A stretch of DNA of 64,000 bases from Trichococcus paludicola (GTDB lineage: Bacteria; Bacillota; Bacilli; Lactobacillales; Aerococcaceae). The position numbers and the translations under genes were made by a program. The notes under the pieces are model-generated. The model was given only the letters and a program-made list of their open reading frames with translations, ran no database searches and was not told where the DNA came from. Location: assembly GCF_003052295.1 (NCBI RefSeq), contig NZ_QBLC01000001.1, positions 434,001 through 498,000 on the forward strand. The letters run 5' to 3'. Position 1 is the stretch's first letter. Each line of letters begins with the position of its first letter. Below, one piece after another: positions 1 to 64,000 of this stretch.

Positions 1-719
1 CCAATGGTTCAGGCAAGTCGACCTTGGCCAAAACGATCAACGGCTTGATAGAAGCGAACTCCGGAGAAGTGATCATTGAAGGGATTCCTTTGAATGCAGA
101 AACGGTTTGGGACGTCCGCAAAAAAATCGGGATGGTTTTCCAGAATCCGGACAATCAGTTCGTCGGTTCGACCGTTCAGGACGATGTTGCGTTCGGTTTG
201 GAGAATGTCGGCATTCCCCGCGAAGAAATGGTGAAGCGCGTTGCTGATGCAGTAGCGGCTGTGAACATGGCCGACTTCATGGACAAAGAACCGGCACGTC
301 TTTCGGGAGGGCAGAAGCAACGGGTGGCGATCGCTGGGATCGTGGCTTTGTCCCCTGACATCATCATCCTAGATGAGGCGACGACCATGTTGGATCCGGA
401 AGGCCGTCACGAAGTCATCGAGACCATCCAAGAAATCAAGGAAAAAGAAAATTTGACGGTGATTTCGATCACCCATGACATCGACGAGGCCGCGAAGGCG
501 AACCGCATCTTTGTGATGGAAGCCGGGCAATTGAAACGGATTGGCACACCGGAAGAGATATTCAGCTTGGGCAAGGAAATCATCGATATCGGTTTGGATA
601 TCCCATTCCCAGAAAAGCTGAAATACCAATTGAAGAGACAGGGACTGGAAGTTCCTGAAGAATATTTGACTGAGGAAGGGATGGTGAGTTGGTTATGGAC
701 ATTACTTTCGAAAAAGTAG
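1..719 (+). CDS. ecfA1: Energy-coupling factor transporter ATPase EcfA1 (5' truncated by window)
   Basis: ATP-binding subunit of an ECF vitamin/micronutrient transporter; with EcfA2 and EcfT it forms the energizing module shared by many substrate-binding S-components at the cytoplasmic membrane. The window opens inside the Walker A loop (NGSGKST from base 3), so only the N-terminus is missing. Visible motifs: Q-loop VFQNPDNQF, signature [13 protein letters not shown], Walker B IIILDEATTMLDP with Glu, and switch histidine in ITHDIDEA. It is directly followed by ecfA2, whose start overlaps its 3' end, then ecfT, the usual group II ECF order. The paralogue split (A1 before A2) is assigned from gene order and the family pattern. 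Confidence 0.93.
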   Translation, partial: NGSGKSTLAKTINGLIEANSGEVIIEGIPLNAETVWDVRKKIGMVFQNPDNQFVGSTVQDDVAFGLENVGIPREEMVKRVADAVAAVNMADFMDKEPARLSGGQKQRVAIAGIVALSPDIIILDEATTMLDPEGRHEVIETIQEIKEKENLTVISITHDIDEAAKANRIFVMEAGQLKRIGTPEEIFSLGKEIIDIGLDIPFPEKLKYQLKRQGLEVPEEYLTEEGMVSWLWTLLSKK

Positions 720-1606
720 GCTATTCCTACTCTGCCGGAACGCCTTTCGAAAACCGGGCCCTCTATGATGTGAACCTGAACATACCGGACGGCAGCTATA
801 CAGCGTTGATCGGACATACCGGCAGCGGGAAATCGACGGTCACGCAGCATCTGAATGCTTTATTGAAACCAACACAAGGCAGCGTAACGATCGGTGACCG
901 CATCATAACGAACAAATCCAACAACAAAAACCTGAAGGGCCTGCGCAAAAAAGTCGGGATCGTGTTCCAGTTTCCGGAGTCGCAGCTGTTCGAGGAGACG
1001 ATCGCGAAGGATATCGCCTTCGGTCCGATGAACTTCGGCGTCAGCGAAGCGGACGCAATGGCGATCGTGAGGCGCGTCTTGCCTTTGGTCGGCTTGGATG
1101 AGTCCTTCATGGAACGCTCGCCCTTCGACCTTTCAGGGGGGCAAATGAGACGCGTAGCGATTGCCGGAGTTTTGGCGATGGAACCGGAAGTGCTGGTCCT
1201 GGATGAACCGACGGCCGGATTGGATCCTGCGGGCAGACGGGAAATCATGAATATGTTCAATCAACTGCATATCGACAACGGACTGACCATCGTATTGGTT
1301 ACGCATCAGATGAATGATGTCGCAACCTATGCGGATCATGTGGTCATTCTTGAGAAGGGGACAGTTGTCCGGATGGGCCCGCCTGCAGAAATTTTCAAGG
1401 ATGCCGCTTGGCTCCAGGAGAAACAATTGGGCTTGCCTTCCGCACTGGCTTTCCTCGATACGTTGAGCAAAAAGACAGGCATCGATTTCGGAAGCGAAAG
1501 GCCGCTGCGCACGGAACAACTGGCGGCTGTGCTGATCGCCAAAATCAAAGAGAACCAAGGAACCAAAAATGTCGCTAAGGAAGAGGGTGGCATAGATGTT
1601 GGATAA
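695..1606 (+). CDS. ecfA2: Energy-coupling factor transporter ATPase EcfA2
   Basis: Second ATPase of the ECF module. Motifs in order: Walker A GHTGSGKST (about residues 39-47), Q-loop VFQFPESQLF, signature LSGGQMRRVAIAG, Walker B VLVLDEPTAGLDP, H-loop VLVTHQMND. About 303 residues, slightly longer than EcfA1 because of a C-terminal tail. ATG at 695 is chosen because GGTGAG lies 6 nt upstream; an in-frame TTG at 689 is the alternative. It overlaps the end of ecfA1 by 25 nt and runs 11 nt into ecfT, so the three genes are probably translationally coupled. Confidence 0.93.
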   Translation: MDITFEKVGYSYSAGTPFENRALYDVNLNIPDGSYTALIGHTGSGKSTVTQHLNALLKPTQGSVTIGDRIITNKSNNKNLKGLRKKVGIVFQFPESQLFEETIAKDIAFGPMNFGVSEADAMAIVRRVLPLVGLDESFMERSPFDLSGGQMRRVAIAGVLAMEPEVLVLDEPTAGLDPAGRREIMNMFNQLHIDNGLTIVLVTHQMNDVATYADHVVILEKGTVVRMGPPAEIFKDAAWLQEKQLGLPSALAFLDTLSKKTGIDFGSERPLRTEQLAAVLIAKIKENQGTKNVAKEEGGIDVG

Positions 1607-2393
1607 ATTACTTTTTGGGCGCTACATCCAAGGCAACTCGCTGGTCCATAGACTGGATCCGCGCGCGAAGCTGATCGGTGCTTTCTATTTCATCATTGTC
1701 ATCTTCCTGGCCAACAACTGGCAGACTTATTTGATCATGACGTTGTTCACTTTCCTGTGCGTCATCCTTTCCGACATCAAACTGTCGGTCTTCTTGAACG
1801 GTGTGAAGCCGCTGATTTGGTTGATCATGTTCACGGTATTGCTGCAGATCCTCTTCACACGGGGCGGTGAAACATATTTTGAACTGGGACCGATCAGCGT
1901 CACTTCGTTCGGGGTGATCAACGGCGCCTTTATCTTCATGCGCTTCGTCCTGATCATCTTCATTTCGACGCTGCTGACGCTCACGACGATGCCGTTGTCG
2001 TTGACCGATGCGATCGAAAAACTGTTGGGGCCGCTGAAACGCTTCAAGGTTCCTGTCCACGAAATCGCACTGATGCTTTCCATTGCGTTGCGTTTCGTGC
2101 CGACGTTGATGGATGAAGCTTCGAAAATCATGAATGCGCAACGGGCTCGCGGCGTCGAGTTCGGTGAAGGCAATATCGTGAAGCAGATGAAGGCAGTCAC
2201 ACCGATCTTGGTGCCGCTGTTCGTCAGCTCGTTCAATCGTGCCGATGAATTGGCGAACGCCATGGAAGCGCGTGGGTATCAGGGCGGTGAAGGCCGAACG
2301 AAATACCGCGTCCTCGATTGGCAGAGGCTGGATACGCTGAGTATGCTGGCGTTTGTCGTGCTGACAGGGCTGTTGCTGTTCTTCCGATCTTGA
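1596..2393 (+). CDS. ecfT: ECF transporter transmembrane scaffold EcfT
   Basis: Membrane subunit that links the two ATPases to interchangeable S-components. The 265-residue protein has hydrophobic helices in the N-terminal half and near the C-terminus. The two Ala-Arg-Gly motifs typical of EcfT coupling helices are present (QRARGVEFG and MEARGYQGG). The start overlaps ecfA2 by 11 nt, and a factor-independent terminator follows at 2432-2461. No S-component is in this operon; one (44358-44855) lies 42 kb away in the window and could use this module. Confidence 0.93.
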   Translation: MLDKLLFGRYIQGNSLVHRLDPRAKLIGAFYFIIVIFLANNWQTYLIMTLFTFLCVILSDIKLSVFLNGVKPLIWLIMFTVLLQILFTRGGETYFELGPISVTSFGVINGAFIFMRFVLIIFISTLLTLTTMPLSLTDAIEKLLGPLKRFKVPVHEIALMLSIALRFVPTLMDEASKIMNAQRARGVEFGEGNIVKQMKAVTPILVPLFVSSFNRADELANAMEARGYQGGEGRTKYRVLDWQRLDTLSMLAFVVLTGLLLFFRS

Positions 2394-2431
2394 GCGCATA
2401 CAGAGGCAATCTGCCGTTATAGAACGAGTCT

Positions 2432-2461
2432 GGGGACCGGGTAGTACTTCCGGTCCCTTTT
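2432..2461 (+). terminator. Terminator after ecfT
   Basis: GGGACCGG pairs with CCGGTCCC across a 9-nt loop and is followed by TTTT. It separates the ECF operon from truA. Confidence 0.7.
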
Positions 2462-2493
2462 AAAATAGAAAAAAACATAACCATACATATAGG

Positions 2494-2529
2494 AAAGATA
2501 AGAAAGATAAGAAAGACAAGAAAGACAAG
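2494..2529 (+). repeat. Four 9-bp tandem repeats (AAAGAYAAG) in the truA leader
   Basis: Copies at 2494-2502 and 2503-2511 read AAAGATAAG; copies at 2512-2520 and 2521-2529 read AAAGACAAG. A partial fifth copy runs into AAAGGGG, the likely truA ribosome site. The tract is purine-only apart from one pyrimidine per unit and lies wholly in the untranslated leader, 20 nt before the start codon. Confidence 0.9.
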
Positions 2530-2548
2530 AAAGGGGCATACGCCACCA

Positions 2549-3322
2549 ATGAGTGCACAACGATTCAAATGCATCGTGCAATATGACGGAACGGGTTATG
2601 TGGGTTATCAGGTCCAACCCAACGGCAACAGTGTCCAAACGGAAATCGAAAAGGCTTTGAAGAAAATGTCGAATGGGCAGATCATTCCGATCCATGCATC
2701 CGGCCGGACCGATTCGGGTGTCCATGCACTCGGGCAAGTCATCCACTTCGATTACCCGGCTGCGATCAAGCCGGATCATCTGCTGCGGGCGTTGAACAGC
2801 TTGCTGCCTGATGACATTTTGGTCACATCCGTGGAGTTCGCTCCAGAGGAATTCCATTCGCGTTACCATGCGATGGGTAAAAAATACATTTACCGGGTCG
2901 ATCTCGATCGCTTCCCGAACCCCTTCAAACGACTCTATACAACGCACCATCCTTACCGCTTCAATATGGCGAATCTGGAGCAGGCCATCAAAAAACTGGA
3001 AGGCGAGCATGACTTCACCAGCTTCTGTTCGACAAAAACCGACAAGACCGATCTGGTCCGGACCGTTTATGAAGCGAGTGTCAGGAAGGACGAGGAAAAC
3101 AATGAACTGGTCTTCACCTTCAGGGGCAATGGTTTCCTCTACAATATGATCCGCATTTTCGTGGGGACGCTGCTGCAGATTGCTGACGGCCTGAAAAAGG
3201 TCGAGGAAATCGACCGCCTTTTGGAAGTGAAGGACAGGCGCCAAGCCGGACCGACAGCCCCATCGCAAGGGTTGTATCTCGTGGAAGTGTATTATGACGA
3301 AGAAAAATTAAGGAACGGATAG
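2549..3322 (+). CDS. truA: tRNA pseudouridine(38-40) synthase TruA
   Basis: Isomerises uridines 38-40 in the tRNA anticodon stem-loop to pseudouridine. The family hallmark GRTDSGVHA is at about residues 52-60, with catalytic Asp55, and the length (257 aa) is normal. Further family signatures are RSYHAMGKKY-like text in the middle and FRGNGFLYNMIR near residue 190. truA following the ecf genes is the standard Firmicutes order. In many relatives rplM-rpsI comes next, but here 2.4 kb of other genes separate them. Confidence 0.95.
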   Translation: MSAQRFKCIVQYDGTGYVGYQVQPNGNSVQTEIEKALKKMSNGQIIPIHASGRTDSGVHALGQVIHFDYPAAIKPDHLLRALNSLLPDDILVTSVEFAPEEFHSRYHAMGKKYIYRVDLDRFPNPFKRLYTTHHPYRFNMANLEQAIKKLEGEHDFTSFCSTKTDKTDLVRTVYEASVRKDEENNELVFTFRGNGFLYNMIRIFVGTLLQIADGLKKVEEIDRLLEVKDRRQAGPTAPSQGLYLVEVYYDEEKLRNG

Positions 3323-3333
3323 GGGGAAGAGGC

Positions 3334-3600
3334 ATGTTTAAAAAGGAAAGAGCGGAAATCGATGCCATCGACCAGGAGTTGGTGAAGCTATTCGAACGCC
3401 GGATGGATGCAGTTACGGAGATTGCGCGGATCAAGAAAGAGAACGAGCTGCCGATCCTGGACCAATCAAGGGAAGACAAGGTGTTGGATAAAGTGCGCGG
3501 GCTGACCGATAACAAAGCCTACGAAGACAGCGTGGAAGACCTCTTCCGTTGCCTGATGACGATCACGAAAGCATTCGAAACCAAACAGAACGAAGAATAA
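3334..3600 (+). CDS. Chorismate mutase, AroQ type, stand-alone
   Basis: An 88-residue all-helical protein matching the AroQ (type II) chorismate mutase domain, which converts chorismate to prephenate for Phe/Tyr synthesis. The start IDAIDQELVKLFERRM carries the conserved Arg of helix 1. ARIKKENELPILDQSRE follows, with the expected Lys and Arg/Glu of the active site. It begins 11 nt after truA with an AGGGGGAAGAGG ribosome site and is probably cotranscribed with it. No other aromatic pathway gene is nearby, so a free-standing mutase or a regulatory relative are both possible. Confidence 0.8.
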   Translation: MFKKERAEIDAIDQELVKLFERRMDAVTEIARIKKENELPILDQSREDKVLDKVRGLTDNKAYEDSVEDLFRCLMTITKAFETKQNEE

Positions 3601-3613
3601 ATCAAGAATGCTG

Positions 3614-3661
3614 AAAAAGCGGCTGTGGAAAAGACGAGATCTTTTCCACAGCTGCTTTTTT
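3614..3661 (+). terminator. Strong terminator after the chorismate mutase gene
   Basis: A long stem (AGCGGCTGTGGAAAAGA against TCTTTTCCACAGCTGCT, one mismatch) is followed by a T-run. It ends the truA-mutase transcript. Confidence 0.85.
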
Positions 3662-3690
3662 GCGTGCTTGAGCAATGGCGAGCGGCGCCA

Positions 3691-3820
3691 GCTCCGGTGA
3701 AGCAGCCGTCGCCGGAGGACAGCTCCTGCAATCTCCGTCAGCTCCGGCGAAGCACCCCCCACAGGAGCTGACGCTCCCGCAAAAAGTCTGAACTCCGGCG
3801 AGGCCTCCGTTCACCGGAGG
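3691..3820. repeat. Phased 50-bp hairpin array A (3 units)
   Basis: Left arms CTCCGG start at 3692, 3742 and 3793; right arms CCGGAG or CAGGAG start at 3712, 3762 and 3814. The period is 50 then 51 bp. The second unit extends outward to GTCAGCTCC against GGAGCTGAC. The array lies between the convergent terminators of the mutase and trans-sulfuration genes. It belongs to the same family as arrays at 13004, 14011, 26358, 36341, 46959 and 61405. Confidence 0.85.
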
Positions 3821-3844
3821 AAACCACCGGACAGCGCTGAAAAA

Positions 3845-3885
3845 CAAAAACCCCCGCAAGCGCCACAAGCCCTTCGGAGGTTTTC
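3845..3885 (-). terminator. Terminator of the trans-sulfuration enzyme gene
   Basis: On the minus strand AAAACCTCCG pairs with CGGGGGTTTT and is followed by T-rich sequence, 31 nt past the stop codon. Its stem resembles the neighbouring hairpin array units. Confidence 0.6.
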
Positions 3886-3915
3886 AACATACTATGTCTT
3901 TTGCGGTCTACCTTA

Positions 3916-5031
3916 TCAGACTTTGGCAACAACCGCAGCCTTCGCGAAGGCCTGACGCAGATCGACGATCAGATCATCCGCATCCTCGATTCCTGTCGAG
4001 ATGCGCAGCAGATCGTCCGTCAAACCGTATGATTCGCGGATTTCAACCGGAATATCGGCATGTGTCTGGGTAGTGGGGTAAGTGATCAGACTCTCCACGC
4101 CGCCCAAGCTTTCAGCGAAAGTGAAGATATTCAGGGCATCCAACATGGCAGGGATACAGGCTTTATCATGCAGCGTGAAGCTCAGCATGCCGCCTTTACC
4201 CGGGTAATAGACCGATTTGATAAGATTTTCCGTTTCCAGATAAGCAACGACTGCCTGTGCATTCGTCTGGTGCTGTTTCATGCGCAGCGGCAACGTCTTC
4301 AGTCCGCGGACCAAGAGCCAACAGTCGAAGGCGTCCAAAGTGCCGCCTGCCGTATTCAGTTGGAAAGCCAGCTGTTCGCCGAGCGCCTTGTCGTTCGTCA
4401 CGACCGCACCCGCCAACAGATCGTTATGGCCACCAAGGTATTTGGTGGCGCTGTGGACGACGATATCGGCGCCCAGATCCAAAGGACGCTGCAACAGAGG
4501 TGTGTAGAAGGTATTGTCCACAATCACCAGTAAACCGTGTTTTTTTGCGATCTCAGCCACCGCCGAGATATCTGTTTCCTTCATGAGCGGATTCGTCGGC
4601 GTTTCGATGTAGACAGCGGCGGTATTATCCTGGATGGCCGATGCGATATCGATCGGATCATCGACATAAGTGAAGGAATAGAAGCCTTTTTTCTCCATAT
4701 CCTGGAAATAACGGAAGCTGCCGCCGTAAAGGTCCCTGGATGCGACGAAATGGCTGTTGACCGGGAAAATGCTGAAGGCGAGCTGGATGGCACTCATACC
4801 TGAGCTGGTAGCGAAGCCTTGGACGCCATTTTCAAGAACAGCCAAACCTTCCTGAAGGATATCCCTAGTCGGATTGGCGGTGCGAGTGTAGTCATAGCCG
4901 GTCGATTGGCCCAAGCCAGGATGTCCATAAGCTGTGGACAAATAAATCGGGGCACTGACGGCGCCTGTTTTCGGATCTTTTCTGTTTCCCAATTGCGCAA
5001 GATAACTTTGAATGCTGATATTGTCCATCAT
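3916..5031 (-). CDS. Cys/Met metabolism PLP-dependent enzyme (cystathionine gamma-synthase/MetI-like)
   Basis: PLP enzyme of the Cys/Met metabolism family, acting on homoserine esters or cystathionine in methionine synthesis. The PLP lysine is in HSATKYLGGHND; YDYTRTANPTR near the start and SSGMSAIQ further on are family signatures, and SLGGVESL is near the C-terminus. The start at 5031 gives 371 aa and is chosen because AAAGGAG lies 5 nt upstream; an upstream in-frame start adds ten unlikely residues. It is a monocistronic gene divergent from the 5274 gene. The family separates gamma-synthase, beta-lyase and sulfhydrylase poorly by eye, so the exact reaction is left open. No S-box or T-box was seen in its leader. 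Confidence 0.85.
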   Translation of the reverse strand: MMDNISIQSYLAQLGNRKDPKTGAVSAPIYLSTAYGHPGLGQSTGYDYTRTANPTRDILQEGLAVLENGVQGFATSSGMSAIQLAFSIFPVNSHFVASRDLYGGSFRYFQDMEKKGFYSFTYVDDPIDIASAIQDNTAAVYIETPTNPLMKETDISAVAEIAKKHGLLVIVDNTFYTPLLQRPLDLGADIVVHSATKYLGGHNDLLAGAVVTNDKALGEQLAFQLNTAGGTLDAFDCWLLVRGLKTLPLRMKQHQTNAQAVVAYLETENLIKSVYYPGKGGMLSFTLHDKACIPAMLDALNIFTFAESLGGVESLITYPTTQTHADIPVEIRESYGLTDDLLRISTGIEDADDLIVDLRQAFAKAAVVAKV

Positions 5032-5167
5032 CGATTCTCCTTTATGCGAAATGACATACATAAGTGCATTATCATCTTTTTATCATTTAAAATTAATGTT
5101 AGTGCAATGGTAGCACGAGTGCTTAAAGTGGTCAATATTTTTATGTATTTAAAGTCAGTGAAGTTGC

Positions 5168-5203
5168 GAGAAATAACCGATCACGCTTGAACGGTTATTT
5201 CTC
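5168..5203. promoter_or_regulatory. 12-bp perfect inverted repeat in divergent intergenic region
   Basis: GAGAAATAACCG at 5168-5179 is perfectly inverted at 5192-5203 with a 12-nt loop and no T-run. It lies between the divergent trans-sulfuration gene and the 5274 gene, so it is more likely an operator or leader structure than a terminator. Confidence 0.45.
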
Positions 5204-5273
5204 TGGAATGATGTTAAAATTCCGAAACTCGCGTATAATGGAAATATAAGAATGAATGAAGGAGAGTGGAATA

Positions 5274-5627
5274 ATGGTAACGTTCATCAAAGAACTCAAA
5301 CGCATCCCACGCGGCGATGTGCCGGATTTTGTGGCTGCTGCAATGCCTCAGTTTTATGAAGCGATCGGTCTGCCGAATGATGTGGTCCTTTCCGTGCAAG
5401 CCAGCATGGCGCATTACTCGACCCCGAAAAAGAACGTGGCAGTTGAAGAATATGAAGCTTTTGAACTAACAATCACGAAAAAAGGGGAGTTCGTCTCGGT
5501 GGAAGACATCGTGAAGGACAACAGCATCATCGAAGCATTCAAGCCGCACAAGACATCCGGCAAAGGTGCCTATCCATTTGTACCAGCCGAGGTCATCGAG
5601 CAATTATATTTATATTTGAAAAAATAA
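5274..5627 (+). CDS. Conserved unknown protein, 117 aa
   Basis: I do not recognise this protein. It is soluble, acidic and basic in alternation, with no signal peptide, membrane segment or metal motif. The C-terminal half (KKGEFVSVEDIVKDNS, then KGAYPFVPAEVIEQL) looks like a compact alpha/beta fold. The start at 5274 follows GGAGAGTGG at proper spacing; an ATG at 5256 would place that ribosome site inside the gene. TATAAT at 5234-5239 is a plausible -10. It is monocistronic, with a weak terminator after it. Confidence 0.7.
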   Translation: MVTFIKELKRIPRGDVPDFVAAAMPQFYEAIGLPNDVVLSVQASMAHYSTPKKNVAVEEYEAFELTITKKGEFVSVEDIVKDNSIIEAFKPHKTSGKGAYPFVPAEVIEQLYLYLKK

Positions 5628-5631
5628 ATAA

Positions 5632-5677
5632 AAGGTTCCACAAACGCTGTTTCTGCGGGCGGGTGGGGCCTTTTTTG
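5632..5677 (+). terminator. Probable terminator upstream of rplM
   Basis: AAAGGTTCCAC can pair with GTGGGGCCTTT, followed by six T. The loop is long, so strength is uncertain. Confidence 0.5.
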
Positions 5678-5711
5678 CGCTGCAAAGGATAAAATATTTC
5701 TTGTGAACCGA

Positions 5712-5740
5712 TTGACAACTCTCTAGGAATGTCGTATCAT
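5712..5740 (+). promoter_or_regulatory. rplM-rpsI promoter
   Basis: TTGACA at 5712-5717, 17-bp spacer, TATCAT at 5735-5740. It lies about 85 bp before the rplM start codon, leaving a structured leader. Confidence 0.8.
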
Positions 5741-5746
5741 ATAAGA

Positions 5747-5824
5747 CGGTATTGTTTGCCCCACGATGAGCCCCGGAAACTCAATTGGATCAAACAGACA
5801 GAGAAGAATATGGAGGAAACAAAC
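5747..5824 (+). ncRNA. Putative L13 leader (ribosomal protein autoregulatory RNA)
   Basis: The leader of rplM folds into an outer stem (TTGTTTG with CAAACAG) and an inner hairpin (GAG CCCCGGAAA CTC), ending at the GGAGG site. Firmicute rplM transcripts carry a known L13 leader motif at this place; assignment here rests on position and stem-loop pattern, not a covariance search. Confidence 0.5.
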
Positions 5825-6268
5825 GTGCGTACAACATACATGGCTAAAGCAAACGAAATCGACCGCAAATGGTTCGTAATCGACGCGACTGACATCCCAT
5901 TGGGACGTTTATCAACACAAGTTGCAACTATTTTACGCGGTAAAAACAAACCAACTTTCACACCACACGTAGACACTGGTGATTATGTGATTGTTATCAA
6001 TGCAGACAAAGTTACATTAACAGGTAAAAAAGCATCTGACAAAATTTATTCCCGTCATTCAGGTTATCCAGGTGGGCTAAAACAAATTTCAGCTGGTGAA
6101 TTACGTGCTAAGAATTCAAGAAAATTAGTTGAATTGTCTGTTAAAGGCATGCTACCTAAGAACTCTTTAGGTGCTAAACAATTCACTAAGTTACACGTAT
6201 ACGGTGAAGCAGTTCACCCACACGAAGCTCAATTACCAGAAGTTTTAGATATCACTAACCTAATTTAA
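5825..6268 (+). CDS. rplM: 50S ribosomal protein L13
   Basis: 147-residue L13 of the large subunit. Recognised by [15 protein letters not shown] at the start, [15 protein letters not shown], the [14 protein letters not shown]-like core and [11 protein letters not shown] near the end. GTG at 5825 has GGAGG 8 nt upstream and matches the usual N-terminus; the longer upstream frame lies in the leader RNA. Codon choice shifts to the A/T-ending codons of highly expressed genes, unlike its neighbours. Cotranscribed with rpsI. Confidence 0.97.
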
Positions 6269-6281
6269 GGAGGGAATTTCA

Positions 6282-6674
6282 TTGGCACAAGCACAATATA
6301 TCGCAACTGGTCGTCGTAAGAATTCGACTGCACGCGTACGTTTATTACCTGGCACAGGTAAAATCATCTTCAACAAAAAAGACATGGAAGAATACATCCC
6401 ATTCGCTTACTTATATGAAGTAATCAAACAACCTTTAAACCTTACAGGTACTTTAGGTAGCTACGATATCTTCGTTAACGTAAACGGCGGCGGATTCACT
6501 GGACAAGCTGGAGCAGCTCGTCACGGTATCTCTCGTGCATTATTAGAAGTAGATCCTGACTTCCGCGGACCATTGAAAGCAGCTGGTCTGTTAACACGTG
6601 ACCCACGTATGGTTGAACGTAAGAAACCAGGTTTGAAAAAAGCGCGTAAAGCATCACAATTCTCAAAACGTTAA
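6282..6674 (+). CDS. rpsI: 30S ribosomal protein S9
   Basis: 130-residue S9 of the small subunit. Signatures: [16 protein letters not shown] at the start, [15 protein letters not shown] in the middle and the basic tail ending KASQFSKR that reaches the P-site tRNA. TTG start 14 nt after rplM with AAGGAGGG upstream. Codon use is biased like rplM. Confidence 0.97.
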
Positions 6675-6759
6675 TATTTATTGTATCAACGTTTTCAAAA
6701 AAGTTTTTTGCTTCAATTTGGTTCAAAAGACCGATTTGACAAATCAATTAACAGCCCTA

Positions 6760-6790
6760 AAGCATCGGCATTTTGCTGATGCTTTTTTTA
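6760..6790 (+). terminator. Terminator of rplM-rpsI operon
   Basis: AGCATCGGCA pairs with TGCTGATGCT over a short TTT loop and is followed by seven T. Confidence 0.85.
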
Positions 6791-6850
6791 TGGCATCAAT
6801 TCAATAGAATGAAAGTATGGAGTGTTCCATCAAAAAAGGCGGTGTAAACA

Positions 6851-6979
6851 GTGAATCCAAAAGAAAAAATGTTAGAAATAATCAAGAATAAACAAGGCGG
6901 CGGAAGGTCCAAACAAATCGACACGCCGAAAAATGATATTAAGAACATGCGCAAAGGCCCGAAGATTTATAATAAGTAA
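6851..6979 (+). CDS. Small basic protein, 42 aa
   Basis: A short open frame with a GTG start behind AAGGCGG and its own terminator at 7000-7032. The peptide begins MNPKEKMLEIIKNKQGGG and ends RKGPKIYNK, lysine-rich with no hydrophobic stretch. Similar small basic peptides with a KEKM start and a KGPK end seem familiar from lactic acid bacteria, but I cannot name a family. Ribosome site, compact gene layout and terminator support it as real. Confidence 0.55.
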   Translation: MNPKEKMLEIIKNKQGGGRSKQIDTPKNDIKNMRKGPKIYNK

Positions 6980-6999
6980 GCCGATTTGCTATACTGTGA

Positions 7000-7032
7000 A
7001 GATCCCATTCGAAAGAGCGGGGTCTTTTTTTT
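7000..7032 (+). terminator. Terminator after the 42-aa gene
   Basis: AGATCCCATTC and GAGCGGGGTCT pair over GAAA, followed by eight T. A close relative of this terminator recurs at 8113-8145. Confidence 0.75.
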
Positions 7033-7131
7033 ATTGAAATGAAGGGCTGTCCTAAATTCAAGGGGGAAAATGGACAGTTCTCAGCGTCAATCGTTAACTC
7101 AATAGCGGAATATCTCCGTTCTTAGAACACT

Positions 7132-7171
7132 GTTTACAATAATTATTAACTTTCGTGAGCAAATTGTAAAC
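7132..7171. promoter_or_regulatory. Inverted repeat upstream of the membrane protein pair
   Basis: GTTTACAAT at 7132-7140 is inverted as ATTGTAAAC at 7163-7171, 22 nt apart, 77 bp before the next start codon. It may be a pair of half-sites for a regulator. Confidence 0.4.
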
Positions 7172-7247
7172 GGTGTTATTAAATTAACAATTTGACGGAT
7201 TAACAAGAGGACTCATGTTATATTTGTTGCATTAGGGGGTGTTATCT

Positions 7248-7604
7248 TTGAACTATATCAGAACATTGTTGGCCTATTGTTTAGCTGGTTTTTTGGTCCC
7301 TTACTTGTGGAGTTATGTTTCCATTTTGGGAATTTATGCTGGTTTTGCAGCGGCAATATTAATAATTGGACCCGTTTGGTATATTGTTCACTACAATGGT
7401 CTGATCCATCAAGACAGTGAGGCAGCGACAGTCGATATGGGAGCTAGCATCGCGATTGCAGTTTTTACCAGTGATGTTTTATCTAAAGGGGTTATTAATA
7501 GCTTTTCATCATTACCAACAATTATTCTTTTATCAATTGGTGCAGTGTTTGCAGCATTAGTTTCACACTACTTTGAAAGAAGGAAGGGGAATCCCGATGT
7601 ATAG
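7248..7604 (+). CDS. Small integral membrane protein, paralogue 1 of a tandem pair
   Basis: About 118 residues with three to four hydrophobic segments. The core H-Q-DSEAATVDMGASIAI matches H-Q-TGGAFVDMGLATGV of the next gene, so the two are tandem paralogues and probably form one membrane complex. TTG at 7248 has GGGGG 8 nt upstream; a GTG at 7239 would overlap that site. Two-protein membrane pairs of this size are sometimes annotated as putative glycerol transporter subunits; I cannot confirm that here. The gene is AT-richer than its surroundings, suggesting later acquisition. Confidence 0.65.
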   Translation: MNYIRTLLAYCLAGFLVPYLWSYVSILGIYAGFAAAILIIGPVWYIVHYNGLIHQDSEAATVDMGASIAIAVFTSDVLSKGVINSFSSLPTIILLSIGAVFAALVSHYFERRKGNPDV

Positions 7605-7935
7605 AGAAATGTTAACAATTCTAGGAGGATTTATCTTGCCTTTCGCTATCATACAAGTATGGGGAAGGTTGGTAAACCGCTGGAAAGTAGCTGGAGGTTT
7701 TTTGTCAGCTTTTCTAATTGTTGGTCCAATATGGTTAATGAACCATGGAATGACTTTTTCTCTGATACACCAAACTGGAGGAGCTTTTGTTGATATGGGA
7801 TTAGCAACTGGCGTAGGTATATTTGTGTATGGATTGTTAGGAGGAAAAAGTTTTCAAAAATCACTATACTTATTATCGGCTGCACTCCGTGGTGGGCTAA
7901 TTGCAGGTATTTTACTCTATTTAGTCAGTAAGTAA
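7597..7935 (+). CDS. Small integral membrane protein, paralogue 2 of a tandem pair
   Basis: 112 residues with about four hydrophobic helices. It overlaps the preceding gene by 8 nt, with AAGGAAGGGG upstream of ATG 7597. It shares the VDMG motif and the spacing of helices with paralogue 1. Stable overlap and paralogy suggest a heteromeric membrane unit, substrate unknown. Confidence 0.65.
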   Translation: MYREMLTILGGFILPFAIIQVWGRLVNRWKVAGGFLSAFLIVGPIWLMNHGMTFSLIHQTGGAFVDMGLATGVGIFVYGLLGGKSFQKSLYLLSAALRGGLIAGILLYLVSK

Positions 7936-8112
7936 CGATCCTTATATGAGTTTTATGACTTCCAAAAAATATTTTATGGGCGGTGCACTTGCTGCGCATC
8001 AATTTGAAAATAGTTGATTGTAAACCAAAGAATAAGAAAAATAAGGTCTCAAGAAAGCTTGCAAAGCTTCCCGATTCTCAAACCGCAAATAGCGCGCATA
8101 TTACAAATTGGG

Positions 8113-8145
8113 TGATCCTATTCGGAAGAGTGGGATCTTTTTTTA
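8113..8145 (+). terminator. Terminator before the MarR operon
   Basis: GATCCTATTC and GAGTGGGATC form a stem followed by seven T. It is 180 nt past the membrane protein pair; the stretch between holds no gene I can support. Near-copy of the 7000-7032 terminator. Confidence 0.7.
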
Positions 8146-8193
8146 TAGGTTCAAAAAAAAGCAGCATGTCCGATTGCTTTCCAGGCAAATAGC

Positions 8194-8222
8194 TTTACAA
8201 AAGTTAGTTGCTGGTTTATGAT
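8194..8222 (+). promoter_or_regulatory. Promoter of the marR-nitroreductase operon
   Basis: TTTACA at 8194-8199, 17-bp spacer, TATGAT at 8217-8222. The two palindromic sites that follow overlap the start-site region. Confidence 0.65.
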
Positions 8223-8248
8223 TGACTAATCAACAGTTGACTAGTCAA
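8222..8248. promoter_or_regulatory. Twin palindromic operators (TTGACTARTCAA)
   Basis: TTGACTAATCAA at 8222-8233 and the perfect palindrome TTGACTAGTCAA at 8237-8248 lie 15 bp centre to centre, just downstream of the -10 and before the marR-family gene. Two tandem palindromes at a self-regulated MarR promoter is the classic arrangement. Confidence 0.7.
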
Positions 8249-8293
8249 TTGTTCGGTCGTTCAGGAAAATCCGCATAATCGAGGTGAAATTTT

Positions 8294-8707
8294 ATGAACT
8301 TGAGAGATGTAAGCAGGTTGCTTTATCAGATCAAACTCACAAATCAGGAAATCAACACGCTGTTCGAAAAAGAAACAGGCTTCAGTTTGACGCGGTATGA
8401 GATGCTGATGTTCCTGAAAGAAAAAGGGACATGTTCCCAAAATCAGATCCAGACTGAAATGAAGATAGACAGTGCCGCAATCACGCGCCATCTGAAAATA
8501 TTGGAACAAAAGGGCTACGTCATCCGTAATAGGAACGCAGACAACAACAGAGAGATCTTTGTCCAATTATCCGAGCAGGCGATCCAAGATTTGGCAGCTT
8601 GCGGAAAAGAACATGATGAGGGGAAATCTTCCTTGTCGCTGTCATTAAGCGATGAGGAAGCAGAGCAATTATCCAAGTTGCTCAACAAACTATACTTGAA
8701 AAGATAA
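8294..8707 (+). CDS. MarR-family transcriptional regulator
   Basis: 137-residue winged-helix DNA-binding protein. The HTH runs through NQIQTEMKIDSAAITRHLKILEQ-like text at about residues 55-78, and the wing is RNRNADNNREIFVQLS. It begins behind GAGGTG and is 20 nt from the nitroreductase gene. The twin operator just upstream implies autoregulation and control of the downstream oxidoreductases; the inducer may be a redox-active or phenolic compound, as in related systems. Confidence 0.88.
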   Translation: MNLRDVSRLLYQIKLTNQEINTLFEKETGFSLTRYEMLMFLKEKGTCSQNQIQTEMKIDSAAITRHLKILEQKGYVIRNRNADNNREIFVQLSEQAIQDLAACGKEHDEGKSSLSLSLSDEEAEQLSKLLNKLYLKR

Positions 8708-8726
8708 AAAGAAAGAGGCTGCAAAC

Positions 8727-9365
8727 ATGACAAACAAACTTATCAACAACGATTTTTCGGATATCGCATTCGGAAGAAAATCGATCCGTCTTTATGATGA
8801 AAATTTTAAAATCAGTCAAGAAGAAATGCTGGAAATGATCCAGAAAGCCACGACGACGCCTTCATCCGTAAACATGCAACCTTGGCGTTTTGTGGTAGTC
8901 GAGAGCGAGGAAGCAAAAGCCAATCTGAAACCGCTGATCCGTTTCAACACAAGACAAAATGACACTTCATCAGCGATGGTCCTGATATTTGGGGATATGC
9001 AATGCTACGAGCATGGGGAAGAAATCTACGATGCAGCTGTCGAACAAGGCAAAATGTCCGCCGAAGTCCGGGACCAACAATTAGCCGCCATCATTCCTTA
9101 CTACAAGAACTTTTCAAAAGAACAGATGAATGATGTTGTCAAAATCGATTCCAGTTTGGCAGCGATGCAATTCATGCTGGTTGCCCGTGCCCATGGCTAT
9201 GACACGAACCCTATCGGAGGATTTGAGGCGGATCAATTAGCAGAGGCAGTCGATTTGGACAAAGAAAGATACGTGCCGGTAATGATCCTGTCCATCGGCA
9301 AGGCAATGGAAGAAGGCTACGAATCCGTACGGTTTGCGCCAGAAAAAATAACTAATTTTAAGTAG
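8727..9365 (+). CDS. Nitroreductase-family FMN oxidoreductase
   Basis: 212-residue flavoprotein. The FMN-binding start is FGRKSIRLYDENF, followed by TTPSSVNMQPWRFVVV (phosphate/flavin contact), and the C-terminal part is YVPVMILSIGK. Such enzymes use NAD(P)H to reduce nitroaromatics or quinones. It is the second gene of the MarR operon, and its downstream neighbour is a small monooxygenase 8 nt away, so a role in quinone or electrophile detoxification is a reasonable inference. Confidence 0.87.
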   Translation: MTNKLINNDFSDIAFGRKSIRLYDENFKISQEEMLEMIQKATTTPSSVNMQPWRFVVVESEEAKANLKPLIRFNTRQNDTSSAMVLIFGDMQCYEHGEEIYDAAVEQGKMSAEVRDQQLAAIIPYYKNFSKEQMNDVVKIDSSLAAMQFMLVARAHGYDTNPIGGFEADQLAEAVDLDKERYVPVMILSIGKAMEEGYESVRFAPEKITNFK

Positions 9366-9373
9366 GTGGAGAA

Positions 9374-9661
9374 ATGATAGTAATCAATGCAGAATTTTAT
9401 ATTAAACCCGAGCAAAAACAAAAATTCTTAAATGAAATTGCAGAACTAATTAAGGAATCTAGGAAAGAAGAAGGCTGCGTGTCTTATCAACTTTACCAAG
9501 CTGTTACAGATGAAAATAGTTTTGTAATGGTTGAAAAATGGGAAAACCGACAAGCGATTGAGTTACATAATAAAATGTCTCACTTACAAAATTTCGCTGA
9601 GAAAGTTCCTAATTATAGCCGTAACGCGCCTCAAATTACGGTTAGTCTTGTAAAAGACTAA
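9374..9661 (+). CDS. Putative quinol monooxygenase (ABM domain)
   Basis: 95-residue ferredoxin-like dimeric monooxygenase of the antibiotic biosynthesis monooxygenase/YgiN type. Typical text: INAEFYIKPEQKQKFL at the start, EEGCVSYQLYQ, and FVMVEKWENRQAIELH with conserved Trp and His. It follows the nitroreductase by 8 nt behind GGTGGAG. The gene is clearly AT-richer than the two upstream genes, which suggests it joined the operon separately. Confidence 0.82.
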   Translation: MIVINAEFYIKPEQKQKFLNEIAELIKESRKEEGCVSYQLYQAVTDENSFVMVEKWENRQAIELHNKMSHLQNFAEKVPNYSRNAPQITVSLVKD

Positions 9662-9744
9662 TTGAAATCTTCTCAATACCCAAATTCCAAAAGATGCTTG
9701 ATAAAATTGCGTTCCTTTAAAATATATATACTCAGCTTTGGCCC

Positions 9745-9779
9745 AAAAGACCTCATTTTCTGAAAGAGTGAGGTCTTTT
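9745..9779. terminator. Terminator after the MarR operon
   Basis: AAAAGACCTCA is inverted as TGAGGTCTTTT, symmetrical and with T/A runs on both sides, so it can work in both directions. Confidence 0.75.
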
Positions 9780-9961
9780 GATATATAGATATCCATCTCT
9801 TAAAGAACTCATACAACGCGGATGAAGAGAAGGTTGCGAGGCTACATTTTTCTATTCTATTCAAGTCTAAACGAATCTGTTCAGATTTTCTAAGGCTTAT
9901 CATTTCAAAATTGTAAGTAAGTGTATTAGACTATTCTTACAAAGACAAAGGAGTGAATTAG

Positions 9962-10855
9962 ATGGCTGAACCTATTTTGAAGGATCCAAGAGAGTTGTAT
10001 CACACTGGAAAATTTGCAGATCAGGATCAAGACACACCTGCTTTGCAAGATAAGATGCTTCCGAAACCCGATTGCGGGGAGGAAAGCTACGTAGGCAACC
10101 ACTTGCTGGAGAATCGCCGTGTATTGATCACTGGTGGGGATTCCGGAATCGGACGGGCTGCAGCGATAGCTTATGCCAGAGAAGGCGCCGATGTAGCGAT
10201 CCAATTTTTCCCTGGCGAAGAACGCGATGCAAAAGAAGTCGCTGATTATATAGAGAAGGCCGGCAGGAAGGCTGTCTTGCTTCCATACGACCTTCGCGAT
10301 GAAAGTAAATACCAAGAAATAATCGATAAAACAGTCGAAGCATTAGGCGGTTTGGACACACTTGTATTGAATGCCGCACAGCAGATTGCGCGGGAGTCCA
10401 TTTCGGAGTTGCCGTTGGAACAAGTCAAAGATACCTTCACGGTCAACATCATTTCGATGTTTGGTTTGGTGAAAGCTGCTGAGCCGCATCTGCCGGCGGG
10501 AGGCGCGATCATCACGACAACATCGATTCAGGCATACGATCCAAGTGCCCATTTGATGGATTATGCCGCAACCAAATCCGCAATCGTCAGTTTCACGATC
10601 AGTTTGGCGAAACAGTTCGCCAAAAAAGGCATCCGCGTGAACGGGGTGGCGCCGGGGCCAATCTGGACGCCGTTGCAATTGGATCATGGGCAACCGAGAG
10701 GTGCTTTGCCGGAATTCGGACAGAAAACCTTGTTGGGAAGAGCAGGGCAGCCAATCGAACTTGCGCATGTCTACGTTTTCTTGGCATCCAACAACGCCAG
10801 CTATGTTACCGCCCAAATCTATGGCGTTACCGGCGGCGACGTTATTGACCTTTAA
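9962..10855 (+). CDS. SDR-family oxidoreductase (YhdF/YghA-like)
   Basis: 297-residue short-chain dehydrogenase with the long N-terminal extension typical of the YhdF group. NAD(P)-binding GGDSGIGRAAA is near residue 60, then LVLNAAQQ, and the catalytic Ser-Tyr-Lys is carried by TTTSIQAYDP and MDYAATKSAI. The C-terminal Gly-rich end (GVTGGDVIDL) is normal. Many homologues belong to general stress regulons, but nothing here shows its substrate. Monocistronic. Confidence 0.85.
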   Translation: MAEPILKDPRELYHTGKFADQDQDTPALQDKMLPKPDCGEESYVGNHLLENRRVLITGGDSGIGRAAAIAYAREGADVAIQFFPGEERDAKEVADYIEKAGRKAVLLPYDLRDESKYQEIIDKTVEALGGLDTLVLNAAQQIARESISELPLEQVKDTFTVNIISMFGLVKAAEPHLPAGGAIITTTSIQAYDPSAHLMDYAATKSAIVSFTISLAKQFAKKGIRVNGVAPGPIWTPLQLDHGQPRGALPEFGQKTLLGRAGQPIELAHVYVFLASNNASYVTAQIYGVTGGDVIDL

Positions 10856-10959
10856 GAAAAATTGCAGAAAGAAAAGGGAATGGGAGCATCAGATGATTGC
10901 TTTCGTTCCTCTTTTTTGGAACTTACAGAATAAAAATAAAAATTCCCAAGAGAGTTAAA

Positions 10960-11158
10960 TGTTCCTGCACTTGCCGCTAGGAATCATTGAACCGGCGTTG
11001 CTCGGGGTCATGATGCGTACAGGTATGAAAGCAATCGGTGTGATGTTGGCGAGTTCCGCTTTTTGAGGAAACCCAACCTTCATCTCGGCGTTTGTTTTGA
11101 CGAACGTGCTGGTGATGAGGAATGAAACAATTGTGATGAAGGTCAAAATACAGCATTA
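10960..11158 (+). pseudogene. Decayed membrane transporter fragment (possible PTS EIIC remnant)
   Basis: One frame reads FLHLPLGIIEPALLGVMMRT, then a TGA, then in the same frame GNPTFISAFVLTNVLVM. The IEPALxGVxxR text resembles the conserved ITEP-A-L/YGV segment of glucose/beta-glucoside PTS EIIC proteins. There is no upstream coding sequence, so this would be a short relic. Identification is tentative. Confidence 0.3.
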
Positions 11159-11163
11159 ATTTT

Positions 11164-11206
11164 CAGACCGACTATCCATGTTAACATGCGGATAGCCGGT
11201 CTTTTT
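11164..11206. terminator. Bidirectional terminator
   Basis: AGACCGACTATCC pairs with GGATAGCCGGTCT and is followed by five T. Confidence 0.75.
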
Positions 11207-11286
11207 GGCATCGTTTTCATCATTGACAGAACAAGAACATGACATATATCATGAAAAACGTTCACAAATTGTTAATAATAAATCCG

Positions 11287-11315
11287 TTGTATGCGCTAAA
11301 AATGCGTGGTATATT
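11287..11315 (+). promoter_or_regulatory. Promoter of the GPH transporter gene
   Basis: TTGTAT at 11287-11292, 17-bp spacer, TATATT at 11310-11315. It predicts a leader of about 135 nt. A TGAAAACGTTTAT stretch near 11344 loosely resembles a catabolite (cre) site, with mismatches at its 3' end. Confidence 0.65.
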
Positions 11316-11458
11316 CTGTGTGTAAATGTTACGTCGTTTCATTTGAAAACGTTTATTATTTTTTAAACGCAACCAAGTATCGCATGGTGATATTGTTTCT
11401 ATCCGTCTTATCAACTGGGTCGGCGTCGATTTATCAATATAAGAAAAGGGGTCATGAA

Positions 11459-12910
11459 ATGCAACACGCAAGCGCAAATAAAGTACAAAATGTAACCGAT
11501 GACAAGAAGAATGTAAGGGAATTCGGTCTGATTGATAAATTAGCCTATATGGCGGGGGACATCGCAAATGACTTGTTCTTCATCTTTTCAAGTTCTTTCT
11601 TGATGTTGTTCTATACCAAAGTATTGGGGATCAGCGGAGCAGTTGTAGGTACGTTATTCTTGTCAGCTAGGATTGTCGATGCTTTTACGGATATGGGGAT
11701 GGGACGTCTGGTTGATACGCTGAAACCTTCAAAAGACGGCCGCTTCCGAGTTTGGATTAAACGCGTAGCGCCATTCGCTGTTATCGCCGGCTTCCTGATG
11801 TTCTTGTCAGTCGTTCAAAACTGGTCCATGACTGCAAAAATCGTCTATATCTTCGTGACATACCTGTTCTGGGGTAGCATCTGCTACACAGCAATCAACA
11901 TCCCTTATGGATCGATGGCATCCGTAATCAGCGAGAAACCTGAAGATCGCGCTTCCCTATCTGTATTCCGCAGCATGGGAGCCAGCCTTGCCAGCATCTT
12001 CATCTCATTCTTTGTTCCATTGTTCGTCTACACGACTGATGCAAACGGTGCACAGATTGTTATTCCTGAACGCTTCACGCTCCTGGCCGGTGTTTTTGCT
12101 GTTCTTGCTTTCGCCCTGTATCAATTCTGCTATCACTTCACGATCGAACGTGTACAGATTCCGCAAAAACCGGAAACTGAAAAACAATCTTTCGGTAAAG
12201 AAATGGCCGTTCTAGTTAAAGGCTTATCAACAAACCGCGCACTGGGCGGTATCATTGCTGCTGCAATCTTCCTATTGTTGTCCATGTTATTGGTGAACAC
12301 AATGAACGCCTATCTGTATGCTGATTATTTCAAGAGCTCCAAAACATTGGCTGTAGCCGGTATCCTAGGAACTGTCGGAACATTGATGCTTGCACCTTTC
12401 GCACAAAAAATCGCTTCCCGTTTTGGTAAAAAAGAATCAGCGACAGTAGCGTTGTTCTTCTCGGCAATTGTATACGCTGTCCTTTACTTTATGCATACGG
12501 ATAATGTTATGGTATTCCTTCCGATGGCATTCCTTGCAAGTCTGGGAATGAACTACTTCAACGTAGTTATCTGGGCTTTCATCACGGACATCATTGACTA
12601 CCAAGAAGTGAAAACTGGAACTGCGGACAGCGGTACAGTATACGCCGTCTACTCCTTCTCAAGAAAACTTGGACAAGCCTTGGCGGGCGGTTTGGGCGGA
12701 TTCGCTCTGGCTGCTATCGGTTACGCATCAGCGGCAGCAACACAAGAAGCAGCCGTCCTTGACAGCATCTACGATGTGGCTACGCTTGTACCAGCTATCG
12801 GGTACACAGGCGTTGCGTTATGTCTATGGTTCATCTATCCGTTGACTAAAGAAAAAGTTGCAGAAAACGTGGCGATCTTGTCAGAACGCCGTAAACAAGC
12901 AGCAAAATAA
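11459..12910 (+). CDS. GPH-family sugar:cation symporter
   Basis: 483-residue twelve-helix transporter of the glycoside-pentoside-hexuronide:cation family. Family text: KLAYMAGDIANDLFF in helix 1, ARIVDAFTDMGMGRLVDT between helices 2 and 3, NIPYGSMASVIS, and FITDIIDYQEVKTGT late in the protein. The start at 11459 follows AAAAGGGG at 7 nt; the frame is open further upstream but that part lies over and beyond the promoter. Monocistronic with its own terminator; no glycosidase is adjacent, so the sugar cannot be inferred. Confidence 0.88.
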   Translation: MQHASANKVQNVTDDKKNVREFGLIDKLAYMAGDIANDLFFIFSSSFLMLFYTKVLGISGAVVGTLFLSARIVDAFTDMGMGRLVDTLKPSKDGRFRVWIKRVAPFAVIAGFLMFLSVVQNWSMTAKIVYIFVTYLFWGSICYTAINIPYGSMASVISEKPEDRASLSVFRSMGASLASIFISFFVPLFVYTTDANGAQIVIPERFTLLAGVFAVLAFALYQFCYHFTIERVQIPQKPETEKQSFGKEMAVLVKGLSTNRALGGIIAAAIFLLLSMLLVNTMNAYLYADYFKSSKTLAVAGILGTVGTLMLAPFAQKIASRFGKKESATVALFFSAIVYAVLYFMHTDNVMVFLPMAFLASLGMNYFNVVIWAFITDIIDYQEVKTGTADSGTVYAVYSFSRKLGQALAGGLGGFALAAIGYASAAATQEAAVLDSIYDVATLVPAIGYTGVALCLWFIYPLTKEKVAENVAILSERRKQAAK

Positions 12911-12928
12911 AAAAATAAATTAGCTCGT

Positions 12929-12971
12929 AAAAAGGGGCACTATCCTATTGATTAGGCTGGTGCCTCTTTTT
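12929..12971 (+). terminator. Terminator after the GPH transporter
   Basis: AAAAAGGGGCAC pairs with GTGCCTCTTTTT across a loop of about 20 nt. Confidence 0.75.
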
Positions 12972-13003
12972 GTGTGCTGTTTTTTCTGAATGTCTGAACG
13001 TCA

Positions 13004-13131
13004 TCTCCGGCCGAGAGAACCTTCGCCGGAGATGCAATCCGATTTCATCACCAACTTCGGCGGACATCCACTGACCGGAGCTGAGGTCCTGAACATATCC
13101 GCTTCTCCGGTCAGGCAACCTTCGCCGGAGA
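13004..13131. repeat. Phased 50-bp hairpin array B (3 units)
   Basis: Left arms start at 13005 (CTCCGG), 13055 (CTTCGG) and 13105 (CTCCGG); right arms CCGGAG at 13026, 13075 and 13125. Exactly 50 bp between left arms. Unit 1 pairs TCTCCGGC with GCCGGAGA. It sits between the transporter terminator and the next promoter. Confidence 0.85.
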
Positions 13132-13313
13132 AGGCGATCCACTATAGCAACATCCAAGTCCGTTTGATGGCACTAAACTACAATCGTACAAAAAAATATT
13201 TTGTTTACAAAGACGCTACAAACTTTGTGTATATTTCATTTTATTTTGACGGGATTTTTACATTGTCTTGCTATAGTAGATTAATAAGTAAATAAAGGGA
13301 GGAGTCCTGAAAA

Positions 13314-13982
13314 TTGTCCTATCTAACAGCGCAATCCGGCAGTGATGGATTGGCGGACAACAGCATGGAGTTTGTTATGTTCTTCTGCGACAAACAGGAA
13401 GTTTCCGCCATCAAAGTCGATGTTCGGATGAACAAGGAACACCAACTTGTTCTGCATCACGATACATTGGAAGATGGAAAGTGTTATGTAGCCTTGGGAG
13501 ATGTTTTTGCATATATCGCCGGGGGGAAAAGTCCAATCCGCATCAATTGCGACCTGAAGGAAACCGGTCTCGAAGAGGCGGTGTACGGATTGGCCGACAA
13601 ATATGATCTTTGGCCGCAAGTGGAACTGAGCGGAACGGTGGCCTGTAGATATCTATCAAAGTGGCGCGATCAGATTTTGATGAACATCGAGAATGGCATG
13701 GATGATTCGTTTCATGGCGAGCATATCGGACGATGGGGAGAAAATGTGTTACTCGAAGCGTTGGCCAAATTGTCCCGCAGCCAAGCGAAAGTCATCAACA
13801 TCAATCATCAGTTGTTCACCGATGCCGTTCGGGAAAAAGGTAAGCAGTTGGCGTTGGAGTTTTCCTTGTGGGCTGTGAACGACTTGAACGCAATCGGAAA
13901 TTACGAAAAGGAAAATATCTACAACATCACGACCAGAAAAGCCTGGACCTACATCCAACAGAAAAAGGTGCAGACAGAATGA
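13314..13982 (+). CDS. Glycerophosphodiester phosphodiesterase-like protein
   Basis: 222-residue protein resembling a divergent GDPD TIM barrel. IKVDVRMNKEHQLVLHHD fits the family's E-D-V-T-DG-VLHHD pattern (metal-binding Glu replaced here by Lys-Val-Asp order), followed later by RINCDLKE and ILMNIEN strands. No signal peptide. TTG start behind GGGAGGAG. Family members hydrolyse glycerophosphodiesters; the altered first strand makes activity uncertain. It is flanked on both sides by phased hairpin arrays B and C. Confidence 0.65.
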   Translation: MSYLTAQSGSDGLADNSMEFVMFFCDKQEVSAIKVDVRMNKEHQLVLHHDTLEDGKCYVALGDVFAYIAGGKSPIRINCDLKETGLEEAVYGLADKYDLWPQVELSGTVACRYLSKWRDQILMNIENGMDDSFHGEHIGRWGENVLLEALAKLSRSQAKVININHQLFTDAVREKGKQLALEFSLWAVNDLNAIGNYEKENIYNITTRKAWTYIQQKKVQTE

Positions 13983-14010
13983 TTGTACTGCGAAGGTATT
14001 TTTTGCCTGA

Positions 14011-14138
14011 TCTCCGGCCAGGCGGGGCTGGCCGGAGCAGGGGAACAGAATATGGACTCAGCTCCGGTTGGCTGGTGCTCACCGGAGGACAAGTCCGGAT
14101 TGAACCCTATTCTCCGGTGAGGCTTGATTCACCGGAGC
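14011..14138. repeat. Phased 50-bp hairpin array C (3 units)
   Basis: CTCCGG at 14012, 14062, 14112; CCGGAG at 14032, 14082, 14132: period exactly 50 bp for both arms. The inner stem differs but stays paired: unit 1 CCAG with CTGG, unit 3 TGA with TCA. This is the most regular array in the window. Confidence 0.9.
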
Positions 14139-14328
14139 TCACGGTCAGCTTGCGGTCTGCAACGTCGGCGGCCTGTCCGCCGCACATTATATGGCCTCAT
14201 CATTTTCAATTATTCTTAAGCTTTCTCCGTTCCGCACTGTGATATAATAAAGGAACAGTGCATGGAATTCCTGTCGCCGATGCTTCAGCATCAGGAACAT
14301 TCCAGCGAAGCGATAAGGGGATAGTTAA

Positions 14329-14739
14329 TTGGAAAAGTTGAAAAGAAAAATGATACAATTTATGCGCGGGAGATACGGCGCGGATCAGCTATACAACGCG
14401 TTGATCATTTCGGGCATGGTGCTTTATTTCTTGGGGGCAATCACAGACTTTGGTGTGTTAGTTTTCGCCGCGCAAATATTGATTTTCTGGGCCCTGTTCC
14501 GGGTCTACTCGAAAAAAATCAATAAACGCGCCGAGGAAAACCGCAAATTCCTCAAGTGGTGGCAGCCGAACCAGAAAAAGCTGAAGTTGCTTTTCAGAAG
14601 GTTCAAGGAGATCAGAGTGGCCCGTTTCCGCAAGTGTCCTAACTGCAGGACGACTTTGCGTTTGCCCGTCAAACGCGGCAAAAAGACAGTGAAATGTCCG
14701 ACCTGTCATCAAAAATTCGAATCACGCATCATTTTATAA
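14329..14739 (+). CDS. Membrane protein with C-terminal zinc ribbon
   Basis: 136 residues. Two hydrophobic segments (about residues 22-42 and 44-60) are followed by a basic linker and a four-cysteine ribbon CPNCRTTL ... CPTCHQKF at about residues 102-130. The cysteines probably bind zinc, with the ribbon in the cytoplasm. TTG start behind AAGGGG. Function unknown; similar proteins are common in lactic acid bacteria. Confidence 0.75.
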   Translation: MEKLKRKMIQFMRGRYGADQLYNALIISGMVLYFLGAITDFGVLVFAAQILIFWALFRVYSKKINKRAEENRKFLKWWQPNQKKLKLLFRRFKEIRVARFRKCPNCRTTLRLPVKRGKKTVKCPTCHQKFESRIIL

Positions 14740-14747
14740 ACAAAAAA

Positions 14748-14788
14748 GAAGCCTCCGCTCAAATTAAACTGAGCGGAGGCTTTTTTTG
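14748..14788. terminator. Bidirectional terminator
   Basis: GCCTCCGCTCA pairs with TGAGCGGAGGC, with A/T runs on both sides, serving the convergent zinc-ribbon and HAD genes. Confidence 0.85.
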
Positions 14789-14950
14789 TTTAGCATATAT
14801 AAAGTGTTTCATGCATTCCAAAACATTGGCTAGCTTCACGGGTTAGCCCTTTGGAAATTAGATAAATCCTACCCCATTGCGCTCTACGATGATCAGGCGG
14901 CACGATTTCCTAAATTTCTTTCAGGGCTGAACGAACCCGTTCCGCTTTTC

Positions 14951-16168
14951 CTAGGCTTCGTGGATGAGTACTTCTTCTTGTGTTCCCAAAAGGATCGTCT
15001 TTTCGGAAGGGCGCAGGCTGCCTTTGTTTTCGTCGCGTCCCTGCAGAACGATGCGCGGGCTCGCGTCCTCGATTGTGCAGAAAGCTTCGCGCGCCAATTT
15101 TTGGGTGTCATCGTTCATGTAGCGGTTGAAGAGGACGCAGAGTTTGGCGTCCTGCAGTTCCACCATCATATCGTAGTCGCCGGTGCTGTCCCCGAAGAGC
15201 ATCAGCGGCTGTTTTTCGTTGTGCTTCGGCATCAGCTGCTCAGTGATGACTGCAGTTTTACCGGGACCTTTGGTGATGTTCTTGCCGGGTTGCATGCACG
15301 GTTGGATCAGGCCGTTTTCATCCTTATTGTAATACATGCCGATGACGTGCTCATTGTCCAACCCGTAACCGAAGTCCGGATGCGTTGCGGCGACCTGGAC
15401 GACATCCGCCGGTGAAGCCGAAATGACATAGACGACGATGCCGTTCGCCTTCAGGACGTGGTAGAGTTCCTTCAATTCGCTAGGGAACGCCAAGCCTGTA
15501 TCGTAATGGGAAACGATGACGCCGGCTTTGCTAGGCAATTCACCGGGGCTTGTCAAAGTCACGCGTTCAAATTTGCCGTACTGCAACCAATAAGAAATTG
15601 ATTGGTAAGCCAGTTGGCGCAAATCTTCGCTGGTGCGTTGCGCGAAAAGATAAGTCATCCAAGGATACCCGGCTTTTCTTTTGAAGTCGCCGTTGATGAC
15701 CGTGTAGAACAGACGGATTTTTGCGGCGAACTCTTCATAATAAGAAGTTTTTTTTGCTTCTTCCAATGAAAGTGTACCGCCTTGCATAAAACCTTCATAT
15801 TGTTTGTACAACCAAGCATAGGCTGTGCGGATATCGTCAGCGATATTGCCGATTGTAGCAAGCGGATTGGTCTTATCAAGGAGCGTCGTCTCTGATGCGC
15901 CGACATTCTCGAGGCCATCCGTCAGAATCGCATGGAACTGATCGGGCGTCAAACGGTAATCCAGATGCAGCAACATGTAAAGCATCAAGGTATCTTCGAT
16001 ATCCATGATGGCGGAAGTATTGTCGAAGTCAAATACAACGTAAGGAGGATCAGCTGGATCGAAGGAGCTGCTTTGGTTCCCGTGGGCTGCGATGACAGCA
16101 TTCAGCGCTTGGTGCGTATGTGGTGCCCAGTTTTTGGAAGAAAGGATTTTATTATGTTTTTCTGGCAA
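14951..16168 (-). CDS. HAD-superfamily phosphatase (PchP/phosphoserine phosphatase-like)
   Basis: 405-residue cytoplasmic haloacid dehalogenase-type hydrolase. Motif I is VVFDFDNTSA with nucleophile Asp and general acid Asp; motif II lies around VVYVISASPAD; motif III Lys is in NITKGPGKTAVI; motif IV is LMFGDSTGDYDMM with metal-binding Asp. The large helical cap between motifs I and II puts it near phosphorylcholine/phosphoserine phosphatases. Substrate unknown. Monocistronic. Confidence 0.8.
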   Translation of the reverse strand: MPEKHNKILSSKNWAPHTHQALNAVIAAHGNQSSSFDPADPPYVVFDFDNTSAIMDIEDTLMLYMLLHLDYRLTPDQFHAILTDGLENVGASETTLLDKTNPLATIGNIADDIRTAYAWLYKQYEGFMQGGTLSLEEAKKTSYYEEFAAKIRLFYTVINGDFKRKAGYPWMTYLFAQRTSEDLRQLAYQSISYWLQYGKFERVTLTSPGELPSKAGVIVSHYDTGLAFPSELKELYHVLKANGIVVYVISASPADVVQVAATHPDFGYGLDNEHVIGMYYNKDENGLIQPCMQPGKNITKGPGKTAVITEQLMPKHNEKQPLMLFGDSTGDYDMMVELQDAKLCVLFNRYMNDDTQKLAREAFCTIEDASPRIVLQGRDENKGSLRPSEKTILLGTQEEVLIHEA

Positions 16169-16299
16169 AGTAAGTACCCCTTTATCATGGAATTTTCATA
16201 TGAAGTCATTCTATCAAAAAACGATTGAAAGATATACTGAAATGTGCCCGTTTCGGCTAATCCGAGTAATAACCCTGAAATGAAATGAGAAATGTAAAT

Positions 16300-16320
16300 A
16301 AATTGTCCGTCAGACAATTT
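16300..16320. promoter_or_regulatory. 21-bp palindrome between divergent genes
   Basis: AAATTGTC (16300-16307) and GACAATTT (16313-16320) flank a 5-nt centre. It lies in the 470-bp region between the HAD gene and the glnQ promoter and looks like an operator; the regulator is unknown. Confidence 0.4.
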
Positions 16321-16499
16321 ATTGCAAATGGCACTGTTTTTCTCGATAAGCTTCATTTAAGCGGATTTGTCTTAACGAAAAGTAATTTTCGTGGAAGGGT
16401 TTCTCATATAACGGGCGTAAAATAGGCTGTTTTTTACGATTGAGTAGGAAACCTGGAAATACGTGTTAGAAAGTCTGACATTTCCGCGGAACAATTTAA

Positions 16500-16528
16500 T
16501 TGATTTTTAATCATGCTTTCATTATAAT
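16500..16528 (+). promoter_or_regulatory. Promoter of the glnQHMP operon
   Basis: TTGATT at 16500-16505, 17-bp spacer, TATAAT at 16523-16528, a near-consensus vegetative promoter about 110 nt before the glnQ start. Confidence 0.75.
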
Positions 16529-16638
16529 TTTGCTTTATGGTATAATAATAAGAAGCGGTCCTTTCTTGATAAGGATCCAATCCATGCTCTTGAAAAAATA
16601 GTAGTATGATGACGAGCACAAAAGGGGTTGAGGCAAAA

Positions 16639-17361
16639 TTGATTAAGTTAGAGCACGTAAATAAGTATTTCGGGGCCAACCATGTGTTGAAGGATATCAA
16701 CCTGGAAGTTGCCGAAGGAGAAAAAGTGGTCATTATCGGGCCTTCCGGTTCCGGTAAGAGTACAACGGTCCGTTGTATGAATTTCCTAGAAGAACCTACA
16801 GACGGAAAAGTTTTTATAGACGGAACAGAAGTCACAACTAAAAACAAGTTGGACATTGTGCGCCATTCATCTGCAATGGTTTTTCAACAATTTAATCTGT
16901 ATCCGCATATGACAGTGTTAGGGAACCTGATAATCGGCCCTATGAAGCTGCAAGGCAAATCCAAAAAAGAAGCGGAGGAAATGGCTTACGAATATTTAGA
17001 TATCGTTGGCTTGCGCGAAAAGGCGAATGTTTATCCTTCAACGCTTTCAGGCGGTCAACAGCAAAGGGTGGCAATCGCAAGAGCGCTTTGCTCACAGCGG
17101 AAAATCATTCTTTTTGATGAACCTACTTCGGCGTTGGACCCTGAGACGGTTCAGGAAGTATTGGATGTCATGATCAAGCTTTCCAGCATGAACATCACGA
17201 TGGTTGTCGTGACGCATGAAATGGGCTTTGCGAGACAAGTTGCCGATCGGGTCATCTTTATGGCTGATGGCATGATTGTAGAAGAAGGCACTCCGGAGCA
17301 CTTCTTCGATAATCCGACACATGAGCGAACTAAGGCATTCCTGGGTAAAATTTTAAGATAA
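16639..17361 (+). CDS. glnQ: Polar amino acid ABC transporter ATPase (GlnQ-like)
   Basis: 240-residue ATPase of an amino-acid importer. Walker [11 protein letters not shown]-loop [15 protein letters not shown], signature [15 protein letters not shown], Walker [15 protein letters not shown]-loop [13 protein letters not shown] at 16639 is preferred because the protein then starts [11 protein letters not shown] like homologues and has a GGGGTTGAGG site; an ATG at 16606 adds eleven residues. First gene of a four-gene operon in the order ATPase, binding protein, permease, permease, as in Bacillus glnQHMP. Confidence 0.88.
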
Positions 17362-17401
17362 CCGAACTTTTCGGAATACAACATTATAGGAGGAATTTGG
17401 T

Positions 17402-18235
17402 ATGAAAAAGAAAAATCTATGGGTTTCATTATGTTTATCAGCTGTATTGTTCTTGGGTGCATGCGGCAGTGACGCTACGGATACAGCAGATTCTGCAGCT
17501 GGATCTGAAACAGATGCTTCCGGTCAAGTGACTGTAGAGTCAATCAAAGAAGCTGGCGTTTTGAAAGTCGGCGTTAAAGAAGATGTACCGAATTTTGGAT
17601 TAAGAAACACTGAAACAAACGAGATTGAAGGTTTTGAAATCGACATCGCTAAGAAACTCGCTGAAGAAATTTTAGGCGACGCGGAAGCAATCGAATTGGT
17701 GCCCGTAACGGCCAAAACGCGTGGTCCATTATTGGATAACGGAGAAGTGGATATGATCATCGCAACTTTCACTGTAACAGAAGAACGTAAAGAAACATAC
17801 AACTTCTCTGATGCTTACTACGTGGATGCAGTCGGCCTTTTGGTTAAGAAAGACAAAGGCTACACAGGATTGGCTGACATGGACGGCGCTACAGTCGGGG
17901 TTGCCCAAAGCTCGACAACAGCCGATGCAATTGCTGCTGAAGCTGAACAATACGGCATCACTTTGAGCTATTCAGAATTCGCGACTTACCCAGAAATCAA
18001 AGCTGCTTTGGATTCCGGCCGTGTGGACGCATTCAGCGTGGACAGATCCATCTTGGCTGGCTACTTGGATGATTCTACTGAAATTCTTAAAGATCGTTTC
18101 GCTACACAAGATTACGGTGTTGCGACCAAAAAATCAAACACAGAGTTGGCAACGTCTGTTAATGACTTAATCACTGCATGGGGAGAAGACGGCACTCTTG
18201 ATGCATTGACTACAGAGTGGGGATTGGGCGAATAA
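17402..18235 (+). CDS. glnH: Amino acid ABC transporter substrate-binding lipoprotein (GlnH-like)
   Basis: 277-residue lipoprotein: signal peptide with lipobox LGAC (Cys at about residue 21), an Ala/Ser/Thr/Asp linker, then a type-2 periplasmic-binding fold with VLKVGVKEDVPNFG, EIEGFEIDIAKKLAEE and VDMIIATFTVTEERKETY. The last is the classic SBP_bac_3 signature of glutamate/glutamine binders. AGGAGG upstream. The next gene starts within the stop codon (TAATG). Confidence 0.87.
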   Translation: MKKKNLWVSLCLSAVLFLGACGSDATDTADSAAGSETDASGQVTVESIKEAGVLKVGVKEDVPNFGLRNTETNEIEGFEIDIAKKLAEEILGDAEAIELVPVTAKTRGPLLDNGEVDMIIATFTVTEERKETYNFSDAYYVDAVGLLVKKDKGYTGLADMDGATVGVAQSSTTADAIAAEAEQYGITLSYSEFATYPEIKAALDSGRVDAFSVDRSILAGYLDDSTEILKDRFATQDYGVATKKSNTELATSVNDLITAWGEDGTLDALTTEWGLGE

Positions 18236-18957
18236 TGAGAAGTACTAATCCATTCGCTCTCTGGCGTTGGGAAAGCCTTCTTGAAAACAGCAGCGACTTT
18301 GGAGCCGGATTTATCCGGACGCTCCTAGTCGCTGTGTTGGCGTTGTTGCTGGCTTTGGTCATCGGGATTGTCGTGGGAACCATGTCCACGGCAAAAGGCC
18401 GATTGCCTCGTGCTGTTGCCAGAATATACGTAGAAATGTTTCAGAATATCCCGTTGCTCATCCAAATCTTCTTCATGTATAACGGGCTTGCCATGGCAGG
18501 CTTAGTGTTGAGTGAATTTACAATCGGGGTAGTCGGTGTAGGAATATATCACGGTGCCTACATCGCTGAAGTCGTTCGTGCAGGTATCCTTGCTGTTCCG
18601 AAAGGCCAAGAAGAGGCAGCTTACTCAGAGGGCTTCAACTACATCCAAACAATGCGTTACGTCATCTTGCCGCAGATGGTCAAAATCATTTTGCCGCCAT
18701 TGACCAATCAAGCCGTCAACTTAATCAAGAATACTTCCGTATTGGCGATCATTGCCGGAGCGGACCTGATGTATGTAGCCGATTCTTATGCTTCCTCAAG
18801 TCTGAACTACGGTCCTGCTTATGCAGTAGCCGGTTTGCTTTACTTCCTGCTTTGCTTCCCGCTTGCAACATTTGCGCGGAAATACGAGCAAAAACTCAAA
18901 GACAATGATTCGGTTGTCGTCAACATTGGCGTAGATATTCCGGAGGTGATGGAATGA
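18235..18957 (+). CDS. glnM: Amino acid ABC transporter permease (GlnM-like)
   Basis: 240-residue inner-membrane permease with about five helices. The EAA loop region reads GQEEAAYSEGFNYIQTMRYVILPQ. ATG 18235 overlaps the stop of the binding-protein gene; a longer frame from 18217 is inside that gene. It forms a heterodimeric channel with the next gene, which it overlaps by 4 nt. Confidence 0.87.
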   Translation: MRSTNPFALWRWESLLENSSDFGAGFIRTLLVAVLALLLALVIGIVVGTMSTAKGRLPRAVARIYVEMFQNIPLLIQIFFMYNGLAMAGLVLSEFTIGVVGVGIYHGAYIAEVVRAGILAVPKGQEEAAYSEGFNYIQTMRYVILPQMVKIILPPLTNQAVNLIKNTSVLAIIAGADLMYVADSYASSSLNYGPAYAVAGLLYFLLCFPLATFARKYEQKLKDNDSVVVNIGVDIPEVME

Positions 18958-19613
18958 TAGAATCGATCAGAACAGTCTTCACACCATCGAATGTGTCGTT
19001 CATGATGGAAGGATTGAAACTGGCATTGCTGATTTCGGTCGGTGTCGTCATCCTTTCGATCATCTTCGGTACGGTATTGGGCTTGTTGCGTAATTATGAT
19101 AAAAAAGTCTTCGGAAAGTTGGCCGGTGCCTACATCGAGCTCTTCCGAAATACACCGTTATTATTGTGGATGCTTTCGTGTTCATTCTTGATACCGGGCA
19201 GCACAATCACCTTGAAAGGTTCTTTCGCCCTGTTCCTGTACACCTCGGCCGTTGTTGCCGAAATCGTGCGCGGAGGCTTGAATTCCATTCCAAAAGGGCA
19301 GTTTGAAGCTGGTCATTCGCAAGGATTCTCATTCATGCAGTCTTTGTGGTACATCATTTTGCCGCAAGCCTTCAAGAAAATTATCCCTTCGCTATTGTCG
19401 CAAGTGATTACTACGATCAAGGATACTTCTTTCTTGGCCGGTCTGGGAATCATGGAATTCACAAGAAGTGGACAAGTCATCCTCGGAAAAGTGACGAAAA
19501 CATCAGAAGTGTTTATGGTCTATGCCTTCCTGGCTTTGGTATACTTCATCATCTGTTTCACGCTTTCGGCAGTCGTCAGAAGCTGGCACAAGCGCAATGC
19601 GCAGAATGCTTAA
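18954..19613 (+). CDS. glnP: Amino acid ABC transporter permease (GlnP-like)
   Basis: 219-residue permease, second half of the channel. EAA loop GQFEAGHSQGFSFMQSLWYIILPQ and ELFRNTPLLLWM are typical of the HisMQ family. ATGA overlap with the preceding gene gives translational coupling. A strong bidirectional terminator follows. Confidence 0.87.
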   Translation: MIESIRTVFTPSNVSFMMEGLKLALLISVGVVILSIIFGTVLGLLRNYDKKVFGKLAGAYIELFRNTPLLLWMLSCSFLIPGSTITLKGSFALFLYTSAVVAEIVRGGLNSIPKGQFEAGHSQGFSFMQSLWYIILPQAFKKIIPSLLSQVITTIKDTSFLAGLGIMEFTRSGQVILGKVTKTSEVFMVYAFLALVYFIICFTLSAVVRSWHKRNAQNA

Positions 19614-19623
19614 TAATAATATG

Positions 19624-19672
19624 AAAAGCCCCCGACTTACAGCGTTACAACGCTGCAGGTCGGGGGCTTTTT
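19624..19672. terminator. Bidirectional terminator between glnP and aldolase
   Basis: AAAAGCCCCCGAC pairs with GTCGGGGGCTTTTT; serves both convergent operons. Confidence 0.88.
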
Positions 19673-19681
19673 GCGCGTGCA

Positions 19682-20569
19682 TCAAACGATGGAGGCGTCA
19701 TAGATGGATTGGATCGATTCGGCCAATGTGGTCTGGAATTCATTATCGGTCAGGCCAGCACTCAGACCTTCGGACAATGCCCGCGAGAAGCTTGCGATCA
19801 ATCCGGGATTGTGGGTCAATTTTTCGTTGGCTTCTTCCCGCGAATAACCGCCCGATAATGCCACGACCCGCACGACTTGCGGATGAGCAATAAGTTCCCT
19901 GTAGAAATCATCAATAGTCGGAATCGAAAGTTTCAGCATCACAAACTGATCCGGACGCAACGCATCCAGCGCCAACAACAATTCTTCCTTGAGGATCGCT
20001 TCCGATTCAGCTTTGTCCGCGCTGTGGATGTCGACTTCCGGTTCGATGATTGGGATCAATCCAGCCGCAATGATCTGCTTGCCGACTTCGAACTGCTGGG
20101 CGACGACTTTTTTGATGCCTTCACGGTTGGCGGATTTGATGACGGAACGCATTTTGGTGCCGAAGATGTGGCGCTCGTTTGCGCGCGCAAGGAGGGCGTC
20201 CAGATCCGGATTCGGTTTCATCAACTGTACGCCTTCCGCTTCTGCTTCGAGCCCTTTATCGACTTTCAGGAAAGGCAAGACGCCTTTTTTCTCCCACAGA
20301 TAGTCTGCGGTATAGAGGCCTTCGACTTTGCGGTCCATCGTCTGCTCGAACAGGATGGCCCCCAAAATGTGTTCCGAGCTGAAAGCAGGCGAGGTGATGA
20401 TGCGTGAGCGCATCTCATGGACGAGTGTGAACATCTCTTCTTCTCCATGGTAGCTGCCTTCCGAAATGCCGTACAACGCCAGTGCCTTGGGCGTACTGCC
20501 GCCGCTTTGGTCCAACGCCGCAATGAAACCTTTGCGATTTTTCATGATATCGAATTGCTCTTTGTTCAT
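19682..20569 (-). CDS. fda: Fructose-bisphosphate aldolase class I
   Basis: 295-residue Schiff-base aldolase (fructose-1,6-bisphosphate to DHAP and GAP) of the short bacterial class I type. N-terminal [17 protein letters not shown] is diagnostic; the Schiff-base Lys is probably in [25 protein letters not shown] binds phosphate near the C-terminus. Monocistronic, no regulator nearby. Equivalent genes occur in staphylococci and lactic acid bacteria beside or instead of the zinc-dependent class II enzyme. Confidence 0.93.
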
Positions 20570-20840
20570 GATTCAAACCCCTTCGATTTTCAGATTTTTG
20601 AAATCCGGATTCGGTCTTGCTTTTTCGTGGAATTAGGATCTCTAAAGTCAGTATAGCACTAATGTAATACATTTCTGAGCGAAATGCCCTGTCCATTATG
20701 GTGGCACCTAGCTTCAAAGCTGAGATGGGGAATTTTTTTGTTGAAACCTTTTTGAATTAGGAGTAGAGTTGCGGTATGGGAATTTTTCAAGCAATCATTC
20801 ATACGGATAGCAATAAAATCGAACGAGAGAAGGCGTGCAG

Positions 20841-21053
20841 ATGATTTTTTGGCTGAAATCGGACAAAACAAATGCGGAATATACGGAACTAAATGTCTAC
20901 AAACGGGGCATCCTGATGGGCGGAATTTCTCATCACAAGGACGACGATTTCTGGCAATGGTGGGTGGAAGGCGTCGGCAAGAAGAAAACCCGCAAAATGT
21001 ACAAAGAAGCAACTGAGGACGAAGCCAGACGGGCTGTCGAGTACGAAATCTGA
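20841..21053 (+). CDS. Small conserved unknown protein, 70 aa
   Basis: Soluble 70-residue protein, start IFWLKSDKTNAEYTE, with a Trp-rich middle (DDFWQWWVEGVG) and a helical end (EATEDEARRAVEYEI). ATG 20841 sits 7 nt after GAGAGAAGG. No family recognised. A terminator-like hairpin follows. Confidence 0.6.
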   Translation: MIFWLKSDKTNAEYTELNVYKRGILMGGISHHKDDDFWQWWVEGVGKKKTRKMYKEATEDEARRAVEYEI

Positions 21054-21067
21054 TATCGAAATAGTTG

Positions 21068-21117
21068 CGCAGGGCAGGGATCATTCTTGGGATGAGACTT
21101 GGCCTGCGTTTTTATTT
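21068..21117 (+). terminator. Terminator-like hairpin after the 70-aa gene
   Basis: CGCAGG pairs with CCTGCG around a long imperfect loop, followed by five T. Confidence 0.5.
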
Positions 21118-21123
21118 TGGGGT

Positions 21124-21318
21124 GTCGACTGTTGTTGGATGAATAAATGCGTAACAGCCGACAAATTGTTCAGGAGTTGACTGTTGCCGGAAAAACGAAT
21201 GCGGAACAGTCAACACAAGCTTCAGCCGTCAACAGTTGTGGGAAGAATGAATGTCAAACAGTCAACAGGTACTCACTTCGTCGGCTGATCTTTAAGGAAC
21301 GAATGACGAACAGTCGAC
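21124..21318. repeat. Phased 52-bp hairpin array H (4 units)
   Basis: Left arms start at 21124, 21176, 21228, 21280 and right arms at 21153, 21205, 21257, 21309: exactly 52 bp apart each time. Each unit is a 10-nt arm, 19-nt loop, 10-nt arm, then a 13-nt unique spacer. Unit 2 is perfect (GTTGACTGTT with AACAGTCAAC); unit 1 has one mismatch; units 3 and 4 are more worn on the left arm. Loops share the pattern GGAAnAAYGAATG. Sequence is unrelated to the CTCCGG arrays but the layout is the same. Confidence 0.85.
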
Positions 21319-21328
21319 AAGAGGCGCC

Positions 21329-21368
21329 AAAAAAACAGAAGCAGTCGGGCATCGCGTCGGCTGCTTCT
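21329..21368 (-). terminator. Terminator of the flavoprotein reductase gene
   Basis: On the minus strand AGAAGCAGCCGACG pairs with CGACTGCTTCT and is followed by seven T. Confidence 0.75.
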
Positions 21369-21385
21369 CCTTTTCAACATAAGGT

Positions 21386-22405
21386 CTATAGACTGTACTG
21401 TTTGTTTTTCTCAACGAAGGCCTCGTTGTGCGAGGACACCATCGCGTGCTTATCAGCGGTGGGGTTCAGGTATTGTTTGACGCTGTTCACTGCGTTCACG
21501 GCGTCCTGGAAGGTGCCGACCAGCAGGTTGACTTTACCGGTGTAGACGATCGCATCACCTGCCGCGAAGATGCCGGGGTGACCGATTGTGCTGTCAGGGC
21601 TGCCTTCGATGAAATGATTGCCGTTGAATCGGAGCCCCAACGCATCGCCAAAAGCGATCGCCTGTTTGCTGGCGAAGCCGTGGTTGACGATGACCGCATC
21701 GGCAGCGACAGTCCGGTCCTCACCGCTGACCGAGAGGGAAACGGCTTCGATCTCGCCTTGCCGGTTGGAACGGAACGAGCGGATCTGCGTTTCCAGAAGC
21801 AGCGTGCCGCCGTTGTTGCGGAACGTCTCGACGCTGTGTTCATGGGCGCGCAGTTCATTGCTGCGGCAAGCCAGCGTCACGCCGGTTGCGATGGCCAGCA
21901 ACTCGTTTGCCTGCTCGATCGCTGTGTTTCCGCCTCCCGAAAGGAAAACGTACTTGTTGCGGAACGCGTGCAGGCTGCTCGGGATGTAATGCAGATTGGT
22001 CCTTTCGAACTGCTCCGCTCCGTCGACCGACAGCTTGTTCGGCGTGATGATGCCGCTGCCGTATGCAAGGATCACCGCTTTCGTGTAATGATGTTCGCCG
22101 TTGCTGGCCCTGATATCGAAAATGCCGGCGACTTTGGTGATCTGGCTGACTTCCGTATTCAGACAGACGGTCGGGTGGAACGTCAGCCCTTGCGTGATGC
22201 AATTGGAAAGCAACTGTTTGCCGGTGATTGGCGTCAGACCGCCTACATCCCACAAGATTTTGTCCGGGTACAGGTTGACTTTGCCGCCGAGGACGGACTG
22301 GGATTCGATCAGTTTCGTCCTGAGATTGCGCAAACCGCTGTAGAAAGCACTGTACAGACCCGAAGGCCCGCCACCGATTATCGTAACGTCAAATACTTCG
22401 TTCAA
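21386..22405 (-). CDS. FAD/NAD(P)-dependent reductase (type 2 ferredoxin-NADP reductase-like)
   Basis: 339-residue thioredoxin-reductase-like flavoprotein without the CxxC pair. FAD-binding IIGGGPSGLYSAFYSG at residues 9-24, NADPH-binding FLSGGGNTAIEQANEL at about 155-170, and a C-terminal FAD motif GIFAAGDAIVYTGKVNLL. It matches type 2 ferredoxin/flavodoxin-NADP reductases (YumC type). It is divergent from an iron ABC importer across a Fur-like box, so reduction of iron-siderophore or of ferredoxin used for that purpose is inferred. Confidence 0.83.
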   Translation of the reverse strand: MNEVFDVTIIGGGPSGLYSAFYSGLRNLRTKLIESQSVLGGKVNLYPDKILWDVGGLTPITGKQLLSNCITQGLTFHPTVCLNTEVSQITKVAGIFDIRASNGEHHYTKAVILAYGSGIITPNKLSVDGAEQFERTNLHYIPSSLHAFRNKYVFLSGGGNTAIEQANELLAIATGVTLACRSNELRAHEHSVETFRNNGGTLLLETQIRSFRSNRQGEIEAVSLSVSGEDRTVAADAVIVNHGFASKQAIAFGDALGLRFNGNHFIEGSPDSTIGHPGIFAAGDAIVYTGKVNLLVGTFQDAVNAVNSVKQYLNPTADKHAMVSSHNEAFVEKNKQYSL

Positions 22406-22466
22406 AAGACCACCTCATTTTCTGTTGACTAATTGTATGTTATGAATGATAATAGAATAAATTATA

Positions 22467-22488
22467 AATGAGAATGATTCTCATTATC
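22467..22488. promoter_or_regulatory. Fur-like box between reductase and iron importer
   Basis: AATGAGAATGATTCTCATTATC contains the palindrome GAGAATGATTCTC and closely fits the 19-bp Fur consensus of inverted GATAAT hexamers. It lies 60-105 bp from both divergent start codons and can repress both operons when iron is sufficient. Confidence 0.82.
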
Positions 22489-22572
22489 AATTAAATAATT
22501 TTTACTCGGAAATGTCAAGAAGGATCCGGAAATGGATCGCTTCTGCAAGGATAAAGAAAGGGGAATGAAGGC

Positions 22573-23367
22573 ATGTGCAGCCTGAAAGTTGAGGAGGTGC
22601 AAATTAAATACGACAAGCAGATTATTGTGAAAAATATCTCAGTCACCATCGCGCCGCAGAAAATCACGACTATCATCGGGCCGAACGGTTGCGGCAAGTC
22701 GACCTTGTTGAAGGCGATGTCGCGCATCCTGACCTGCTCGAGCGGTGACATTCTGCTGGACGGTGTTTCGATCTTTACGATGGATACGAAACGCTTGGCG
22801 AAACGGATCGCCATCCTGCTGCAGCGTCAGGAAAATCTCTCCGGCATCACGGCCGAGGAGATTGTCTCGTATGGACGGTTCCCGCACCGGAAAGGCTTGA
22901 GGGGACTCGGCAGCGAGGACAAGGAAATCATCGACTGGGCCATCAAGAAGACGCAAATCGACGAGCTGCGCTACCGCTACATCGATGAACTATCGGGCGG
23001 GCAGCGGCAACGGGTCTGGCTGGCGATGGCATTGGCGCAAAAGACCGACATCATCTTTTTGGATGAACCGACGACCTATCTGGACATCAGCTACCAGTTG
23101 GAGATTTTGGAACTGCTGAAGAAACTGAATGAAGAGGAAGGCTATACTATCGTGATGGTGCTGCATGACATCAATCAGGCATCGCTCTATTCCGACCACA
23201 TCGTTGCGCTTGCGGATGGGGAAGTCGTTTGCCAGGGCTCGGCGGAGAAAGTGGTCACCGCAGCACACATCGCGTCCATCTTCAACATCCGCCCGACCAT
23301 CCAGCCGGACGAAAAGACAAATAAACCCGTCATCATCGGGTATGAATTGATAAAAAAAGGAGAATAA
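22573..23367 (+). CDS. Iron(III)-siderophore ABC transporter ATPase
   Basis: 264-residue FecE/FhuC-type ATPase. Walker A GPNGCGKST, signature LSGGQRQRVWLAMAL, Walker B IIFLDEPTTYLD, H-loop VMVLHDINQAS. First gene of a four-gene importer, directly behind the Fur-like box. The next gene starts 2 nt after its stop codon. Confidence 0.9.
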   Translation: MCSLKVEEVQIKYDKQIIVKNISVTIAPQKITTIIGPNGCGKSTLLKAMSRILTCSSGDILLDGVSIFTMDTKRLAKRIAILLQRQENLSGITAEEIVSYGRFPHRKGLRGLGSEDKEIIDWAIKKTQIDELRYRYIDELSGGQRQRVWLAMALAQKTDIIFLDEPTTYLDISYQLEILELLKKLNEEEGYTIVMVLHDINQASLYSDHIVALADGEVVCQGSAEKVVTAAHIASIFNIRPTIQPDEKTNKPVIIGYELIKKGE

Positions 23368-23369
23368 AC

Positions 23370-24299
23370 ATGAAAAAAATGAATATACGATCACTGACAA
23401 TGCTAATGGGTGCGGGATTGATCCTGGGAGCCTGCTCCGCAACGGATACAGCCGATAAGACAAGCGAAAGCGCAGCGGCCGAAACGGTGACGTACACAAC
23501 GGGCGACGGCGAAGAAATTGCGGTTCCCGCAAGCCCGGAACGGGTAGTGGTGCTGTCATCCTATGCTGGGGACCTCATCAACTTTGACGTCAACATCGTC
23601 GGCGTGGACGCTTGGTCAGCCGGCAATCCAAACTTCACTGAAGCGCTTAGCGGCGTTGCAGTCGTTTCGAATGCCGACGTGGAAAAAATCCTCGAATTGG
23701 ATCCGGATCTGATCATCGGCTTGGACAACATCGAAAATGCCGACCAATTGTCGGAAATCGCTCCTACGGTATTGTTCACATACGGCGAACTGACTTACCT
23801 TGAGCAAATCGTGGAAATCGGTAAAGTAGTCAACAAGGAAGAGGAAGCTGTCGCTTGGGTGGAGGAATTCCAGACAGAGGCGCAGGCTGTCGGTGAGGAA
23901 ATCAAGGCAGCAATCGGAGAGGAAGCGACGGTCACGGTTGCCGAGAACTTCGAGAAACAGATGTACATTTTCGGCGACAACTGGGCACGCGGCACGGAAA
24001 TCCTTTACCAGGAAATGGGTCTGAATATGCCTGGAACGGTCAAAGAAAACGCACTGGATGCAGGCTATTACGCCATTTCGGAAGAGGTGCTCGGTGATTA
24101 CATCGGCGATTACTTGATCCTGAGTTTGGCCGCAACCGATCCGGAAGCGAGCTTTTTGGATGCCGAGTGGTTCCAGAACATTCCGGCTGTGCAGAACAAC
24201 CAAGTGTTTGTGGCGGATGCCGAGACATTTTATTTCAATGATTCGCTATCGTTGGATTACCAACTGGACTTCTTTGAGGAATCCTTTTTAGCGGAATAA
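23370..24299 (+). CDS. Iron-siderophore substrate-binding lipoprotein
   Basis: 309-residue lipoprotein with lipobox LGAC (Cys at about residue 22) and a type III binding fold joined by one long helix. ASPERVVVLSSYAGDLINFD is the typical first strand, and VEKILELDPDLIIGLDN the family signature. Likely binds an Fe(III)-siderophore or Fe-citrate complex at the outer face of the membrane; the ligand cannot be read from sequence. Confidence 0.88.
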   Translation: MKKMNIRSLTMLMGAGLILGACSATDTADKTSESAAAETVTYTTGDGEEIAVPASPERVVVLSSYAGDLINFDVNIVGVDAWSAGNPNFTEALSGVAVVSNADVEKILELDPDLIIGLDNIENADQLSEIAPTVLFTYGELTYLEQIVEIGKVVNKEEEAVAWVEEFQTEAQAVGEEIKAAIGEEATVTVAENFEKQMYIFGDNWARGTEILYQEMGLNMPGTVKENALDAGYYAISEEVLGDYIGDYLILSLAATDPEASFLDAEWFQNIPAVQNNQVFVADAETFYFNDSLSLDYQLDFFEESFLAE

Positions 24300-24314
24300 G
24301 AGGGGACGATTGCA

Positions 24315-25316
24315 GTGACTAAACGGAAACGAAATGCCTTCGGAATCCATCTGGCGGTCACGGTCTTGTTGCTGATTGCGGCAGCGGTGCTGGCGCTTTA
24401 CACAGGAGCGGCCGATACGGATTGGTCTGACCTGATTGAGGCGCTCATCGGGGAAGGCGGCGGAGAGTATTATCTTGTTCTGCGGGGCATCCGTTTCCCG
24501 CGCATTCTGGGTGCCTTCTTCGTGGGCAGTTCCTTGGCTGTAGCCGGAGCGATCATGCAGGCGCTGACGCGGAATCCGTTGGCCGATCCTGGACTTTTGG
24601 GACTGACTTCCGGAGCGAACATCGCGGTGGCCTTGGTCTATGCATTGGCTCCGCAGAGTTCTTACCTGCTCGTTTCCATCGCCTGTTTCGTGGGGGCGGG
24701 TTTGGCGATGCTGTTCGTTTACGGCCTCAGCACTGCGACCAGGAGCGGACAGTCGCCCTTGAACCTGATCCTGATCGGGGCGGCTGTCTCGTTCTTTTTC
24801 CAGGCCATCGCGGACGGGATCGCGATTTGGTTCCGCATCTCCAAGGACGTTTCGATGTGGACATCCGGTGGCCTGATGGGTGTCGATTGGAATATTTTGA
24901 GCATCACCCCGGTCATCGGACTGGCTTTGGTTTTGAGTCTAGTGTTCAGCGGGCAGTTGACTGTGCTGAGTTTGGGCGAGGAAACCGCGATCAGCATGGG
25001 GCAACGGACCAATCTGATCCGGACCATCCTGATTCTGTTGATCACCTTGCTTGCAGGCAGCGCGGTCGCCATCGCAGGCAATCTGGCCCTGATTGGCCTG
25101 ATGATTCCGCATGTCGTGCGCAAACTGGTCGGGCAGGATTACCGCAAGATCATCCCGTTGTGCATCACGGTCGGCGGGACTTTCATGATCCTGGCTGACT
25201 ACATCGGCCGCACGGTCGTCAGTCCTTTCGAAATCCCCGTGGTGGCGATCGTTTCCGTGATCGGCGTGCCTTTCTACGTGACCATCGCCAGAAAAGGGGG
25301 GATCAAAGCTGTTTAA
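24315..25316 (+). CDS. FecCD-family iron transporter permease 1
   Basis: 333-residue permease with nine to ten helices. Family text: RFPRILGAFFVGSSLAVAGAIMQALTRNPLADP near residues 60-90 (first helices) and the GLMIPHVVRKLVGQDYR coupling loop late in the protein. GTG/ATG-type start behind GGGGACG. It pairs with the next gene to form the channel. Confidence 0.9.
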   Translation: MTKRKRNAFGIHLAVTVLLLIAAAVLALYTGAADTDWSDLIEALIGEGGGEYYLVLRGIRFPRILGAFFVGSSLAVAGAIMQALTRNPLADPGLLGLTSGANIAVALVYALAPQSSYLLVSIACFVGAGLAMLFVYGLSTATRSGQSPLNLILIGAAVSFFFQAIADGIAIWFRISKDVSMWTSGGLMGVDWNILSITPVIGLALVLSLVFSGQLTVLSLGEETAISMGQRTNLIRTILILLITLLAGSAVAIAGNLALIGLMIPHVVRKLVGQDYRKIIPLCITVGGTFMILADYIGRTVVSPFEIPVVAIVSVIGVPFYVTIARKGGIKAV

Positions 25317-25344
25317 TGAATGGAATCCGACTTATCGGAAAAAA

Positions 25345-26316
25345 TTGTGGCTATTCGTCTTTTTATTCGTGGCGGCTTTCATCGCGGCCTTGTCCATGGG
25401 TTATGCCTCGCTTCCGTTGGACCGCATCCTACAGGTGCTGTCCGGGAACGGGGCTTTTAGGGAAAACTACGTCTTTTACCAGATCCGCTTGCCCCGGGCT
25501 TTGATATTGGCGATGGCCGGCGCCTGCCTGGCTAGTGCGGGCATCATACTGCAGACCTTGAGCAACAACGACCTAGCCGATTCGGGTCTCCTGGGCATCA
25601 ATTCCGGTGCCGGTCTCGGCGTGACGATCTTCTATCTGTTCGCAGGCGACAGCATACTGAAGTTTTCGGCGGCATTGCCGCTTATCGCCTTCATCAGCGC
25701 GCTGGTGGCCGCCTCCGCTGTTTATCTGCTCAGTTACAGCCGCAGCCATAAGCAGCATGCGATGCAATTGGTGGTCATCGGAGCGGGAATCTCCTCGGCC
25801 TTTTCGGGGTTGATCATCCTGCTGATGTCCTCCTCCGACCGGACCGACGTCAGCTTCATCACGGCTTGGATGTCGGGAAACATCTGGGGTTCGACCTGGC
25901 CGTTCGTGTTGACGATCCTGCCCGGGTGGCTGTTGGCAATGGGGATCCTCTTCCTGAAGGCCCCGACACTGAACATTTTGGCTCTGGGGGAGGAGACCGC
26001 TGCTGCATTGGGTTTGAAGCTCCGGAATGAAAAACTGCTCCTGCTGCTCTGCGCGGTCGCCATCGCTTCAGCGGCCATCTCTTTGACCGGCAACATCGGC
26101 TTCATCGGTCTGATGTCACCGCATATCGCCAGAAAACTGGTCGGCAAACGGCATGAACGCTACAGTTGGATTGCGCTGCTGATCGGCAGCATCATCCTGT
26201 TGAGCGCCGATGCGATCGGCCGCAAGGTGATGGATACCGCTTTTCCGACCGGCATCGTCGTTTCGCTGATCGGGGCGCCTTATTTCCTCTATTTGTTGTT
26301 AGGGCGGATGCGCTGA
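25345..26316 (+). CDS. FecCD-family iron transporter permease 2
   Basis: At least 323 residues, same family as the preceding permease: IRLPRALILAMAGACLASAGIILQTLSNNDLADS-like core and GLMSPHIARKLVGKRH coupling loop. The start is unusual: TTG 25345 is the first standard codon in frame but lacks a good ribosome site. A CTG at 25309 lies 8 nt after GGGGGG and would add twelve residues (a basic cytoplasmic tail), overlapping the previous gene by 8 nt. I give the conservative start. Confidence 0.85.
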   Translation: MWLFVFLFVAAFIAALSMGYASLPLDRILQVLSGNGAFRENYVFYQIRLPRALILAMAGACLASAGIILQTLSNNDLADSGLLGINSGAGLGVTIFYLFAGDSILKFSAALPLIAFISALVAASAVYLLSYSRSHKQHAMQLVVIGAGISSAFSGLIILLMSSSDRTDVSFITAWMSGNIWGSTWPFVLTILPGWLLAMGILFLKAPTLNILALGEETAAALGLKLRNEKLLLLLCAVAIASAAISLTGNIGFIGLMSPHIARKLVGKRHERYSWIALLIGSIILLSADAIGRKVMDTAFPTGIVVSLIGAPYFLYLLLGRMR

Positions 26317-26357
26317 GGCTCGGTGCTGCTGTAGCTGCCGGACCGAACAATTGCTCT

Positions 26358-26436
26358 CCTCCTGCCAAGCGGTCGCCGCGGGAGCAGACGGTCTGGATCC
26401 GGCGGCACCTCCCGGGAAGGCTCTCTTGACCGGAGC
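26358..26436. repeat. Phased 50-bp hairpin array G (2 worn units)
   Basis: Left arms CTCCTG at 26359 and CTCCCG at 26409 (50 bp apart); right arms CGGGAG at 26379 and CCGGAG at 26430. Arms are mismatched relative to other clusters, so this looks like a decaying member of the family. It lies between convergent genes. Confidence 0.6.
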
Positions 26437-26474
26437 TGAAGAAAAATAGCAAAAATCGATATTACCGAAAACTT

Positions 26475-26533
26475 CAAAAAACGCGCCATCAGCCGGGAAG
26501 GAGAACTCTTTCCCGGCTGATGGCGCGTTTTTT
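26475..26533. terminator. Very strong bidirectional terminator
   Basis: AAAAAACGCGCCATCAGCCGGGAA is perfectly inverted around a short loop, ending TTTTTT. Serves the iron importer operon and the convergent exporter operon. Confidence 0.92.
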
Positions 26534-26537
26534 GAGG

Positions 26538-27302
26538 TCATAATGCAGTTTTGTTGAATATTCTTACAGCCGCGACAAGAGCTGTAGCGATCATCAGTCC
26601 CGTCGTCAGCAGCGGATTCCAAAGTTCCTCCAGCAGCAGTGTCCCCTGTAGCATATCCATGTTACGCGAAGCCAGCACCAACGGATTCCACTCAGTCGCT
26701 TCCGGGAACAGGTTCCACAAAAACAGCACCATCAGGAACGCACCGGTCAACAGCAACGGCCCGTAGGCATTTTTGAACAAGACAGCTCCGAGCAGCAGGA
26801 TGGCAATCAACAGCACTCCGAACAGATAGAGACTGATGACGGACAGGACCAAGTTTTCGGTCGTGCCTTCAGGGAAGTAGTAAAGCGTATACCCCAAAGT
26901 GATGAAAAAGCAGAGCCAATAGCTGATTGTCCAAAGCAGCAAGGCGCCTGTGAATTTTGAAAAAAGAATGGTCCGGCGCGGCAGGCCTTTCGTGATCATA
27001 TTGATGAGCGTGCCTTTTTCGTATTCTTTTGCCATCATACCACTCAATAAGATGACGATGATGAACAGGCCAATCTGGGTGCCGTTCTTGAAGAATTGGG
27101 TCCAGGAATCGAGGTTCGTCGGTTCCGCAATCAGGATCGTGATCCCTTCCGGCATGAAATTCCCCAACAAATCGGGCATAAATTTGGCTGTCAACGGATT
27201 CATGATGCCCAACAGCGCAAACAAGGTAATCGCCAGGAACAACTTGAAGTTGCGGGTATATTCGGTCAGTTCTTTTTTTGTGAAGGCAAGATACGCTCTC
27301 AT
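26538..27302 (-). CDS. ABC-2 type permease (YxlG-like)
   Basis: 254-residue membrane protein with six hydrophobic helices and the conserved cytoplasmic text AKEYEKGTLINMITKGLPRRTILFSK found in ABC-2 permeases. Last gene of a three-gene operon whose order (PLDc_N peptide, ATPase, permease) mirrors yxlE-yxlF-yxlG in the Bacillus sigY region. It overlaps the ATPase gene by 4 nt. Confidence 0.82.
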   Translation of the reverse strand: MRAYLAFTKKELTEYTRNFKLFLAITLFALLGIMNPLTAKFMPDLLGNFMPEGITILIAEPTNLDSWTQFFKNGTQIGLFIIVILLSGMMAKEYEKGTLINMITKGLPRRTILFSKFTGALLLWTISYWLCFFITLGYTLYYFPEGTTENLVLSVISLYLFGVLLIAILLLGAVLFKNAYGPLLLTGAFLMVLFLWNLFPEATEWNPLVLASRNMDMLQGTLLLEELWNPLLTTGLMIATALVAAVRIFNKTAL

Positions 27303-28216
27303 CGGACCACCTCCAGGAAGATATCTTCCAGTTTGGGTTCGGCAGTTTCCAAACGGAGCGGTACCAACCCAGTTTCGCCCAGAATCTGGATGATCTGTGC
27401 CATGGTCTGTTCAGGGTCAGCGGATTGGATGCTAATGGAATGGCCTTTTGCACCCACCGAGGTGTTCAACAACGTGACCCGCGTATCGGCCTGGAACACA
27501 GCAGCATCCGTCGGCGTCCGGAAGGTGACCGTACAGGAATGTCTGGCGTGCGTGTTTTTCAGTTCCGAGACCGATCCGCTCAGGACGATTTTTCCTCCGT
27601 CAAGGATGCCCACCCAATCACAGATGGCTTCCACATCGGTCAGGACATGCGTTGAAAAGAGCACGGTTGTCTTCTCCTTCACTTTCAGAAGGATATCCAG
27701 GATTTCCTTGCGGCCGATTGGATCCAAGGCGGAAGTCGGTTCGTCGCAGATCAGTAGTCGCGGTTCGTTCAGCAAAGCCTGAGCGATGCCCAGCCGCTGC
27801 TTCATGCCGCGGGAAAACGTTCCGATGCGCTTTTTCACATCGGCCAACCCAACCAGCTCCAGGAGCTCTTCGGATTTGGTTTGGATGAGCGCGGCAGGCA
27901 TGCCGGTGATTTCGCCGCACAGCTGCAGATATTCCTTTGCGATCATGAAACCGTAGAATTCGGGGACATCCGGCAGATAGCCGATGAAGCGGTTCGTCCG
28001 GGTATCGCCGTAATGCACTTTTTCGCCGCAGACGCTGATTTCGCCAAAGTCCGCCTGCAGCAAGCCCAAAACGATCTTCATTGTCGTCGTCTTTCCGGAG
28101 CCATTTTTGCCGATGAAACCATAAATTGAGCCTTCAGGGACGGAGAAGGACAATCCATCGAGTACGCCTTGGTTCCCAAAGGATTTCCCCAATCCGGCGA
28201 TTGTGAGGATATCCAT
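27299..28216 (-). CDS. ABC transporter ATPase (YxlF-like)
   Basis: 305 residues. Walker A GKNGSGKTT, signature FSRGMKQRLGIAQAL, Walker [15 protein letters not shown]-loop LFSTHVLTD; the C-terminal extension is typical of ABC-2 exporters. The start at 28216 overlaps the stop of the upstream gene; a GTG one codon earlier is also possible. Partner of the YxlG-like permease; exported substrate unknown. Confidence 0.85.
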   Translation of the reverse strand: MDILTIAGLGKSFGNQGVLDGLSFSVPEGSIYGFIGKNGSGKTTTMKIVLGLLQADFGEISVCGEKVHYGDTRTNRFIGYLPDVPEFYGFMIAKEYLQLCGEITGMPAALIQTKSEELLELVGLADVKKRIGTFSRGMKQRLGIAQALLNEPRLLICDEPTSALDPIGRKEILDILLKVKEKTTVLFSTHVLTDVEAICDWVGILDGGKIVLSGSVSELKNTHARHSCTVTFRTPTDAAVFQADTRVTLLNTSVGAKGHSISIQSADPEQTMAQIIQILGETGLVPLRLETAEPKLEDIFLEVVR

Positions 28217-28419
28217 CACTCATCGCCCCTTCCAATCAGAAAATACAGGACCGGACCGACGATGTTCAGGAATATGATGATGAAGATCCAAAGATTTTTG
28301 CTGCCTATTTTTACTTGGGGATGCTTGTTCAGGTGGAGCAGGGCCGTGATCAACAGTATGATCTGGATCACGACCAAAGGGATCAGGATGGGTAAGTATG
28401 GCTGCAAATCAGCTATCAT
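28216..28419 (-). CDS. PLDc_N-domain small membrane protein (YxlE-like)
   Basis: 67 residues with two hydrophobic helices. The second carries KNLWIFIIIFLNIVGPVLYFLIGRGD, cut here as KNLWIFIII and GPVLYFLIGRGD, the phospholipase D N-terminal (PLDc_N) signature. In Bacillus the equivalent YxlE is a negative regulator of SigY, but no sigma factor gene is present here. First gene of the exporter operon. Confidence 0.8.
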   Translation of the reverse strand: MIADLQPYLPILIPLVVIQIILLITALLHLNKHPQVKIGSKNLWIFIIIFLNIVGPVLYFLIGRGDE

Positions 28420-28628
28420 AAAAGCTCGCCTTCTTTCTTTTTTACACCTATTTTCTCATATCTTCATCTTACTTGTCCGATTGGTTTTCCATAACCCTAA
28501 ACCTCCTGTTCGTTATATAACAAGTATAACACTGGTAGCGGAATTTGCAAGTCGGATGAGAGGCAAGACCCATCACGCAAGGAGGACTCGCAAAGGTTCA
28601 CGTCTATATGGGACTGGTGCTGTCCTGT

Positions 28629-28636
28629 GCTATAAT
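28629..28636 (+). promoter_or_regulatory. Extended -10 promoter of the esterase operon
   Basis: TGCTATAAT (TGn plus TATAAT at 28631-28636), with no good -35, 50 nt before the start codon. Confidence 0.5.
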
Positions 28637-28685
28637 GAAGCAAAGATACCAGAACAGCCAACGCTGTCAGAGGAAGGACAGAAGG

Positions 28686-29606
28686 ATGAATCCATTTTTT
28701 AAATTGATGCTTAAGTTGATGTCGTCACCAAAAATCAACATGCAGGAAGACTACGCCCGTGTCCGCAAAGTGCAGCAGATACTGGCTCCCAAGCCAAAAA
28801 AGGGCTATATCATCATGGACCACAAAATATATTCGGAAGACCGTTCCCATGACATTCCCGTGCGCGTCTTCCATCCGAGAGAGCGCCTGTATAAAGAACC
28901 GCTGCTGTTTTTCCATGGCGGCGGGTGGGTCATCGGTGACATCGAAACCTACACGAATGCCTGCATCCATATGGCGGATTTGACCGGCAGGACGGTCTAT
29001 TCCGTCGATTATCGTTTGGCTCCGGAGCATCCGTATCCAGCCGGCCTCTATGATTGTTACCGGGTGGCGGAAGTATTGCTGAAGCATCTGGAAATGAGCG
29101 GCTTATCGGATGAAAAAGATTTGATTCTGATCGGCGATTCGGCGGGCGGAAACTTGGCTGCAGCCGTGTCTTTGCTGCTCCGCGATAGAGGCCAAGCGAT
29201 TCCAATCAAACAGATTTTGCTGTATCCAGTCACTTATTGGGATCATTCGGAAGCATCTCCGTTTGAATCGATCCGCACGAATGGTCATGATTACGGCCTG
29301 ACTGCAAAAAAAATGGAAGAATACATGGCGTTGTACCAACCCGATACCCAGCTGCGCAAGAATGGCTACGTTGCGCCTTTGATGGCGGAAGACCTGTCGA
29401 ATCAACCGGAAACGTTGGTGATCACGGCCGAATTCGATCCATTGCGGGATGAAGGCGAAGCATACGCGGAAGCATTGCGGAATGCCGGCAACAAGGTACA
29501 AGCCCATCGCGTGAATGGCATCGTCCATGGCTTCATAACCTATCCGAAGACAGCTGAATCGGTTGTCGAAGCTTACGAAGTAATCAATGCGTTTCTGAAT
29601 GCATAA
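28686..29606 (+). CDS. Alpha/beta hydrolase, hormone-sensitive lipase-type esterase
   Basis: 306-residue serine esterase. Oxyanion-hole motif FFHGGGWVIGD, nucleophile elbow GDSAGGNLA, acid in EFDPLRDEGE and catalytic His in IVHGFITYP. No signal peptide, so cytoplasmic. ATG 28686 follows AGGAAGGACAGAAGG; the upstream open frame covers the promoter. It is followed 45 nt later by an acyltransferase-like gene, making a compact lipid/ester operon. Confidence 0.87.
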   Translation: MNPFFKLMLKLMSSPKINMQEDYARVRKVQQILAPKPKKGYIIMDHKIYSEDRSHDIPVRVFHPRERLYKEPLLFFHGGGWVIGDIETYTNACIHMADLTGRTVYSVDYRLAPEHPYPAGLYDCYRVAEVLLKHLEMSGLSDEKDLILIGDSAGGNLAAAVSLLLRDRGQAIPIKQILLYPVTYWDHSEASPFESIRTNGHDYGLTAKKMEEYMALYQPDTQLRKNGYVAPLMAEDLSNQPETLVITAEFDPLRDEGEAYAEALRNAGNKVQAHRVNGIVHGFITYPKTAESVVEAYEVINAFLNA

Positions 29607-29651
29607 GCCGAACGGGCTGTTCAATAGAATGATCGGAAAGGGGGAAAAGTA

Positions 29652-31037
29652 GTGAACCGAAAAAAGTGGGTACGTTTGGACAATGCCTCCAATATATTTT
29701 TGGCGGCCATGACGAGCAGCGATACGAAGGTCTTCCGTATGAGTGCGGAATTGACGGATGCGGTGGATCCGCACTTGCTGCAGCAGGCGCTTGATGAAGT
29801 CTACGAGAATTATGTGCTGTACCACAGTGTGCTCAGGCGTGGATTTTTCTGGTATTATCTGGAAGAAAGCGACCTGAAGCCGAAAGTGACGGCCGACGTG
29901 TTGCCGCCTTGTGCGCAGATCTATCATTTTGACCGGAGAGAACTCTTATTCCGGGTCTTTTATAATCAAAACCGGATTCACTTGGAACTCTTCCATGCCC
30001 TGTCCGATGGCACCGGTGCGTTATGGTTTTTCGAGGATCTGCTGAAGGCGTACATCATGCTGCGTCATCCCGAAGCGTTTGAAGGCCTTGATGCCGCCGC
30101 GCACGATCGTTTGAACCACCAACTGGAAGACAGTTTCGCGCATTATTTCCGCAAGGACAAGAAACAGAACTTTACGGATGCGGCTCAATCCGCCATCCGC
30201 TCCGTCGCGAAAGTCAGTCAATTGACAGGGAAAAGCCATACGCAAAAGAGTGCCTTGCCTGAGGAAAATAAACAAAAGCGCAAACGCCGCGTGCACCAGT
30301 TCCGCGGTAAAAAGACGCCGGACAATCGGCCGCACGTCATCGAATTGGAGATGCCGGTCAAGGATGTGCTTGCCTTGGCTCGGGAGCAACAGACTTCTTT
30401 GACCTTGTATCTGACCGCTGTGTACATGCTGGCCGTGCGCAAGGCCGGTCCCGATTTTCAACCCGGATCGGCTATGGCGGTTTCTGTTCCGGTAAACTTG
30501 CGCCAGTTTTTCCCTTCCAATTCTGCCAGGAATTTTTTCAGCACGACCCGCCTGATCTATACTACAGAAGAGAATGGAGAAGGGGATGACATTGCCGCAA
30601 TCGGTCGCACGCTGAAAGAGCAGTTCCAGCAGCAGATTACGCCGGAAAGTCTGGAGGAAAAGTTGCGGACGTTGATCGCCTTCGAATACAGCCCCTTCAC
30701 GCGGATGGTTTTTCGGCCGATCAAAGACTTCATTCTGAAGCTGGTCAATTACATCAGCAACCGGAATTTGACGATTGCGATCTCGAATTTGGGCAAGGTC
30801 ACCTTTCCTGATCCGATCGACGGCTACATCGAAAAAATGTATTTCCATACTTCGGCCGTCCGTCCGCAATTTTGCGCCATCAGCCATGGGGAACATCTGA
30901 CGGTCAGTTTCACTTCCCCCTTTGTCGAATCATCGGTCGAGGAGCAGTTTGTCAGGATTTTGACCGACGCGGGCGTGGCCGTAACCGTCGCAGCGAACAA
31001 GGTTTCGAGTGAAGATTTGGAAGGTGAGTTATCATGA
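29652..31037 (+). CDS. Condensation/alcohol acetyltransferase-like protein
   Basis: 461 residues with the chloramphenicol-acetyltransferase/condensation fold hallmark HALSDGTGALWF (HxxxDG, about residue 120) and a second-half NLRQFFPSNSARNFF motif. Such proteins transfer acyl groups to hydroxyl or amino acceptors. Related annotations are alcohol acetyltransferase; a central basic linker (KRKRRVHQFRGKK) separates the two halves. GTG start behind AAAGGGGG. It overlaps the next gene by 4 nt. Confidence 0.72.
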   Translation: MNRKKWVRLDNASNIFLAAMTSSDTKVFRMSAELTDAVDPHLLQQALDEVYENYVLYHSVLRRGFFWYYLEESDLKPKVTADVLPPCAQIYHFDRRELLFRVFYNQNRIHLELFHALSDGTGALWFFEDLLKAYIMLRHPEAFEGLDAAAHDRLNHQLEDSFAHYFRKDKKQNFTDAAQSAIRSVAKVSQLTGKSHTQKSALPEENKQKRKRRVHQFRGKKTPDNRPHVIELEMPVKDVLALAREQQTSLTLYLTAVYMLAVRKAGPDFQPGSAMAVSVPVNLRQFFPSNSARNFFSTTRLIYTTEENGEGDDIAAIGRTLKEQFQQQITPESLEEKLRTLIAFEYSPFTRMVFRPIKDFILKLVNYISNRNLTIAISNLGKVTFPDPIDGYIEKMYFHTSAVRPQFCAISHGEHLTVSFTSPFVESSVEEQFVRILTDAGVAVTVAANKVSSEDLEGELS

Positions 31038-31699
31038 GACACTGCAACCATTGCAACGCGACCATCAAGGGAGAGTGGGAACAATGCCCTTTGTGCCAAA
31101 CGACCTTGAGTCAGGCCACCGATCCGATGCTGCCGGATCCCTATCCGAAGATTCCGTTACGGTTCAACAAGGAAATCGTCACGAAATACTTGACCTTGAT
31201 TTCCTTTGTGCTAATCATCGCCTTTCTGCTGATCGAACTGATCTGGATCGGAAGGATGGAGAATGTGCAACTCGCCCTCTTCGGGATCTTGAGCATGTGG
31301 CTTTCCGTTTTGATCCTGATCCGGAAACGACGGAACATCGCAAAGGGCATCGTTTATCTGATCGTCTCCCTGTCGCTCCTATGCATTTATTTGGATTATC
31401 TATCTGGGTGGAGCGGCTGGTCCACCACCTATGCTGTGCCGATCATCTGCAGTTTTGCGATCGTATCCTTATACATTGCGGTGCGCCTTGTCAAATTGAG
31501 TGTCAGAGACTACGTGTTGTATCTTTTGACGGCTGCCATGCTGGGGCTGCTACCGGCGCTATTCCTGACCTTGGATTGGGTCACGACGTCTTTGCCTTCA
31601 AGCCTGTCGGTGATGATGAGCGCAGTCACCTTGGTCATCATCCTGCTCTATCATGGTGGAGAGATATGGCGCGAGTTGGAGAAACGGATGCATGTTTAA
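31034..31699 (+). CDS. DUF6320-type membrane protein with N-terminal zinc ribbon
   Basis: 221 residues. CNHCN and CPLCQ at the N-terminus form a zinc ribbon, followed by about six hydrophobic helices. The esterase-acyltransferase-zinc-ribbon membrane protein trio recurs in Firmicutes, and this last member is usually called DUF6320; name from memory. It probably anchors or regulates the acyltransferase at the membrane. Confidence 0.72.
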   Translation: MRHCNHCNATIKGEWEQCPLCQTTLSQATDPMLPDPYPKIPLRFNKEIVTKYLTLISFVLIIAFLLIELIWIGRMENVQLALFGILSMWLSVLILIRKRRNIAKGIVYLIVSLSLLCIYLDYLSGWSGWSTTYAVPIICSFAIVSLYIAVRLVKLSVRDYVLYLLTAAMLGLLPALFLTLDWVTTSLPSSLSVMMSAVTLVIILLYHGGEIWRELEKRMHV

Positions 31700-31770
31700 A
31701 CCGGGGTATCTCAAAAATTTCGAAGGCAGTCAAAAAATTAGAAACCCGAAATAGCTGTATCTGGCTAAAC

Positions 31771-31808
31771 AAAAAAGCTTTGAGAAATTTAAATTCTCAA
31801 AGCTTTTT
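31771..31808. terminator. Bidirectional terminator
   Basis: AAAAAGCTTTGAGAA is perfectly inverted as TTCTCAAAGCTTTTT over a 7-nt loop. Confidence 0.88.
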
Positions 31809-31845
31809 ATTTGTTTAATCGTTCAAAAGCATATGAAGTAAAACC

Positions 31846-32487
31846 TTAAACTGCTTTCTTCTTGAAGACAACGAGAAGGAGCAGGGTGCCTGTAACCAGG
31901 ATGGAAACAAGGAGAAGGTTATTCCCTTCAACGCCTGTCTGAGCCACTTGGTCCGCCTCTAAGTCTGCTGCTTCCAACTTGAAGTTTGAAGGTACCATGA
32001 CTGTATCGATGACATGGATGACCCCGTTGGTGGCTTCAATGTCGGTAGAGGTAATGTTGGATTTATTGACCATCGGCGCATCTGAAAGATCGAAAGTAAG
32101 ATTTTCTCCGTTGAGGGTGTCTGCTTTCATTCCATCCGAGAGATCAGCCGCCAACACTTTCCCAGAAACGACATGGTAAGTAAGGACTTTCGCCAAGTCC
32201 GGCTGTGCAAGGAGCTCTTCCGCGGTAATGTCCAACTCGGCCAGCAACTTTTCAAAAGCGGCATTGGTAGGAGCGAACACTGTAAAAGGACCATCCCCTT
32301 GGAGATCATCCACAAGTTCTGCTTTTTGGAGTGCCGAAACAAGGATACTGAAATCTTCATTCCCGAGTGCAATGCCTACAATATCGTCGGAAGGTTCGCC
32401 GGTTGCAGCGGAAGCCAGAGGGGCGATAGTGAATGAGAGAAAAAGTAATGTAGCAAGTGAAAGTAAGCGGCGTATTAATTTTTTCAT
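31846..32487 (-). CDS. Secreted fasciclin-domain protein with atypical sortase signal
   Basis: 213 residues: Sec signal peptide (KKLIRRLLSLATLLFL, cleavage after ASA), one fasciclin/FAS1 domain (TVFAPTNAAFEKLL and the YHVVSGKV and NGVIHVIDTVMVP motifs), then VAQTG at residues 181-185, a hydrophobic helix and the basic tail KKKAV. The tail has the three-part layout of a cell-wall sorting signal but not LPxTG. FAS1 domains mediate adhesion. A class B sortase gene starts 128 bp away, divergently, and is the likely anchoring enzyme. Confidence 0.85.
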   Translation of the reverse strand: MKKLIRRLLSLATLLFLSFTIAPLASAATGEPSDDIVGIALGNEDFSILVSALQKAELVDDLQGDGPFTVFAPTNAAFEKLLAELDITAEELLAQPDLAKVLTYHVVSGKVLAADLSDGMKADTLNGENLTFDLSDAPMVNKSNITSTDIEATNGVIHVIDTVMVPSNFKLEAADLEADQVAQTGVEGNNLLLVSILVTGTLLLLVVFKKKAV

Positions 32488-32614
32488 TTTACCCTACTCC
32501 TTTCAATAATGGAAAATCTTTTGTAATCTCTACTACAGGGTTTATAATAGCATCATGATGTAAGCGTTGTCAATTATGGGGATTCTTGTGGGAAAAAGAG
32601 GGGAGGAAGAATTC

Positions 32615-33355
32615 ATGCGAAAAAATATATGGGTGCTGATCCTCTCCAGGGTACTCTTTCTGCAGATTATCCACTATGGAGTTCAAGAAATAGAGCAAAG
32701 AAAGGACGTGGTGGTACCCGAAAAGGCTTCTTCCACGGACTTCCGTTCGGAAACCATCTCTGCAGCGGATGTAGCGGTTCCTTTGGAAGAACTAACTTTT
32801 ACTATTAATCCATCCACGAAATATTATCAGATTAATCCGGATTATGTAGGCTGGCTTTCTGTTAATGGCACCGTTATTGATTACCCGGTCGTCCGGGGGC
32901 AGGATAATGAAACGTATCTCACTCAGAATTTCTATCGGGCACCGGATATTTTCGGAGCCATTTTCATGGATTATCGGAATATCGGCATGGGAGTAGACAG
33001 GCATACTATCATTTATGGCCACTATACCCAGAATGGCCAGATGTTTGGGGAATTGGATAAATTCCTGAACGAAGATTTCCTGAAAGAGAATTTGGAGTTT
33101 ACATTCGCTGATGCCTATGCGGAAAGACGTTACAGGATTTTTTCCGTCCATGTGGCTCCAGCTGATACACTTTTTCTGGATATTGATTTTGAGGGGAATG
33201 AGTACACTGAATTTCTGACCATGCTCAAGGACCTTTCCGTTTTTCCATCAGAAATCGAGGTGACAGAGGGAGATAACATTCTCACATTGATGACGTGTAA
33301 CGATTCTGCAGAAAATGGCCGGCTCTTTATTCATGCTGTTGAAGTAACAGAATAG
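32615..33355 (+). CDS. Class B sortase
   Basis: 246-residue transpeptidase that attaches surface proteins to peptidoglycan. N-terminal membrane segment, then the sortase barrel: YVGWLSVNGTVIDYPVV (class B start), IIYGHYTQNGQMFG with catalytic His, TLMTCND with catalytic Cys near residue 228, and NGRLFIHAV with catalytic Arg. ATG 32615 follows GGGGAGG. Divergent from the fasciclin gene; no other substrate gene or pilin is near. Confidence 0.9.
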   Translation: MRKNIWVLILSRVLFLQIIHYGVQEIEQRKDVVVPEKASSTDFRSETISAADVAVPLEELTFTINPSTKYYQINPDYVGWLSVNGTVIDYPVVRGQDNETYLTQNFYRAPDIFGAIFMDYRNIGMGVDRHTIIYGHYTQNGQMFGELDKFLNEDFLKENLEFTFADAYAERRYRIFSVHVAPADTLFLDIDFEGNEYTEFLTMLKDLSVFPSEIEVTEGDNILTLMTCNDSAENGRLFIHAVEVTE

Positions 33356-33398
33356 CAACAGCAAATGCTCAGCCGCACATCCCTCAATAGTCGACTTC

Positions 33399-33452
33399 AA
33401 AAAGCGCTGAAGTATCCCGGTGACAGAATGCCGAGGTACTTCAGCGCTTTTT
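33399..33452. terminator. Bidirectional terminator after sortase
   Basis: AAAAAGCGCTGAAGTA is inverted as TACTTCAGCGCTTTTT. Confidence 0.88.
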
Positions 33453-33466
33453 GAACGGATAGATTT

Positions 33467-33808
33467 TCATTCGGTTCCGTAATATTCATCCCAATAACCG
33501 TATACATATGTGTTTTTTATGCGCCACTGCTGGAAGCGGATCGGCACGACAAAAGAATACAGTCCCAAAGTCAGGATCGAAAAAAGGGTCCATTTCAGCA
33601 AGGAAAGCCATAGATCAATAGTCTTCCCGACAAAATGCAACTGGTGTCCTTCTATGTAAGTATGCTTGGCGACCCATCTTTCCCGGTAACAAAAAGCCCA
33701 AGGCGCAGCCAGCCCGAAAGTGAAAAAGCCCGCGAGACCGCAGATGAGAAGAATGCCGAAATATTCCAATAGCGTTCCTGTGAAATAAGAATCATTATGA
33801 TGGCGCAA
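33467..33808 (-). CDS. DUF898-like small membrane protein
   Basis: 113 residues with two or three hydrophobic helices. SYFTGTLLEYFG, TFGLAAPWAFCYRERW and TLGLYSFVVPIRFQQW show the repeated G-x-T-G-P-W and RxxxW pattern of YjgN/DUF898 proteins, though this copy is about one third the usual length. Function unknown. The helices imply a plasma-membrane location. Confidence 0.7.
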   Translation of the reverse strand: MRHHNDSYFTGTLLEYFGILLICGLAGFFTFGLAAPWAFCYRERWVAKHTYIEGHQLHFVGKTIDLWLSLLKWTLFSILTLGLYSFVVPIRFQQWRIKNTYVYGYWDEYYGTE

Positions 33809-33975
33809 AATATCACTCCTTTATATTTGCTTAATGATATAATACGATATAAATTTGGAATCCATCTATAAATATACTGATATCATTTGGCAAATGCACC
33901 TAAGGATTGCCCTTGAAGCGCAAATGCGATACGCTAAAGGCATCAATCATTTTAAGGAAACGCGAGGGACAGATA

Positions 33976-34740
33976 ATGACAAACAAAATAGCGCTCATCA
34001 CAGGCGCGAGTGCGGGCATAGGCAAAGAGTTCGCCAAAAAGCTCAGCGAACAAGGATACGATCTGATTCTGGTTGCGAGGCGTGAGGATCGGCTTGTTGA
34101 GCTCAGCAAACAATTGACGACCAAAAGCCAAATCATCACAGCGGACTTGGCGAAGACAGAGGAATGCTATCGTCTGTATGAAGAAACGAAGGACAAAAAC
34201 ATTTCCATGCTGATCAACTGTGCCGGTTTCGGTGATTTCGGCGCATTCACGACGACCAGTCTCGACAAGGAGCTGGAGATGATCGACGTCAACATCAAGG
34301 CGGTCCATATCTTGACCAAGAAATTTCTGCCGGATATGATCGCAAGGAATGAAGGTTACATCCTGAATGTGGCTTCGGTTGCCGGACTGATGCCGGCGGG
34401 GCCTTACATGGCTACCTATTATGCGACAAAAGCCTACGTCACGAGCTTCACTTCCGCGATTGCTGAGGAGTTGGAAGAGAAGAAGAGCAACGTTTATGTC
34501 GGTTCGCTGTGCCCGGGACCGGTCGATACGGAGTTCAACAAAGTGGCGGATGTGAAATTCAATCTGAAGGGCATCACTTCTGAATACTGCGTCAAGTATG
34601 CGTTGGACAAGATGTATAAGCGCAAGAAAATCATCGTTCCGACGATGTTACTGAAGGGCGCGCTCTTCTCGTCGAAATTGGCGCCACGCAACTTGGTTGT
34701 GCGCCTGACGAGCAGGCAGCAAAAGAAAAAACAAGGCTGA
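33976..34740 (+). CDS. SDR-family NAD(P)-dependent oxidoreductase
   Basis: 254-residue classical short-chain dehydrogenase: cofactor motif ITGASAGIGKEFA at residues 8-20, NCAGFGDFG, catalytic Ser in NVASVAGLM and YxxxK in YYATKAYVTSF. The C-terminal basic tail resembles the DltE/YqjQ-type SDR group. ATG 33976 follows GAGGGA; the upstream frame lacks a ribosome site. It may be cotranscribed with the small membrane peptide that follows. Confidence 0.85.
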   Translation: MTNKIALITGASAGIGKEFAKKLSEQGYDLILVARREDRLVELSKQLTTKSQIITADLAKTEECYRLYEETKDKNISMLINCAGFGDFGAFTTTSLDKELEMIDVNIKAVHILTKKFLPDMIARNEGYILNVASVAGLMPAGPYMATYYATKAYVTSFTSAIAEELEEKKSNVYVGSLCPGPVDTEFNKVADVKFNLKGITSEYCVKYALDKMYKRKKIIVPTMLLKGALFSSKLAPRNLVVRLTSRQQKKKQG

Positions 34741-34835
34741 TGAATGCGGGGGCCAGCTGTCGCAAGCGGTGCTGGCCAGAAAAACTGATCCAAAATCGCC
34801 GTTCTTTTCCGGCGAGGGTCAAGGAAGGAAAAGCC

Positions 34836-34943
34836 ATGAAGTTGAGAGAATTCTATGTGAAACGAGCCATCGGTTTTGTCATCGTTATGCTTCTTGTACT
34901 GATTATTTTGTTGCTCAACAAGTATATGCTGCATCTTTTCTGA
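34836..34943 (+). CDS. Single-span membrane peptide, 35 aa
   Basis: MKLREFYVKR, then a hydrophobic helix of about 19 residues (GFVIVMLLVLIILLL), then NKYMLHLF. AAGGAAGG lies 9 nt before ATG, and a strong terminator starts 8 nt after the stop. Such short basic-plus-helix peptides are often real small membrane proteins. Function unknown. Confidence 0.5.
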   Translation: MKLREFYVKRAIGFVIVMLLVLIILLLNKYMLHLF

Positions 34944-34950
34944 AAAATAT

Positions 34951-34994
34951 AAAAACCGCCACCGAAAATTAAATAATTTCCGGTGGCGGTTTTT
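34951..34994. terminator. Bidirectional terminator
   Basis: AAAAACCGCCACCG is inverted as CGGTGGCGGTTTTT; serves the SDR operon and dapA. Confidence 0.9.
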
Positions 34995-35004
34995 GGCACT
35001 GTTT

Positions 35005-35892
35005 CTAGATCAATCCAACTTTTTTCATGGCTGCGGCCAAACGGTCAATGACCGCTTGATCGGCATCCGTCAACGGTAAGCGCAACGGTCCGACATTGAA
35101 GCCCAGCAGTTGCATTCCGGCTTTTACAGGAATCGGATTCGGCTCCACGAACAGGCAGTCGATCAGTTCTTTGTACTCGGCTTGCATCGCGGCAGCTTTC
35201 TTGATGTCGCCATCCAGGAAGGCATGCGTCATTTCCGATGTAGCTTTCGGTGCGATATTGGCAAGGACAGAGATGACGCCTTTTGCGCCCAAACTCATCA
35301 ATGGGATGATGGTGTCATCATTTCCAGAGTAGATGTCCAGACGATCGCCCAAAAGACTCAAATTGTCCACAGCCTGGCTGAAGTTGCCGGTGGCGTCCTT
35401 CAATGAAACGATGTTCTCGATTTTGGCAAGCTCCACAAGAGATTCAGGGGTAATGTTCTGGCCGGTGCGGCCCGGCACATTGTAAAGGACAATCGGAATT
35501 TTCACGCTGTTGGCGATGGCTTTGTAATGTTCAATCAAGCCTTTTTGCGATGTTTTGTTGTAATAAGGGGTGACGCTGAGGATCGCATCCACACCCGTTG
35601 CCTCTACCGCGCGCGTCAATCCGACTCCGTGGCGCGTGTCATTGCTCCCGGCACCGCCGATGACAGGGATACGGCCGTTGACTTTTTCGACAGTGAAACG
35701 AATGAGATGAAGTTGTTCTTCATCCGTAAGCGTGGAAGCTTCCCCGGTTGTGCCCGCGATGATGATCGAATCGGTGCCGTTCGCGATATGGAACTCGATC
35801 AGCTCTTCCAATACCTTGTAGTTGATTTCTTGGTTCTCCGTGTCTTTAAACGGCGTAACAATCGCAACGCCTGATCCTTCAAAAATAGCCAT
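35005..35892 (-). CDS. dapA: 4-hydroxy-tetrahydrodipicolinate synthase
   Basis: 295-residue TIM-barrel aldolase that condenses pyruvate with aspartate semialdehyde, first committed step to diaminopimelate and lysine. IIAGTTGEASTLT holds the Thr pair, VTPYYNKTSQKG the Tyr, YNVPGRTGQNI the Arg and IVSLKDATGNF the Schiff-base Lys. Stand-alone gene with a lysine riboswitch in its leader, so it is controlled by lysine through transcription termination. Confidence 0.95.
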   Translation of the reverse strand: MAIFEGSGVAIVTPFKDTENQEINYKVLEELIEFHIANGTDSIIIAGTTGEASTLTDEEQLHLIRFTVEKVNGRIPVIGGAGSNDTRHGVGLTRAVEATGVDAILSVTPYYNKTSQKGLIEHYKAIANSVKIPIVLYNVPGRTGQNITPESLVELAKIENIVSLKDATGNFSQAVDNLSLLGDRLDIYSGNDDTIIPLMSLGAKGVISVLANIAPKATSEMTHAFLDGDIKKAAAMQAEYKELIDCLFVEPNPIPVKAGMQLLGFNVGPLRLPLTDADQAVIDRLAAAMKKVGLI

Positions 35893-35934
35893 GCTTATCT
35901 TCCTCCTGAATTTTGTTTTTTATTTATGAATAGA

Positions 35935-36180
35935 CAAAAAACGACTATGAGCAAATGGTCTCATAGTCGTTCAAAACAGGCTGCTTAAGCTGAAGCGTTG
36001 CATCCGTATAGTGAATTCCACCAATTTGCCCCAACGTGAGAAGCTCACCGGACAAAGCTGGGCGGCTTTGTCCGACAGTGCCAGATTTATTCAACCTTGG
36101 CCCCAATACAGAGTATTTCGGCAGCAACACCTTTCAGGGAATCCCTTACTGATTGTTAACCGCGACCTCTTCATCACATC
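35935..36180 (-). ncRNA. Lysine riboswitch (L box) with terminator upstream of dapA
   Basis: Read on the minus strand, the leader has GATGAAGAGGTCGCGG, then CAGTAAGGG, CTGAAAGG, GCTGCCGAAAT, TTGAATAAAT and GCACTGTC in the order of the Bacillus lysC L box (AGAGGTGC, CTGAAAGGGG, GCCGAAGC, TTGAATAAAT, GGCTGTC). An intrinsic terminator (CGACTATGAG pairing CTCATAGTCG, then T-run) lies at 35935-35972. Confidence 0.85.
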
Positions 36181-36201
36181 GAATCGTATTTTGTTACTTC
36201 C

Positions 36202-36230
36202 ACACTATCAAATACAAATCAGTCTGTCAA
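36202..36230 (-). promoter_or_regulatory. dapA promoter
   Basis: On the minus strand: TTGACA (36230-36225), 17-bp spacer, TAGTGT (36207-36202), just upstream of the riboswitch. Confidence 0.75.
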
Positions 36231-36340
36231 TCATATTCTGAGTGGATGCTTAGAAATTCCTTTGAAAAAGATGGCAAAAAAGACACATACGTTTAAGGGA
36301 GGCAAGGCCGCAGCGGGCAGGCGGCCGAAAACCACAATGA

Positions 36341-36468
36341 CCTCCGGTGAAGGCAAGCCCCGCCGGAGAAGGGAATCGTAAGCGAGTTGTCCTCCGGCCG
36401 GGTCAGTCTCTCCGGAGGACAGCAATAAAACGGAACAGCATCTCCGGCGAGGACCGCCTGGCCGGAGA
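36341..36468. repeat. Phased 50-bp hairpin array D (3 units)
   Basis: CTCCGG at 36342, 36392, 36442 (exactly 50 bp); CCGGAG at 36363, 36412, 36462. Unit 3 pairs TCTCCGG with CCGGAGA. This is the only CTCCGG cluster between divergent genes (dapA and the VOC gene) rather than downstream of a gene. Confidence 0.88.
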
Positions 36469-36665
36469 TGACGAACCCATACCGTTCCCGTAAACATCCG
36501 GATGCTTCAAGGAACGCATATGCGCCGGCAATGTGATAAAATCAAATTGAGGAAACGCTTTTAAGGCAAGTCCAGAAAGGGATTCCGGAATGTTTTTTTG
36601 CAGGCCATCCGCGCAGAGATTATCTCCAGCGCACCGGCGAGGATGATGAGAGGACGTGAATAGCG

Positions 36666-37049
36666 ATGAAGATTGAACATGTTGCAGTGTGGGTGGACGA
36701 TTTGGAGCTGATGCGCGATTTTTATGTTCGTTTTTTTGATGGAAAGGCCAATAAATTATACCGGAATCCTGAAAAAGACTTCCAATCTTATTTTATTACT
36801 TTCCGTGAAGGCGGGGCCCGTTTGGAGCTTATGAAAAGGATGGATGTCAATGAACGCTATCCCCTTGATATGCTAGGCTGGGCGCATCTGGCCATTTCTG
36901 TCGGCAACAAACAGAACGTCGATTATTTCACGGACAGGCTCATCAAAGCGGGGTACACATGCAAAAGCCAGCCGCGCATCACAGGAGATGGCTACTATGA
37001 AAGCATGTTCCTCGACCCGGAAAAAAACGTCATCGAAATCACCATCTGA
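36666..37049 (+). CDS. VOC-family (glyoxalase-like) protein
   Basis: 127-residue vicinal-oxygen-chelate fold: KIEHVAVWVDDLELMRDFY at the start with metal His, LAISVGNKQNVDYF in the middle and FLDPEKNVIEITI with metal Glu at the end. Metal positions are intact, so it may be an active lyase, isomerase or resistance protein. ATG start behind GAGGACG. Likely cotranscribed with the DUF1345 gene 38 nt downstream. Confidence 0.85.
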   Translation: MKIEHVAVWVDDLELMRDFYVRFFDGKANKLYRNPEKDFQSYFITFREGGARLELMKRMDVNERYPLDMLGWAHLAISVGNKQNVDYFTDRLIKAGYTCKSQPRITGDGYYESMFLDPEKNVIEITI

Positions 37050-37087
37050 AAGAACAGTTAGATCTAAAAAGCAGGGAGCGGACAGCC

Positions 37088-37750
37088 ATGAAGAAAAGAA
37101 TCCATCTAATTTCCAATCAAACGAAAGCGGGAAGGGATATGCGCAAAAAGAGAACGCGCTTCCTGATTGCTGGATTGATCGGGACAAGTATCGGTATTTG
37201 CGGTGGATTCTTATTGCGTTGGGAATTGGCCCCTTTGATCGGTTGGGATAGTGCCGCAATCATTTTGTTGTATTTGCTGTGGAAGGATTTTCATCCGCAT
37301 GATGGGACGGAAACGGAGCGGATTGCGCAAGAAGAGGACATCCAATATTCGACAATCGATTTTTTTGTCCTGATGGCATGTCTGATCAGCATCGGGGCCG
37401 TCGCTTTGATGTTGACGACTCATGTACGCAGCTTCGGGACGATCGGATTTGGTCTGTTCAGCATCGTGCTCTCCTGGACGACGGTGCACAGCCTCTATAT
37501 GCTGCGGTACGCGGAACTCTATTACCGTGATGTGAACGGCGGCGTCATCTTCGAGGGTACCGAAAAGCCTAATTTTTGGGACTTTGCTTATCTGGCGTTC
37601 ACGATCGGGATGACTTACCAAGTCTCCGACACGACCTTCACAACGCCGGAATTCCGGAAGGCCGCGCTGGGCCATGCATTATTATCCTTCGTTTTCGGGA
37701 CAGCCATCATCGCCACGACCATCAATTTTGTCGCAAGCCTGAGCAGATGA
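37088..37750 (+). CDS. DUF1345 membrane protein
   Basis: 220 residues, about five hydrophobic helices. STIDFFVLMACLISIG, SWTTVHSLYMLRYAELYY and FWDFAYLAFTIGMTYQVSDT are characteristic of DUF1345, which is of unknown function. Start at 37088 has GGGAG; an internal ATG at 37139 with GGGAAGG is an alternative that removes 17 basic residues. Confidence 0.82.
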   Translation: MKKRIHLISNQTKAGRDMRKKRTRFLIAGLIGTSIGICGGFLLRWELAPLIGWDSAAIILLYLLWKDFHPHDGTETERIAQEEDIQYSTIDFFVLMACLISIGAVALMLTTHVRSFGTIGFGLFSIVLSWTTVHSLYMLRYAELYYRDVNGGVIFEGTEKPNFWDFAYLAFTIGMTYQVSDTTFTTPEFRKAALGHALLSFVFGTAIIATTINFVASLSR

Positions 37751-37791
37751 ATCATATTGAAGTTTCGGCAGGATAAAGGAGGAGTTCATGC

Positions 37792-39156
37792 ATGTTTTTT
37801 AAATCATTTTTCGATCCGCAAGTAGCGCAATTTTCCTATCTGGTGGGTTGCCAAAAAACCGGAGAAGCCATCATAATCGATCCATTGCGCAAGCTGGATG
37901 ATTATATCTTGGCAGCCGAAGACGAAGGGCTGGTCATCACAGCGGCAACGGAAACGCATATCCATGCCGATTATGCATCCGGCCTGCGGGAAACCGGGAG
38001 GCGTTTAGGCGCCAAACTGTACGTCTCGGACATGGGCGGGGATGACTGGCGTTACCAGGATCTGCCGGAAGGAAGCGTGCTGCTGCAGGATGGGGACATC
38101 ATTTCCCTAGGCAAGGTCAAACTTGATGTGCTGCACACACCTGGGCATACGCCGGAGAGTGTGTCCTTTCTGCTAACGGACATCGGCGGGGGTTCAGACA
38201 TTCCGATGGGGCTGTTTACCGGCGATTTTATCTTTGTGGGTGACGTCGGCCGGCCGGACTTGCTGGAAGAGGCTGCGCATATGCAAGGCACCACCGAAAT
38301 CGGAGCAAAACAGATGTTCCATTCTCTGAAGAAAATAGCTGACTATCCGGACCACCTGCAGATCTGGCCCGGACACGGTGCCGGCAGCGCCTGCGGGAAG
38401 TCGCTGGGCGCCGTACCGATGACCACTTTGGGCTACGAGAAAGACAACAACTGGGCTTTCCAGCATGACGAGGAAGCGAGTTTCATCGAAGCCCTGACGG
38501 ATGACCAGCCTGAGCCGCCGAGCTATTTTGCCCAGATGAAGAAGATCAATAAATTGGATAGCGGTGCCTACGTCCCTTATCCGGTCTTCCCGCTTCAGCA
38601 GGCCGGTCCAAATGACAGGCTGATCGATCTGCGCGCGAAAGAAATGTATCAAGCCGGACACATCGAAAGAACGCTCAATATTCCGCTGAACAAAAAGTTT
38701 TTGAGTTACGCCGGTTGGTTCCTGGACTATGGAGGACAAGTGACGTTCATCGGAACCAAAAAAGACGCTGAGACGGCTACCCGTAAGCTACAGCTGATCG
38801 GGTTCGACCAAGTCAGAGGCTATCTGGATGCCGGCCAGATCAAGGACGAGAAGATGACCGAAACAATCACAGCAGCCGCATTCATCGCCTTGCGCCAAGA
38901 AAAAGATCTGCAGATATTGGACGTGCGTTCCGAAAGCGAGTGGGATAAAGGGCACTTGTCGGATGCCAAGCGTGTGCTCCTCGGCAAGCTTTTGGAGGAG
39001 CCGTTGTCGTTCAAACGGGATGAACCTCTTTACGTTCATTGTCAATCAGGAGTCCGTTCCGCCGTCGCCATCGGTGCGCTGGAGGATAGGGGATTCAAAA
39101 AGATTGTCAATATCCTAGGAGGATACACTGCGATTGAAAAAATCCTCAATGAATAG
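37792..39156 (+). CDS. Persulfide dioxygenase-sulfurtransferase (CstB-like)
   Basis: 454 residues in three parts. A metallo-beta-lactamase persulfide dioxygenase (THIHADYASG with metal His/Asp, HTPGHTPESV, FTGDFIFVGDVGRPDL) fills residues 1-240. A degenerate rhodanese domain with no active Cys follows (about 265-350). A second rhodanese domain (360-454) has catalytic CQSGVRS. This is the CstB layout: it oxidises low-molecular-weight persulfide to sulfite and makes thiosulfate, clearing sulfide. No cstR or sqr homologue is adjacent. Confidence 0.87.
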   Translation: MFFKSFFDPQVAQFSYLVGCQKTGEAIIIDPLRKLDDYILAAEDEGLVITAATETHIHADYASGLRETGRRLGAKLYVSDMGGDDWRYQDLPEGSVLLQDGDIISLGKVKLDVLHTPGHTPESVSFLLTDIGGGSDIPMGLFTGDFIFVGDVGRPDLLEEAAHMQGTTEIGAKQMFHSLKKIADYPDHLQIWPGHGAGSACGKSLGAVPMTTLGYEKDNNWAFQHDEEASFIEALTDDQPEPPSYFAQMKKINKLDSGAYVPYPVFPLQQAGPNDRLIDLRAKEMYQAGHIERTLNIPLNKKFLSYAGWFLDYGGQVTFIGTKKDAETATRKLQLIGFDQVRGYLDAGQIKDEKMTETITAAAFIALRQEKDLQILDVRSESEWDKGHLSDAKRVLLGKLLEEPLSFKRDEPLYVHCQSGVRSAVAIGALEDRGFKKIVNILGGYTAIEKILNE

Positions 39157-39202
39157 ACACAAATGCACCAAAAACTGCAAAACGCAATCCCAACAACAAA
39201 CT

Positions 39203-39250
39203 GAGCCGGAAGAAAGAGCTGCAACAGGCTTTTCCTTCCGGCTCTTTTTT
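39203..39250 (+). terminator. Terminator after the persulfide dioxygenase gene
   Basis: GAGCCGGAAG pairs with CTTCCGGCTC, followed by six T. Confidence 0.82.
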
Positions 39251-39381
39251 GATTTGGAACGATTTAATAAAGGTACAAGGAATAGCCAGAATCCCTGTAC
39301 GATGGTATACTACTAATTGTCGCATTTAGTGAAGTAGACCGAATAGTCCAAGAGTTTTCTTAAGAGAGAGGTGTCATTTGG

Positions 39382-41625
39382 TTGCATAAAGATTTAATGA
39401 AAGAACAGGAACGTGTCCATCGCGTTATTGAAGTCATCAACAACGAAAGAACGCGATTGGCCGAGCAAGTAGAAGAAAAAAGTGAAAAACAAAGACAGCA
39501 ATTAAAGGAATCCAAAGAAATCAAAATCAGCCAAGGTTCTTCAGAGAGCGTCTGGGAATCGTCGGCTGAACTGCGGGCTTTCGAGCAGGAGCTGATGATC
39601 CGCAACAACGAATTGCAGAACAGCAACGAGCGTGTCGCTGTATTGGAAAAAATGCAGGATGAGCCTTACTTCGGCCGTATCGATTATCACGATGATTTCG
39701 GCAATGAAACAATCTACATCGGAATCGGATCCTTGTTCGAGAAAGATGAGAACCTGATCGTCGACTGGCGTTCGCCGATTGCATCGCTTTATTATGAAGG
39801 CAGCAAAGGCGAAAAAGTGAAGCTGATGATAGCCGATCAACCGATGTCCTACGGGGTTGACCTGAAAAGGCAATTTTTGATCAGACAGGCGGAAATCATC
39901 CGCATGATGGACACGGACAATGTCATGGGCGATCCGTATTTGCTGGAAGTGTTGGAAGGACCTTCATCCTATCAGATGGGCACGGTCGTATCCACCTTGC
40001 AAAAAGAGCAGAACCAAATCGTCAGGGAAACCAAAGCGGCTGTCACGCTGATAGAAGGGGTTGCCGGATCAGGAAAAACGGTTGTCCTGATGCAGAAAAT
40101 CGCCTATCTGTTGTATGCTTTCCGAGACCAATTGAAGTCGGAAGAAGTCGTCCTGTTTTCCCCAAACAAAATATTCCAGGAATACGTCTCCCAAGTGTTG
40201 CCTGCATTGGGCGAACTGAACGTTGGCAACACGACCTTCAGCGAGTTCATGGAGCGGAAAGTGACCGGATTTTCTTTGCGCGTCGATCAAGAGGACAGCT
40301 TAGCCAAGGTTACGGTGCTGAAGGGCAGCTTGGTATTTTATGAGGCGTTACAGAAATACGGAATGATCCTGAAGAAACGCTATCTGAAATTCTCTGATAT
40401 CCGTTTCCGTGATGATATCATCCTTTCGGAGAAGGAAATCGAGTCAGCCTTCTATAGCATCGACAGCCAAGGGTCATTGGCCAGCAAGTTGGATATTCTC
40501 AAAAGACACTTGTTGCAGCGCGTCGAGCGAATCCAACAGTCGCAAAAAGGCAAGCCTTGGGTCGAAAAAGAAATGATCGCCATGTCTGACCTGGACCTTT
40601 ACCGTTATGAGAAAGAGACCCACAACCAAAAAGCGATGGAAGAGGCCATGACGGCGGATATCCTGGAGGACGCTTTCGAACCGATCGTCGCGAGGATTGA
40701 AGCGTTGGCCTTTATCCGCTATAAGAATCAATACATCCATTTCCTGCGGGCCGTTCCTAAATTGCTTTCATTGGATGCTTTCGGCTTGGATGAGGATGAA
40801 TGGCGCACCCACATCGCAGTGGTTGCGGAACATATGGCAGAGAAGAGTGTGTTGCTGGAAGATCTGGATGCCTACTACAGTCTGCGTTTGTTGCTGAAGG
40901 GGCCATCCAGCGACATGAAATACCAATACATCTGTCTGGATGAGGTGCAGGATTTTTCACCATTCCAACTGCAGATGCTGCAGCATGCATACCCGAGCGC
41001 GCGCTTCATTCTGAGCGGCGACTTGAATCAGAATATCCTGAACAGACGCCTTTCCTTTGATGATCTCCGGACCATCTTTTCCGAAAGCACGTTCCGTTCG
41101 TACCGTCTGCTGACCAGCTACCGATCGACGAATGAAATCGTCCGCTTCTCGGAAAGCTTCATCGAAGGCGAAAAACCGGAAGGGACCTATATCCGTTCCG
41201 GCAAGAAACCGGAAGTGCTGCTGACCGACGATGGCGGGCTCGATATGGGCTACATCAAACAGAAGGTGGATGCGAGCGTCGCTGCCGGCATGCGCGTGGC
41301 TTTCATCAGCCGCAATGCGGAAGACGCGGAACGCATCAGCCAGGAACTGTCGGCTGCCGGCATCGACTTCAAACTCGTGCAGCAGGATACCGACAACAGC
41401 CATCATCCGGTATTGATCATGCCGGCCCGTTTGGCTAAAGGTCTGGAATTCGATGTCGTTTTTGCGATTTGCCACTATCCGGCAAAAGCTGCCCAAAATG
41501 AAATGCAGATCCTCTACACAATCTGCACCCGGGCGATGCACGAGCTTTATCTGACTGTTTCCGATAAGGAAGCCGGACTGATGGAACGCGTTGATCCGGA
41601 TTATTATGACGTAAGAAAAATGTGA
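39382..41625 (+). CDS. helD: HelD-like RNA polymerase-recycling helicase
   Basis: 747-residue UvrD-like superfamily 1 ATPase. It has the N-terminal antiparallel coiled coil that enters the RNA polymerase secondary channel (residues 1-95), then the HelD marker VDWRSPIASLYYEG. Walker A is EGVAGSGKTVVLM, Walker B YICLDEVQDFSPFQ, motif IV-V text LLTSYRSTNEI and KGLEFDVVFAI near the end. HelD frees stalled polymerase from nucleic acids. TTG start behind GAGAGAGG. Confidence 0.88.
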   Translation: MHKDLMKEQERVHRVIEVINNERTRLAEQVEEKSEKQRQQLKESKEIKISQGSSESVWESSAELRAFEQELMIRNNELQNSNERVAVLEKMQDEPYFGRIDYHDDFGNETIYIGIGSLFEKDENLIVDWRSPIASLYYEGSKGEKVKLMIADQPMSYGVDLKRQFLIRQAEIIRMMDTDNVMGDPYLLEVLEGPSSYQMGTVVSTLQKEQNQIVRETKAAVTLIEGVAGSGKTVVLMQKIAYLLYAFRDQLKSEEVVLFSPNKIFQEYVSQVLPALGELNVGNTTFSEFMERKVTGFSLRVDQEDSLAKVTVLKGSLVFYEALQKYGMILKKRYLKFSDIRFRDDIILSEKEIESAFYSIDSQGSLASKLDILKRHLLQRVERIQQSQKGKPWVEKEMIAMSDLDLYRYEKETHNQKAMEEAMTADILEDAFEPIVARIEALAFIRYKNQYIHFLRAVPKLLSLDAFGLDEDEWRTHIAVVAEHMAEKSVLLEDLDAYYSLRLLLKGPSSDMKYQYICLDEVQDFSPFQLQMLQHAYPSARFILSGDLNQNILNRRLSFDDLRTIFSESTFRSYRLLTSYRSTNEIVRFSESFIEGEKPEGTYIRSGKKPEVLLTDDGGLDMGYIKQKVDASVAAGMRVAFISRNAEDAERISQELSAAGIDFKLVQQDTDNSHHPVLIMPARLAKGLEFDVVFAICHYPAKAAQNEMQILYTICTRAMHELYLTVSDKEAGLMERVDPDYYDVRKM

Positions 41626-41633
41626 AACCTTAA

Positions 41634-41690
41634 TAGCCCCGGCAGAAGCTGCAGTCCATAAGCAGATTCCGTCGGGGCTGTTTTATTTTT
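41634..41690 (+). terminator. Terminator after helD
   Basis: AGCCCCGGCAGAAGCTGC pairs with GCAGATTCCGTCGGGGCT, then T-rich; also usable by the convergent phosphatase gene. Confidence 0.82.
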
Positions 41691-41705
41691 CATTGTGTTG
41701 GCGGA

Positions 41706-43139
41706 TCAGACAATCTGATAGGTTCCGCGCAGTTCCTTTTCGTAAGGACCCATCTCGGCCAGATAATCCATCATCGCTTCAACCGCGTGCTTCTCCAGAT
41801 TTTTGTGTTCTTTTCCGAATTTCTTCGGAACGCCCTGGTTGGTCACATAACTGACTGTGTATTCTTTATCCGGGATGACTTCTTCGCCGGCGATGAAAAG
41901 TTTTTGGACTCGGGTTCCTTTCGGATTCTCCAGTTTCAGATAAGCATGCAAGCCCATCGCGCGCTTTAGGTAGCCGCCCATCTGATCAAAGGGGTCTGCT
42001 GCGTAGGTGCTCTCGAGATTTTCTTCCAGCAGAGCCACTATTTCCGAACCGGTCAGGATAGCGGTGGAAATCGGCGGATTCATCGGGATGATCTGATACA
42101 ATTCCCTCAAGGTTACAGGGCCTTTCAGGATCGGAACACCATAGCGCCAGCCGTTGGAGAAGGCCAGATCGGTTTTCGTGTGGAAAAGGATCGCATCCAA
42201 GAGGAAGTTGTCCATCGTCGTCTCAATGCTCCAGCCGCGGTGCAGCACTTTTTTAGTTTCACCAACTTGGCGACCCATTTTTTCGCGGTAAGGGGCTAAA
42301 GCTTCATCAATCGAAGCTTTCATGGCGGCATCTTCCGGGATGTTCTCCGTGACCGGAATGAGTTGATGTTCGATTTTTTGGATCACGCCGTCCTCAACGG
42401 TCAATTCGAGCGCGCCAAGGAAAGAGCCATGCGAGCCAGACTGGATGACTGCCGTTTCACCTACTGTGACGATGTGTTCCTGACGATTATGGGTGTGGCC
42501 ACTCAGACAGATCGCCACACCTTCGACTTCGCTCATCAATTTCAGGTCCTGCGGGAAACCAAGATGGGACAGGACGATGATCAGATTGACCCCTTTTTCC
42601 TTCAGTTCCGCCACATAGCCGGGCAACTCCTCGCGCCCCAAAGTGAAAGAGAGTCCTTCGCTGAAATGGGGTGGCATCGTTTTGTCGATGATGTTGCAGG
42701 CGATACCGATCACACCAATCGAAATTTCCCCTACGGACAGGATTTTGTAAGGCTCGAATGCCAACTTGCCGCTTTCTTTTTCGTAGGCATTGATTGCGAG
42801 AATCGGATAATCCAACTGCTGGCCTATTTTTTTCAGATTGGCCGGCCCGAAGCCAGTGTCCCAGTGGAATGTCATGGCATCAAAACCGACTTCGTTCAGC
42901 ACCGGCAGCATGTGCCAGCCCTTCGAATCAATCGCTTCGTATGTTCCGTGGATCGTGTCGCCGTTATCGAAAACGAGTGTTGGATTTTTGCTGCGGAAAT
43001 CTTTGATAAGGCTTTGGAGACGAGCGTAGCCGCCAGCTTTACGGAACGCCAATTTTTCCTTTTCATAGAACAGTTCGTTGTGCAACTCCAAGTAGCTGTG
43101 TGTGTCGTTGATCTGAAGGATCGTCAATTTTTCCTGCAT
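41706..43139 (-). CDS. Metallophosphatase/5'-nucleotidase family protein with SoxB-like motif
   Basis: 477 residues: an N-terminal calcineurin-like phosphatase domain (LQINDTHSYLE, FDNGDTIHG, VLSHLGFP, SGHTHNRQE) and a C-terminal 5'-nucleotidase domain (AFSNGWRYGVP, YTVSYVTNQG). No signal peptide, so cytoplasmic. The canonical GNHExD motif is replaced by TFHWDTGFGP, which resembles the GHWEFTYG of SoxB thiosulfohydrolases. Substrate is therefore open: nucleotides, UDP-sugars or a sulfur compound. Confidence 0.8.
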   Translation of the reverse strand: MQEKLTILQINDTHSYLELHNELFYEKEKLAFRKAGGYARLQSLIKDFRSKNPTLVFDNGDTIHGTYEAIDSKGWHMLPVLNEVGFDAMTFHWDTGFGPANLKKIGQQLDYPILAINAYEKESGKLAFEPYKILSVGEISIGVIGIACNIIDKTMPPHFSEGLSFTLGREELPGYVAELKEKGVNLIIVLSHLGFPQDLKLMSEVEGVAICLSGHTHNRQEHIVTVGETAVIQSGSHGSFLGALELTVEDGVIQKIEHQLIPVTENIPEDAAMKASIDEALAPYREKMGRQVGETKKVLHRGWSIETTMDNFLLDAILFHTKTDLAFSNGWRYGVPILKGPVTLRELYQIIPMNPPISTAILTGSEIVALLEENLESTYAADPFDQMGGYLKRAMGLHAYLKLENPKGTRVQKLFIAGEEVIPDKEYTVSYVTNQGVPKKFGKEHKNLEKHAVEAMMDYLAEMGPYEKELRGTYQIV

Positions 43140-43345
43140 AGGGATCCACCTTTCTGGATGAAATGTGACAGTAGCATTCGTTATATTGTTGTTTCCATTC
43201 TAACACTCTGTGCGGAGGATACCGATTGATATGCCCTGGGACGAAGCGGTCGAATCGTGAAACTGAATCGAAAACGCAATTTCAGCGCAGAACTGTGTTA
43301 GACTTTGGATATATAAATGGATGGGACAGGGGAGGCGTTCGGGTT

Positions 43346-44269
43346 TTGGATGTAAGGGTTGTATTTGGTAGGATGATCATGCTGGTGTTGATCATGTTTG
43401 TGGGCTATCTCGCGACAGTCATGAAGGTTTTCGACAAGCACGCGAACGCCAATTTTGCGGCATTGATCACCTATGTTACGGTGCCGGCGCTTGTCATCGC
43501 ATCGGTGGAAGGTGCAGGTGAGGTGGGTACGAAATCGGACACGCTCTTCGTCTTGTTGACGGCGACGCTGATGTATCTTTTCACGGTCGGATTAGCCAAG
43601 TTCAGTCCGAAACTCTTCCGCGCGGATAAAGAAACGGAAGGAATCATCGAGTTCCTGACCATCTTCACGAACAACGGCTTCATGGGGCTGCCGGTCGTTC
43701 AGGCCATTTTCGGCACAGGCGCGCTTTTTTATGCCTCGCTGTACGGCATTCCCAACAACCTGTTGATCTATTCTTTGGGTGTCTTCCTGATTGCCAAAGG
43801 CTCGAAAAAATCACGGGCGAGCTGGAAAGCAATCCTGCTGAATCCCGGCAACCTCGCTTCGCTGTTTGCGGTTTTCGTTTTCCTGTTCGACATCAAATTG
43901 CCGGCGTTGGTGATGGACACTGCCACCAGCATCGGTAATATCACGTCCCCATTGGCGATGATCATCATCGGCGCGTCATTGGCCGACATCGATATCCTTG
44001 GCGCCTTTAAAGAATGGAAAATCTATCTGTTTGCTTTCTATCGTATGATCGTGATTCCGTTGTTCCTTTGGTGGGCCACGAAGGGTATCCTGACGAACCC
44101 GACTATGCTGGGGATCCTCGTCATCATCTCGGCCATGCCCGGCCCGGCGATGGCTGTGGCGCTGTCGATGCAGTACGGAGGCAATACGGCCTTCTCAACG
44201 CGCTACGTCTTCATATCGACGCTGCTATCGGTATTCACGATCCCGCTGTTGGCTGCACTGCTTTTTTGA
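43346..44269 (+). CDS. AEC-family transporter (auxin efflux carrier fold)
   Basis: 307-residue transporter with ten hydrophobic helices. MLVLIMFVGYLATVMKVF at the start, FTNNGFMGLPVVQAIFG in helix 5 and MPGPAMAVALSMQYGG near the end fit the AEC family, whose bacterial members carry malate or other organic acids. TTG 43346 follows GGGGAGG; the upstream open frame has no ribosome site. Monocistronic. Confidence 0.84.
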   Translation: MDVRVVFGRMIMLVLIMFVGYLATVMKVFDKHANANFAALITYVTVPALVIASVEGAGEVGTKSDTLFVLLTATLMYLFTVGLAKFSPKLFRADKETEGIIEFLTIFTNNGFMGLPVVQAIFGTGALFYASLYGIPNNLLIYSLGVFLIAKGSKKSRASWKAILLNPGNLASLFAVFVFLFDIKLPALVMDTATSIGNITSPLAMIIIGASLADIDILGAFKEWKIYLFAFYRMIVIPLFLWWATKGILTNPTMLGILVIISAMPGPAMAVALSMQYGGNTAFSTRYVFISTLLSVFTIPLLAALLF

Positions 44270-44282
44270 GCGGCATACATGC

Positions 44283-44329
44283 AGAAAGAACGCCCACTCC
44301 GCACGGTTCGCGGAATGGGCGTTCTTTCT
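44283..44329. terminator. Bidirectional terminator
   Basis: AGAAAGAACGCCCA is inverted as TGGGCGTTCTTTCT. Confidence 0.88.
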
Positions 44330-44357
44330 GGTTTTGGATAATCGTTGCGCGCAGTCG

Positions 44358-44855
44358 TTATTTGAATTTCTTCGTGATGTAAGGGTTCAACCAGCGGTAC
44401 AAGAGGGTGGACAAGAAGGCTCCGACGAGACCTTGCGCGATGTTCAACGGGAATGAAGCGATCGCGGCACCGAAGCCGAAAAGGATTGTGTCCCCGATGG
44501 CGTATCCGATCGCCATCCACACACCGGCAATCCCCGTGGCAAGCCATGGCTTTTTGTGATTCATTTTCTGGAACAACCAGCCGGCAAAGAATCCTTCCAA
44601 ACCTTTTACGACAAAAGTGATCGGCGCATAGAAGGCATAACCGGCGAACAGGTCGGCCAACATGCTGCCGAGTGAGCCGACGAAGAAGCCTGCGCTGCCT
44701 CCGAAGGATAGACCGGCCAACAGGAGCACCATGTCTCCCAAATTAACGTAACCGTAAGGTATCGGGATGCGGAACAATAAGGTCATGACGACAGTAAGCG
44801 CCATAAATAAGGCCAAAACAACCAATCTATAAGTACTGTTTTTTTCAGTTTTCAT
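44358..44855 (-). CDS. ECF transporter S component, probably for vitamin B6 (PdxU2-like)
   Basis: 165-residue membrane protein with six helices, the size and pattern of S-components. ALFMALTVVMTLLFRIPIP, VNLGDMVLLLAG, GSAGFFVGSLGSMLADLFAGY and a late GLVGAFLSTLLY are typical. ATG 44855 follows GGAGG at 7 nt. It is divergent from a pyridoxal kinase gene, the context in which PdxU2 was assigned in Firmicutes. It has no ATPase beside it and would use the EcfA1A2T module at 1-2393. Specificity is inferred from context. Confidence 0.8.
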   Translation of the reverse strand: MKTEKNSTYRLVVLALFMALTVVMTLLFRIPIPYGYVNLGDMVLLLAGLSFGGSAGFFVGSLGSMLADLFAGYAFYAPITFVVKGLEGFFAGWLFQKMNHKKPWLATGIAGVWMAIGYAIGDTILFGFGAAIASFPLNIAQGLVGAFLSTLLYRWLNPYITKKFK

Positions 44856-44895
44856 GCAATTCGCCTCCAAGCATTATTTTTAATTATAGTCCTTA

Positions 44896-44909
44896 TGCAA
44901 AAGTTTGCA
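44896..44909. promoter_or_regulatory. Palindrome in the S-component/pdxK intergenic region
   Basis: TGCAAA-AG-TTTGCA lies about 40 bp upstream of the S-component start and may be a shared operator for the divergent pair. Confidence 0.35.
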
Positions 44910-45025
44910 CTCTTTTTCTCATCGTTTTCACAATTATTTCCAAAATGATGGAAAATTGAGAAAATCCAATGAAAAGATGATAGAATGGGAATAATTGAGT
45001 TTCTAAAGTAAAGGGGTGCAAGCAT

Positions 45026-45889
45026 TTGAGTCAACCGAGAGTACTGCTTATCCAAGATATTTCCGCCAGTTGCCGTATTTCTATGAACGTGGCGGTTCCT
45101 GTAGTGAGCTGCCTGGACAATTGGGTGAGCATCCTGCCGACTGCACTGTTGTCCACCCATACGGGTAAAGAATTTGAAGGCTATACCTTTTTGGATCTGA
45201 CCCAGGAAATGGGCGGCATCCTGCAGCATTGGCAATCATTGGGCATCAAATTCGACGGCATCCTGATCGGCTATCTGGGTTCGCACCAGCAGATCGACAT
45301 CGTGCGGGGGATCATCCATACGTTTGCGGCCGAAGATGCCCACATCGTTCTCGATCCGGCGATGGGCGATCAAGGCGTGCTCTATCCGGGTTTCACGTTG
45401 GAATATGTGGATGAAATGGCGGCGCTCTGCAATGAAGCGACGGTAATCACGCCGAACGTGACGGAAGCCTGCTTTTTGACCAAACGCCCCATGTTGAAGA
45501 AGCCTTACAAGGAAGCCGAGGTTGCGGAATTATTGGCTGATTTGCGGGTGTTGAATCCGAAGAGCGTCGTGCTGACGGGCGTTTCCTTGGAACCGGAAAA
45601 GATTGGTGCTGTCTGCGTCAGCCAAGACGAACCTGAAGCGCAGTATGCCTTCGCGAAATATTTTCCCGGCCATTATGACGGCGCGGGAGACTTGTTCACA
45701 AGTGTCGTTGGCGGTTTGCTTTTCCAGAACCTGTCGCTGACCGTGGCCACCGAAACTGCCGTTCGATACAACAGCATGGTGATTGAGCGTACGCTGAAAA
45801 GCGGACGCGAACTGCACTATGGCGTCCAATTCGAGACAGATCTGCCATATCTGATCGAACAGCTGCGCAAATACAAACCGGCTGAATAG
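45026..45889 (+). CDS. pdxK: Pyridoxal/pyridoxamine kinase
   Basis: 287-residue ribokinase-fold kinase that phosphorylates vitamin B6 and traps it in the cell. RVLLIQDISASCRISMNVAVPV at the start (cut: LLIQDISASCRIS) binds substrate; ITPNVTEACFLT and YDGAGDLFTSVVGG, with the anion-hole GAGD and catalytic Asp, bind ATP. TTG start behind AAAGGGG. Divergent from the predicted B6 S-component, forming an uptake-and-trap pair. panE follows 42 nt later. Confidence 0.88.
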   Translation: MSQPRVLLIQDISASCRISMNVAVPVVSCLDNWVSILPTALLSTHTGKEFEGYTFLDLTQEMGGILQHWQSLGIKFDGILIGYLGSHQQIDIVRGIIHTFAAEDAHIVLDPAMGDQGVLYPGFTLEYVDEMAALCNEATVITPNVTEACFLTKRPMLKKPYKEAEVAELLADLRVLNPKSVVLTGVSLEPEKIGAVCVSQDEPEAQYAFAKYFPGHYDGAGDLFTSVVGGLLFQNLSLTVATETAVRYNSMVIERTLKSGRELHYGVQFETDLPYLIEQLRKYKPAE

Positions 45890-45930
45890 AAGAAATTATG
45901 CAAGAATCTTTCGGAAAGAGGCGTGAACAA

Positions 45931-46848
45931 ATGAAGATAGAAACTGTAGCCATCATCGGATTGGGTGCCCTGGGGATTCTTTACGGGCACCATTTCACAA
46001 AGGCCGTCGGAAAGGACCGCGTGCGCATCGTCGTCAACAAACAACGGATGGCGCGCTACCAGGAACAAGGCTTTACTTTCAACGGCGAGGCCTGCGATTT
46101 CCAATATGTCGACGAAACGGTTGCCAGCCTGGCGCCGGCGGATCTGGTCATTTTGGCCGTAAAAGGAACCCAGTTGGATGAAGCAATCGAAACCGCCCGC
46201 CACCAGGTCGGACCGGATACGACAATCATTTCGGTCCTGAACGGCATCTCCAGCGAGGAAGTCATCGGCGCGGCTTTCGGCGGTGAGAAGATCGTCCACT
46301 GCGTAGCCCAAGGGATGGACGCTCTCCGCACCGGCAACGATGTGAAGTCTGTCCATATCGGCGAACTGCGGATCGGCCTCGACGCTCCCGAAAAACAGGC
46401 GCGTTTGGATGCGGTGGCAGCTTTCTTCGAAGAAACCGCCTTGCCGCACGTGGTCGAAGCGGATATCCTGCACCGCATGTGGGCGAAATTTATGCTGAAT
46501 GTCGGCGTGAACCAAGTGCTGATGGTGAAGGAAGGCACTTTCCGCGACATCCACGAAGCAGGACCAACCCGCGATCTGATGATTGCTGCCATGCGCGAAG
46601 TCCTGCCGATTGCCCAGAAGGAAGGCGTCAACCTGACCGAAACCGATCTGGAAAATGATTTGGCGATCATCGACGGACTTACGCCGTTGGGGATGCCATC
46701 GATGCGCCAGGACGGCATTGCGAAACGGCCTTCAGAAGTAGAGTTGTTTTCCGGCACCATACTGAAGAAAGCGAAAAAATACGGACTGCCTGCCCCGACG
46801 AACCAGTACCTCTACGACCAGGTCCAAGCCATCGAAGCAACTTACTGA
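45931..46848 (+). CDS. panE: 2-dehydropantoate 2-reductase
   Basis: 305-residue NADPH-dependent ketopantoate reductase of pantothenate/CoA synthesis. Dinucleotide motif IIGLGALGILYG at residues 8-19, LAVKGTQLDEA, catalytic Lys in MWAKFMLNVGVNQ and SMRQDGIAKRPSEVELFSG at the C-terminus (cut: MRQDGIAKRPSEVE). Other family members reduce related 2-keto acids, so pantothenate is the default reading. It follows pdxK and may share its transcript. Confidence 0.85.
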   Translation: MKIETVAIIGLGALGILYGHHFTKAVGKDRVRIVVNKQRMARYQEQGFTFNGEACDFQYVDETVASLAPADLVILAVKGTQLDEAIETARHQVGPDTTIISVLNGISSEEVIGAAFGGEKIVHCVAQGMDALRTGNDVKSVHIGELRIGLDAPEKQARLDAVAAFFEETALPHVVEADILHRMWAKFMLNVGVNQVLMVKEGTFRDIHEAGPTRDLMIAAMREVLPIAQKEGVNLTETDLENDLAIIDGLTPLGMPSMRQDGIAKRPSEVELFSGTILKKAKKYGLPAPTNQYLYDQVQAIEATY

Positions 46849-46884
46849 GAGAACAGATTACCGGCCTTCGCGGGCGAAGGCATC

Positions 46885-46907
46885 AAGCCCTCGCATGCGG
46901 GGGCTTT
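46885..46907 (+). terminator. Terminator after panE
   Basis: AAGCCC-TCGCATGCG-GGGCTTT hairpin; short T-run, so moderate. Confidence 0.55.
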
Positions 46908-46958
46908 AACGTTGTTGCTGAAGGTTCACGCAGCGCCGAATGATTTTTGGCGAGCCCA

Positions 46959-47137
46959 ACTCCGGCGGGGCACTCCTCGCCGGAGCTAAGGCGAGCGCAA
47001 AGCCTTCACCTCCGACGAGCCCACGCTCGGCGGAGGACAGCCTGCGATTTCGCGCCCAGCTCCGGCCAACATTCGCTCACAGGAGCAGAGTAGATTACCG
47101 GAACCCCAACTCCGATAAGAAGGGCGCTCATCGGAGG
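46959..47137. repeat. Phased 50-bp hairpin array E (4 units, longest)
   Basis: Left arms at 46960, 47010, 47060, 47110 (exactly 50 bp each); right arms at 46980, 47030, 47080, 47131. Sequence varies while pairing is kept: unit 2 CTCCGACGAG against CTCGGCGGAG, unit 4 ACTCCGAT against ATCGGAGG. Between panE and pepF, same strand on both sides. Confidence 0.9.
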
Positions 47138-47243
47138 AAAGCCGAGGCCAAGCTCGACACCTGACGCCGGCAGCATTTTTTTGTTATAATGGAAGCATTC
47201 ATTTAACATTCGTCAAACACCACGAATAAAAGGAGCCACAACA

Positions 47244-49052
47244 ATGACACAAGAACAACTGAAAAATCGCGCGGACGTCCCTGCGGCATTGACTTGGGAT
47301 GTGACCGCCCTCTATAAAACACGAGCGGACTTCGAGGCCGCTTTAGCAGGACTGAAGCAGGCGACCGCAACCTTTAGCGTGACATACGAAGGCAAACTAA
47401 CGGATGCCAAAACAATCCTTGCGGCAATCAAGGAATATGAAAAGCTCATCGAAACCGCAACCTTGGCGGATCACTATGCGATGATGCCGGAAGCGACCGA
47501 CCTGACCGATCCGGACAATGTCGAGTTGTCCCGCCAAACAGCGAATGCGATGGCGGACATCAGCGCCCAACTGACCTTTTTTGAATCGGAACTGATCGGC
47601 TGCAACGCAGCTGTCCTTGATCAGGTCGTTTCGGAAGAAGCGCGGTTTGCTTCCTACATCCGCCACATCAAGAAAAACAAAAATATCCAGCTGGCGCCTG
47701 AAGTCGAAAAGGCATTGGCCCAGTTGGCTCCGACTCTGGATGCGCCGAGCGCCATCTATGAACAGGCCCGCCTTGGCGATATGGACTTCGGTACCTTCAC
47801 GGTCGACGGGAAGGAATATCCGCTGAGCTTCGTGCTCTACGAAGATTACTACATGTACCATGACGACACGGAAATCCGTCGGGCGGCTTTCGACAAATTC
47901 TCGGCTGTCCTCAGCGATTATGAAAACGTGGTCGCAACTGCCTACTATATCCAGCTGCAGAAGGAAAAGACGATGGCGACGATGCGCGGTTTCGATTCCG
48001 TGATCGACTATCTGCTTTACGGGCAGGAAGTGACGCGCGATCTGTATGACCGCCAGATTGACACGATCATGAACGACCTAGCGCCGGTCATGCAGAAATA
48101 CATCACCCATCTGAAGCAAATACGCGGACTGGACAAAATGACTTATGCCGACTTGAAGATCGCTCTGGATCCGGAATATTCTCCGCAGGTTTCGATTAAT
48201 GAGTCGCAGGTGATGGTTCAGGATGCCATAGCGGTTTTGGGTCAGGATTATACCGACCGCATCATGCGGGCTTATCCGGAGCGTTGGATCGATTTCGCTC
48301 AGAACATCGGCAAATCAACCGGCGGATTCTGCACGAGCCCGTACGGAACGCACCCTTACATCCTGATGTCATGGGCGAATCAACTTTCGGACGTGTATAC
48401 GCTGATCCATGAATTGGGCCATGCCGGGCAGATGATTCTGTCGAACGAAAACAACAGCATCCTTGGTTCGGAGCCATCGTTGTACCTGATCGAAGGCCCA
48501 TCCACATTCAATGAACTGCTGTTGACGGAGTCATTGGCGCGCAAGAGTACGGATGCGCGCATGCAGCGCTTCGCTTTGACGAAGATGCTTTCCGACACCT
48601 ATTTCCACAATTTCGTCACGCACTTGCTGGAAGCAGCCTATCAAAGGGAAGTCTACAACTTGATCGACGTAGGCAAGAGTTTCGATGCCGGAAAATTGAG
48701 CGAAATCAAACGGAACGTGCTGGAACGATTCTGGGGGGATGCTGTGGAAATCAACAACGGAGCGGAGCTGACATGGATGCGCCAGATCCATTACTACATG
48801 GGGCTGTATTCCTACACCTATTCGGCTGGCTTGACGATCGCGACGCAAGCCTTTCTTCGCGTCAAAACGGAGGGTGAACCGGCTGTCGGAAAATGGTTGG
48901 AATTCCTGGCGCTAGGGGACCAATTGGAAGCCGCGGAAGCCGCTGCCTTGGCCGGCGTAGACATCAAAACGGATCAGGCGCTGCAGGACACAATCCACTA
49001 TTTGGACGAAGCGGTCGATCAAATCATCACACTAAGCAAAGAGCTTGCTTGA
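47244..49052 (+). CDS. pepF: Oligoendopeptidase F
   Basis: 602-residue cytoplasmic M3 metallopeptidase that cuts peptides of about 7-17 residues. Zinc motif TLIHELGHAGQ (HExGH) near residue 387, with the downstream Glu in IEGPSTFNELLL. The helical N-terminal half covers the active site as in the family. ATG start behind AGGAGCC. ywbE overlaps or follows by 13 nt. Confidence 0.93.
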   Translation: MTQEQLKNRADVPAALTWDVTALYKTRADFEAALAGLKQATATFSVTYEGKLTDAKTILAAIKEYEKLIETATLADHYAMMPEATDLTDPDNVELSRQTANAMADISAQLTFFESELIGCNAAVLDQVVSEEARFASYIRHIKKNKNIQLAPEVEKALAQLAPTLDAPSAIYEQARLGDMDFGTFTVDGKEYPLSFVLYEDYYMYHDDTEIRRAAFDKFSAVLSDYENVVATAYYIQLQKEKTMATMRGFDSVIDYLLYGQEVTRDLYDRQIDTIMNDLAPVMQKYITHLKQIRGLDKMTYADLKIALDPEYSPQVSINESQVMVQDAIAVLGQDYTDRIMRAYPERWIDFAQNIGKSTGGFCTSPYGTHPYILMSWANQLSDVYTLIHELGHAGQMILSNENNSILGSEPSLYLIEGPSTFNELLLTESLARKSTDARMQRFALTKMLSDTYFHNFVTHLLEAAYQREVYNLIDVGKSFDAGKLSEIKRNVLERFWGDAVEINNGAELTWMRQIHYYMGLYSYTYSAGLTIATQAFLRVKTEGEPAVGKWLEFLALGDQLEAAEAAALAGVDIKTDQALQDTIHYLDEAVDQIITLSKELA

Positions 49053-49065
49053 GAAAGAGGAATTT

Positions 49066-49269
49066 ATGGACGGAAAACTCCGAAAAAACATCAAAATCGG
49101 CGCTTTGGTCGATATCGTCTTGAAGAAAGACCAACGCACCGGGAAATTGACGAGAGGGCATGTGAAACGCTTGTTGACCAACAGCCCCAATCATCCGCAC
49201 GGCATCAAAGTCATGCTGGTTGAAGGCGATCAAGTCGGACGCGTGCAACAGATCGTGGACGAGGCATAA
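49066..49269 (+). CDS. ywbE: YwbE-family protein
   Basis: 67 residues: DGKLRKNIKIGALVDIVLKKDQ at the start (cut: RKNIKIGALVDIVLK), TRGHVKRLLTNS, HPHGIKVMLVEGDQVGRVQ. This is the conserved small YwbE family, a KOW-like beta protein of unknown role. ATG 49066 follows AGAGG. Cotranscribed with pepF. Confidence 0.85.
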   Translation: MDGKLRKNIKIGALVDIVLKKDQRTGKLTRGHVKRLLTNSPNHPHGIKVMLVEGDQVGRVQQIVDEA

Positions 49270-49357
49270 ATTGGAACGAAAAATGAGAAAAAGATCGAGT
49301 GATCGCTACTTTTCTCAGAAAAAGGAATCATATGAAAATCCGATGATAGTTTTTTTG

Positions 49358-49386
49358 TTGACAGTTCTTTTCAAATCTTATATTAT
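49358..49386 (+). promoter_or_regulatory. Promoter of the T-box amino-acid transporter operon
   Basis: TTGACA at 49358-49363, 17-bp spacer, TATTAT at 49381-49386; near consensus. Confidence 0.82.
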
Positions 49387-49410
49387 GATTTCATACCACA
49401 ACTGAATATA

Positions 49411-49665
49411 ACAAAGTCAGTGATGAAGAGAGTAGATCTGAATATTTTCTCCAGCGAGCCGGGACAGAGTGGAAGCCCAGCAGTAAAATATCAGATTGAA
49501 GCGCACTTCGGATGACGAAAAGGTGAACGTTCAGTAGCCTTTTACGCAATTTATGCGTTAATTTAATCGAGGTGGATTTGTTGTTTCACAGCAGATCAAC
49601 TAGAGTGGTACCGCGGAATCAAACATTGACCCGTCTCTTGTAGCAATACAAGGGGCGGTTTTTTA
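49411..49665 (+). ncRNA. T-box leader riboswitch, probably arginine-specific
   Basis: Full T-box: kink-turn helix AGTCA/TGAC, GATGAAGAGAGTA with the AGTA loop-E strand, AGCGAGCCGGG and GTGGAAGCCC of the distal stem I, antiterminator AGAGTGGTACCGCGG at 49603-49617 and terminator 49628-49664. The strand opposite AGTA reads GAAGCGCA (49498-49505). CGC (Arg, 49502-49504) precedes the usual A and the closing CTTC helix; GCG (Ala, one base upstream) is the alternative. Confidence 0.92.
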
Positions 49666-49714
49666 GTACCCAGAGCACCACCAGCAAAAACATAAAAAAG
49701 GGGATTATATACAA

Positions 49715-50365
49715 ATGGATTCAACTTTCTTTGAGACCTATATGCCGATCTATTTCCAAGGCGCAGGTTACACGATAGGCCTTTCAATCAGCGCGATCGT
49801 ACTGGGCGTCATCTTGGGGACGGGATTGGCATTGATGAAAATGTCGCCCAACAAGTTCCTCAGCATATTAGCGAAAGGGTATATCCAAATTGTGCGGGGT
49901 ACACCATTGTTGGTGCAATTATTCATCATTTATTACGGGTTGTACGTCATCAATATCGAACTGCCCGATTTCCTGTCCGGCGTCATCGCTGTATCCTTGA
50001 ACTCGGCAGCCTACATCGCCGAAATCATCCGTTCCGGTATACAAGCGGTCGACAAAGGCCAAATGGAAGCCGCCCGCTCGATCGGGATGAGCAAATCAAT
50101 GGCAATGCAAAAAATCATTTATCCACAAGCCATCAAGAATATCCTTCCGGCTTTGGGTAACGAATTCGTTACACTGATCAAAGAAACATCCATTGTTTCC
50201 GTGTTGGGCTTGCGCGACTTGATGTTCGCTGCTAATACGGTCCGCGGTGCGACATTCTTGCCATTCGGCCCCCTAGTGGTCGCTGCCGTGATGTACTTCA
50301 TCATGACATCAATCGTCTCTAAATTAGTGGACATTCTAGAAATGAGGTTGAAACAAAGTGATTAA
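49715..50365 (+). CDS. Polar amino acid ABC transporter permease
   Basis: 216-residue HisM/ArtQ-type permease with five helices. [17 protein letters not shown] and the EAA loop [24 protein letters not shown] (cut: [20 protein letters not shown]) identify it. It homodimerises, as only one permease gene is present. First gene after the T-box, overlapping the ATPase gene by 8 nt. Order permease-ATPase-binding protein resembles arginine/cystine-type importers. Confidence 0.87.
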
Positions 50366-51080
50366 AACAGAAAAACTTACGAAATCTTTCGGCGACAAAC
50401 AAGTACTGAAAGGCATCGATGAACAAATCAACTCGGGCGAAGTGGTCGTTATCATCGGACCATCGGGATCGGGCAAAAGTACGTTTCTGCGCTGCATGAA
50501 TCTGCTTGAGGAACCGACAACCGGCAAAGTGATCTTCGAAGGACAAGAGATCAACAAAAAAGGTGTCGATATTGATTCCATCCGCACAAAAATGGGTATG
50601 GTGTTCCAAAGTTTCAATCTTTTCCCGCATCTGACGGTATTGGATAACATCATGATTGGACCGCAGCAAGTCAAAAAAATACCGAAAGACAAAGCCGAAG
50701 CAATCGCCAGAAAACTGTTGACGCGTATGGGCATGACCGAGAAAGCCGATGTTTATCCACAATCCTTATCGGGCGGACAGAAACAACGGATCGCAATCGC
50801 GCGGGCCTTGGCGATGGAGCCGGATATGATGCTGTTCGATGAACCGACATCGGCGCTTGACCCGGAAATGGTCGGCGAAGTATTGCAAGTAATGAAAAAT
50901 CTTGCGTTGGAAGGCATGACGATGGTAGTCGTGACCCACGAAATGGGCTTCGCGAAAGAAGTCGGCGACCGCATCCTTTTCATGGATGACGGCCAAGTGA
51001 TGGAACAAGGAACACCGGATGAGATTTTCAATCATCCTAAAAGTGAGCGGACAAAGGATTTCCTATCGAAAGTCCTATAA
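50358..51080 (+). CDS. Polar amino acid ABC transporter ATPase
   Basis: 240 residues: Walker [11 protein letters not shown]-loop [16 protein letters not shown], signature [15 protein letters not shown], Walker [15 protein letters not shown]-loop [13 protein letters not shown] start overlapping the permease gene. Drives amino-acid import with the 49715 permease. Confidence 0.88.
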
Positions 51081-51108
51081 AATAAAAAAGAAATTTGGAG
51101 GGGTTAAG

Positions 51109-51957
51109 ATGAAAAAAGGATTATTGAAATTAGCTTTGGGTGCAATGAGCATTCTTGCTTTGGCGGCATGTGGTAATACAAGCGAGACAGCGGACAGCTC
51201 CGCAACAGATTCAGCAGCTACAACAACGGATAAATTGCAGGAAATCAAGGACAGCGGCAAATTGGTGATGGGTACATCAGCGGATTATCCTCCATACGAA
51301 TGGCACCTTGTGAAAGACGGCAAAGATACAGTAGTCGGTTTCGACATCGATATCGCGCAAGCAATCGCTGATGAATTAGGCGTTGAGTTGGAAGTCAAAG
51401 ACATGGACTTTGACGGCTTGATTCCGGCTTTATCCACAGGCAAAATCGATATGATCATCGCCGGCATGAACCCGACTGAAGAAAGAAAACAAAGCGTTGA
51501 CTTCACTGACATCTACTACACACAAAAAGACGTATTGGTGATTAGAACTGAAGATGCTGCAACCATCACATCTGAAGATTCATTGAAAACAGCTGCATTA
51601 GCTACGCAAAAAGCGACAATCCAAGAAGACTACCTGTTGGAAAACTTCCCGGATGCTGAAATCCAATCCGTACCAAAATGGAACACAGCAATCATGTCTC
51701 TAACAACCGGAAAAGTGGATGCTATCTTGATGGTTGAAACGGTTGCGAAGCAGTTTGTTTCCCAAAATGATACATTGATGATCGCTGAATTTGATGTACA
51801 AAGTGACCCGAATGAATCAGCAATCGCAGTCGCTAAAGACGGCGGCGCATTCCTGGAAACTGTCAACAACATCTTGACAGAAATGAAAGACAGCGGCAAA
51901 ATCGAAGAATTGATCCAAATCAATACACAATTGATGGAAGACAACACAGCAGAATAA
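51109..51957 (+). CDS. Amino acid-binding lipoprotein 1
   Basis: 282-residue SBP_bac_3 lipoprotein. Lipobox LAAC (Cys about residue 21), then LVMGTSADYPPYEW, FDIDIAQAIADELG and MIIAGMNPTEERKQSVDF. ATG 51109 follows GGAGGGG; the longer frame starts inside the ATPase gene. DYPPYEW and the T-box together favour a basic amino acid such as arginine, but ligand is inferred. A tandem copy follows. Confidence 0.87.
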   Translation: MKKGLLKLALGAMSILALAACGNTSETADSSATDSAATTTDKLQEIKDSGKLVMGTSADYPPYEWHLVKDGKDTVVGFDIDIAQAIADELGVELEVKDMDFDGLIPALSTGKIDMIIAGMNPTEERKQSVDFTDIYYTQKDVLVIRTEDAATITSEDSLKTAALATQKATIQEDYLLENFPDAEIQSVPKWNTAIMSLTTGKVDAILMVETVAKQFVSQNDTLMIAEFDVQSDPNESAIAVAKDGGAFLETVNNILTEMKDSGKIEELIQINTQLMEDNTAE

Positions 51958-51967
51958 CAGCAATAAA

Positions 51968-52004
51968 AGTGCAAGGGGTGCTCTGAAAAGGGCATCCTTT
52001 TTTT
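51968..52004 (+). terminator. Attenuating hairpin between the two binding-protein genes
   Basis: AAGGGGTGCTC with GGGCATCCTT followed by seven T; imperfect stem, probably partial termination that lowers expression of the second copy. Confidence 0.55.
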
Positions 52005-52035
52005 GAGACAAGGAAAGAATGCGGAGGAATCACGA

Positions 52036-52872
52036 TTGAAAAAAGGGTTTATGAAAATGATTTTGGGAACGATGAGCCTCTTGGGTTTGGCAGCATGCGG
52101 AAACACGAGCGGAACTGCGAACAGCGCTGCGACGGATGGAAGCAGCGCCTTGCAGGAAATCAAAGACAGCGGCAAATTGGTCGTCGGAACTTGTGCGGAT
52201 TATCCTCCGTATGAGTGGCATCTTGTGCAGGACGGAGAAGACAAAATCATCGGTTTCGACATCGATATTGCCCAAGCCATCGCGGATGAACTGGGGGTTG
52301 AGCTGGAAGTCCTGGATATGGATTTCGACGGCCTGATTCCGGCATTGTCCACAGGCAAGGTTAATATGATCATCGCCGGCATGAACCCTACGGAAGAAAG
52401 AAAACAAAGCGTCGATTTCACGGATATCTACTATACTCAAAAGGATGCGTTGGTGATCAAGTCGGAGGATGCGAAGAATATCCAATCGGAAAACGACCTG
52501 AAGAAGTCCAGCCTGACGACGCAAAAAGCGACGATCCAAGAGGAGTACTTGCTGGAGAATTTCCCGGATGCTGAAATTCAGTCCGTCCCGAAATGGAACA
52601 CGGCCATCCTGTACTTGGTGACCGGCAAAGCGGATGCGGTATTGATGGTGGAGACTGTTGCGAGGCGATACGTGGAAGAGAACGAAGGCCTTGAAATCGC
52701 CGACTTCGACGTCGCCAGCACGCCGAACGAATCAGCCATCGCCGTCGCGAAAGACAGCGAAGATTTTCTGGATGCGGTGAACGACATTTTGGATGAGATG
52801 GAAGACAGCGGGGAAATCGAAGAGCTGATCCGCACGAACATTGAGATCATGGATGAGAACACCGGGATTTAG
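52036..52872 (+). CDS. Amino acid-binding lipoprotein 2 (tandem duplicate)
   Basis: 278 residues, closely similar to the preceding protein along its whole length (shared DYPPYEWHLV, GFDIDIAQAIADELGVELEV, DMDFDGLIPALSTGK, IIAGMNPTEERKQSVDF). Differences cluster in the linker after the lipobox Cys and in the C-terminal third. TTG start with GGAGG 8 nt upstream. Codon use is more GC-rich than copy 1, so the duplication is not very recent. It may widen ligand range using the same permease. Confidence 0.86.
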   Translation: MKKGFMKMILGTMSLLGLAACGNTSGTANSAATDGSSALQEIKDSGKLVVGTCADYPPYEWHLVQDGEDKIIGFDIDIAQAIADELGVELEVLDMDFDGLIPALSTGKVNMIIAGMNPTEERKQSVDFTDIYYTQKDALVIKSEDAKNIQSENDLKKSSLTTQKATIQEEYLLENFPDAEIQSVPKWNTAILYLVTGKADAVLMVETVARRYVEENEGLEIADFDVASTPNESAIAVAKDSEDFLDAVNDILDEMEDSGEIEELIRTNIEIMDENTGI

Positions 52873-52883
52873 CTGGATAGCAA

Positions 52884-52936
52884 AAAGAAGAGAAGGAACA
52901 GTCAGCCGCGGAGGTGAGTGTTCCTTCTCTTTTTGG
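52884..52936 (+). terminator. Terminator of the amino-acid transporter operon
   Basis: AAAGAAGAGAAGGAACA pairs with TGTTCCTTCTCTTT, then T-run. A related hairpin recurs at 53853-53906. Confidence 0.82.
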
Positions 52937-52948
52937 TTTATTTTTGGA

Positions 52949-53018
52949 GGCTTTATCCTTCGCAAACTCACCGATCGACAGCAGTTTCTCTTACGTTTCG
53001 TCCTGGGTGGCGTAGAAG
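52949..53018. pseudogene. 70-bp duplicated fragment of the 53917 gene
   Basis: This stretch aligns without gaps to 54106-54175 inside the permease-prefix gene, with four mismatches in 70 bp. It is an orphan piece, same orientation as its source, lying directly before the AT-rich uppS-like gene. Confidence 0.9.
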
Positions 53019-53068
53019 TAGGGTTAGTAATAGATATTTGAAATTATATGAATTATTCCGGTATATGA

Positions 53069-53098
53069 TTACTTATTCAGCAAGAATTCAGGTACAAT
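53069..53098 (+). promoter_or_regulatory. Promoter of the uppS-like gene
   Basis: TTACTT at 53069-53074, 18-bp spacer, TACAAT at 53093-53098, 30 nt before the start codon. Confidence 0.55.
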
Positions 53099-53129
53099 AA
53101 TAAGGAGCTAACTTAAAGGGGGGAATCAA

Positions 53130-53789
53130 ATGGCAGCATATAAACGTTTGCCTAAGCATATTGGGATTATTCCAGATGGCAATAGACGATGGGCTCAAGA
53201 ACATGGTCTTGAGAAACAAGAAGGTTACAAATTTGGTATAGAACCTGGATTGGAACTGTACCATCTTTGTTTAGAGTTAGGCATTGAGGAATTGACCTTT
53301 TATGGTTTCACAGTAGATAATACCAAACGTCCAGCGGAACAAACACAAGCATTTCAAAAAGCCTGCGTAGATGCAGTTAATAAATTGAAAGATAGAGATG
53401 CAGATTTACTTGTTATTGGAAATACTGATTCCCCGCTGTTTCCAAAAGAATTACTGCCTTACACTAAAAGAACTGCATTTGGTAAGGGTTTAATTAAGAT
53501 TAACTTCTTAGTAAATTACGGTTGGAATTGGGATTTGAACTATGGGATAAAACAAGCAGATTTTAACCCTAAAGATGACAGTACCAAAAAAATTGCTTCT
53601 TCAGATATCTCACGAATGGATTTAATTATTCGCTGGGGCGGCAGAAGAAGGTTAAGCGGCTTTTTACCGATTCAATCGATTTATTCTGATTTTTATGTAG
53701 CCGAAGAAATGTGGCCAGATTACAATATCGATCAAGTACATGCAGCATTGCAATGGTACCAAGATCAAGATATTACATTAGGTGGTTAA
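53130..53789 (+). CDS. Undecaprenyl diphosphate synthase family protein, divergent extra copy
   Basis: 219-residue cis-prenyltransferase. IGIIPDGNRRWAQEHG has the catalytic Asp and the pyrophosphate-binding GNRR; LTFYGFTVDNTKRP, and RWGGRRRLSGFLPIQSIYSDFY (cut: RLSGFLPIQSIYSDFY) are the later motifs, with Gly-Gly-Arg replacing the usual T-G-E. It is shorter than the housekeeping UppS (about 250 aa) and lies alone, with no cdsA beside it. It is strongly AT-rich against its neighbours and sits beside a duplicated fragment, indicating acquisition. It may supply a special isoprenoid. Confidence 0.8.
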   Translation: MAAYKRLPKHIGIIPDGNRRWAQEHGLEKQEGYKFGIEPGLELYHLCLELGIEELTFYGFTVDNTKRPAEQTQAFQKACVDAVNKLKDRDADLLVIGNTDSPLFPKELLPYTKRTAFGKGLIKINFLVNYGWNWDLNYGIKQADFNPKDDSTKKIASSDISRMDLIIRWGGRRRLSGFLPIQSIYSDFYVAEEMWPDYNIDQVHAALQWYQDQDITLGG

Positions 53790-53852
53790 CAGATCTAGCG
53801 TGAAACTTAATTAGAGAAAAATAAAGTAAGTCTAATCCACCATTAGCTGGAT

Positions 53853-53906
53853 AATAAAAAAAGAGAAGGGAATTGCCGGTAGGTCCGGGTTTCCTTCTCT
53901 TTTTTG
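53853..53906. terminator. Bidirectional terminator, copy of the 52884 hairpin
   Basis: AAAAAGAGAAGGGAA pairs with TTTCCTTCTCTTTTT. It is preceded by TTAGCTGGATA, the same text that surrounds the stop codon at 52869, so the flank is duplicated. Confidence 0.85.
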
Positions 53907-53916
53907 TCCCACAGAA

Positions 53917-54897
53917 TTACTTTTTCTTCTTCAAATCCGCGTAGCCGTTGTACACCGTTGCGAAGATGCCGAAGAGGATGCCCACAATCGGAAAGATGAT
54001 CCAGGCGCTCCCCCAAGCGTAATAAACGAAGCCGGCAATCAAATAGATTGCGGCTGCCAGCGGGAAGACGACACCCGCGACGATACCGACTACTTTATTT
54101 TTTTCGGCTTTATCCTTCGCAAACTCTCCGATCGACAGCAGTTTCTCGTACGTTTCGTCCTGGATGCCGTAGAAGATAAACAGGAAGACGCCGATTGCGA
54201 TGAAGCTGAGCAGGAACACAAGAGACAGACCGTTTTCCTCACCGAGCAGGACAACGGAAAGCAGCATGGAGACGGGCGCTAGGATGCAGAGGGCGACCCC
54301 AGTAGCAACTGCGACAGCCAACCGCGGCCGGAAGGCTTTGTGTTCAGCTTTCAGGCGAGAGTAGGTCGTGGAGTCGAGCTTGATCCGTTTCTCCTCCAGT
54401 TCAAATTGCTGTTCCTTCATTCCGTAAAGAATGAACAACGCAACACCGGCTGCGACAAAGATGAACAGCGGCACAAGCGTCAGTATGTCCAGCATTTCAC
54501 TCGTACGGCCTCCCTGGCCATCTCGGTATCCAGCAAGGTACTGACCAAGAAACAGGCTGGCTGGACCCATGATGCACAAGAAAACACCTGTCGCCATCGC
54601 CCAGGCGAAATGATGACGATGATCGATATATTCATCCACTTGTTCGGGAGTAAGGTAGACTTCATTTTGGAGATGTTCTGCAGGTGTAAACGGTATGTCC
54701 GGCACTGTGAAGTCATCAATATTGCCGTGAGCCGCTATGGCACCGCTGATTGCTTCGTGCTCGCTTTTGCCGTCTGACTTCAGCTGTTGGTACTTGTTTT
54801 GCATTTTTCTTAGCATGGCGTTCTTTTGTTCCAATACTTCCGGAGTCTTTAGCAGGTTAGCAAAGACGGAATCTACATAGTTTTTGAGCGTATCCAT
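53917..54897 (-). CDS. Permease prefix domain 1 membrane protein
   Basis: 326 residues. The N-terminal 80 residues (MDTLKNYVDSVFANL, KSEHEAISGAIAAHGNID) are the helical permease-prefix/DUF1700-like domain, followed by six hydrophobic helices in three pairs. Internally repetitive: AWAMATGVFLCIMGPASLFL and AVAVATGVALCILAPVSMLL are similar (each 20 residues). PadR-type regulators usually accompany this family, but none is here. Function unknown. Confidence 0.75.
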   Translation of the reverse strand: MDTLKNYVDSVFANLLKTPEVLEQKNAMLRKMQNKYQQLKSDGKSEHEAISGAIAAHGNIDDFTVPDIPFTPAEHLQNEVYLTPEQVDEYIDHRHHFAWAMATGVFLCIMGPASLFLGQYLAGYRDGQGGRTSEMLDILTLVPLFIFVAAGVALFILYGMKEQQFELEEKRIKLDSTTYSRLKAEHKAFRPRLAVAVATGVALCILAPVSMLLSVVLLGEENGLSLVFLLSFIAIGVFLFIFYGIQDETYEKLLSIGEFAKDKAEKNKVVGIVAGVVFPLAAAIYLIAGFVYYAWGSAWIIFPIVGILFGIFATVYNGYADLKKKK

Positions 54898-55091
54898 AGG
54901 TTTCTCTCCATTCCTGATGGTAAATCAAATTCGGCAGTTATTGTGAATGCCCGATGTGAAACTTACATATCTGAGATCAATAAGTGCTTTTGTATCAACT
55001 AAAGTGTAGCACTTTTGGATGAGACGGGGAAATGATATGAGTGGAGTGGTATTTCAGCCGATTTTGTATGGGAAATGTTACAGAAATCCAC

Positions 55092-55121
55092 AAAAAGGAG
55101 CAGACTATGACCTGCTCCTTA
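55092..55121 (-). terminator. Terminator of the 55139 gene
   Basis: On the minus strand AAGGAGCAG pairs with CTGCTCCTT and is followed by TTTTTG. Confidence 0.75.
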
Positions 55122-55138
55122 TGGGAAAGCTCTACTGT

Positions 55139-55579
55139 TTAGGCATGTTTGTGACGGTTTATGAAACGCATAACATAATCAGTCGGAAAGAGCCTTTCCT
55201 TATACATTAATGCCAGGGAAAGGGCGACCTGGATGCAGGCAATCACAAAGGTCACCACATGCAGCACCTCAATGGTCCGGATCATCAGGACCTGAACGAG
55301 TAGCCAAATCAGCAACACTCCGCCGGTGACAAAGCTGACATAGGCCTGATAGCGCGAGCGGAAGAGCTTAAAGGCGGCAGCAAACAATTGCCCTAGGCCA
55401 ATGACAATAAAAAGCAGCAATCCGGGGATCAAAAAAGTCTCAAAAGGGGAATTGGCTAGCATATCGGTAGATATGCCAAACGGGTCCGTAGGTCGCGAGA
55501 TGGCAGCCCAGCCGCCAAGAAAGGCGAAGATAGCCACAAACAAATGGGATATCGACAATGAAACTTTTAAAATTTTCAT
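55139..55579 (-). CDS. Four-helix membrane protein, 146 aa
   Basis: Four hydrophobic segments (about residues 5-25, 47-68, 80-100, 107-127) with short loops and a basic His-rich end (RFINRHKHA). Not assigned to a family. Start behind GGAGGGGAG. Monocistronic with its own terminator. Confidence 0.65.
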   Translation of the reverse strand: MKILKVSLSISHLFVAIFAFLGGWAAISRPTDPFGISTDMLANSPFETFLIPGLLLFIVIGLGQLFAAAFKLFRSRYQAYVSFVTGGVLLIWLLVQVLMIRTIEVLHVVTFVIACIQVALSLALMYKERLFPTDYVMRFINRHKHA

Positions 55580-55844
55580 GGTACTCCCCTCCTTCAGGGA
55601 AGCGTATTGCCAAAGTTTAGCTCTGAGATACGTTGAATATTGTCTTTTTTTTATTTGACAGGAATAACAACAAAGACAGATGGTAAAGCAGCGAGAACGG
55701 GAGACAAGTGAAAAAAGAGGGTGCTTTTAGGTGGTTTTGGTTCGCCTTCATTTTATCATAAATAGTCTTCTGTATAAATTTATCAAGAAAATCCAAAGTT
55801 CGTGGAAATTTGCATAGTTGTATATTAGATAAATTTGCAAGGAT

Positions 55845-55974
55845 GTGATTTCTCTGACTTTTTTGAATTTTGACGATAGAAATTCGAGAGAAAGTCCGGT
55901 TTCTTCGGCGATCATCACAGAGATTCTAGCGTGACGATGTTCCGTAATATAATCGATGAGCTTGTTAATTACTT
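55845..55974 (-). pseudogene. Remnant of an AraC-family regulator (HTH fragment)
   Basis: Minus-strand translation gives INKLIDYITEHRHARISV, then IAEETGLSLEFLSSKFKKV, which fits the first helix-turn-helix of AraC proteins (I-DYI--H----ISV--IA---GLS--YLS--FKK). A stop codon lies immediately before it and homology ends after it, so only about 43 residues survive. It lies just upstream of the defence operon promoter. Confidence 0.6.
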
Positions 55975-56051
55975 CTTATAAATTCCATTCGCGTCTACGA
56001 TACGGAAAAGAGGATATGCGGTATGTCCCACACTGCATAGAACAAGCGTTC

Positions 56052-56080
56052 TTGAATATGTACGCCAATAGACGTATACT
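56052..56080 (+). promoter_or_regulatory. Promoter of the Shango-type operon
   Basis: TTGAAT at 56052-56057, 17-bp spacer, TATACT at 56075-56080, 44 nt before the first start codon. Confidence 0.72.
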
Positions 56081-56123
56081 TAGGACGTATCTTTACAGTG
56101 AATGGGGAAGGGGGACCTCCAAA

Positions 56124-57983
56124 ATGTTCGAATTCATAAATAAAATATTCAAAAATAAGCGGTTGACCGAAGAAGAAAAGATATCGATCATTGAATTGGT
56201 TCATACTGAGGAATCTTTCATCAATCCACGAGAGCTCATTGCCGAACAGGAGCGTCAAAAAAGAGCTCAAAAGAAAGTCGAGAAAAAAGCTTGGATCAGC
56301 TACGTTTCTCCGCCGGTAAGGTTGAATGACAATTTTACAAGGCAAATTGAAGAAGTGGTGGGTGCATTATTTGAAAGATTATGCGCCATCGTCGATGTGG
56401 AATTGAAGAAGAAGCGTAAAAACATCAAACATATGAAATATGAGCGTTACTATTATCATGTGACCGCTTTTGACGAAATCTATCGGCTATCCAGAGAGGT
56501 GGTCTATTCGTTTTACAGACAGGATAACATGCACCCAGAAGCCTTTTTTTCCTATGACCTGCAAGCCATGTTGTCCAGGGATATCCAAAAAATCCTTACG
56601 CAAGAGGTAGATGCGTACCGGAAAAATTTACCCTTTCCGGATGAGGAGACCAGAATAAAATTTGGCTTGACGCAATTCGGTACCAAAATCGTTTGGTGGG
56701 ATCCGTCCGGAATGTTGCGCGACAAGCAAATATTTGACGGGATCGAAATGGCATATTTCGATCAACTAAGGAAAAGGGCGACGAGGTTTACTGAAGTACC
56801 GTCTGTCATGGCCCATTGTTTGGGGAAATACGCAGACCTCATGCAGATTGTGTTGCATGACCTTGAGGATGGATCCATCAAATGGAAGATCAAACCAAAT
56901 AATTATTTCAGGAAATATTTCCATTTGCCGCTGGATGATGATCGTATCTGGGCGGAAACGTTCCGTCTGCCGGCAGACCTTTATCTCCTGTCCGAAAACA
57001 TGATCCGCCGGGAGGTCGAGGGTCTCCGGGTGCTGCCTGAGGAGGAAAGCCTGCAGAATCTGCAAAAATATTTGCCGGATGAAACGTTCCTGAAGATTCA
57101 AACATATCTGAGCCAAAAAGTTGAGCTGGAGCTGGATTATCAAGCCATCTCAGCCTTGCGGAACGTGAATAAGACCGTTTGGCATGAGGCCGCCAATCTG
57201 CTCATCAGCCAACCGTTGGAGCGAATCAACGGCTTGCTTCGTGAAGTTGCAGAGGATCCGGATTTGAAAAAGATAGCCACGAAGGTGATCAAGCAAAGCG
57301 AGGATTCGGATAAGCGCATCATTTTTATTTTTTTGATGGAAAAGGCAGCTTTGCCGGTAGCAAAAGCGTTGCAAAAAGAACGGGATGGCTTCATTCATCC
57401 AACCAGACAGGCTGATTATCAGCAGTTGTTGCTTGATGAAAATCTCCTTATGGAAAGTTTGCCGGAGCTTCTAAATGACTGTACGCAACCGGTACGCAGG
57501 GAAATCAAGCTGGATACTGCCTTAATCACCGCATCACATTCTGCTCTGGATACGATTATTGATATGGTTGACACTTACCTGAGTGAGGAGAAAGCCGATG
57601 AAGGGCTGGATGCTGCTTTGAGTCTGAACTTTTTTGCCGAGATTGAGATGTCGCAGGCAGCGGAGCAAAGTGAAGCAGAAAGTGTGGTCTCCACATCGGT
57701 ATCTGCTACCGTAACTATTATAGAAGAACCGGAAAATCCGCACAGTGAGCAGGAACCTGAGCATATGCAATTCTTCAAACAGTTGGTGGCAGGCAACGGG
57801 ATATCTTTGGATGATTTTAAAGAACACGCAAAAAATAAAGGCAAACTCCATCAGGCTTACCTGACCGAATTGAACGAAGTGCTGTATGAAATATTTGACG
57901 ATCAAGTACTGGTGATCAGCCAGCAACAGGTCATCATCGAAGAGGATTTTATGGAAGAAATGAGGGGATGGATAGATGGCTGA
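56124..57983 (+). CDS. sngA: TerB-domain protein SngA-like (Shango-type defence)
   Basis: 619-residue soluble protein, first gene of a three-gene operon with an ATPase and an Lhr-like helicase. The N-terminal part (EEKISIIELVHTEESFI) and the acidic C-terminal third (FFKQLVAGNGISLDDFKEHAK, then QQQVIIEEDFMEEM; cut to short motifs) fit TerB-N/TerB-C proteins. ATG 56124 is chosen because GGAAGGGGG lies 9 nt upstream and the promoter ends at 56080; an open frame from 55956 overlaps the promoter. The trio TerB protein, P-loop ATPase, DEAD helicase is the Shango antiphage composition. Domain limits not verified. Confidence 0.72.
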   Translation: MFEFINKIFKNKRLTEEEKISIIELVHTEESFINPRELIAEQERQKRAQKKVEKKAWISYVSPPVRLNDNFTRQIEEVVGALFERLCAIVDVELKKKRKNIKHMKYERYYYHVTAFDEIYRLSREVVYSFYRQDNMHPEAFFSYDLQAMLSRDIQKILTQEVDAYRKNLPFPDEETRIKFGLTQFGTKIVWWDPSGMLRDKQIFDGIEMAYFDQLRKRATRFTEVPSVMAHCLGKYADLMQIVLHDLEDGSIKWKIKPNNYFRKYFHLPLDDDRIWAETFRLPADLYLLSENMIRREVEGLRVLPEEESLQNLQKYLPDETFLKIQTYLSQKVELELDYQAISALRNVNKTVWHEAANLLISQPLERINGLLREVAEDPDLKKIATKVIKQSEDSDKRIIFIFLMEKAALPVAKALQKERDGFIHPTRQADYQQLLLDENLLMESLPELLNDCTQPVRREIKLDTALITASHSALDTIIDMVDTYLSEEKADEGLDAALSLNFFAEIEMSQAAEQSEAESVVSTSVSATVTIIEEPENPHSEQEPEHMQFFKQLVAGNGISLDDFKEHAKNKGKLHQAYLTELNEVLYEIFDDQVLVISQQQVIIEEDFMEEMRGWIDG

Positions 57984-59304
57984 AATCAAGCTGAGAAAGA
58001 AGGATGCCCAAACGATTATTGCCTCACTTGAGGCGGGCGTTGTGCCGGTAAAAGGGGTACAGCATGTATTGGTGGGCAGGAGCAATGAAGTCAAGGAAAT
58101 CATCGACACCTTGCAAAAATTGGAGGATGGCAACAGTGATCTGCGGTTTTGGGTAGGCGATTTTGGGTCGGGCAAAAGTTTTGTTTTGCGGACGATCGAA
58201 TCGCTGGCGCTGCAAAAGAATTTCGTGGTCTCCACGATCGACTTGACTCCGACGCGCCGTTTCTATGATTCATCCGGGAAAGCGTTGGCATTGTACAATG
58301 AAGTCGTCAATAAAATCGTCATCAAAAATAACCGCGATGGGAATGCCATCGAGACGATCGTCCAGCAATGGATTCAGGTTCTGCTCGAGCAGATTTCCGT
58401 GGAAAACAGCCTCACCGTTCCCGTTTTGATGGAAAAGGCCCATTGGAAATTGGTGGAGAACGCCATCCTGAAGACCACGAATTCCTTCTATTCATCGGGG
58501 CTTTCCTATGAATTCGGGCAAGCGCTGATGAAATATTTCGAAGGGATTGCCGGCGACAATATGTCCCTTCAGATTGAAGCGATTCGTTGGATCCGCGGGG
58601 ATATCACGACAAAAACGGAAGCCTCCAAAGAATTGGGCATCAAGAACGTCATCAACGATGCAAACTATCTCATCGCATTGAAAAATCTGGCGGAATTATT
58701 CTTGAAGATCGGCTACAAGGGATTTGTCATAAACTTTGATGAGTCAGTCAATCTGTATAAATTACCGCGTTCCTTGACCCGTGAAAAAAATTATGAAATG
58801 ATCCTCAATCTGTATAACGAAACGAAAACCAATGAAGCTAAAGGCCTGTTCATCAATTTTGGCGCAACGAAGCACACGGTTTATGACGAACGAAGAGGAT
58901 TGGCCAGCTACGGCGCTTTGAAAACACGCTTCGGGAACGAATTGATGAAAAATAAAGACTATGTCAATGTGAACAGTACTGTCATCGATCTGAAGCCGCT
59001 GAGCCCGGAAGAGATTTTTATCCTTTTGACCAAGCTGTTGGAAATATACAACACGGCCTATCAAACGACGCTGATGGTGAAGGACAGCGAAATACAGCAA
59101 TACATGGAAGACCAGTTGAACCGTCCGGGAGCTGCGGCATTTTTGACGCCGCGGTCCGTCATCAAGGATTATATCGAAATACTGTCCTTACAGCGCCAGA
59201 ACCCGGATCATTCTTTCAGCCATATCCTCGCCGATCGGTTCGGCAGGAGGACTTCCGTTGTGGCGAAGGATGCAGATGACCACGATGAAATAGAGGTTTA
59301 CTGA
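57976..59304 (+). CDS. sngB: P-loop ATPase SngB-like (BREX BrxD/DUF2791-type)
   Basis: 442-residue ATPase. A family start VLVGRSNEVKEI is followed by Walker A GDFGSGKS at residues 61-68 and Walker B FVINFDES at 250-257; the late part (LKPLSPEEIFILLTKLL and PRSVIKDYIEIL) matches BrxD/DUF2791 proteins. It overlaps sngA by 8 nt and touches sngC (ATGA-type overlap), so the three proteins are made together. Presumed nucleotide-driven motor or loader for the helicase. Confidence 0.8.
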   Translation: MAEIKLRKKDAQTIIASLEAGVVPVKGVQHVLVGRSNEVKEIIDTLQKLEDGNSDLRFWVGDFGSGKSFVLRTIESLALQKNFVVSTIDLTPTRRFYDSSGKALALYNEVVNKIVIKNNRDGNAIETIVQQWIQVLLEQISVENSLTVPVLMEKAHWKLVENAILKTTNSFYSSGLSYEFGQALMKYFEGIAGDNMSLQIEAIRWIRGDITTKTEASKELGIKNVINDANYLIALKNLAELFLKIGYKGFVINFDESVNLYKLPRSLTREKNYEMILNLYNETKTNEAKGLFINFGATKHTVYDERRGLASYGALKTRFGNELMKNKDYVNVNSTVIDLKPLSPEEIFILLTKLLEIYNTAYQTTLMVKDSEIQQYMEDQLNRPGAAAFLTPRSVIKDYIEILSLQRQNPDHSFSHILADRFGRRTSVVAKDADDHDEIEVY

Positions 59305-61379
59305 TGCAGGCATTTGATAGTCTCAGCAGAGACATCCAGCAGTACATCTATGATAAAGGGTGGCCAAGCCTGACGAACATTCAAAGTGCTGCCATCAAAC
59401 AGGTCGCCAACACCGATCATAATCTCATTCTGTCCGCTCCGACTGCCTCAGGGAAAACGGAAGCAGCCTTCATCCCGGCGCTGAACAGTGTGGAGGATTG
59501 GGAAACGGGGCTGAAGGTACTGTACATTTCGCCCTTGAAAGCCCTGATCAATGATCAATTTCAGCGCATAAGGGAACTCAGTGCGTATTTGGATATACCG
59601 ATCACGCCTTGGCATGGTGAAGTTTCCAAGGCCCAGAAAAAGAAAGTTGTGAACCAACCGAAAGGAATTCTGTTGATCACACCGGAATCGATTGAGGGCA
59701 TGTTGGTGAATCGTCCTGGCGAAGCGCAACACCTCTTTAAAGGGGTGGAATGGATCATCATCGATGAACTGCACAGTTTTCTGGGGACGGAACGGGGTAT
59801 TCACTTGCAATCGTTGCTGCAACGGATCAGCCAATTCATGCAATCGCCACGTTTCATCGCGATGAGTGCAACCTTAAACATGAAGGATTTCGGTTATGCG
59901 AAAGCCTTCTTCGGTAGCCCCCGGGACACGGATATTCTCGTGGACCGTGATAAGAATGATCTGCTCATCACGATAGACTACACGAGTGGCGAGGCAGGCC
60001 CATTCGTCGCGCGGGAATCCTTGGATGCGATCTACCAGTATTCCAAAACGGAAACGATGCTGATTTTTCCGAATTCCCGCAACAGGGTGGAAGAGATCAC
60101 CCATAAATTGGATAAGATGGCAAAAAAAGAGAACGCACCTATCAGCTATTTTGCCCATCATTCTTCGGTGGACAAACTGTTGCGTGAAGAAGTGGAATTT
60201 TTTGCCAAAAACAACGAGGATCAGCTGTTCACAATCACCTGTACCTCCACCTTGGAATTGGGAATAGACATCGGATCGGTGGACAGCGTGGTGCAGTATG
60301 GTTCCCCTCCGTCCACTTCTTCGCTCAGCCAAAGATTGGGGCGCAGCGGACGGAGAACCCATCAAAGCATCCTGCACATTGTGGAGGACGATTCCTGGGA
60401 AATGCTGCAGACCTATGCCGCACTGGATTTGCTGGAGCGGGGTGAAATGGATGCGACGGAAATGATCGAGACTCCCTACAATGCTTTGGCGCATCAAGTG
60501 ATGGCGATCCTTTTCCAAAAGGTCAGTATACCGATGACGCAATTGCTGCAGCTGAATAAAACCTTTCCGGTCTGGAGAGCAATTTCGGATGTTGATTTGT
60601 CGCTATTGATTGATTACATGGTGGAAATGGATTTCATCGAAATCATGGATGATGAGGCGATTGTCGGTTTGGAGGGGGAACGACTGCTGCGTTCCAGGGA
60701 TTTCTACGCGTTGTTTTTCACGACCAGTGATTTTTCTGTCCATTACCAACACGAGCGCATCGGCAGTCTGCCGTTCACACCCGATATCCAAATCGAAAGC
60801 AAAATCCTGTTGGCGGGCAGGGTGTGGATCGTGAAAGACATCGATGTCAAAGCCAAGCGCATCATGGTGGAAATGACGAAAGAAGGAAGACCCCCGAAAT
60901 TCATCAGCGATGAAGGCTTCGTTTCCAACGAAGTGCGTGAAAATATGGAAAAACTGTTGCGAACTGGAGAGTATCTGAACCTGAACAATGATAAGATCAC
61001 ACGCGATTTTGACTTTCTCAAGAGTACACTATACTTCGATGACGGTAATTATTGGTATGAGGACAATCAGACGAATATAGGCATTGTGACATTCAGAGGG
61101 ACTAAGTTCAATATCGCATTGCTGCTGCTCATAAAGAGCATCGCCGCTGAGGGAGAAAAATATCAACTGCATGACAAACACTCCTTGATCACGGGTCCCG
61201 ACATAAAAAAAATGGTGGAACGACTCGCTGGAGCGGATGTTTCCCTGGATACTGTCGTGGCGTATCTGGAGAAAAATGAGAAGGCCATCGAAGAGTTGAC
61301 GGCCCATCAAAAATTCATGCAACTGGTCCCCACAAACTTGAAAATCAAATGGATTTTGAATAACTTTTTTTCGGTTTGA
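59304..61379 (+). CDS. sngC: Lhr-like DEAD/DEAH helicase SngC-like (BrxHI-type)
   Basis: 691-residue superfamily 2 helicase. Q-motif WPSLTNIQSAAI (20-31), motif I APTASGKT (45-52), motif II DELH (154-157), motif III SAT (188-190), and motif VI QRLGRSGRR (343-351). The C-terminal half is a long Lhr-like extension without cysteine clusters. Last gene of the operon. In Shango and BREX type 2 systems such helicases act on phage DNA or its replication forms; here that is inference from gene context. Confidence 0.83.
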   Translation: MQAFDSLSRDIQQYIYDKGWPSLTNIQSAAIKQVANTDHNLILSAPTASGKTEAAFIPALNSVEDWETGLKVLYISPLKALINDQFQRIRELSAYLDIPITPWHGEVSKAQKKKVVNQPKGILLITPESIEGMLVNRPGEAQHLFKGVEWIIIDELHSFLGTERGIHLQSLLQRISQFMQSPRFIAMSATLNMKDFGYAKAFFGSPRDTDILVDRDKNDLLITIDYTSGEAGPFVARESLDAIYQYSKTETMLIFPNSRNRVEEITHKLDKMAKKENAPISYFAHHSSVDKLLREEVEFFAKNNEDQLFTITCTSTLELGIDIGSVDSVVQYGSPPSTSSLSQRLGRSGRRTHQSILHIVEDDSWEMLQTYAALDLLERGEMDATEMIETPYNALAHQVMAILFQKVSIPMTQLLQLNKTFPVWRAISDVDLSLLIDYMVEMDFIEIMDDEAIVGLEGERLLRSRDFYALFFTTSDFSVHYQHERIGSLPFTPDIQIESKILLAGRVWIVKDIDVKAKRIMVEMTKEGRPPKFISDEGFVSNEVRENMEKLLRTGEYLNLNNDKITRDFDFLKSTLYFDDGNYWYEDNQTNIGIVTFRGTKFNIALLLLIKSIAAEGEKYQLHDKHSLITGPDIKKMVERLAGADVSLDTVVAYLEKNEKAIEELTAHQKFMQLVPTNLKIKWILNNFFSV

Positions 61380-61404
61380 ATGTGGGCGCGCTCCACATCA
61401 CTGT

Positions 61405-61534
61405 GCTCCTGCGAAAGGAGGCTTCGCCGGGGTTGGGCAGACATTTGAGGTGGCCTGCTCCGATGACCAAGGCTTCGTCGGAGGTGCGGCCGAAGGTTAC
61501 CGATGAACTCCGGCGAGCAGGGCCTCACCGGAGC
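61405..61534. repeat. Phased 50-bp hairpin array F (3 units) behind the defence operon
   Basis: Left arms CTCCTG 61406, CTCCGA 61458, CTCCGG 61508; right arms CCGGGG 61427, TCGGAG 61478, CCGGAG 61528. Periods 52/50 and 51/50. Unit 2 (CTCCGA with TCGGAG) keeps pairing despite base change. It starts 26 nt after the sngC stop codon. Confidence 0.8.
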
Positions 61535-61575
61535 AGGTGTTATGTTGGGAATCCCGTCATACCAAATACATCAAC

Positions 61576-61619
61576 AAAAATCCGCCGATCTGATAGCTCA
61601 GTGTCTGGCGGATTTTTTT
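61576..61619. terminator. Terminator between sngC and the esterase gene
   Basis: AAAAATCCGCC pairs with GGCGGATTTTTTT over a 20-nt loop. Confidence 0.82.
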
Positions 61620-61674
61620 GTCTTGCTGCGGCGGGCGGTAATCACCGCACAGTTTTTAGCTTTATATTTTTCTG

Positions 61675-62610
61675 TTACTCTACAAAATACCCTCTCAATT
61701 CATCACTCACCTTTGGCAAATACTCATGCCCGTATTCCGGCAGCTCAATCAGCTGTTTTTTTGCATTGATCTTGTTGTAGGTAGCCATTTGCGTAATCGG
61801 AGGGACGACGGCATCCTGCAGGCCGACGACCCAACAGACTTCGGCTTGGATGCGCGGGGCGAAATGCTGGATATCGATGTATTCCAGGGTATCAAAGACT
61901 TCCTTTTCGCGTTTGTGGAGCGGATCGCGGAATTGGAACCAATATGGAATCTCCTCGAATGCCGAAGTCTGGGCTCCGAGCGCATAGGCTTTACGGTAGT
62001 CGGAAAGGAACGGGTAGGTGACGTAGACGCGATGAAGGTCGGGCACCAATCCGGCGCAGGCGATCGTCAGACCGCCTCCTTGTGAAGCGCCTTGCGCATA
62101 GATCTTGGTTTCATCCACAAAATCCAATGATTTGAGGATGCGCGCGGCGTGGGCCGTATCCAAGAACACCTGACGGTAATAGAGGTTTTCTTTGCCTTCC
62201 TCCAATCCGCGGATGATCAGTCCCTTCATGACGCCTCCTTTTGTCTTGGTACAGTCTTCGGAAAGCCCGCCTTGTCCTCTGGCATCCAATGCCAAGACGA
62301 CGAACCCTTCCGCCACCCAACCGATTTTATCCTGAAAATCCCCCGAATCGCCATGGTACCCATGAAATTGCAGCATCCCTTTTAATTTCTGTCCTCCCGT
62401 AAACTTGGGGGTGACAAGCTGGCAATGCACTTCCGCGCCACCAACACCGATGAACGTTAGATGATAGAAGGTGGCGACTTGTGAGGGGATAGCCGCAATC
62501 TCCAACTTGTATTCCAACGGCAGACTCTCCATTTCACGCAAACCCTCTTCCCAAAACGCATCAAAATCCTGCGGGCGTATCCCACTTCCCTGATAATCCT
62601 TATAATCCAT
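61675..62610 (-). CDS. Acetylxylan esterase/cephalosporin-C deacetylase (CE7 family)
   Basis: 311-residue serine esterase of carbohydrate esterase family 7, which removes acetyl groups from xylo-oligosaccharides. LQFHGYHGDSGDF, LALDARGQGG (the RGQ signature), nucleophile IYAQGASQGGGLT, Asp in VGLQDAVVPP and His in YGHEYLP. ATG 62610 follows GGGAGG; the longer frame has no ribosome site. No signal peptide, so it acts on imported oligosaccharides. Divergent from a GH113-like gene. Confidence 0.9.
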   Translation of the reverse strand: MDYKDYQGSGIRPQDFDAFWEEGLREMESLPLEYKLEIAAIPSQVATFYHLTFIGVGGAEVHCQLVTPKFTGGQKLKGMLQFHGYHGDSGDFQDKIGWVAEGFVVLALDARGQGGLSEDCTKTKGGVMKGLIIRGLEEGKENLYYRQVFLDTAHAARILKSLDFVDETKIYAQGASQGGGLTIACAGLVPDLHRVYVTYPFLSDYRKAYALGAQTSAFEEIPYWFQFRDPLHKREKEVFDTLEYIDIQHFAPRIQAEVCWVVGLQDAVVPPITQMATYNKINAKKQLIELPEYGHEYLPKVSDELRGYFVE

Positions 62611-62790
62611 CCTGTATCCTCCCATTATTTTTACCAGCAATAGCTGAAATTTTTCAAACGCATCATGTACCCAAAAGTTAGACACATCAGTTCTTTACAA
62701 ACCTGTCATTATGATGAATAATGATGATGCCGCATACATTAATAAATATATACTTTTAATTTTATATGTCAATATGTAGAGGAGGATATT

Positions 62791-63720
62791 ATGGATTTCA
62801 TTAACGGGGTCACGTTCGGATTTATGAGTCAGCGCGGGGAATGGGAGGATGAAGAGGCGTTCAAATCCTTGCGGCTGCTGAAGGAGCGGTGTGCAATCGA
62901 CCATGTGATTTTGGCAGTGGTTGTCGAACAGCCGACCATCCATTCCACAGAAATTGAATGGCAGGCGGATTCCGTCTTATCGGATCGGGAAGTGATGGGG
63001 GTGATTGATTATGCCCATGAACTGGGGTTGAAGGTCATTTTGAAGCCGATGCTCAACGTAAGCAATGGCATATGGCGCGCACATATCAATTTTTTTGATC
63101 ACGATGTTCCTTGCGAGCCGAAATGGTCGGACTGGTTCGCTTCCTATACCGATTTCATCAGCCATTACGCGGTTTTAGCGGAAGAGACAAAGTGCGAAAT
63201 GTTCGTCATCGGTTGCGAACTGGTCAACAGCGATCGAAGGGAGCGGCAGTGGCGCGAAGTTATCGCTGCTGTGCGGAAAGAATATCAGGGTGAAATCACC
63301 TATAACTGTGACAAGTATCAGGAAAATCATATCGCCTGGTGGGACGCGGTCGATGTCATCTCATCTTCTGGCTACTATCCAATCGATAGGTGGGAACAGG
63401 AATTGCAGCGTATCGGACAGGTGGTTGAAAAGTACAACAAGCCGTTTTTCTTCTGCGAAGCGGGCTGTGCCAGTCGGACCGGGGCCAAGTGGTTGCCCAA
63501 CAACTGGGAGCTGGATGGCAGCGTTGATTTGATGGAACAGAAAGAATGGTATGAAGAAATGTTCAAACAGACTTCACGGCATAAATGGGTCGGAGGATTT
63601 GGGCTATGGGACTGGAAAGCGCACCTGTATCAATTGGAAGAGTCCAACAAAGACAGCGATTATGCGCTTTTCGGGAAGCCGGCAGAGGAAACGGTAAGGA
63701 ATTATTTTAAAAACAAATAA
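62791..63720 (+). CDS. Glycoside hydrolase, GH113-like (mannan-active)
   Basis: 309-residue TIM-barrel hydrolase without signal peptide. GVTFGFMSQRGEW start, LGLKVILKPMLNVSNG, acid/base in VIGCELVNSDRRERQW and nucleophile in FFCEAGCASRTGAKW, followed by GGFGLWDWKAHLY. The pattern fits GH113 beta-mannanase-like enzymes (clan GH-A, Glu pair on strands 4 and 7). AGAGGAGG upstream. With the CE7 esterase and the sugar-binding lipoprotein that follows, it opens a locus for acetylated hemicellulose oligosaccharides. Confidence 0.75.
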   Translation: MDFINGVTFGFMSQRGEWEDEEAFKSLRLLKERCAIDHVILAVVVEQPTIHSTEIEWQADSVLSDREVMGVIDYAHELGLKVILKPMLNVSNGIWRAHINFFDHDVPCEPKWSDWFASYTDFISHYAVLAEETKCEMFVIGCELVNSDRRERQWREVIAAVRKEYQGEITYNCDKYQENHIAWWDAVDVISSSGYYPIDRWEQELQRIGQVVEKYNKPFFFCEAGCASRTGAKWLPNNWELDGSVDLMEQKEWYEEMFKQTSRHKWVGGFGLWDWKAHLYQLEESNKDSDYALFGKPAEETVRNYFKNK

Positions 63721-63772
63721 TTTTATTTATAAAAGTATATACATTTAAAATTAAAAGTGATAATATGTATCC

Positions 63773-63784
63773 GTAAACGCTTAC
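63773..63784. promoter_or_regulatory. LacI/CcpA-type operator before the sugar-binding gene
   Basis: GTAAACGCTTAC, an imperfect palindrome centred on CG, 24 bp before the lipoprotein start. It matches LacI-family operators and part of the cre consensus (WTGNAANCGNWNNCAW), but lacks the TG and CA ends. Confidence 0.45.
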
Positions 63785-63807
63785 TAAAATTTGAGGAGGA
63801 TTTAAAG

Positions 63808-64000
63808 ATGAGAAGAAATACAATTTTTGGCAAAGCAGGTTTGACGATCGCATCATTGTTGGTATTGGCTGCTTGTGGCAGTGCAGCTTCGGAATCGGGC
63901 AGTAATGAAGAAGGTGTCGAAACAATCACGTTCATCAACCATAAAACGGACTGGGAAGAAAACGGCAAATGGGATGAGTACATGGCAGCTTTCAATGAAA
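63808..64000 (+). CDS. Sugar ABC transporter substrate-binding lipoprotein (3' truncated)
   Basis: The first 64 codons: basic start RRNTIFGKAG, hydrophobic core, lipobox LAAC (Cys at about residue 23), Ser/Gly/Glu linker, then ITFINHKTDWEENGKWDEYM, the opening strand of family 1 extracellular sugar-binding proteins. AGGAGG 7 nt upstream. It continues past the window and probably heads an ABC sugar importer linked to the GH113-like gene. Confidence 0.8.
   Translation, partial: MRRNTIFGKAGLTIASLLVLAACGSAASESGSNEEGVETITFINHKTDWEENGKWDEYMAAFNE

Follow-up and report, generated by a model that had tools for sequence, protein, structure and literature searches.

Phased arrays of symmetric dyads dispersed through Trichococcus genomes: candidate sites for a dimeric DNA-binding protein

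Seven clusters of short, palindromic repeats lie between genes in a 64,000-bp stretch of the Trichococcus paludicola chromosome (contig NZ_QBLC01000001.1, positions 434,001–498,000; hereafter the window). The initial annotation had counted 21 units in these clusters, separated by 14 steps. Both counts were confirmed: a profile of the half-site, built from 106 units in the T. paludicola genome, returned 21 units at 14 bits or more and none in the reversed window, with unit starts one base off from those first given (Table 1). Twelve steps measure 50 bp, one 51 bp and one 52 bp, a weak unit at 26308 being left uncounted. Allowing one arm mismatch at most and 14–15 inner bases, the window has 16 sites, against 0.2 expected under an order-1 Markov model. 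At the 26359 array, three of the five genomes with an array at the same place were scored ‘same’, and G006 and SX930 differ at the first unit. The window also holds three Rfam matches at gathering threshold, and the divergent region of one of them, a lysine riboswitch, contains the 36342 array as well.

Table 1. Dyad arrays and Rfam gathering-threshold matches in the window, numbered from its first base.
Feature	Position	Strand	Context and copies
L13 leader (Rfam)	5748..5800	+	
Lysine riboswitch (Rfam)	36033..36179	-	
T-box leader (Rfam)	49411..49641	+	
3-dyad array (units of 26, 26 and 27 bp)	3692..3819	.	Convergent gene pair; G006 and T. patagoniensis have syntenic copies
3-dyad array	13005..13130	.	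Tandem genes, beyond terminator; syntenic in five genomes
3-dyad array	14012..14137	.	Convergent gene pair
2 clear dyads, with a degenerate one on the left (26308)	26359..26435	.	Five genomes with an array at this position
3-dyad array	36342..36467	.	Insertion spans about 36289–36494
4-dyad array (the finding initially given)	46960..47136	.	Orthologues, module swap, empty site, expansions
3-dyad array, canonical subfamily member	61406..61533	.	Convergent gene pair

Read inwards, the half-site is S W N C T C C G G Y S A R, and two half-sites make one dyad of 26–27 bp. The usual element comprises three dyads over about 127 bp: among 73 clusters (orthologues included), 56 hold three units, 10 hold four to 13, and 7 hold one or two (five of these are single). 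The 161 steps within these clusters measured 50 bp (93), 51 bp (44), 52 bp (14), 47–49 bp (5) and 38–39 bp (5), which bears out the 50-bp peak, and the 161 spacers were 24 bp (111), 25 bp (36), 23 bp (5), 20–21 bp (4) or 11–12 bp (5) long, that is, 23–25 bp in 152 cases. A canonical 127-bp element was obtained by aligning 15 members picked for mutual similarity; homology among them fades at the outer arms, with a weak extension on one side. Long arrays are built from a four-dyad repeat with steps near 51, 50, 50 and 38 bp (about 190 bp) and reach 23 units. A CRISPR array, which has near-identical repeats with unique spacers beside cas genes, does not match when judged on the repeats: these units vary in both halves.

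The spacers had been described as not conserved; they do have little fixed sequence, but in one subfamily they are partly related. In all 97 orthologue pairs compared, their length is 23–25 bp. This bound is weaker than it looks, because indels per substitution are not rarer in the spacers (0.08) than in the flanks (0.054) and the calling of arrays itself prefers steps close to 50 bp, and spacer length is weakened accordingly as proof of phasing. Steps of 50 bp do not correspond to an integral number of 10.5-bp helical turns, and unit length switches between 26 and 27 bp even from one orthologue to another, which is unusual for a rigid dimer.

Further copies had been predicted elsewhere in the genome, and in the T. 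paludicola assembly (1.94 Mb, 63% complete) the exact arms occur 52 times, against twice for the reversed pattern. Among 41 genomes searched for exact arms, 13 of 13 from Trichococcus were positive, with 28–267 sites each (reversed control 1–7). None of the 12 other genera searched in its family had such a site, and 3 of 16 outside the family but in the same order had one or two each, by a pattern that could miss diverged relatives outside Trichococcus. On this exact-arm evidence the family spans the genus and is specific to it. Protein identity to the T. paludicola DNA was 93–96% for eight near records and 80% for T. palustris; G009, probably T. palustris, was the sole genome with no match to window DNA. 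One of the eight, titled ‘Sedimentibacter sp. SX930’ (L043), is Trichococcus by 96% protein identity and synteny, and its title looks wrong. In open-licence papers we found no account of this repeat: ‘repeat’, ‘palindrom-’ and ‘intergenic’ are absent from the main text of a comparative-genome paper on the genus (PMC6950789), and ‘Trichococcus’ is absent from a survey of REP sequences (PMC12306157).

The units had been read as hairpins in which structure rather than sequence is conserved, and this part of the interpretation failed. The inner stem, said to stay paired, is broken at pairs 7 and 8 in 37% and 40% of 106 units. In 65 units of 26 bp from the T. paludicola genome (27-bp units excluded), pairing reached 83.3% against a shuffled mean of 82.9%, with 154 of 500 shuffles as high, and it was not clearly above shuffles on any of five measures; slid partners paired at 31–48%, as in any palindrome. 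Covariation across the 106 units exceeded z = 2 only at pair 10 (z = 2.2) and at pair 4, where a single odd unit was responsible. At positions 4–9 of orthologues, 140 one-sided changes made or broke a pair, against 7 compensatory doubles; the other changes were 41 one-sided and pair-keeping, 48 one-sided from unpaired to unpaired, and 24 other doubles, all of them pairwise counts rather than independent events. RNA-structure conservation was rejected on these grounds. The initial annotation had named three findings that would speak against its own interpretation, namely no further copies in the genome, no significant covariation and no 50-bp peak; the copies and the peak are present, and covariation is the one that fails. 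A dispersed, phased family with many copies in the genome and the genus is supported, without the claim of structure over sequence.

The left and right half profiles are nearly identical, and the halves are uncorrelated both in T. paludicola (z = 0.1, 106 units) and in other genomes (z = 0.1, 92 distinct units chosen by exact arms alone); when 214 units were pooled, some position pairs showed association (positions 3, 5 and 9, p<1e-4; position 4, p = 0.004). At position −2, two bases outside the stem, A or T occupies 204 of 212 halves in T. paludicola and 183 of 184 in other genomes, where all four A/T combinations are common. A hairpin reading leaves the independent halves and the A/T rule unexplained. 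A two-fold symmetric site in double-stranded DNA would account for equal, independent halves and the outer A/T, as well as for slow arms and free spacers, to which we return below.

The same features weigh on the idea that these are REP/REPIN-type hairpins, moved by a RAYT (a Y1 transposase) and acting as single-stranded DNA or cruciforms. The arrays are indeed palindromic, extragenic and partly clustered, and Y1_Tnp domains occur in 12 of 13 genomes, counted without separating RAYTs from IS200-type genes. However, inner-stem mismatches go uncompensated, the A/T rule sits outside the hairpin, and T. ilyis (98% complete), which carries 218 exact-arm sites, gave 0 Y1_Tnp matches at E = 0.001. 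The RAYT-like partner suggested at the outset was rejected on this last result, and we consider the reading as a whole very unlikely.

Orthologous arrays changed unevenly along their length, with arms diverging three times less than spacers. Across seven orthologue groups of two to six genomes each (g5 and g7, with two members each, carry little weight), from which copies too changed to be aligned through would escape, divergence was 0.077 in the arms, 0.105 at position −2, 0.160 in the inner positions, 0.233 in the loop, 0.245 in the spacers and 0.163 in the flanks, which are partly coding. Spacers diverged about as much as the flanks adjacent to them (0.248 and 0.278). The array caller dropped no copy scored ‘same’, because each copy so scored by BLAST (array plus 500-bp flanks) contained a called array.

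Arrays were also gained, lost and rearranged. The 36342 array is common to T. paludicola and T. alkaliphilus and cleanly absent from the same place in eight other genomes, compared with which 202–211 bp replace 10–17 bp; T. ilyis was scored empty at this site, with a less clean left boundary. Inspected by eye, this only clean insertion showed neither a target duplication nor convincing terminal repeats. SX930 lacks 150 bp, in unit register by eye, where six other genomes carry an array, and T. patagoniensis differs from G001 by about 200 bp, of which some 150 bp starts and ends at CTCCG (by eye). At the 46960 locus, changes again in unit register by eye leave 3 to 13 units depending on the genome and, in SX930, swap every unit after the first dyad; G006 was scored ‘same’, and T. 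pasteurii has no array there. T. patagoniensis has a TnpB-like insertion (IS605-type, by eye; L048, before position 10001) where others carry the 46960 array. In T. flocculiformis (L045) a run of N lies inside it with repeated units on both sides, probably marking a longer, unassembled array. Arrays would spread as copies of a three- or four-dyad element, and they change by whole units.

Such behaviour suits a selfish composite interspersed repeat (MITE-like, as BOX or EFAR) with no host function, in which the dyads would be transposase sites and the pattern of context and terminus would reflect tolerated insertion. Paralogous arrays are 61–80% identical, with homology that often stops at the outer arms, and the insertion confined to two species, the module swaps and the gain and loss of units all point the same way, as do pneumococcal repeats, likewise over-represented between convergent genes (PMC3049150). 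Slow arms beside fast spacers in resident orthologues are not expected of dead copies, however, and the 36342 insertion lacks the duplication and terminal repeats noted above. No mobilising enzyme was found, and one 127-bp member had no match in 72,556 plasmid and 50,697 phage records; spread by plasmid, phage or virus was rejected on that search and on one exact 27-mer pattern, likewise without a match. We regard a purely selfish repeat as a real possibility, though an improbable one. Constraint that persists after insertion argues instead for a host role.

Gene context was classed for 34 of 38 arrays in three genomes, 4 lying at stretch edges: 16 were between convergent, 15 between tandem and 3 between divergent genes, whereas background gaps of at least 150 bp, array-holding gaps included, were convergent in 26, tandem in 80 and divergent in 39 of 145, with genes predicted by our own simple finder in both counts. 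At 47 array-facing gene ends, a terminator was found before the array in 32, after it in 8 and nowhere in 7; among array-free gene ends, 59 of 110 had a terminator within 130 bp. Protection of mRNA 3′ ends, one of the roles proposed initially, is unlikely for most arrays because the terminator precedes the array at those 32 ends. An RNA element, its hairpins located at the 3′ ends of mRNAs to protect the transcript or to be processed, would agree with the location of arrays 3′ of genes, with the 15 ends at which a terminator follows the array or was not found, and with the folding of the 46960 array, which is better than 200 of 200 shuffles (z = −3.6). It is difficult to reconcile with termination upstream of most arrays, with covariation no greater than in shuffles, with arrays lying in both orientations, and with the lack of any Rfam match on a window array at gathering threshold, by which known Rfam families were rejected. 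We find this reading highly improbable.

In two complete genomes, the listed exact-arm sites leave a site-free zone of 600–870 kb that contains the terminus. Among the sites listed, G001 has none between 479,593 and 1,346,275 (T-type on both strands and C-type on the forward strand across the zone, C-type reverse over a stretch that ends short of it), and G006 has no T-type site, the one type listed, from 2,539,636 round to 216,669. Profile units (14 bits) were absent from eight 8-kb samples within the G001 zone and six within the G006 zone, and present in five of ten 8-kb G001 samples outside the zone or at its edge. GC skew places the terminus at 0.70–0.81 Mb in G001 and 0.12–0.22 Mb in G006, inside the zone or near its edge, and the depletion is lopsided about it. 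For T-type sites merged within 5 kb, placement p was 0.0107 in G006 and 0.0004 in G001; for both types in G001, merged at 5, 20 or 50 kb, it was 5e-5, 6e-4 or 0.037, respectively. Contigs to which G001-zone DNA maps in three other genomes are consistent with this: the one in T. collinsii is at least 717 kb long and carries none of the 53 T-type sites listed for that genome, the one in K1Tr is free of sites between 30.5 and 725 kb among the matches listed, and the one in SX930 is free of them from 189 kb to 554 kb or beyond. Common ancestry keeps all these genomes from being independent tests. Regions poor in repeats need have no such role: Pseudomonas fluorescens SBW25 has 60 ‘repeat deserts’, the largest reaching 176 kb (PMC2718517).

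Terminus depletion, together with distance from promoters, argues for a role at the scale of the chromosome. Binding of arrays between convergent genes by DNA gyrase, or by HU or another general nucleoid protein, would explain the convergent enrichment, the position beyond terminators and the origin-side bias, and some BIMEs of E. coli have been proposed as gyrase- or HU-type sites between convergent genes. But a strict dyad, a base-specific arm and independent halves are more specific than we would expect for gyrase or HU, and topology sites of this kind seem unlikely to us.

Noc (TIGR04285) was over its cut-off of 315 in 0 of 13 genomes, with a best score of 243.7 bits, and was rejected as the binder; with this model 12 genomes showed a single strong locus each and the incomplete T. 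paludicola genome none, and the matching copy in G001 passes the ParB domain cut-off. NERD nuclease genes lie amid long arrays twice in G006 and once in a like region of G001. Of 30 NERD loci, units occur in 22 and are lacking from 8 (the three from G009 hold 0, 0 and 1), and no NERD gene was found in the incomplete T. paludicola genome, so the case for a NERD nuclease gene as array partner is weakened. Some 85–125 kb off one edge of the site-free zone, both complete genomes have array-saturated regions, with 57 units in 20 kb of G006 (2436001–2456000; L220) and 86 in 30 kb of G001 (1470001–1500000; L198–L199). Both regions hold NERD and EAL genes, and L198 also holds AbiE genes.

We favour, at an even chance of being right, the view that the arrays are dispersed, BOX-like clusters of symmetric double-stranded DNA sites for a putative dimeric protein, possibly organising the chromosome. 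The two-fold symmetric dyad would be read by this protein, perhaps cooperatively, along arrays in which dyads repeat about every 50 bp, usually three at a time, with spacers of 23–25 bp. Most arrays lie past gene ends and few between divergent genes, with few or none in the zone containing the terminus, and their likely role would be nucleoid organisation or occlusion, or supercoiling. ‘Nucleoid-protein sites’, among the roles listed initially, fits best. A more specific version, in which 50-bp-phased arrays beyond terminators and off the terminus zone would form a chromosome-positioning system whose putative dimeric reader does a job like that of Noc or SlmA, is a doubtful extension by analogy. 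Repeats in bacteria tend to be classed as parasites or RNA hairpins; this Trichococcus-wide interspersed repeat displays its probable mode of reading in independent half-sites, a strict outer A/T and constrained arms. An array is ready bait for its protein, and could test whether systems of sites kept out of the terminus exist beyond those of Noc and SlmA.

Several known systems resemble the arrays in part. REP, BIME and REPIN sequences are palindromic extragenic units that form clusters and lie 3′ of genes, as the Trichococcus units do; unlike REP/REPIN with a RAYT, the arrays abound in T. ilyis with no Y1_Tnp found, and they follow a symmetric site rule of the double-stranded type. EFAR of Enterococcus faecalis is palindromic, modular and variable in length, with 16 module types, and its insertion replaces a short target. 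Trichococcus arrays share this plan, in another lactic acid bacterium and with a short target replaced, but have one module with an independent-half-site rule. The sites of Noc and SlmA are single short palindromes read by known proteins. They occur around most of the chromosome and are absent from the terminus region (PMC4331003), and listed exact-arm sites are similarly missing from the terminus region in two complete genomes and contigs of three others. In contrast to those sites, Trichococcus has arrays of three or more dyads of 26–27 bp and no Noc over cut-off, and because of this and of a binder that is itself putative, the likeness is one of analogy, not membership. BOX of Streptococcus pneumoniae (boxA-boxBn-boxC) is a composite intergenic element with a tandem internal module, over-represented between convergent genes (PMC3049150). 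Unlike BOX, Trichococcus arrays have no distinct end modules of the boxA and boxC kind, every unit being the same dyad at a fixed step of about 50 bp; the terminal inverted repeats and target duplication described for BOX were not seen, and homology mostly ends at the outer dyads (15 members). Like BOX, they are dispersed and intergenic, and carry a tandem module in variable number.
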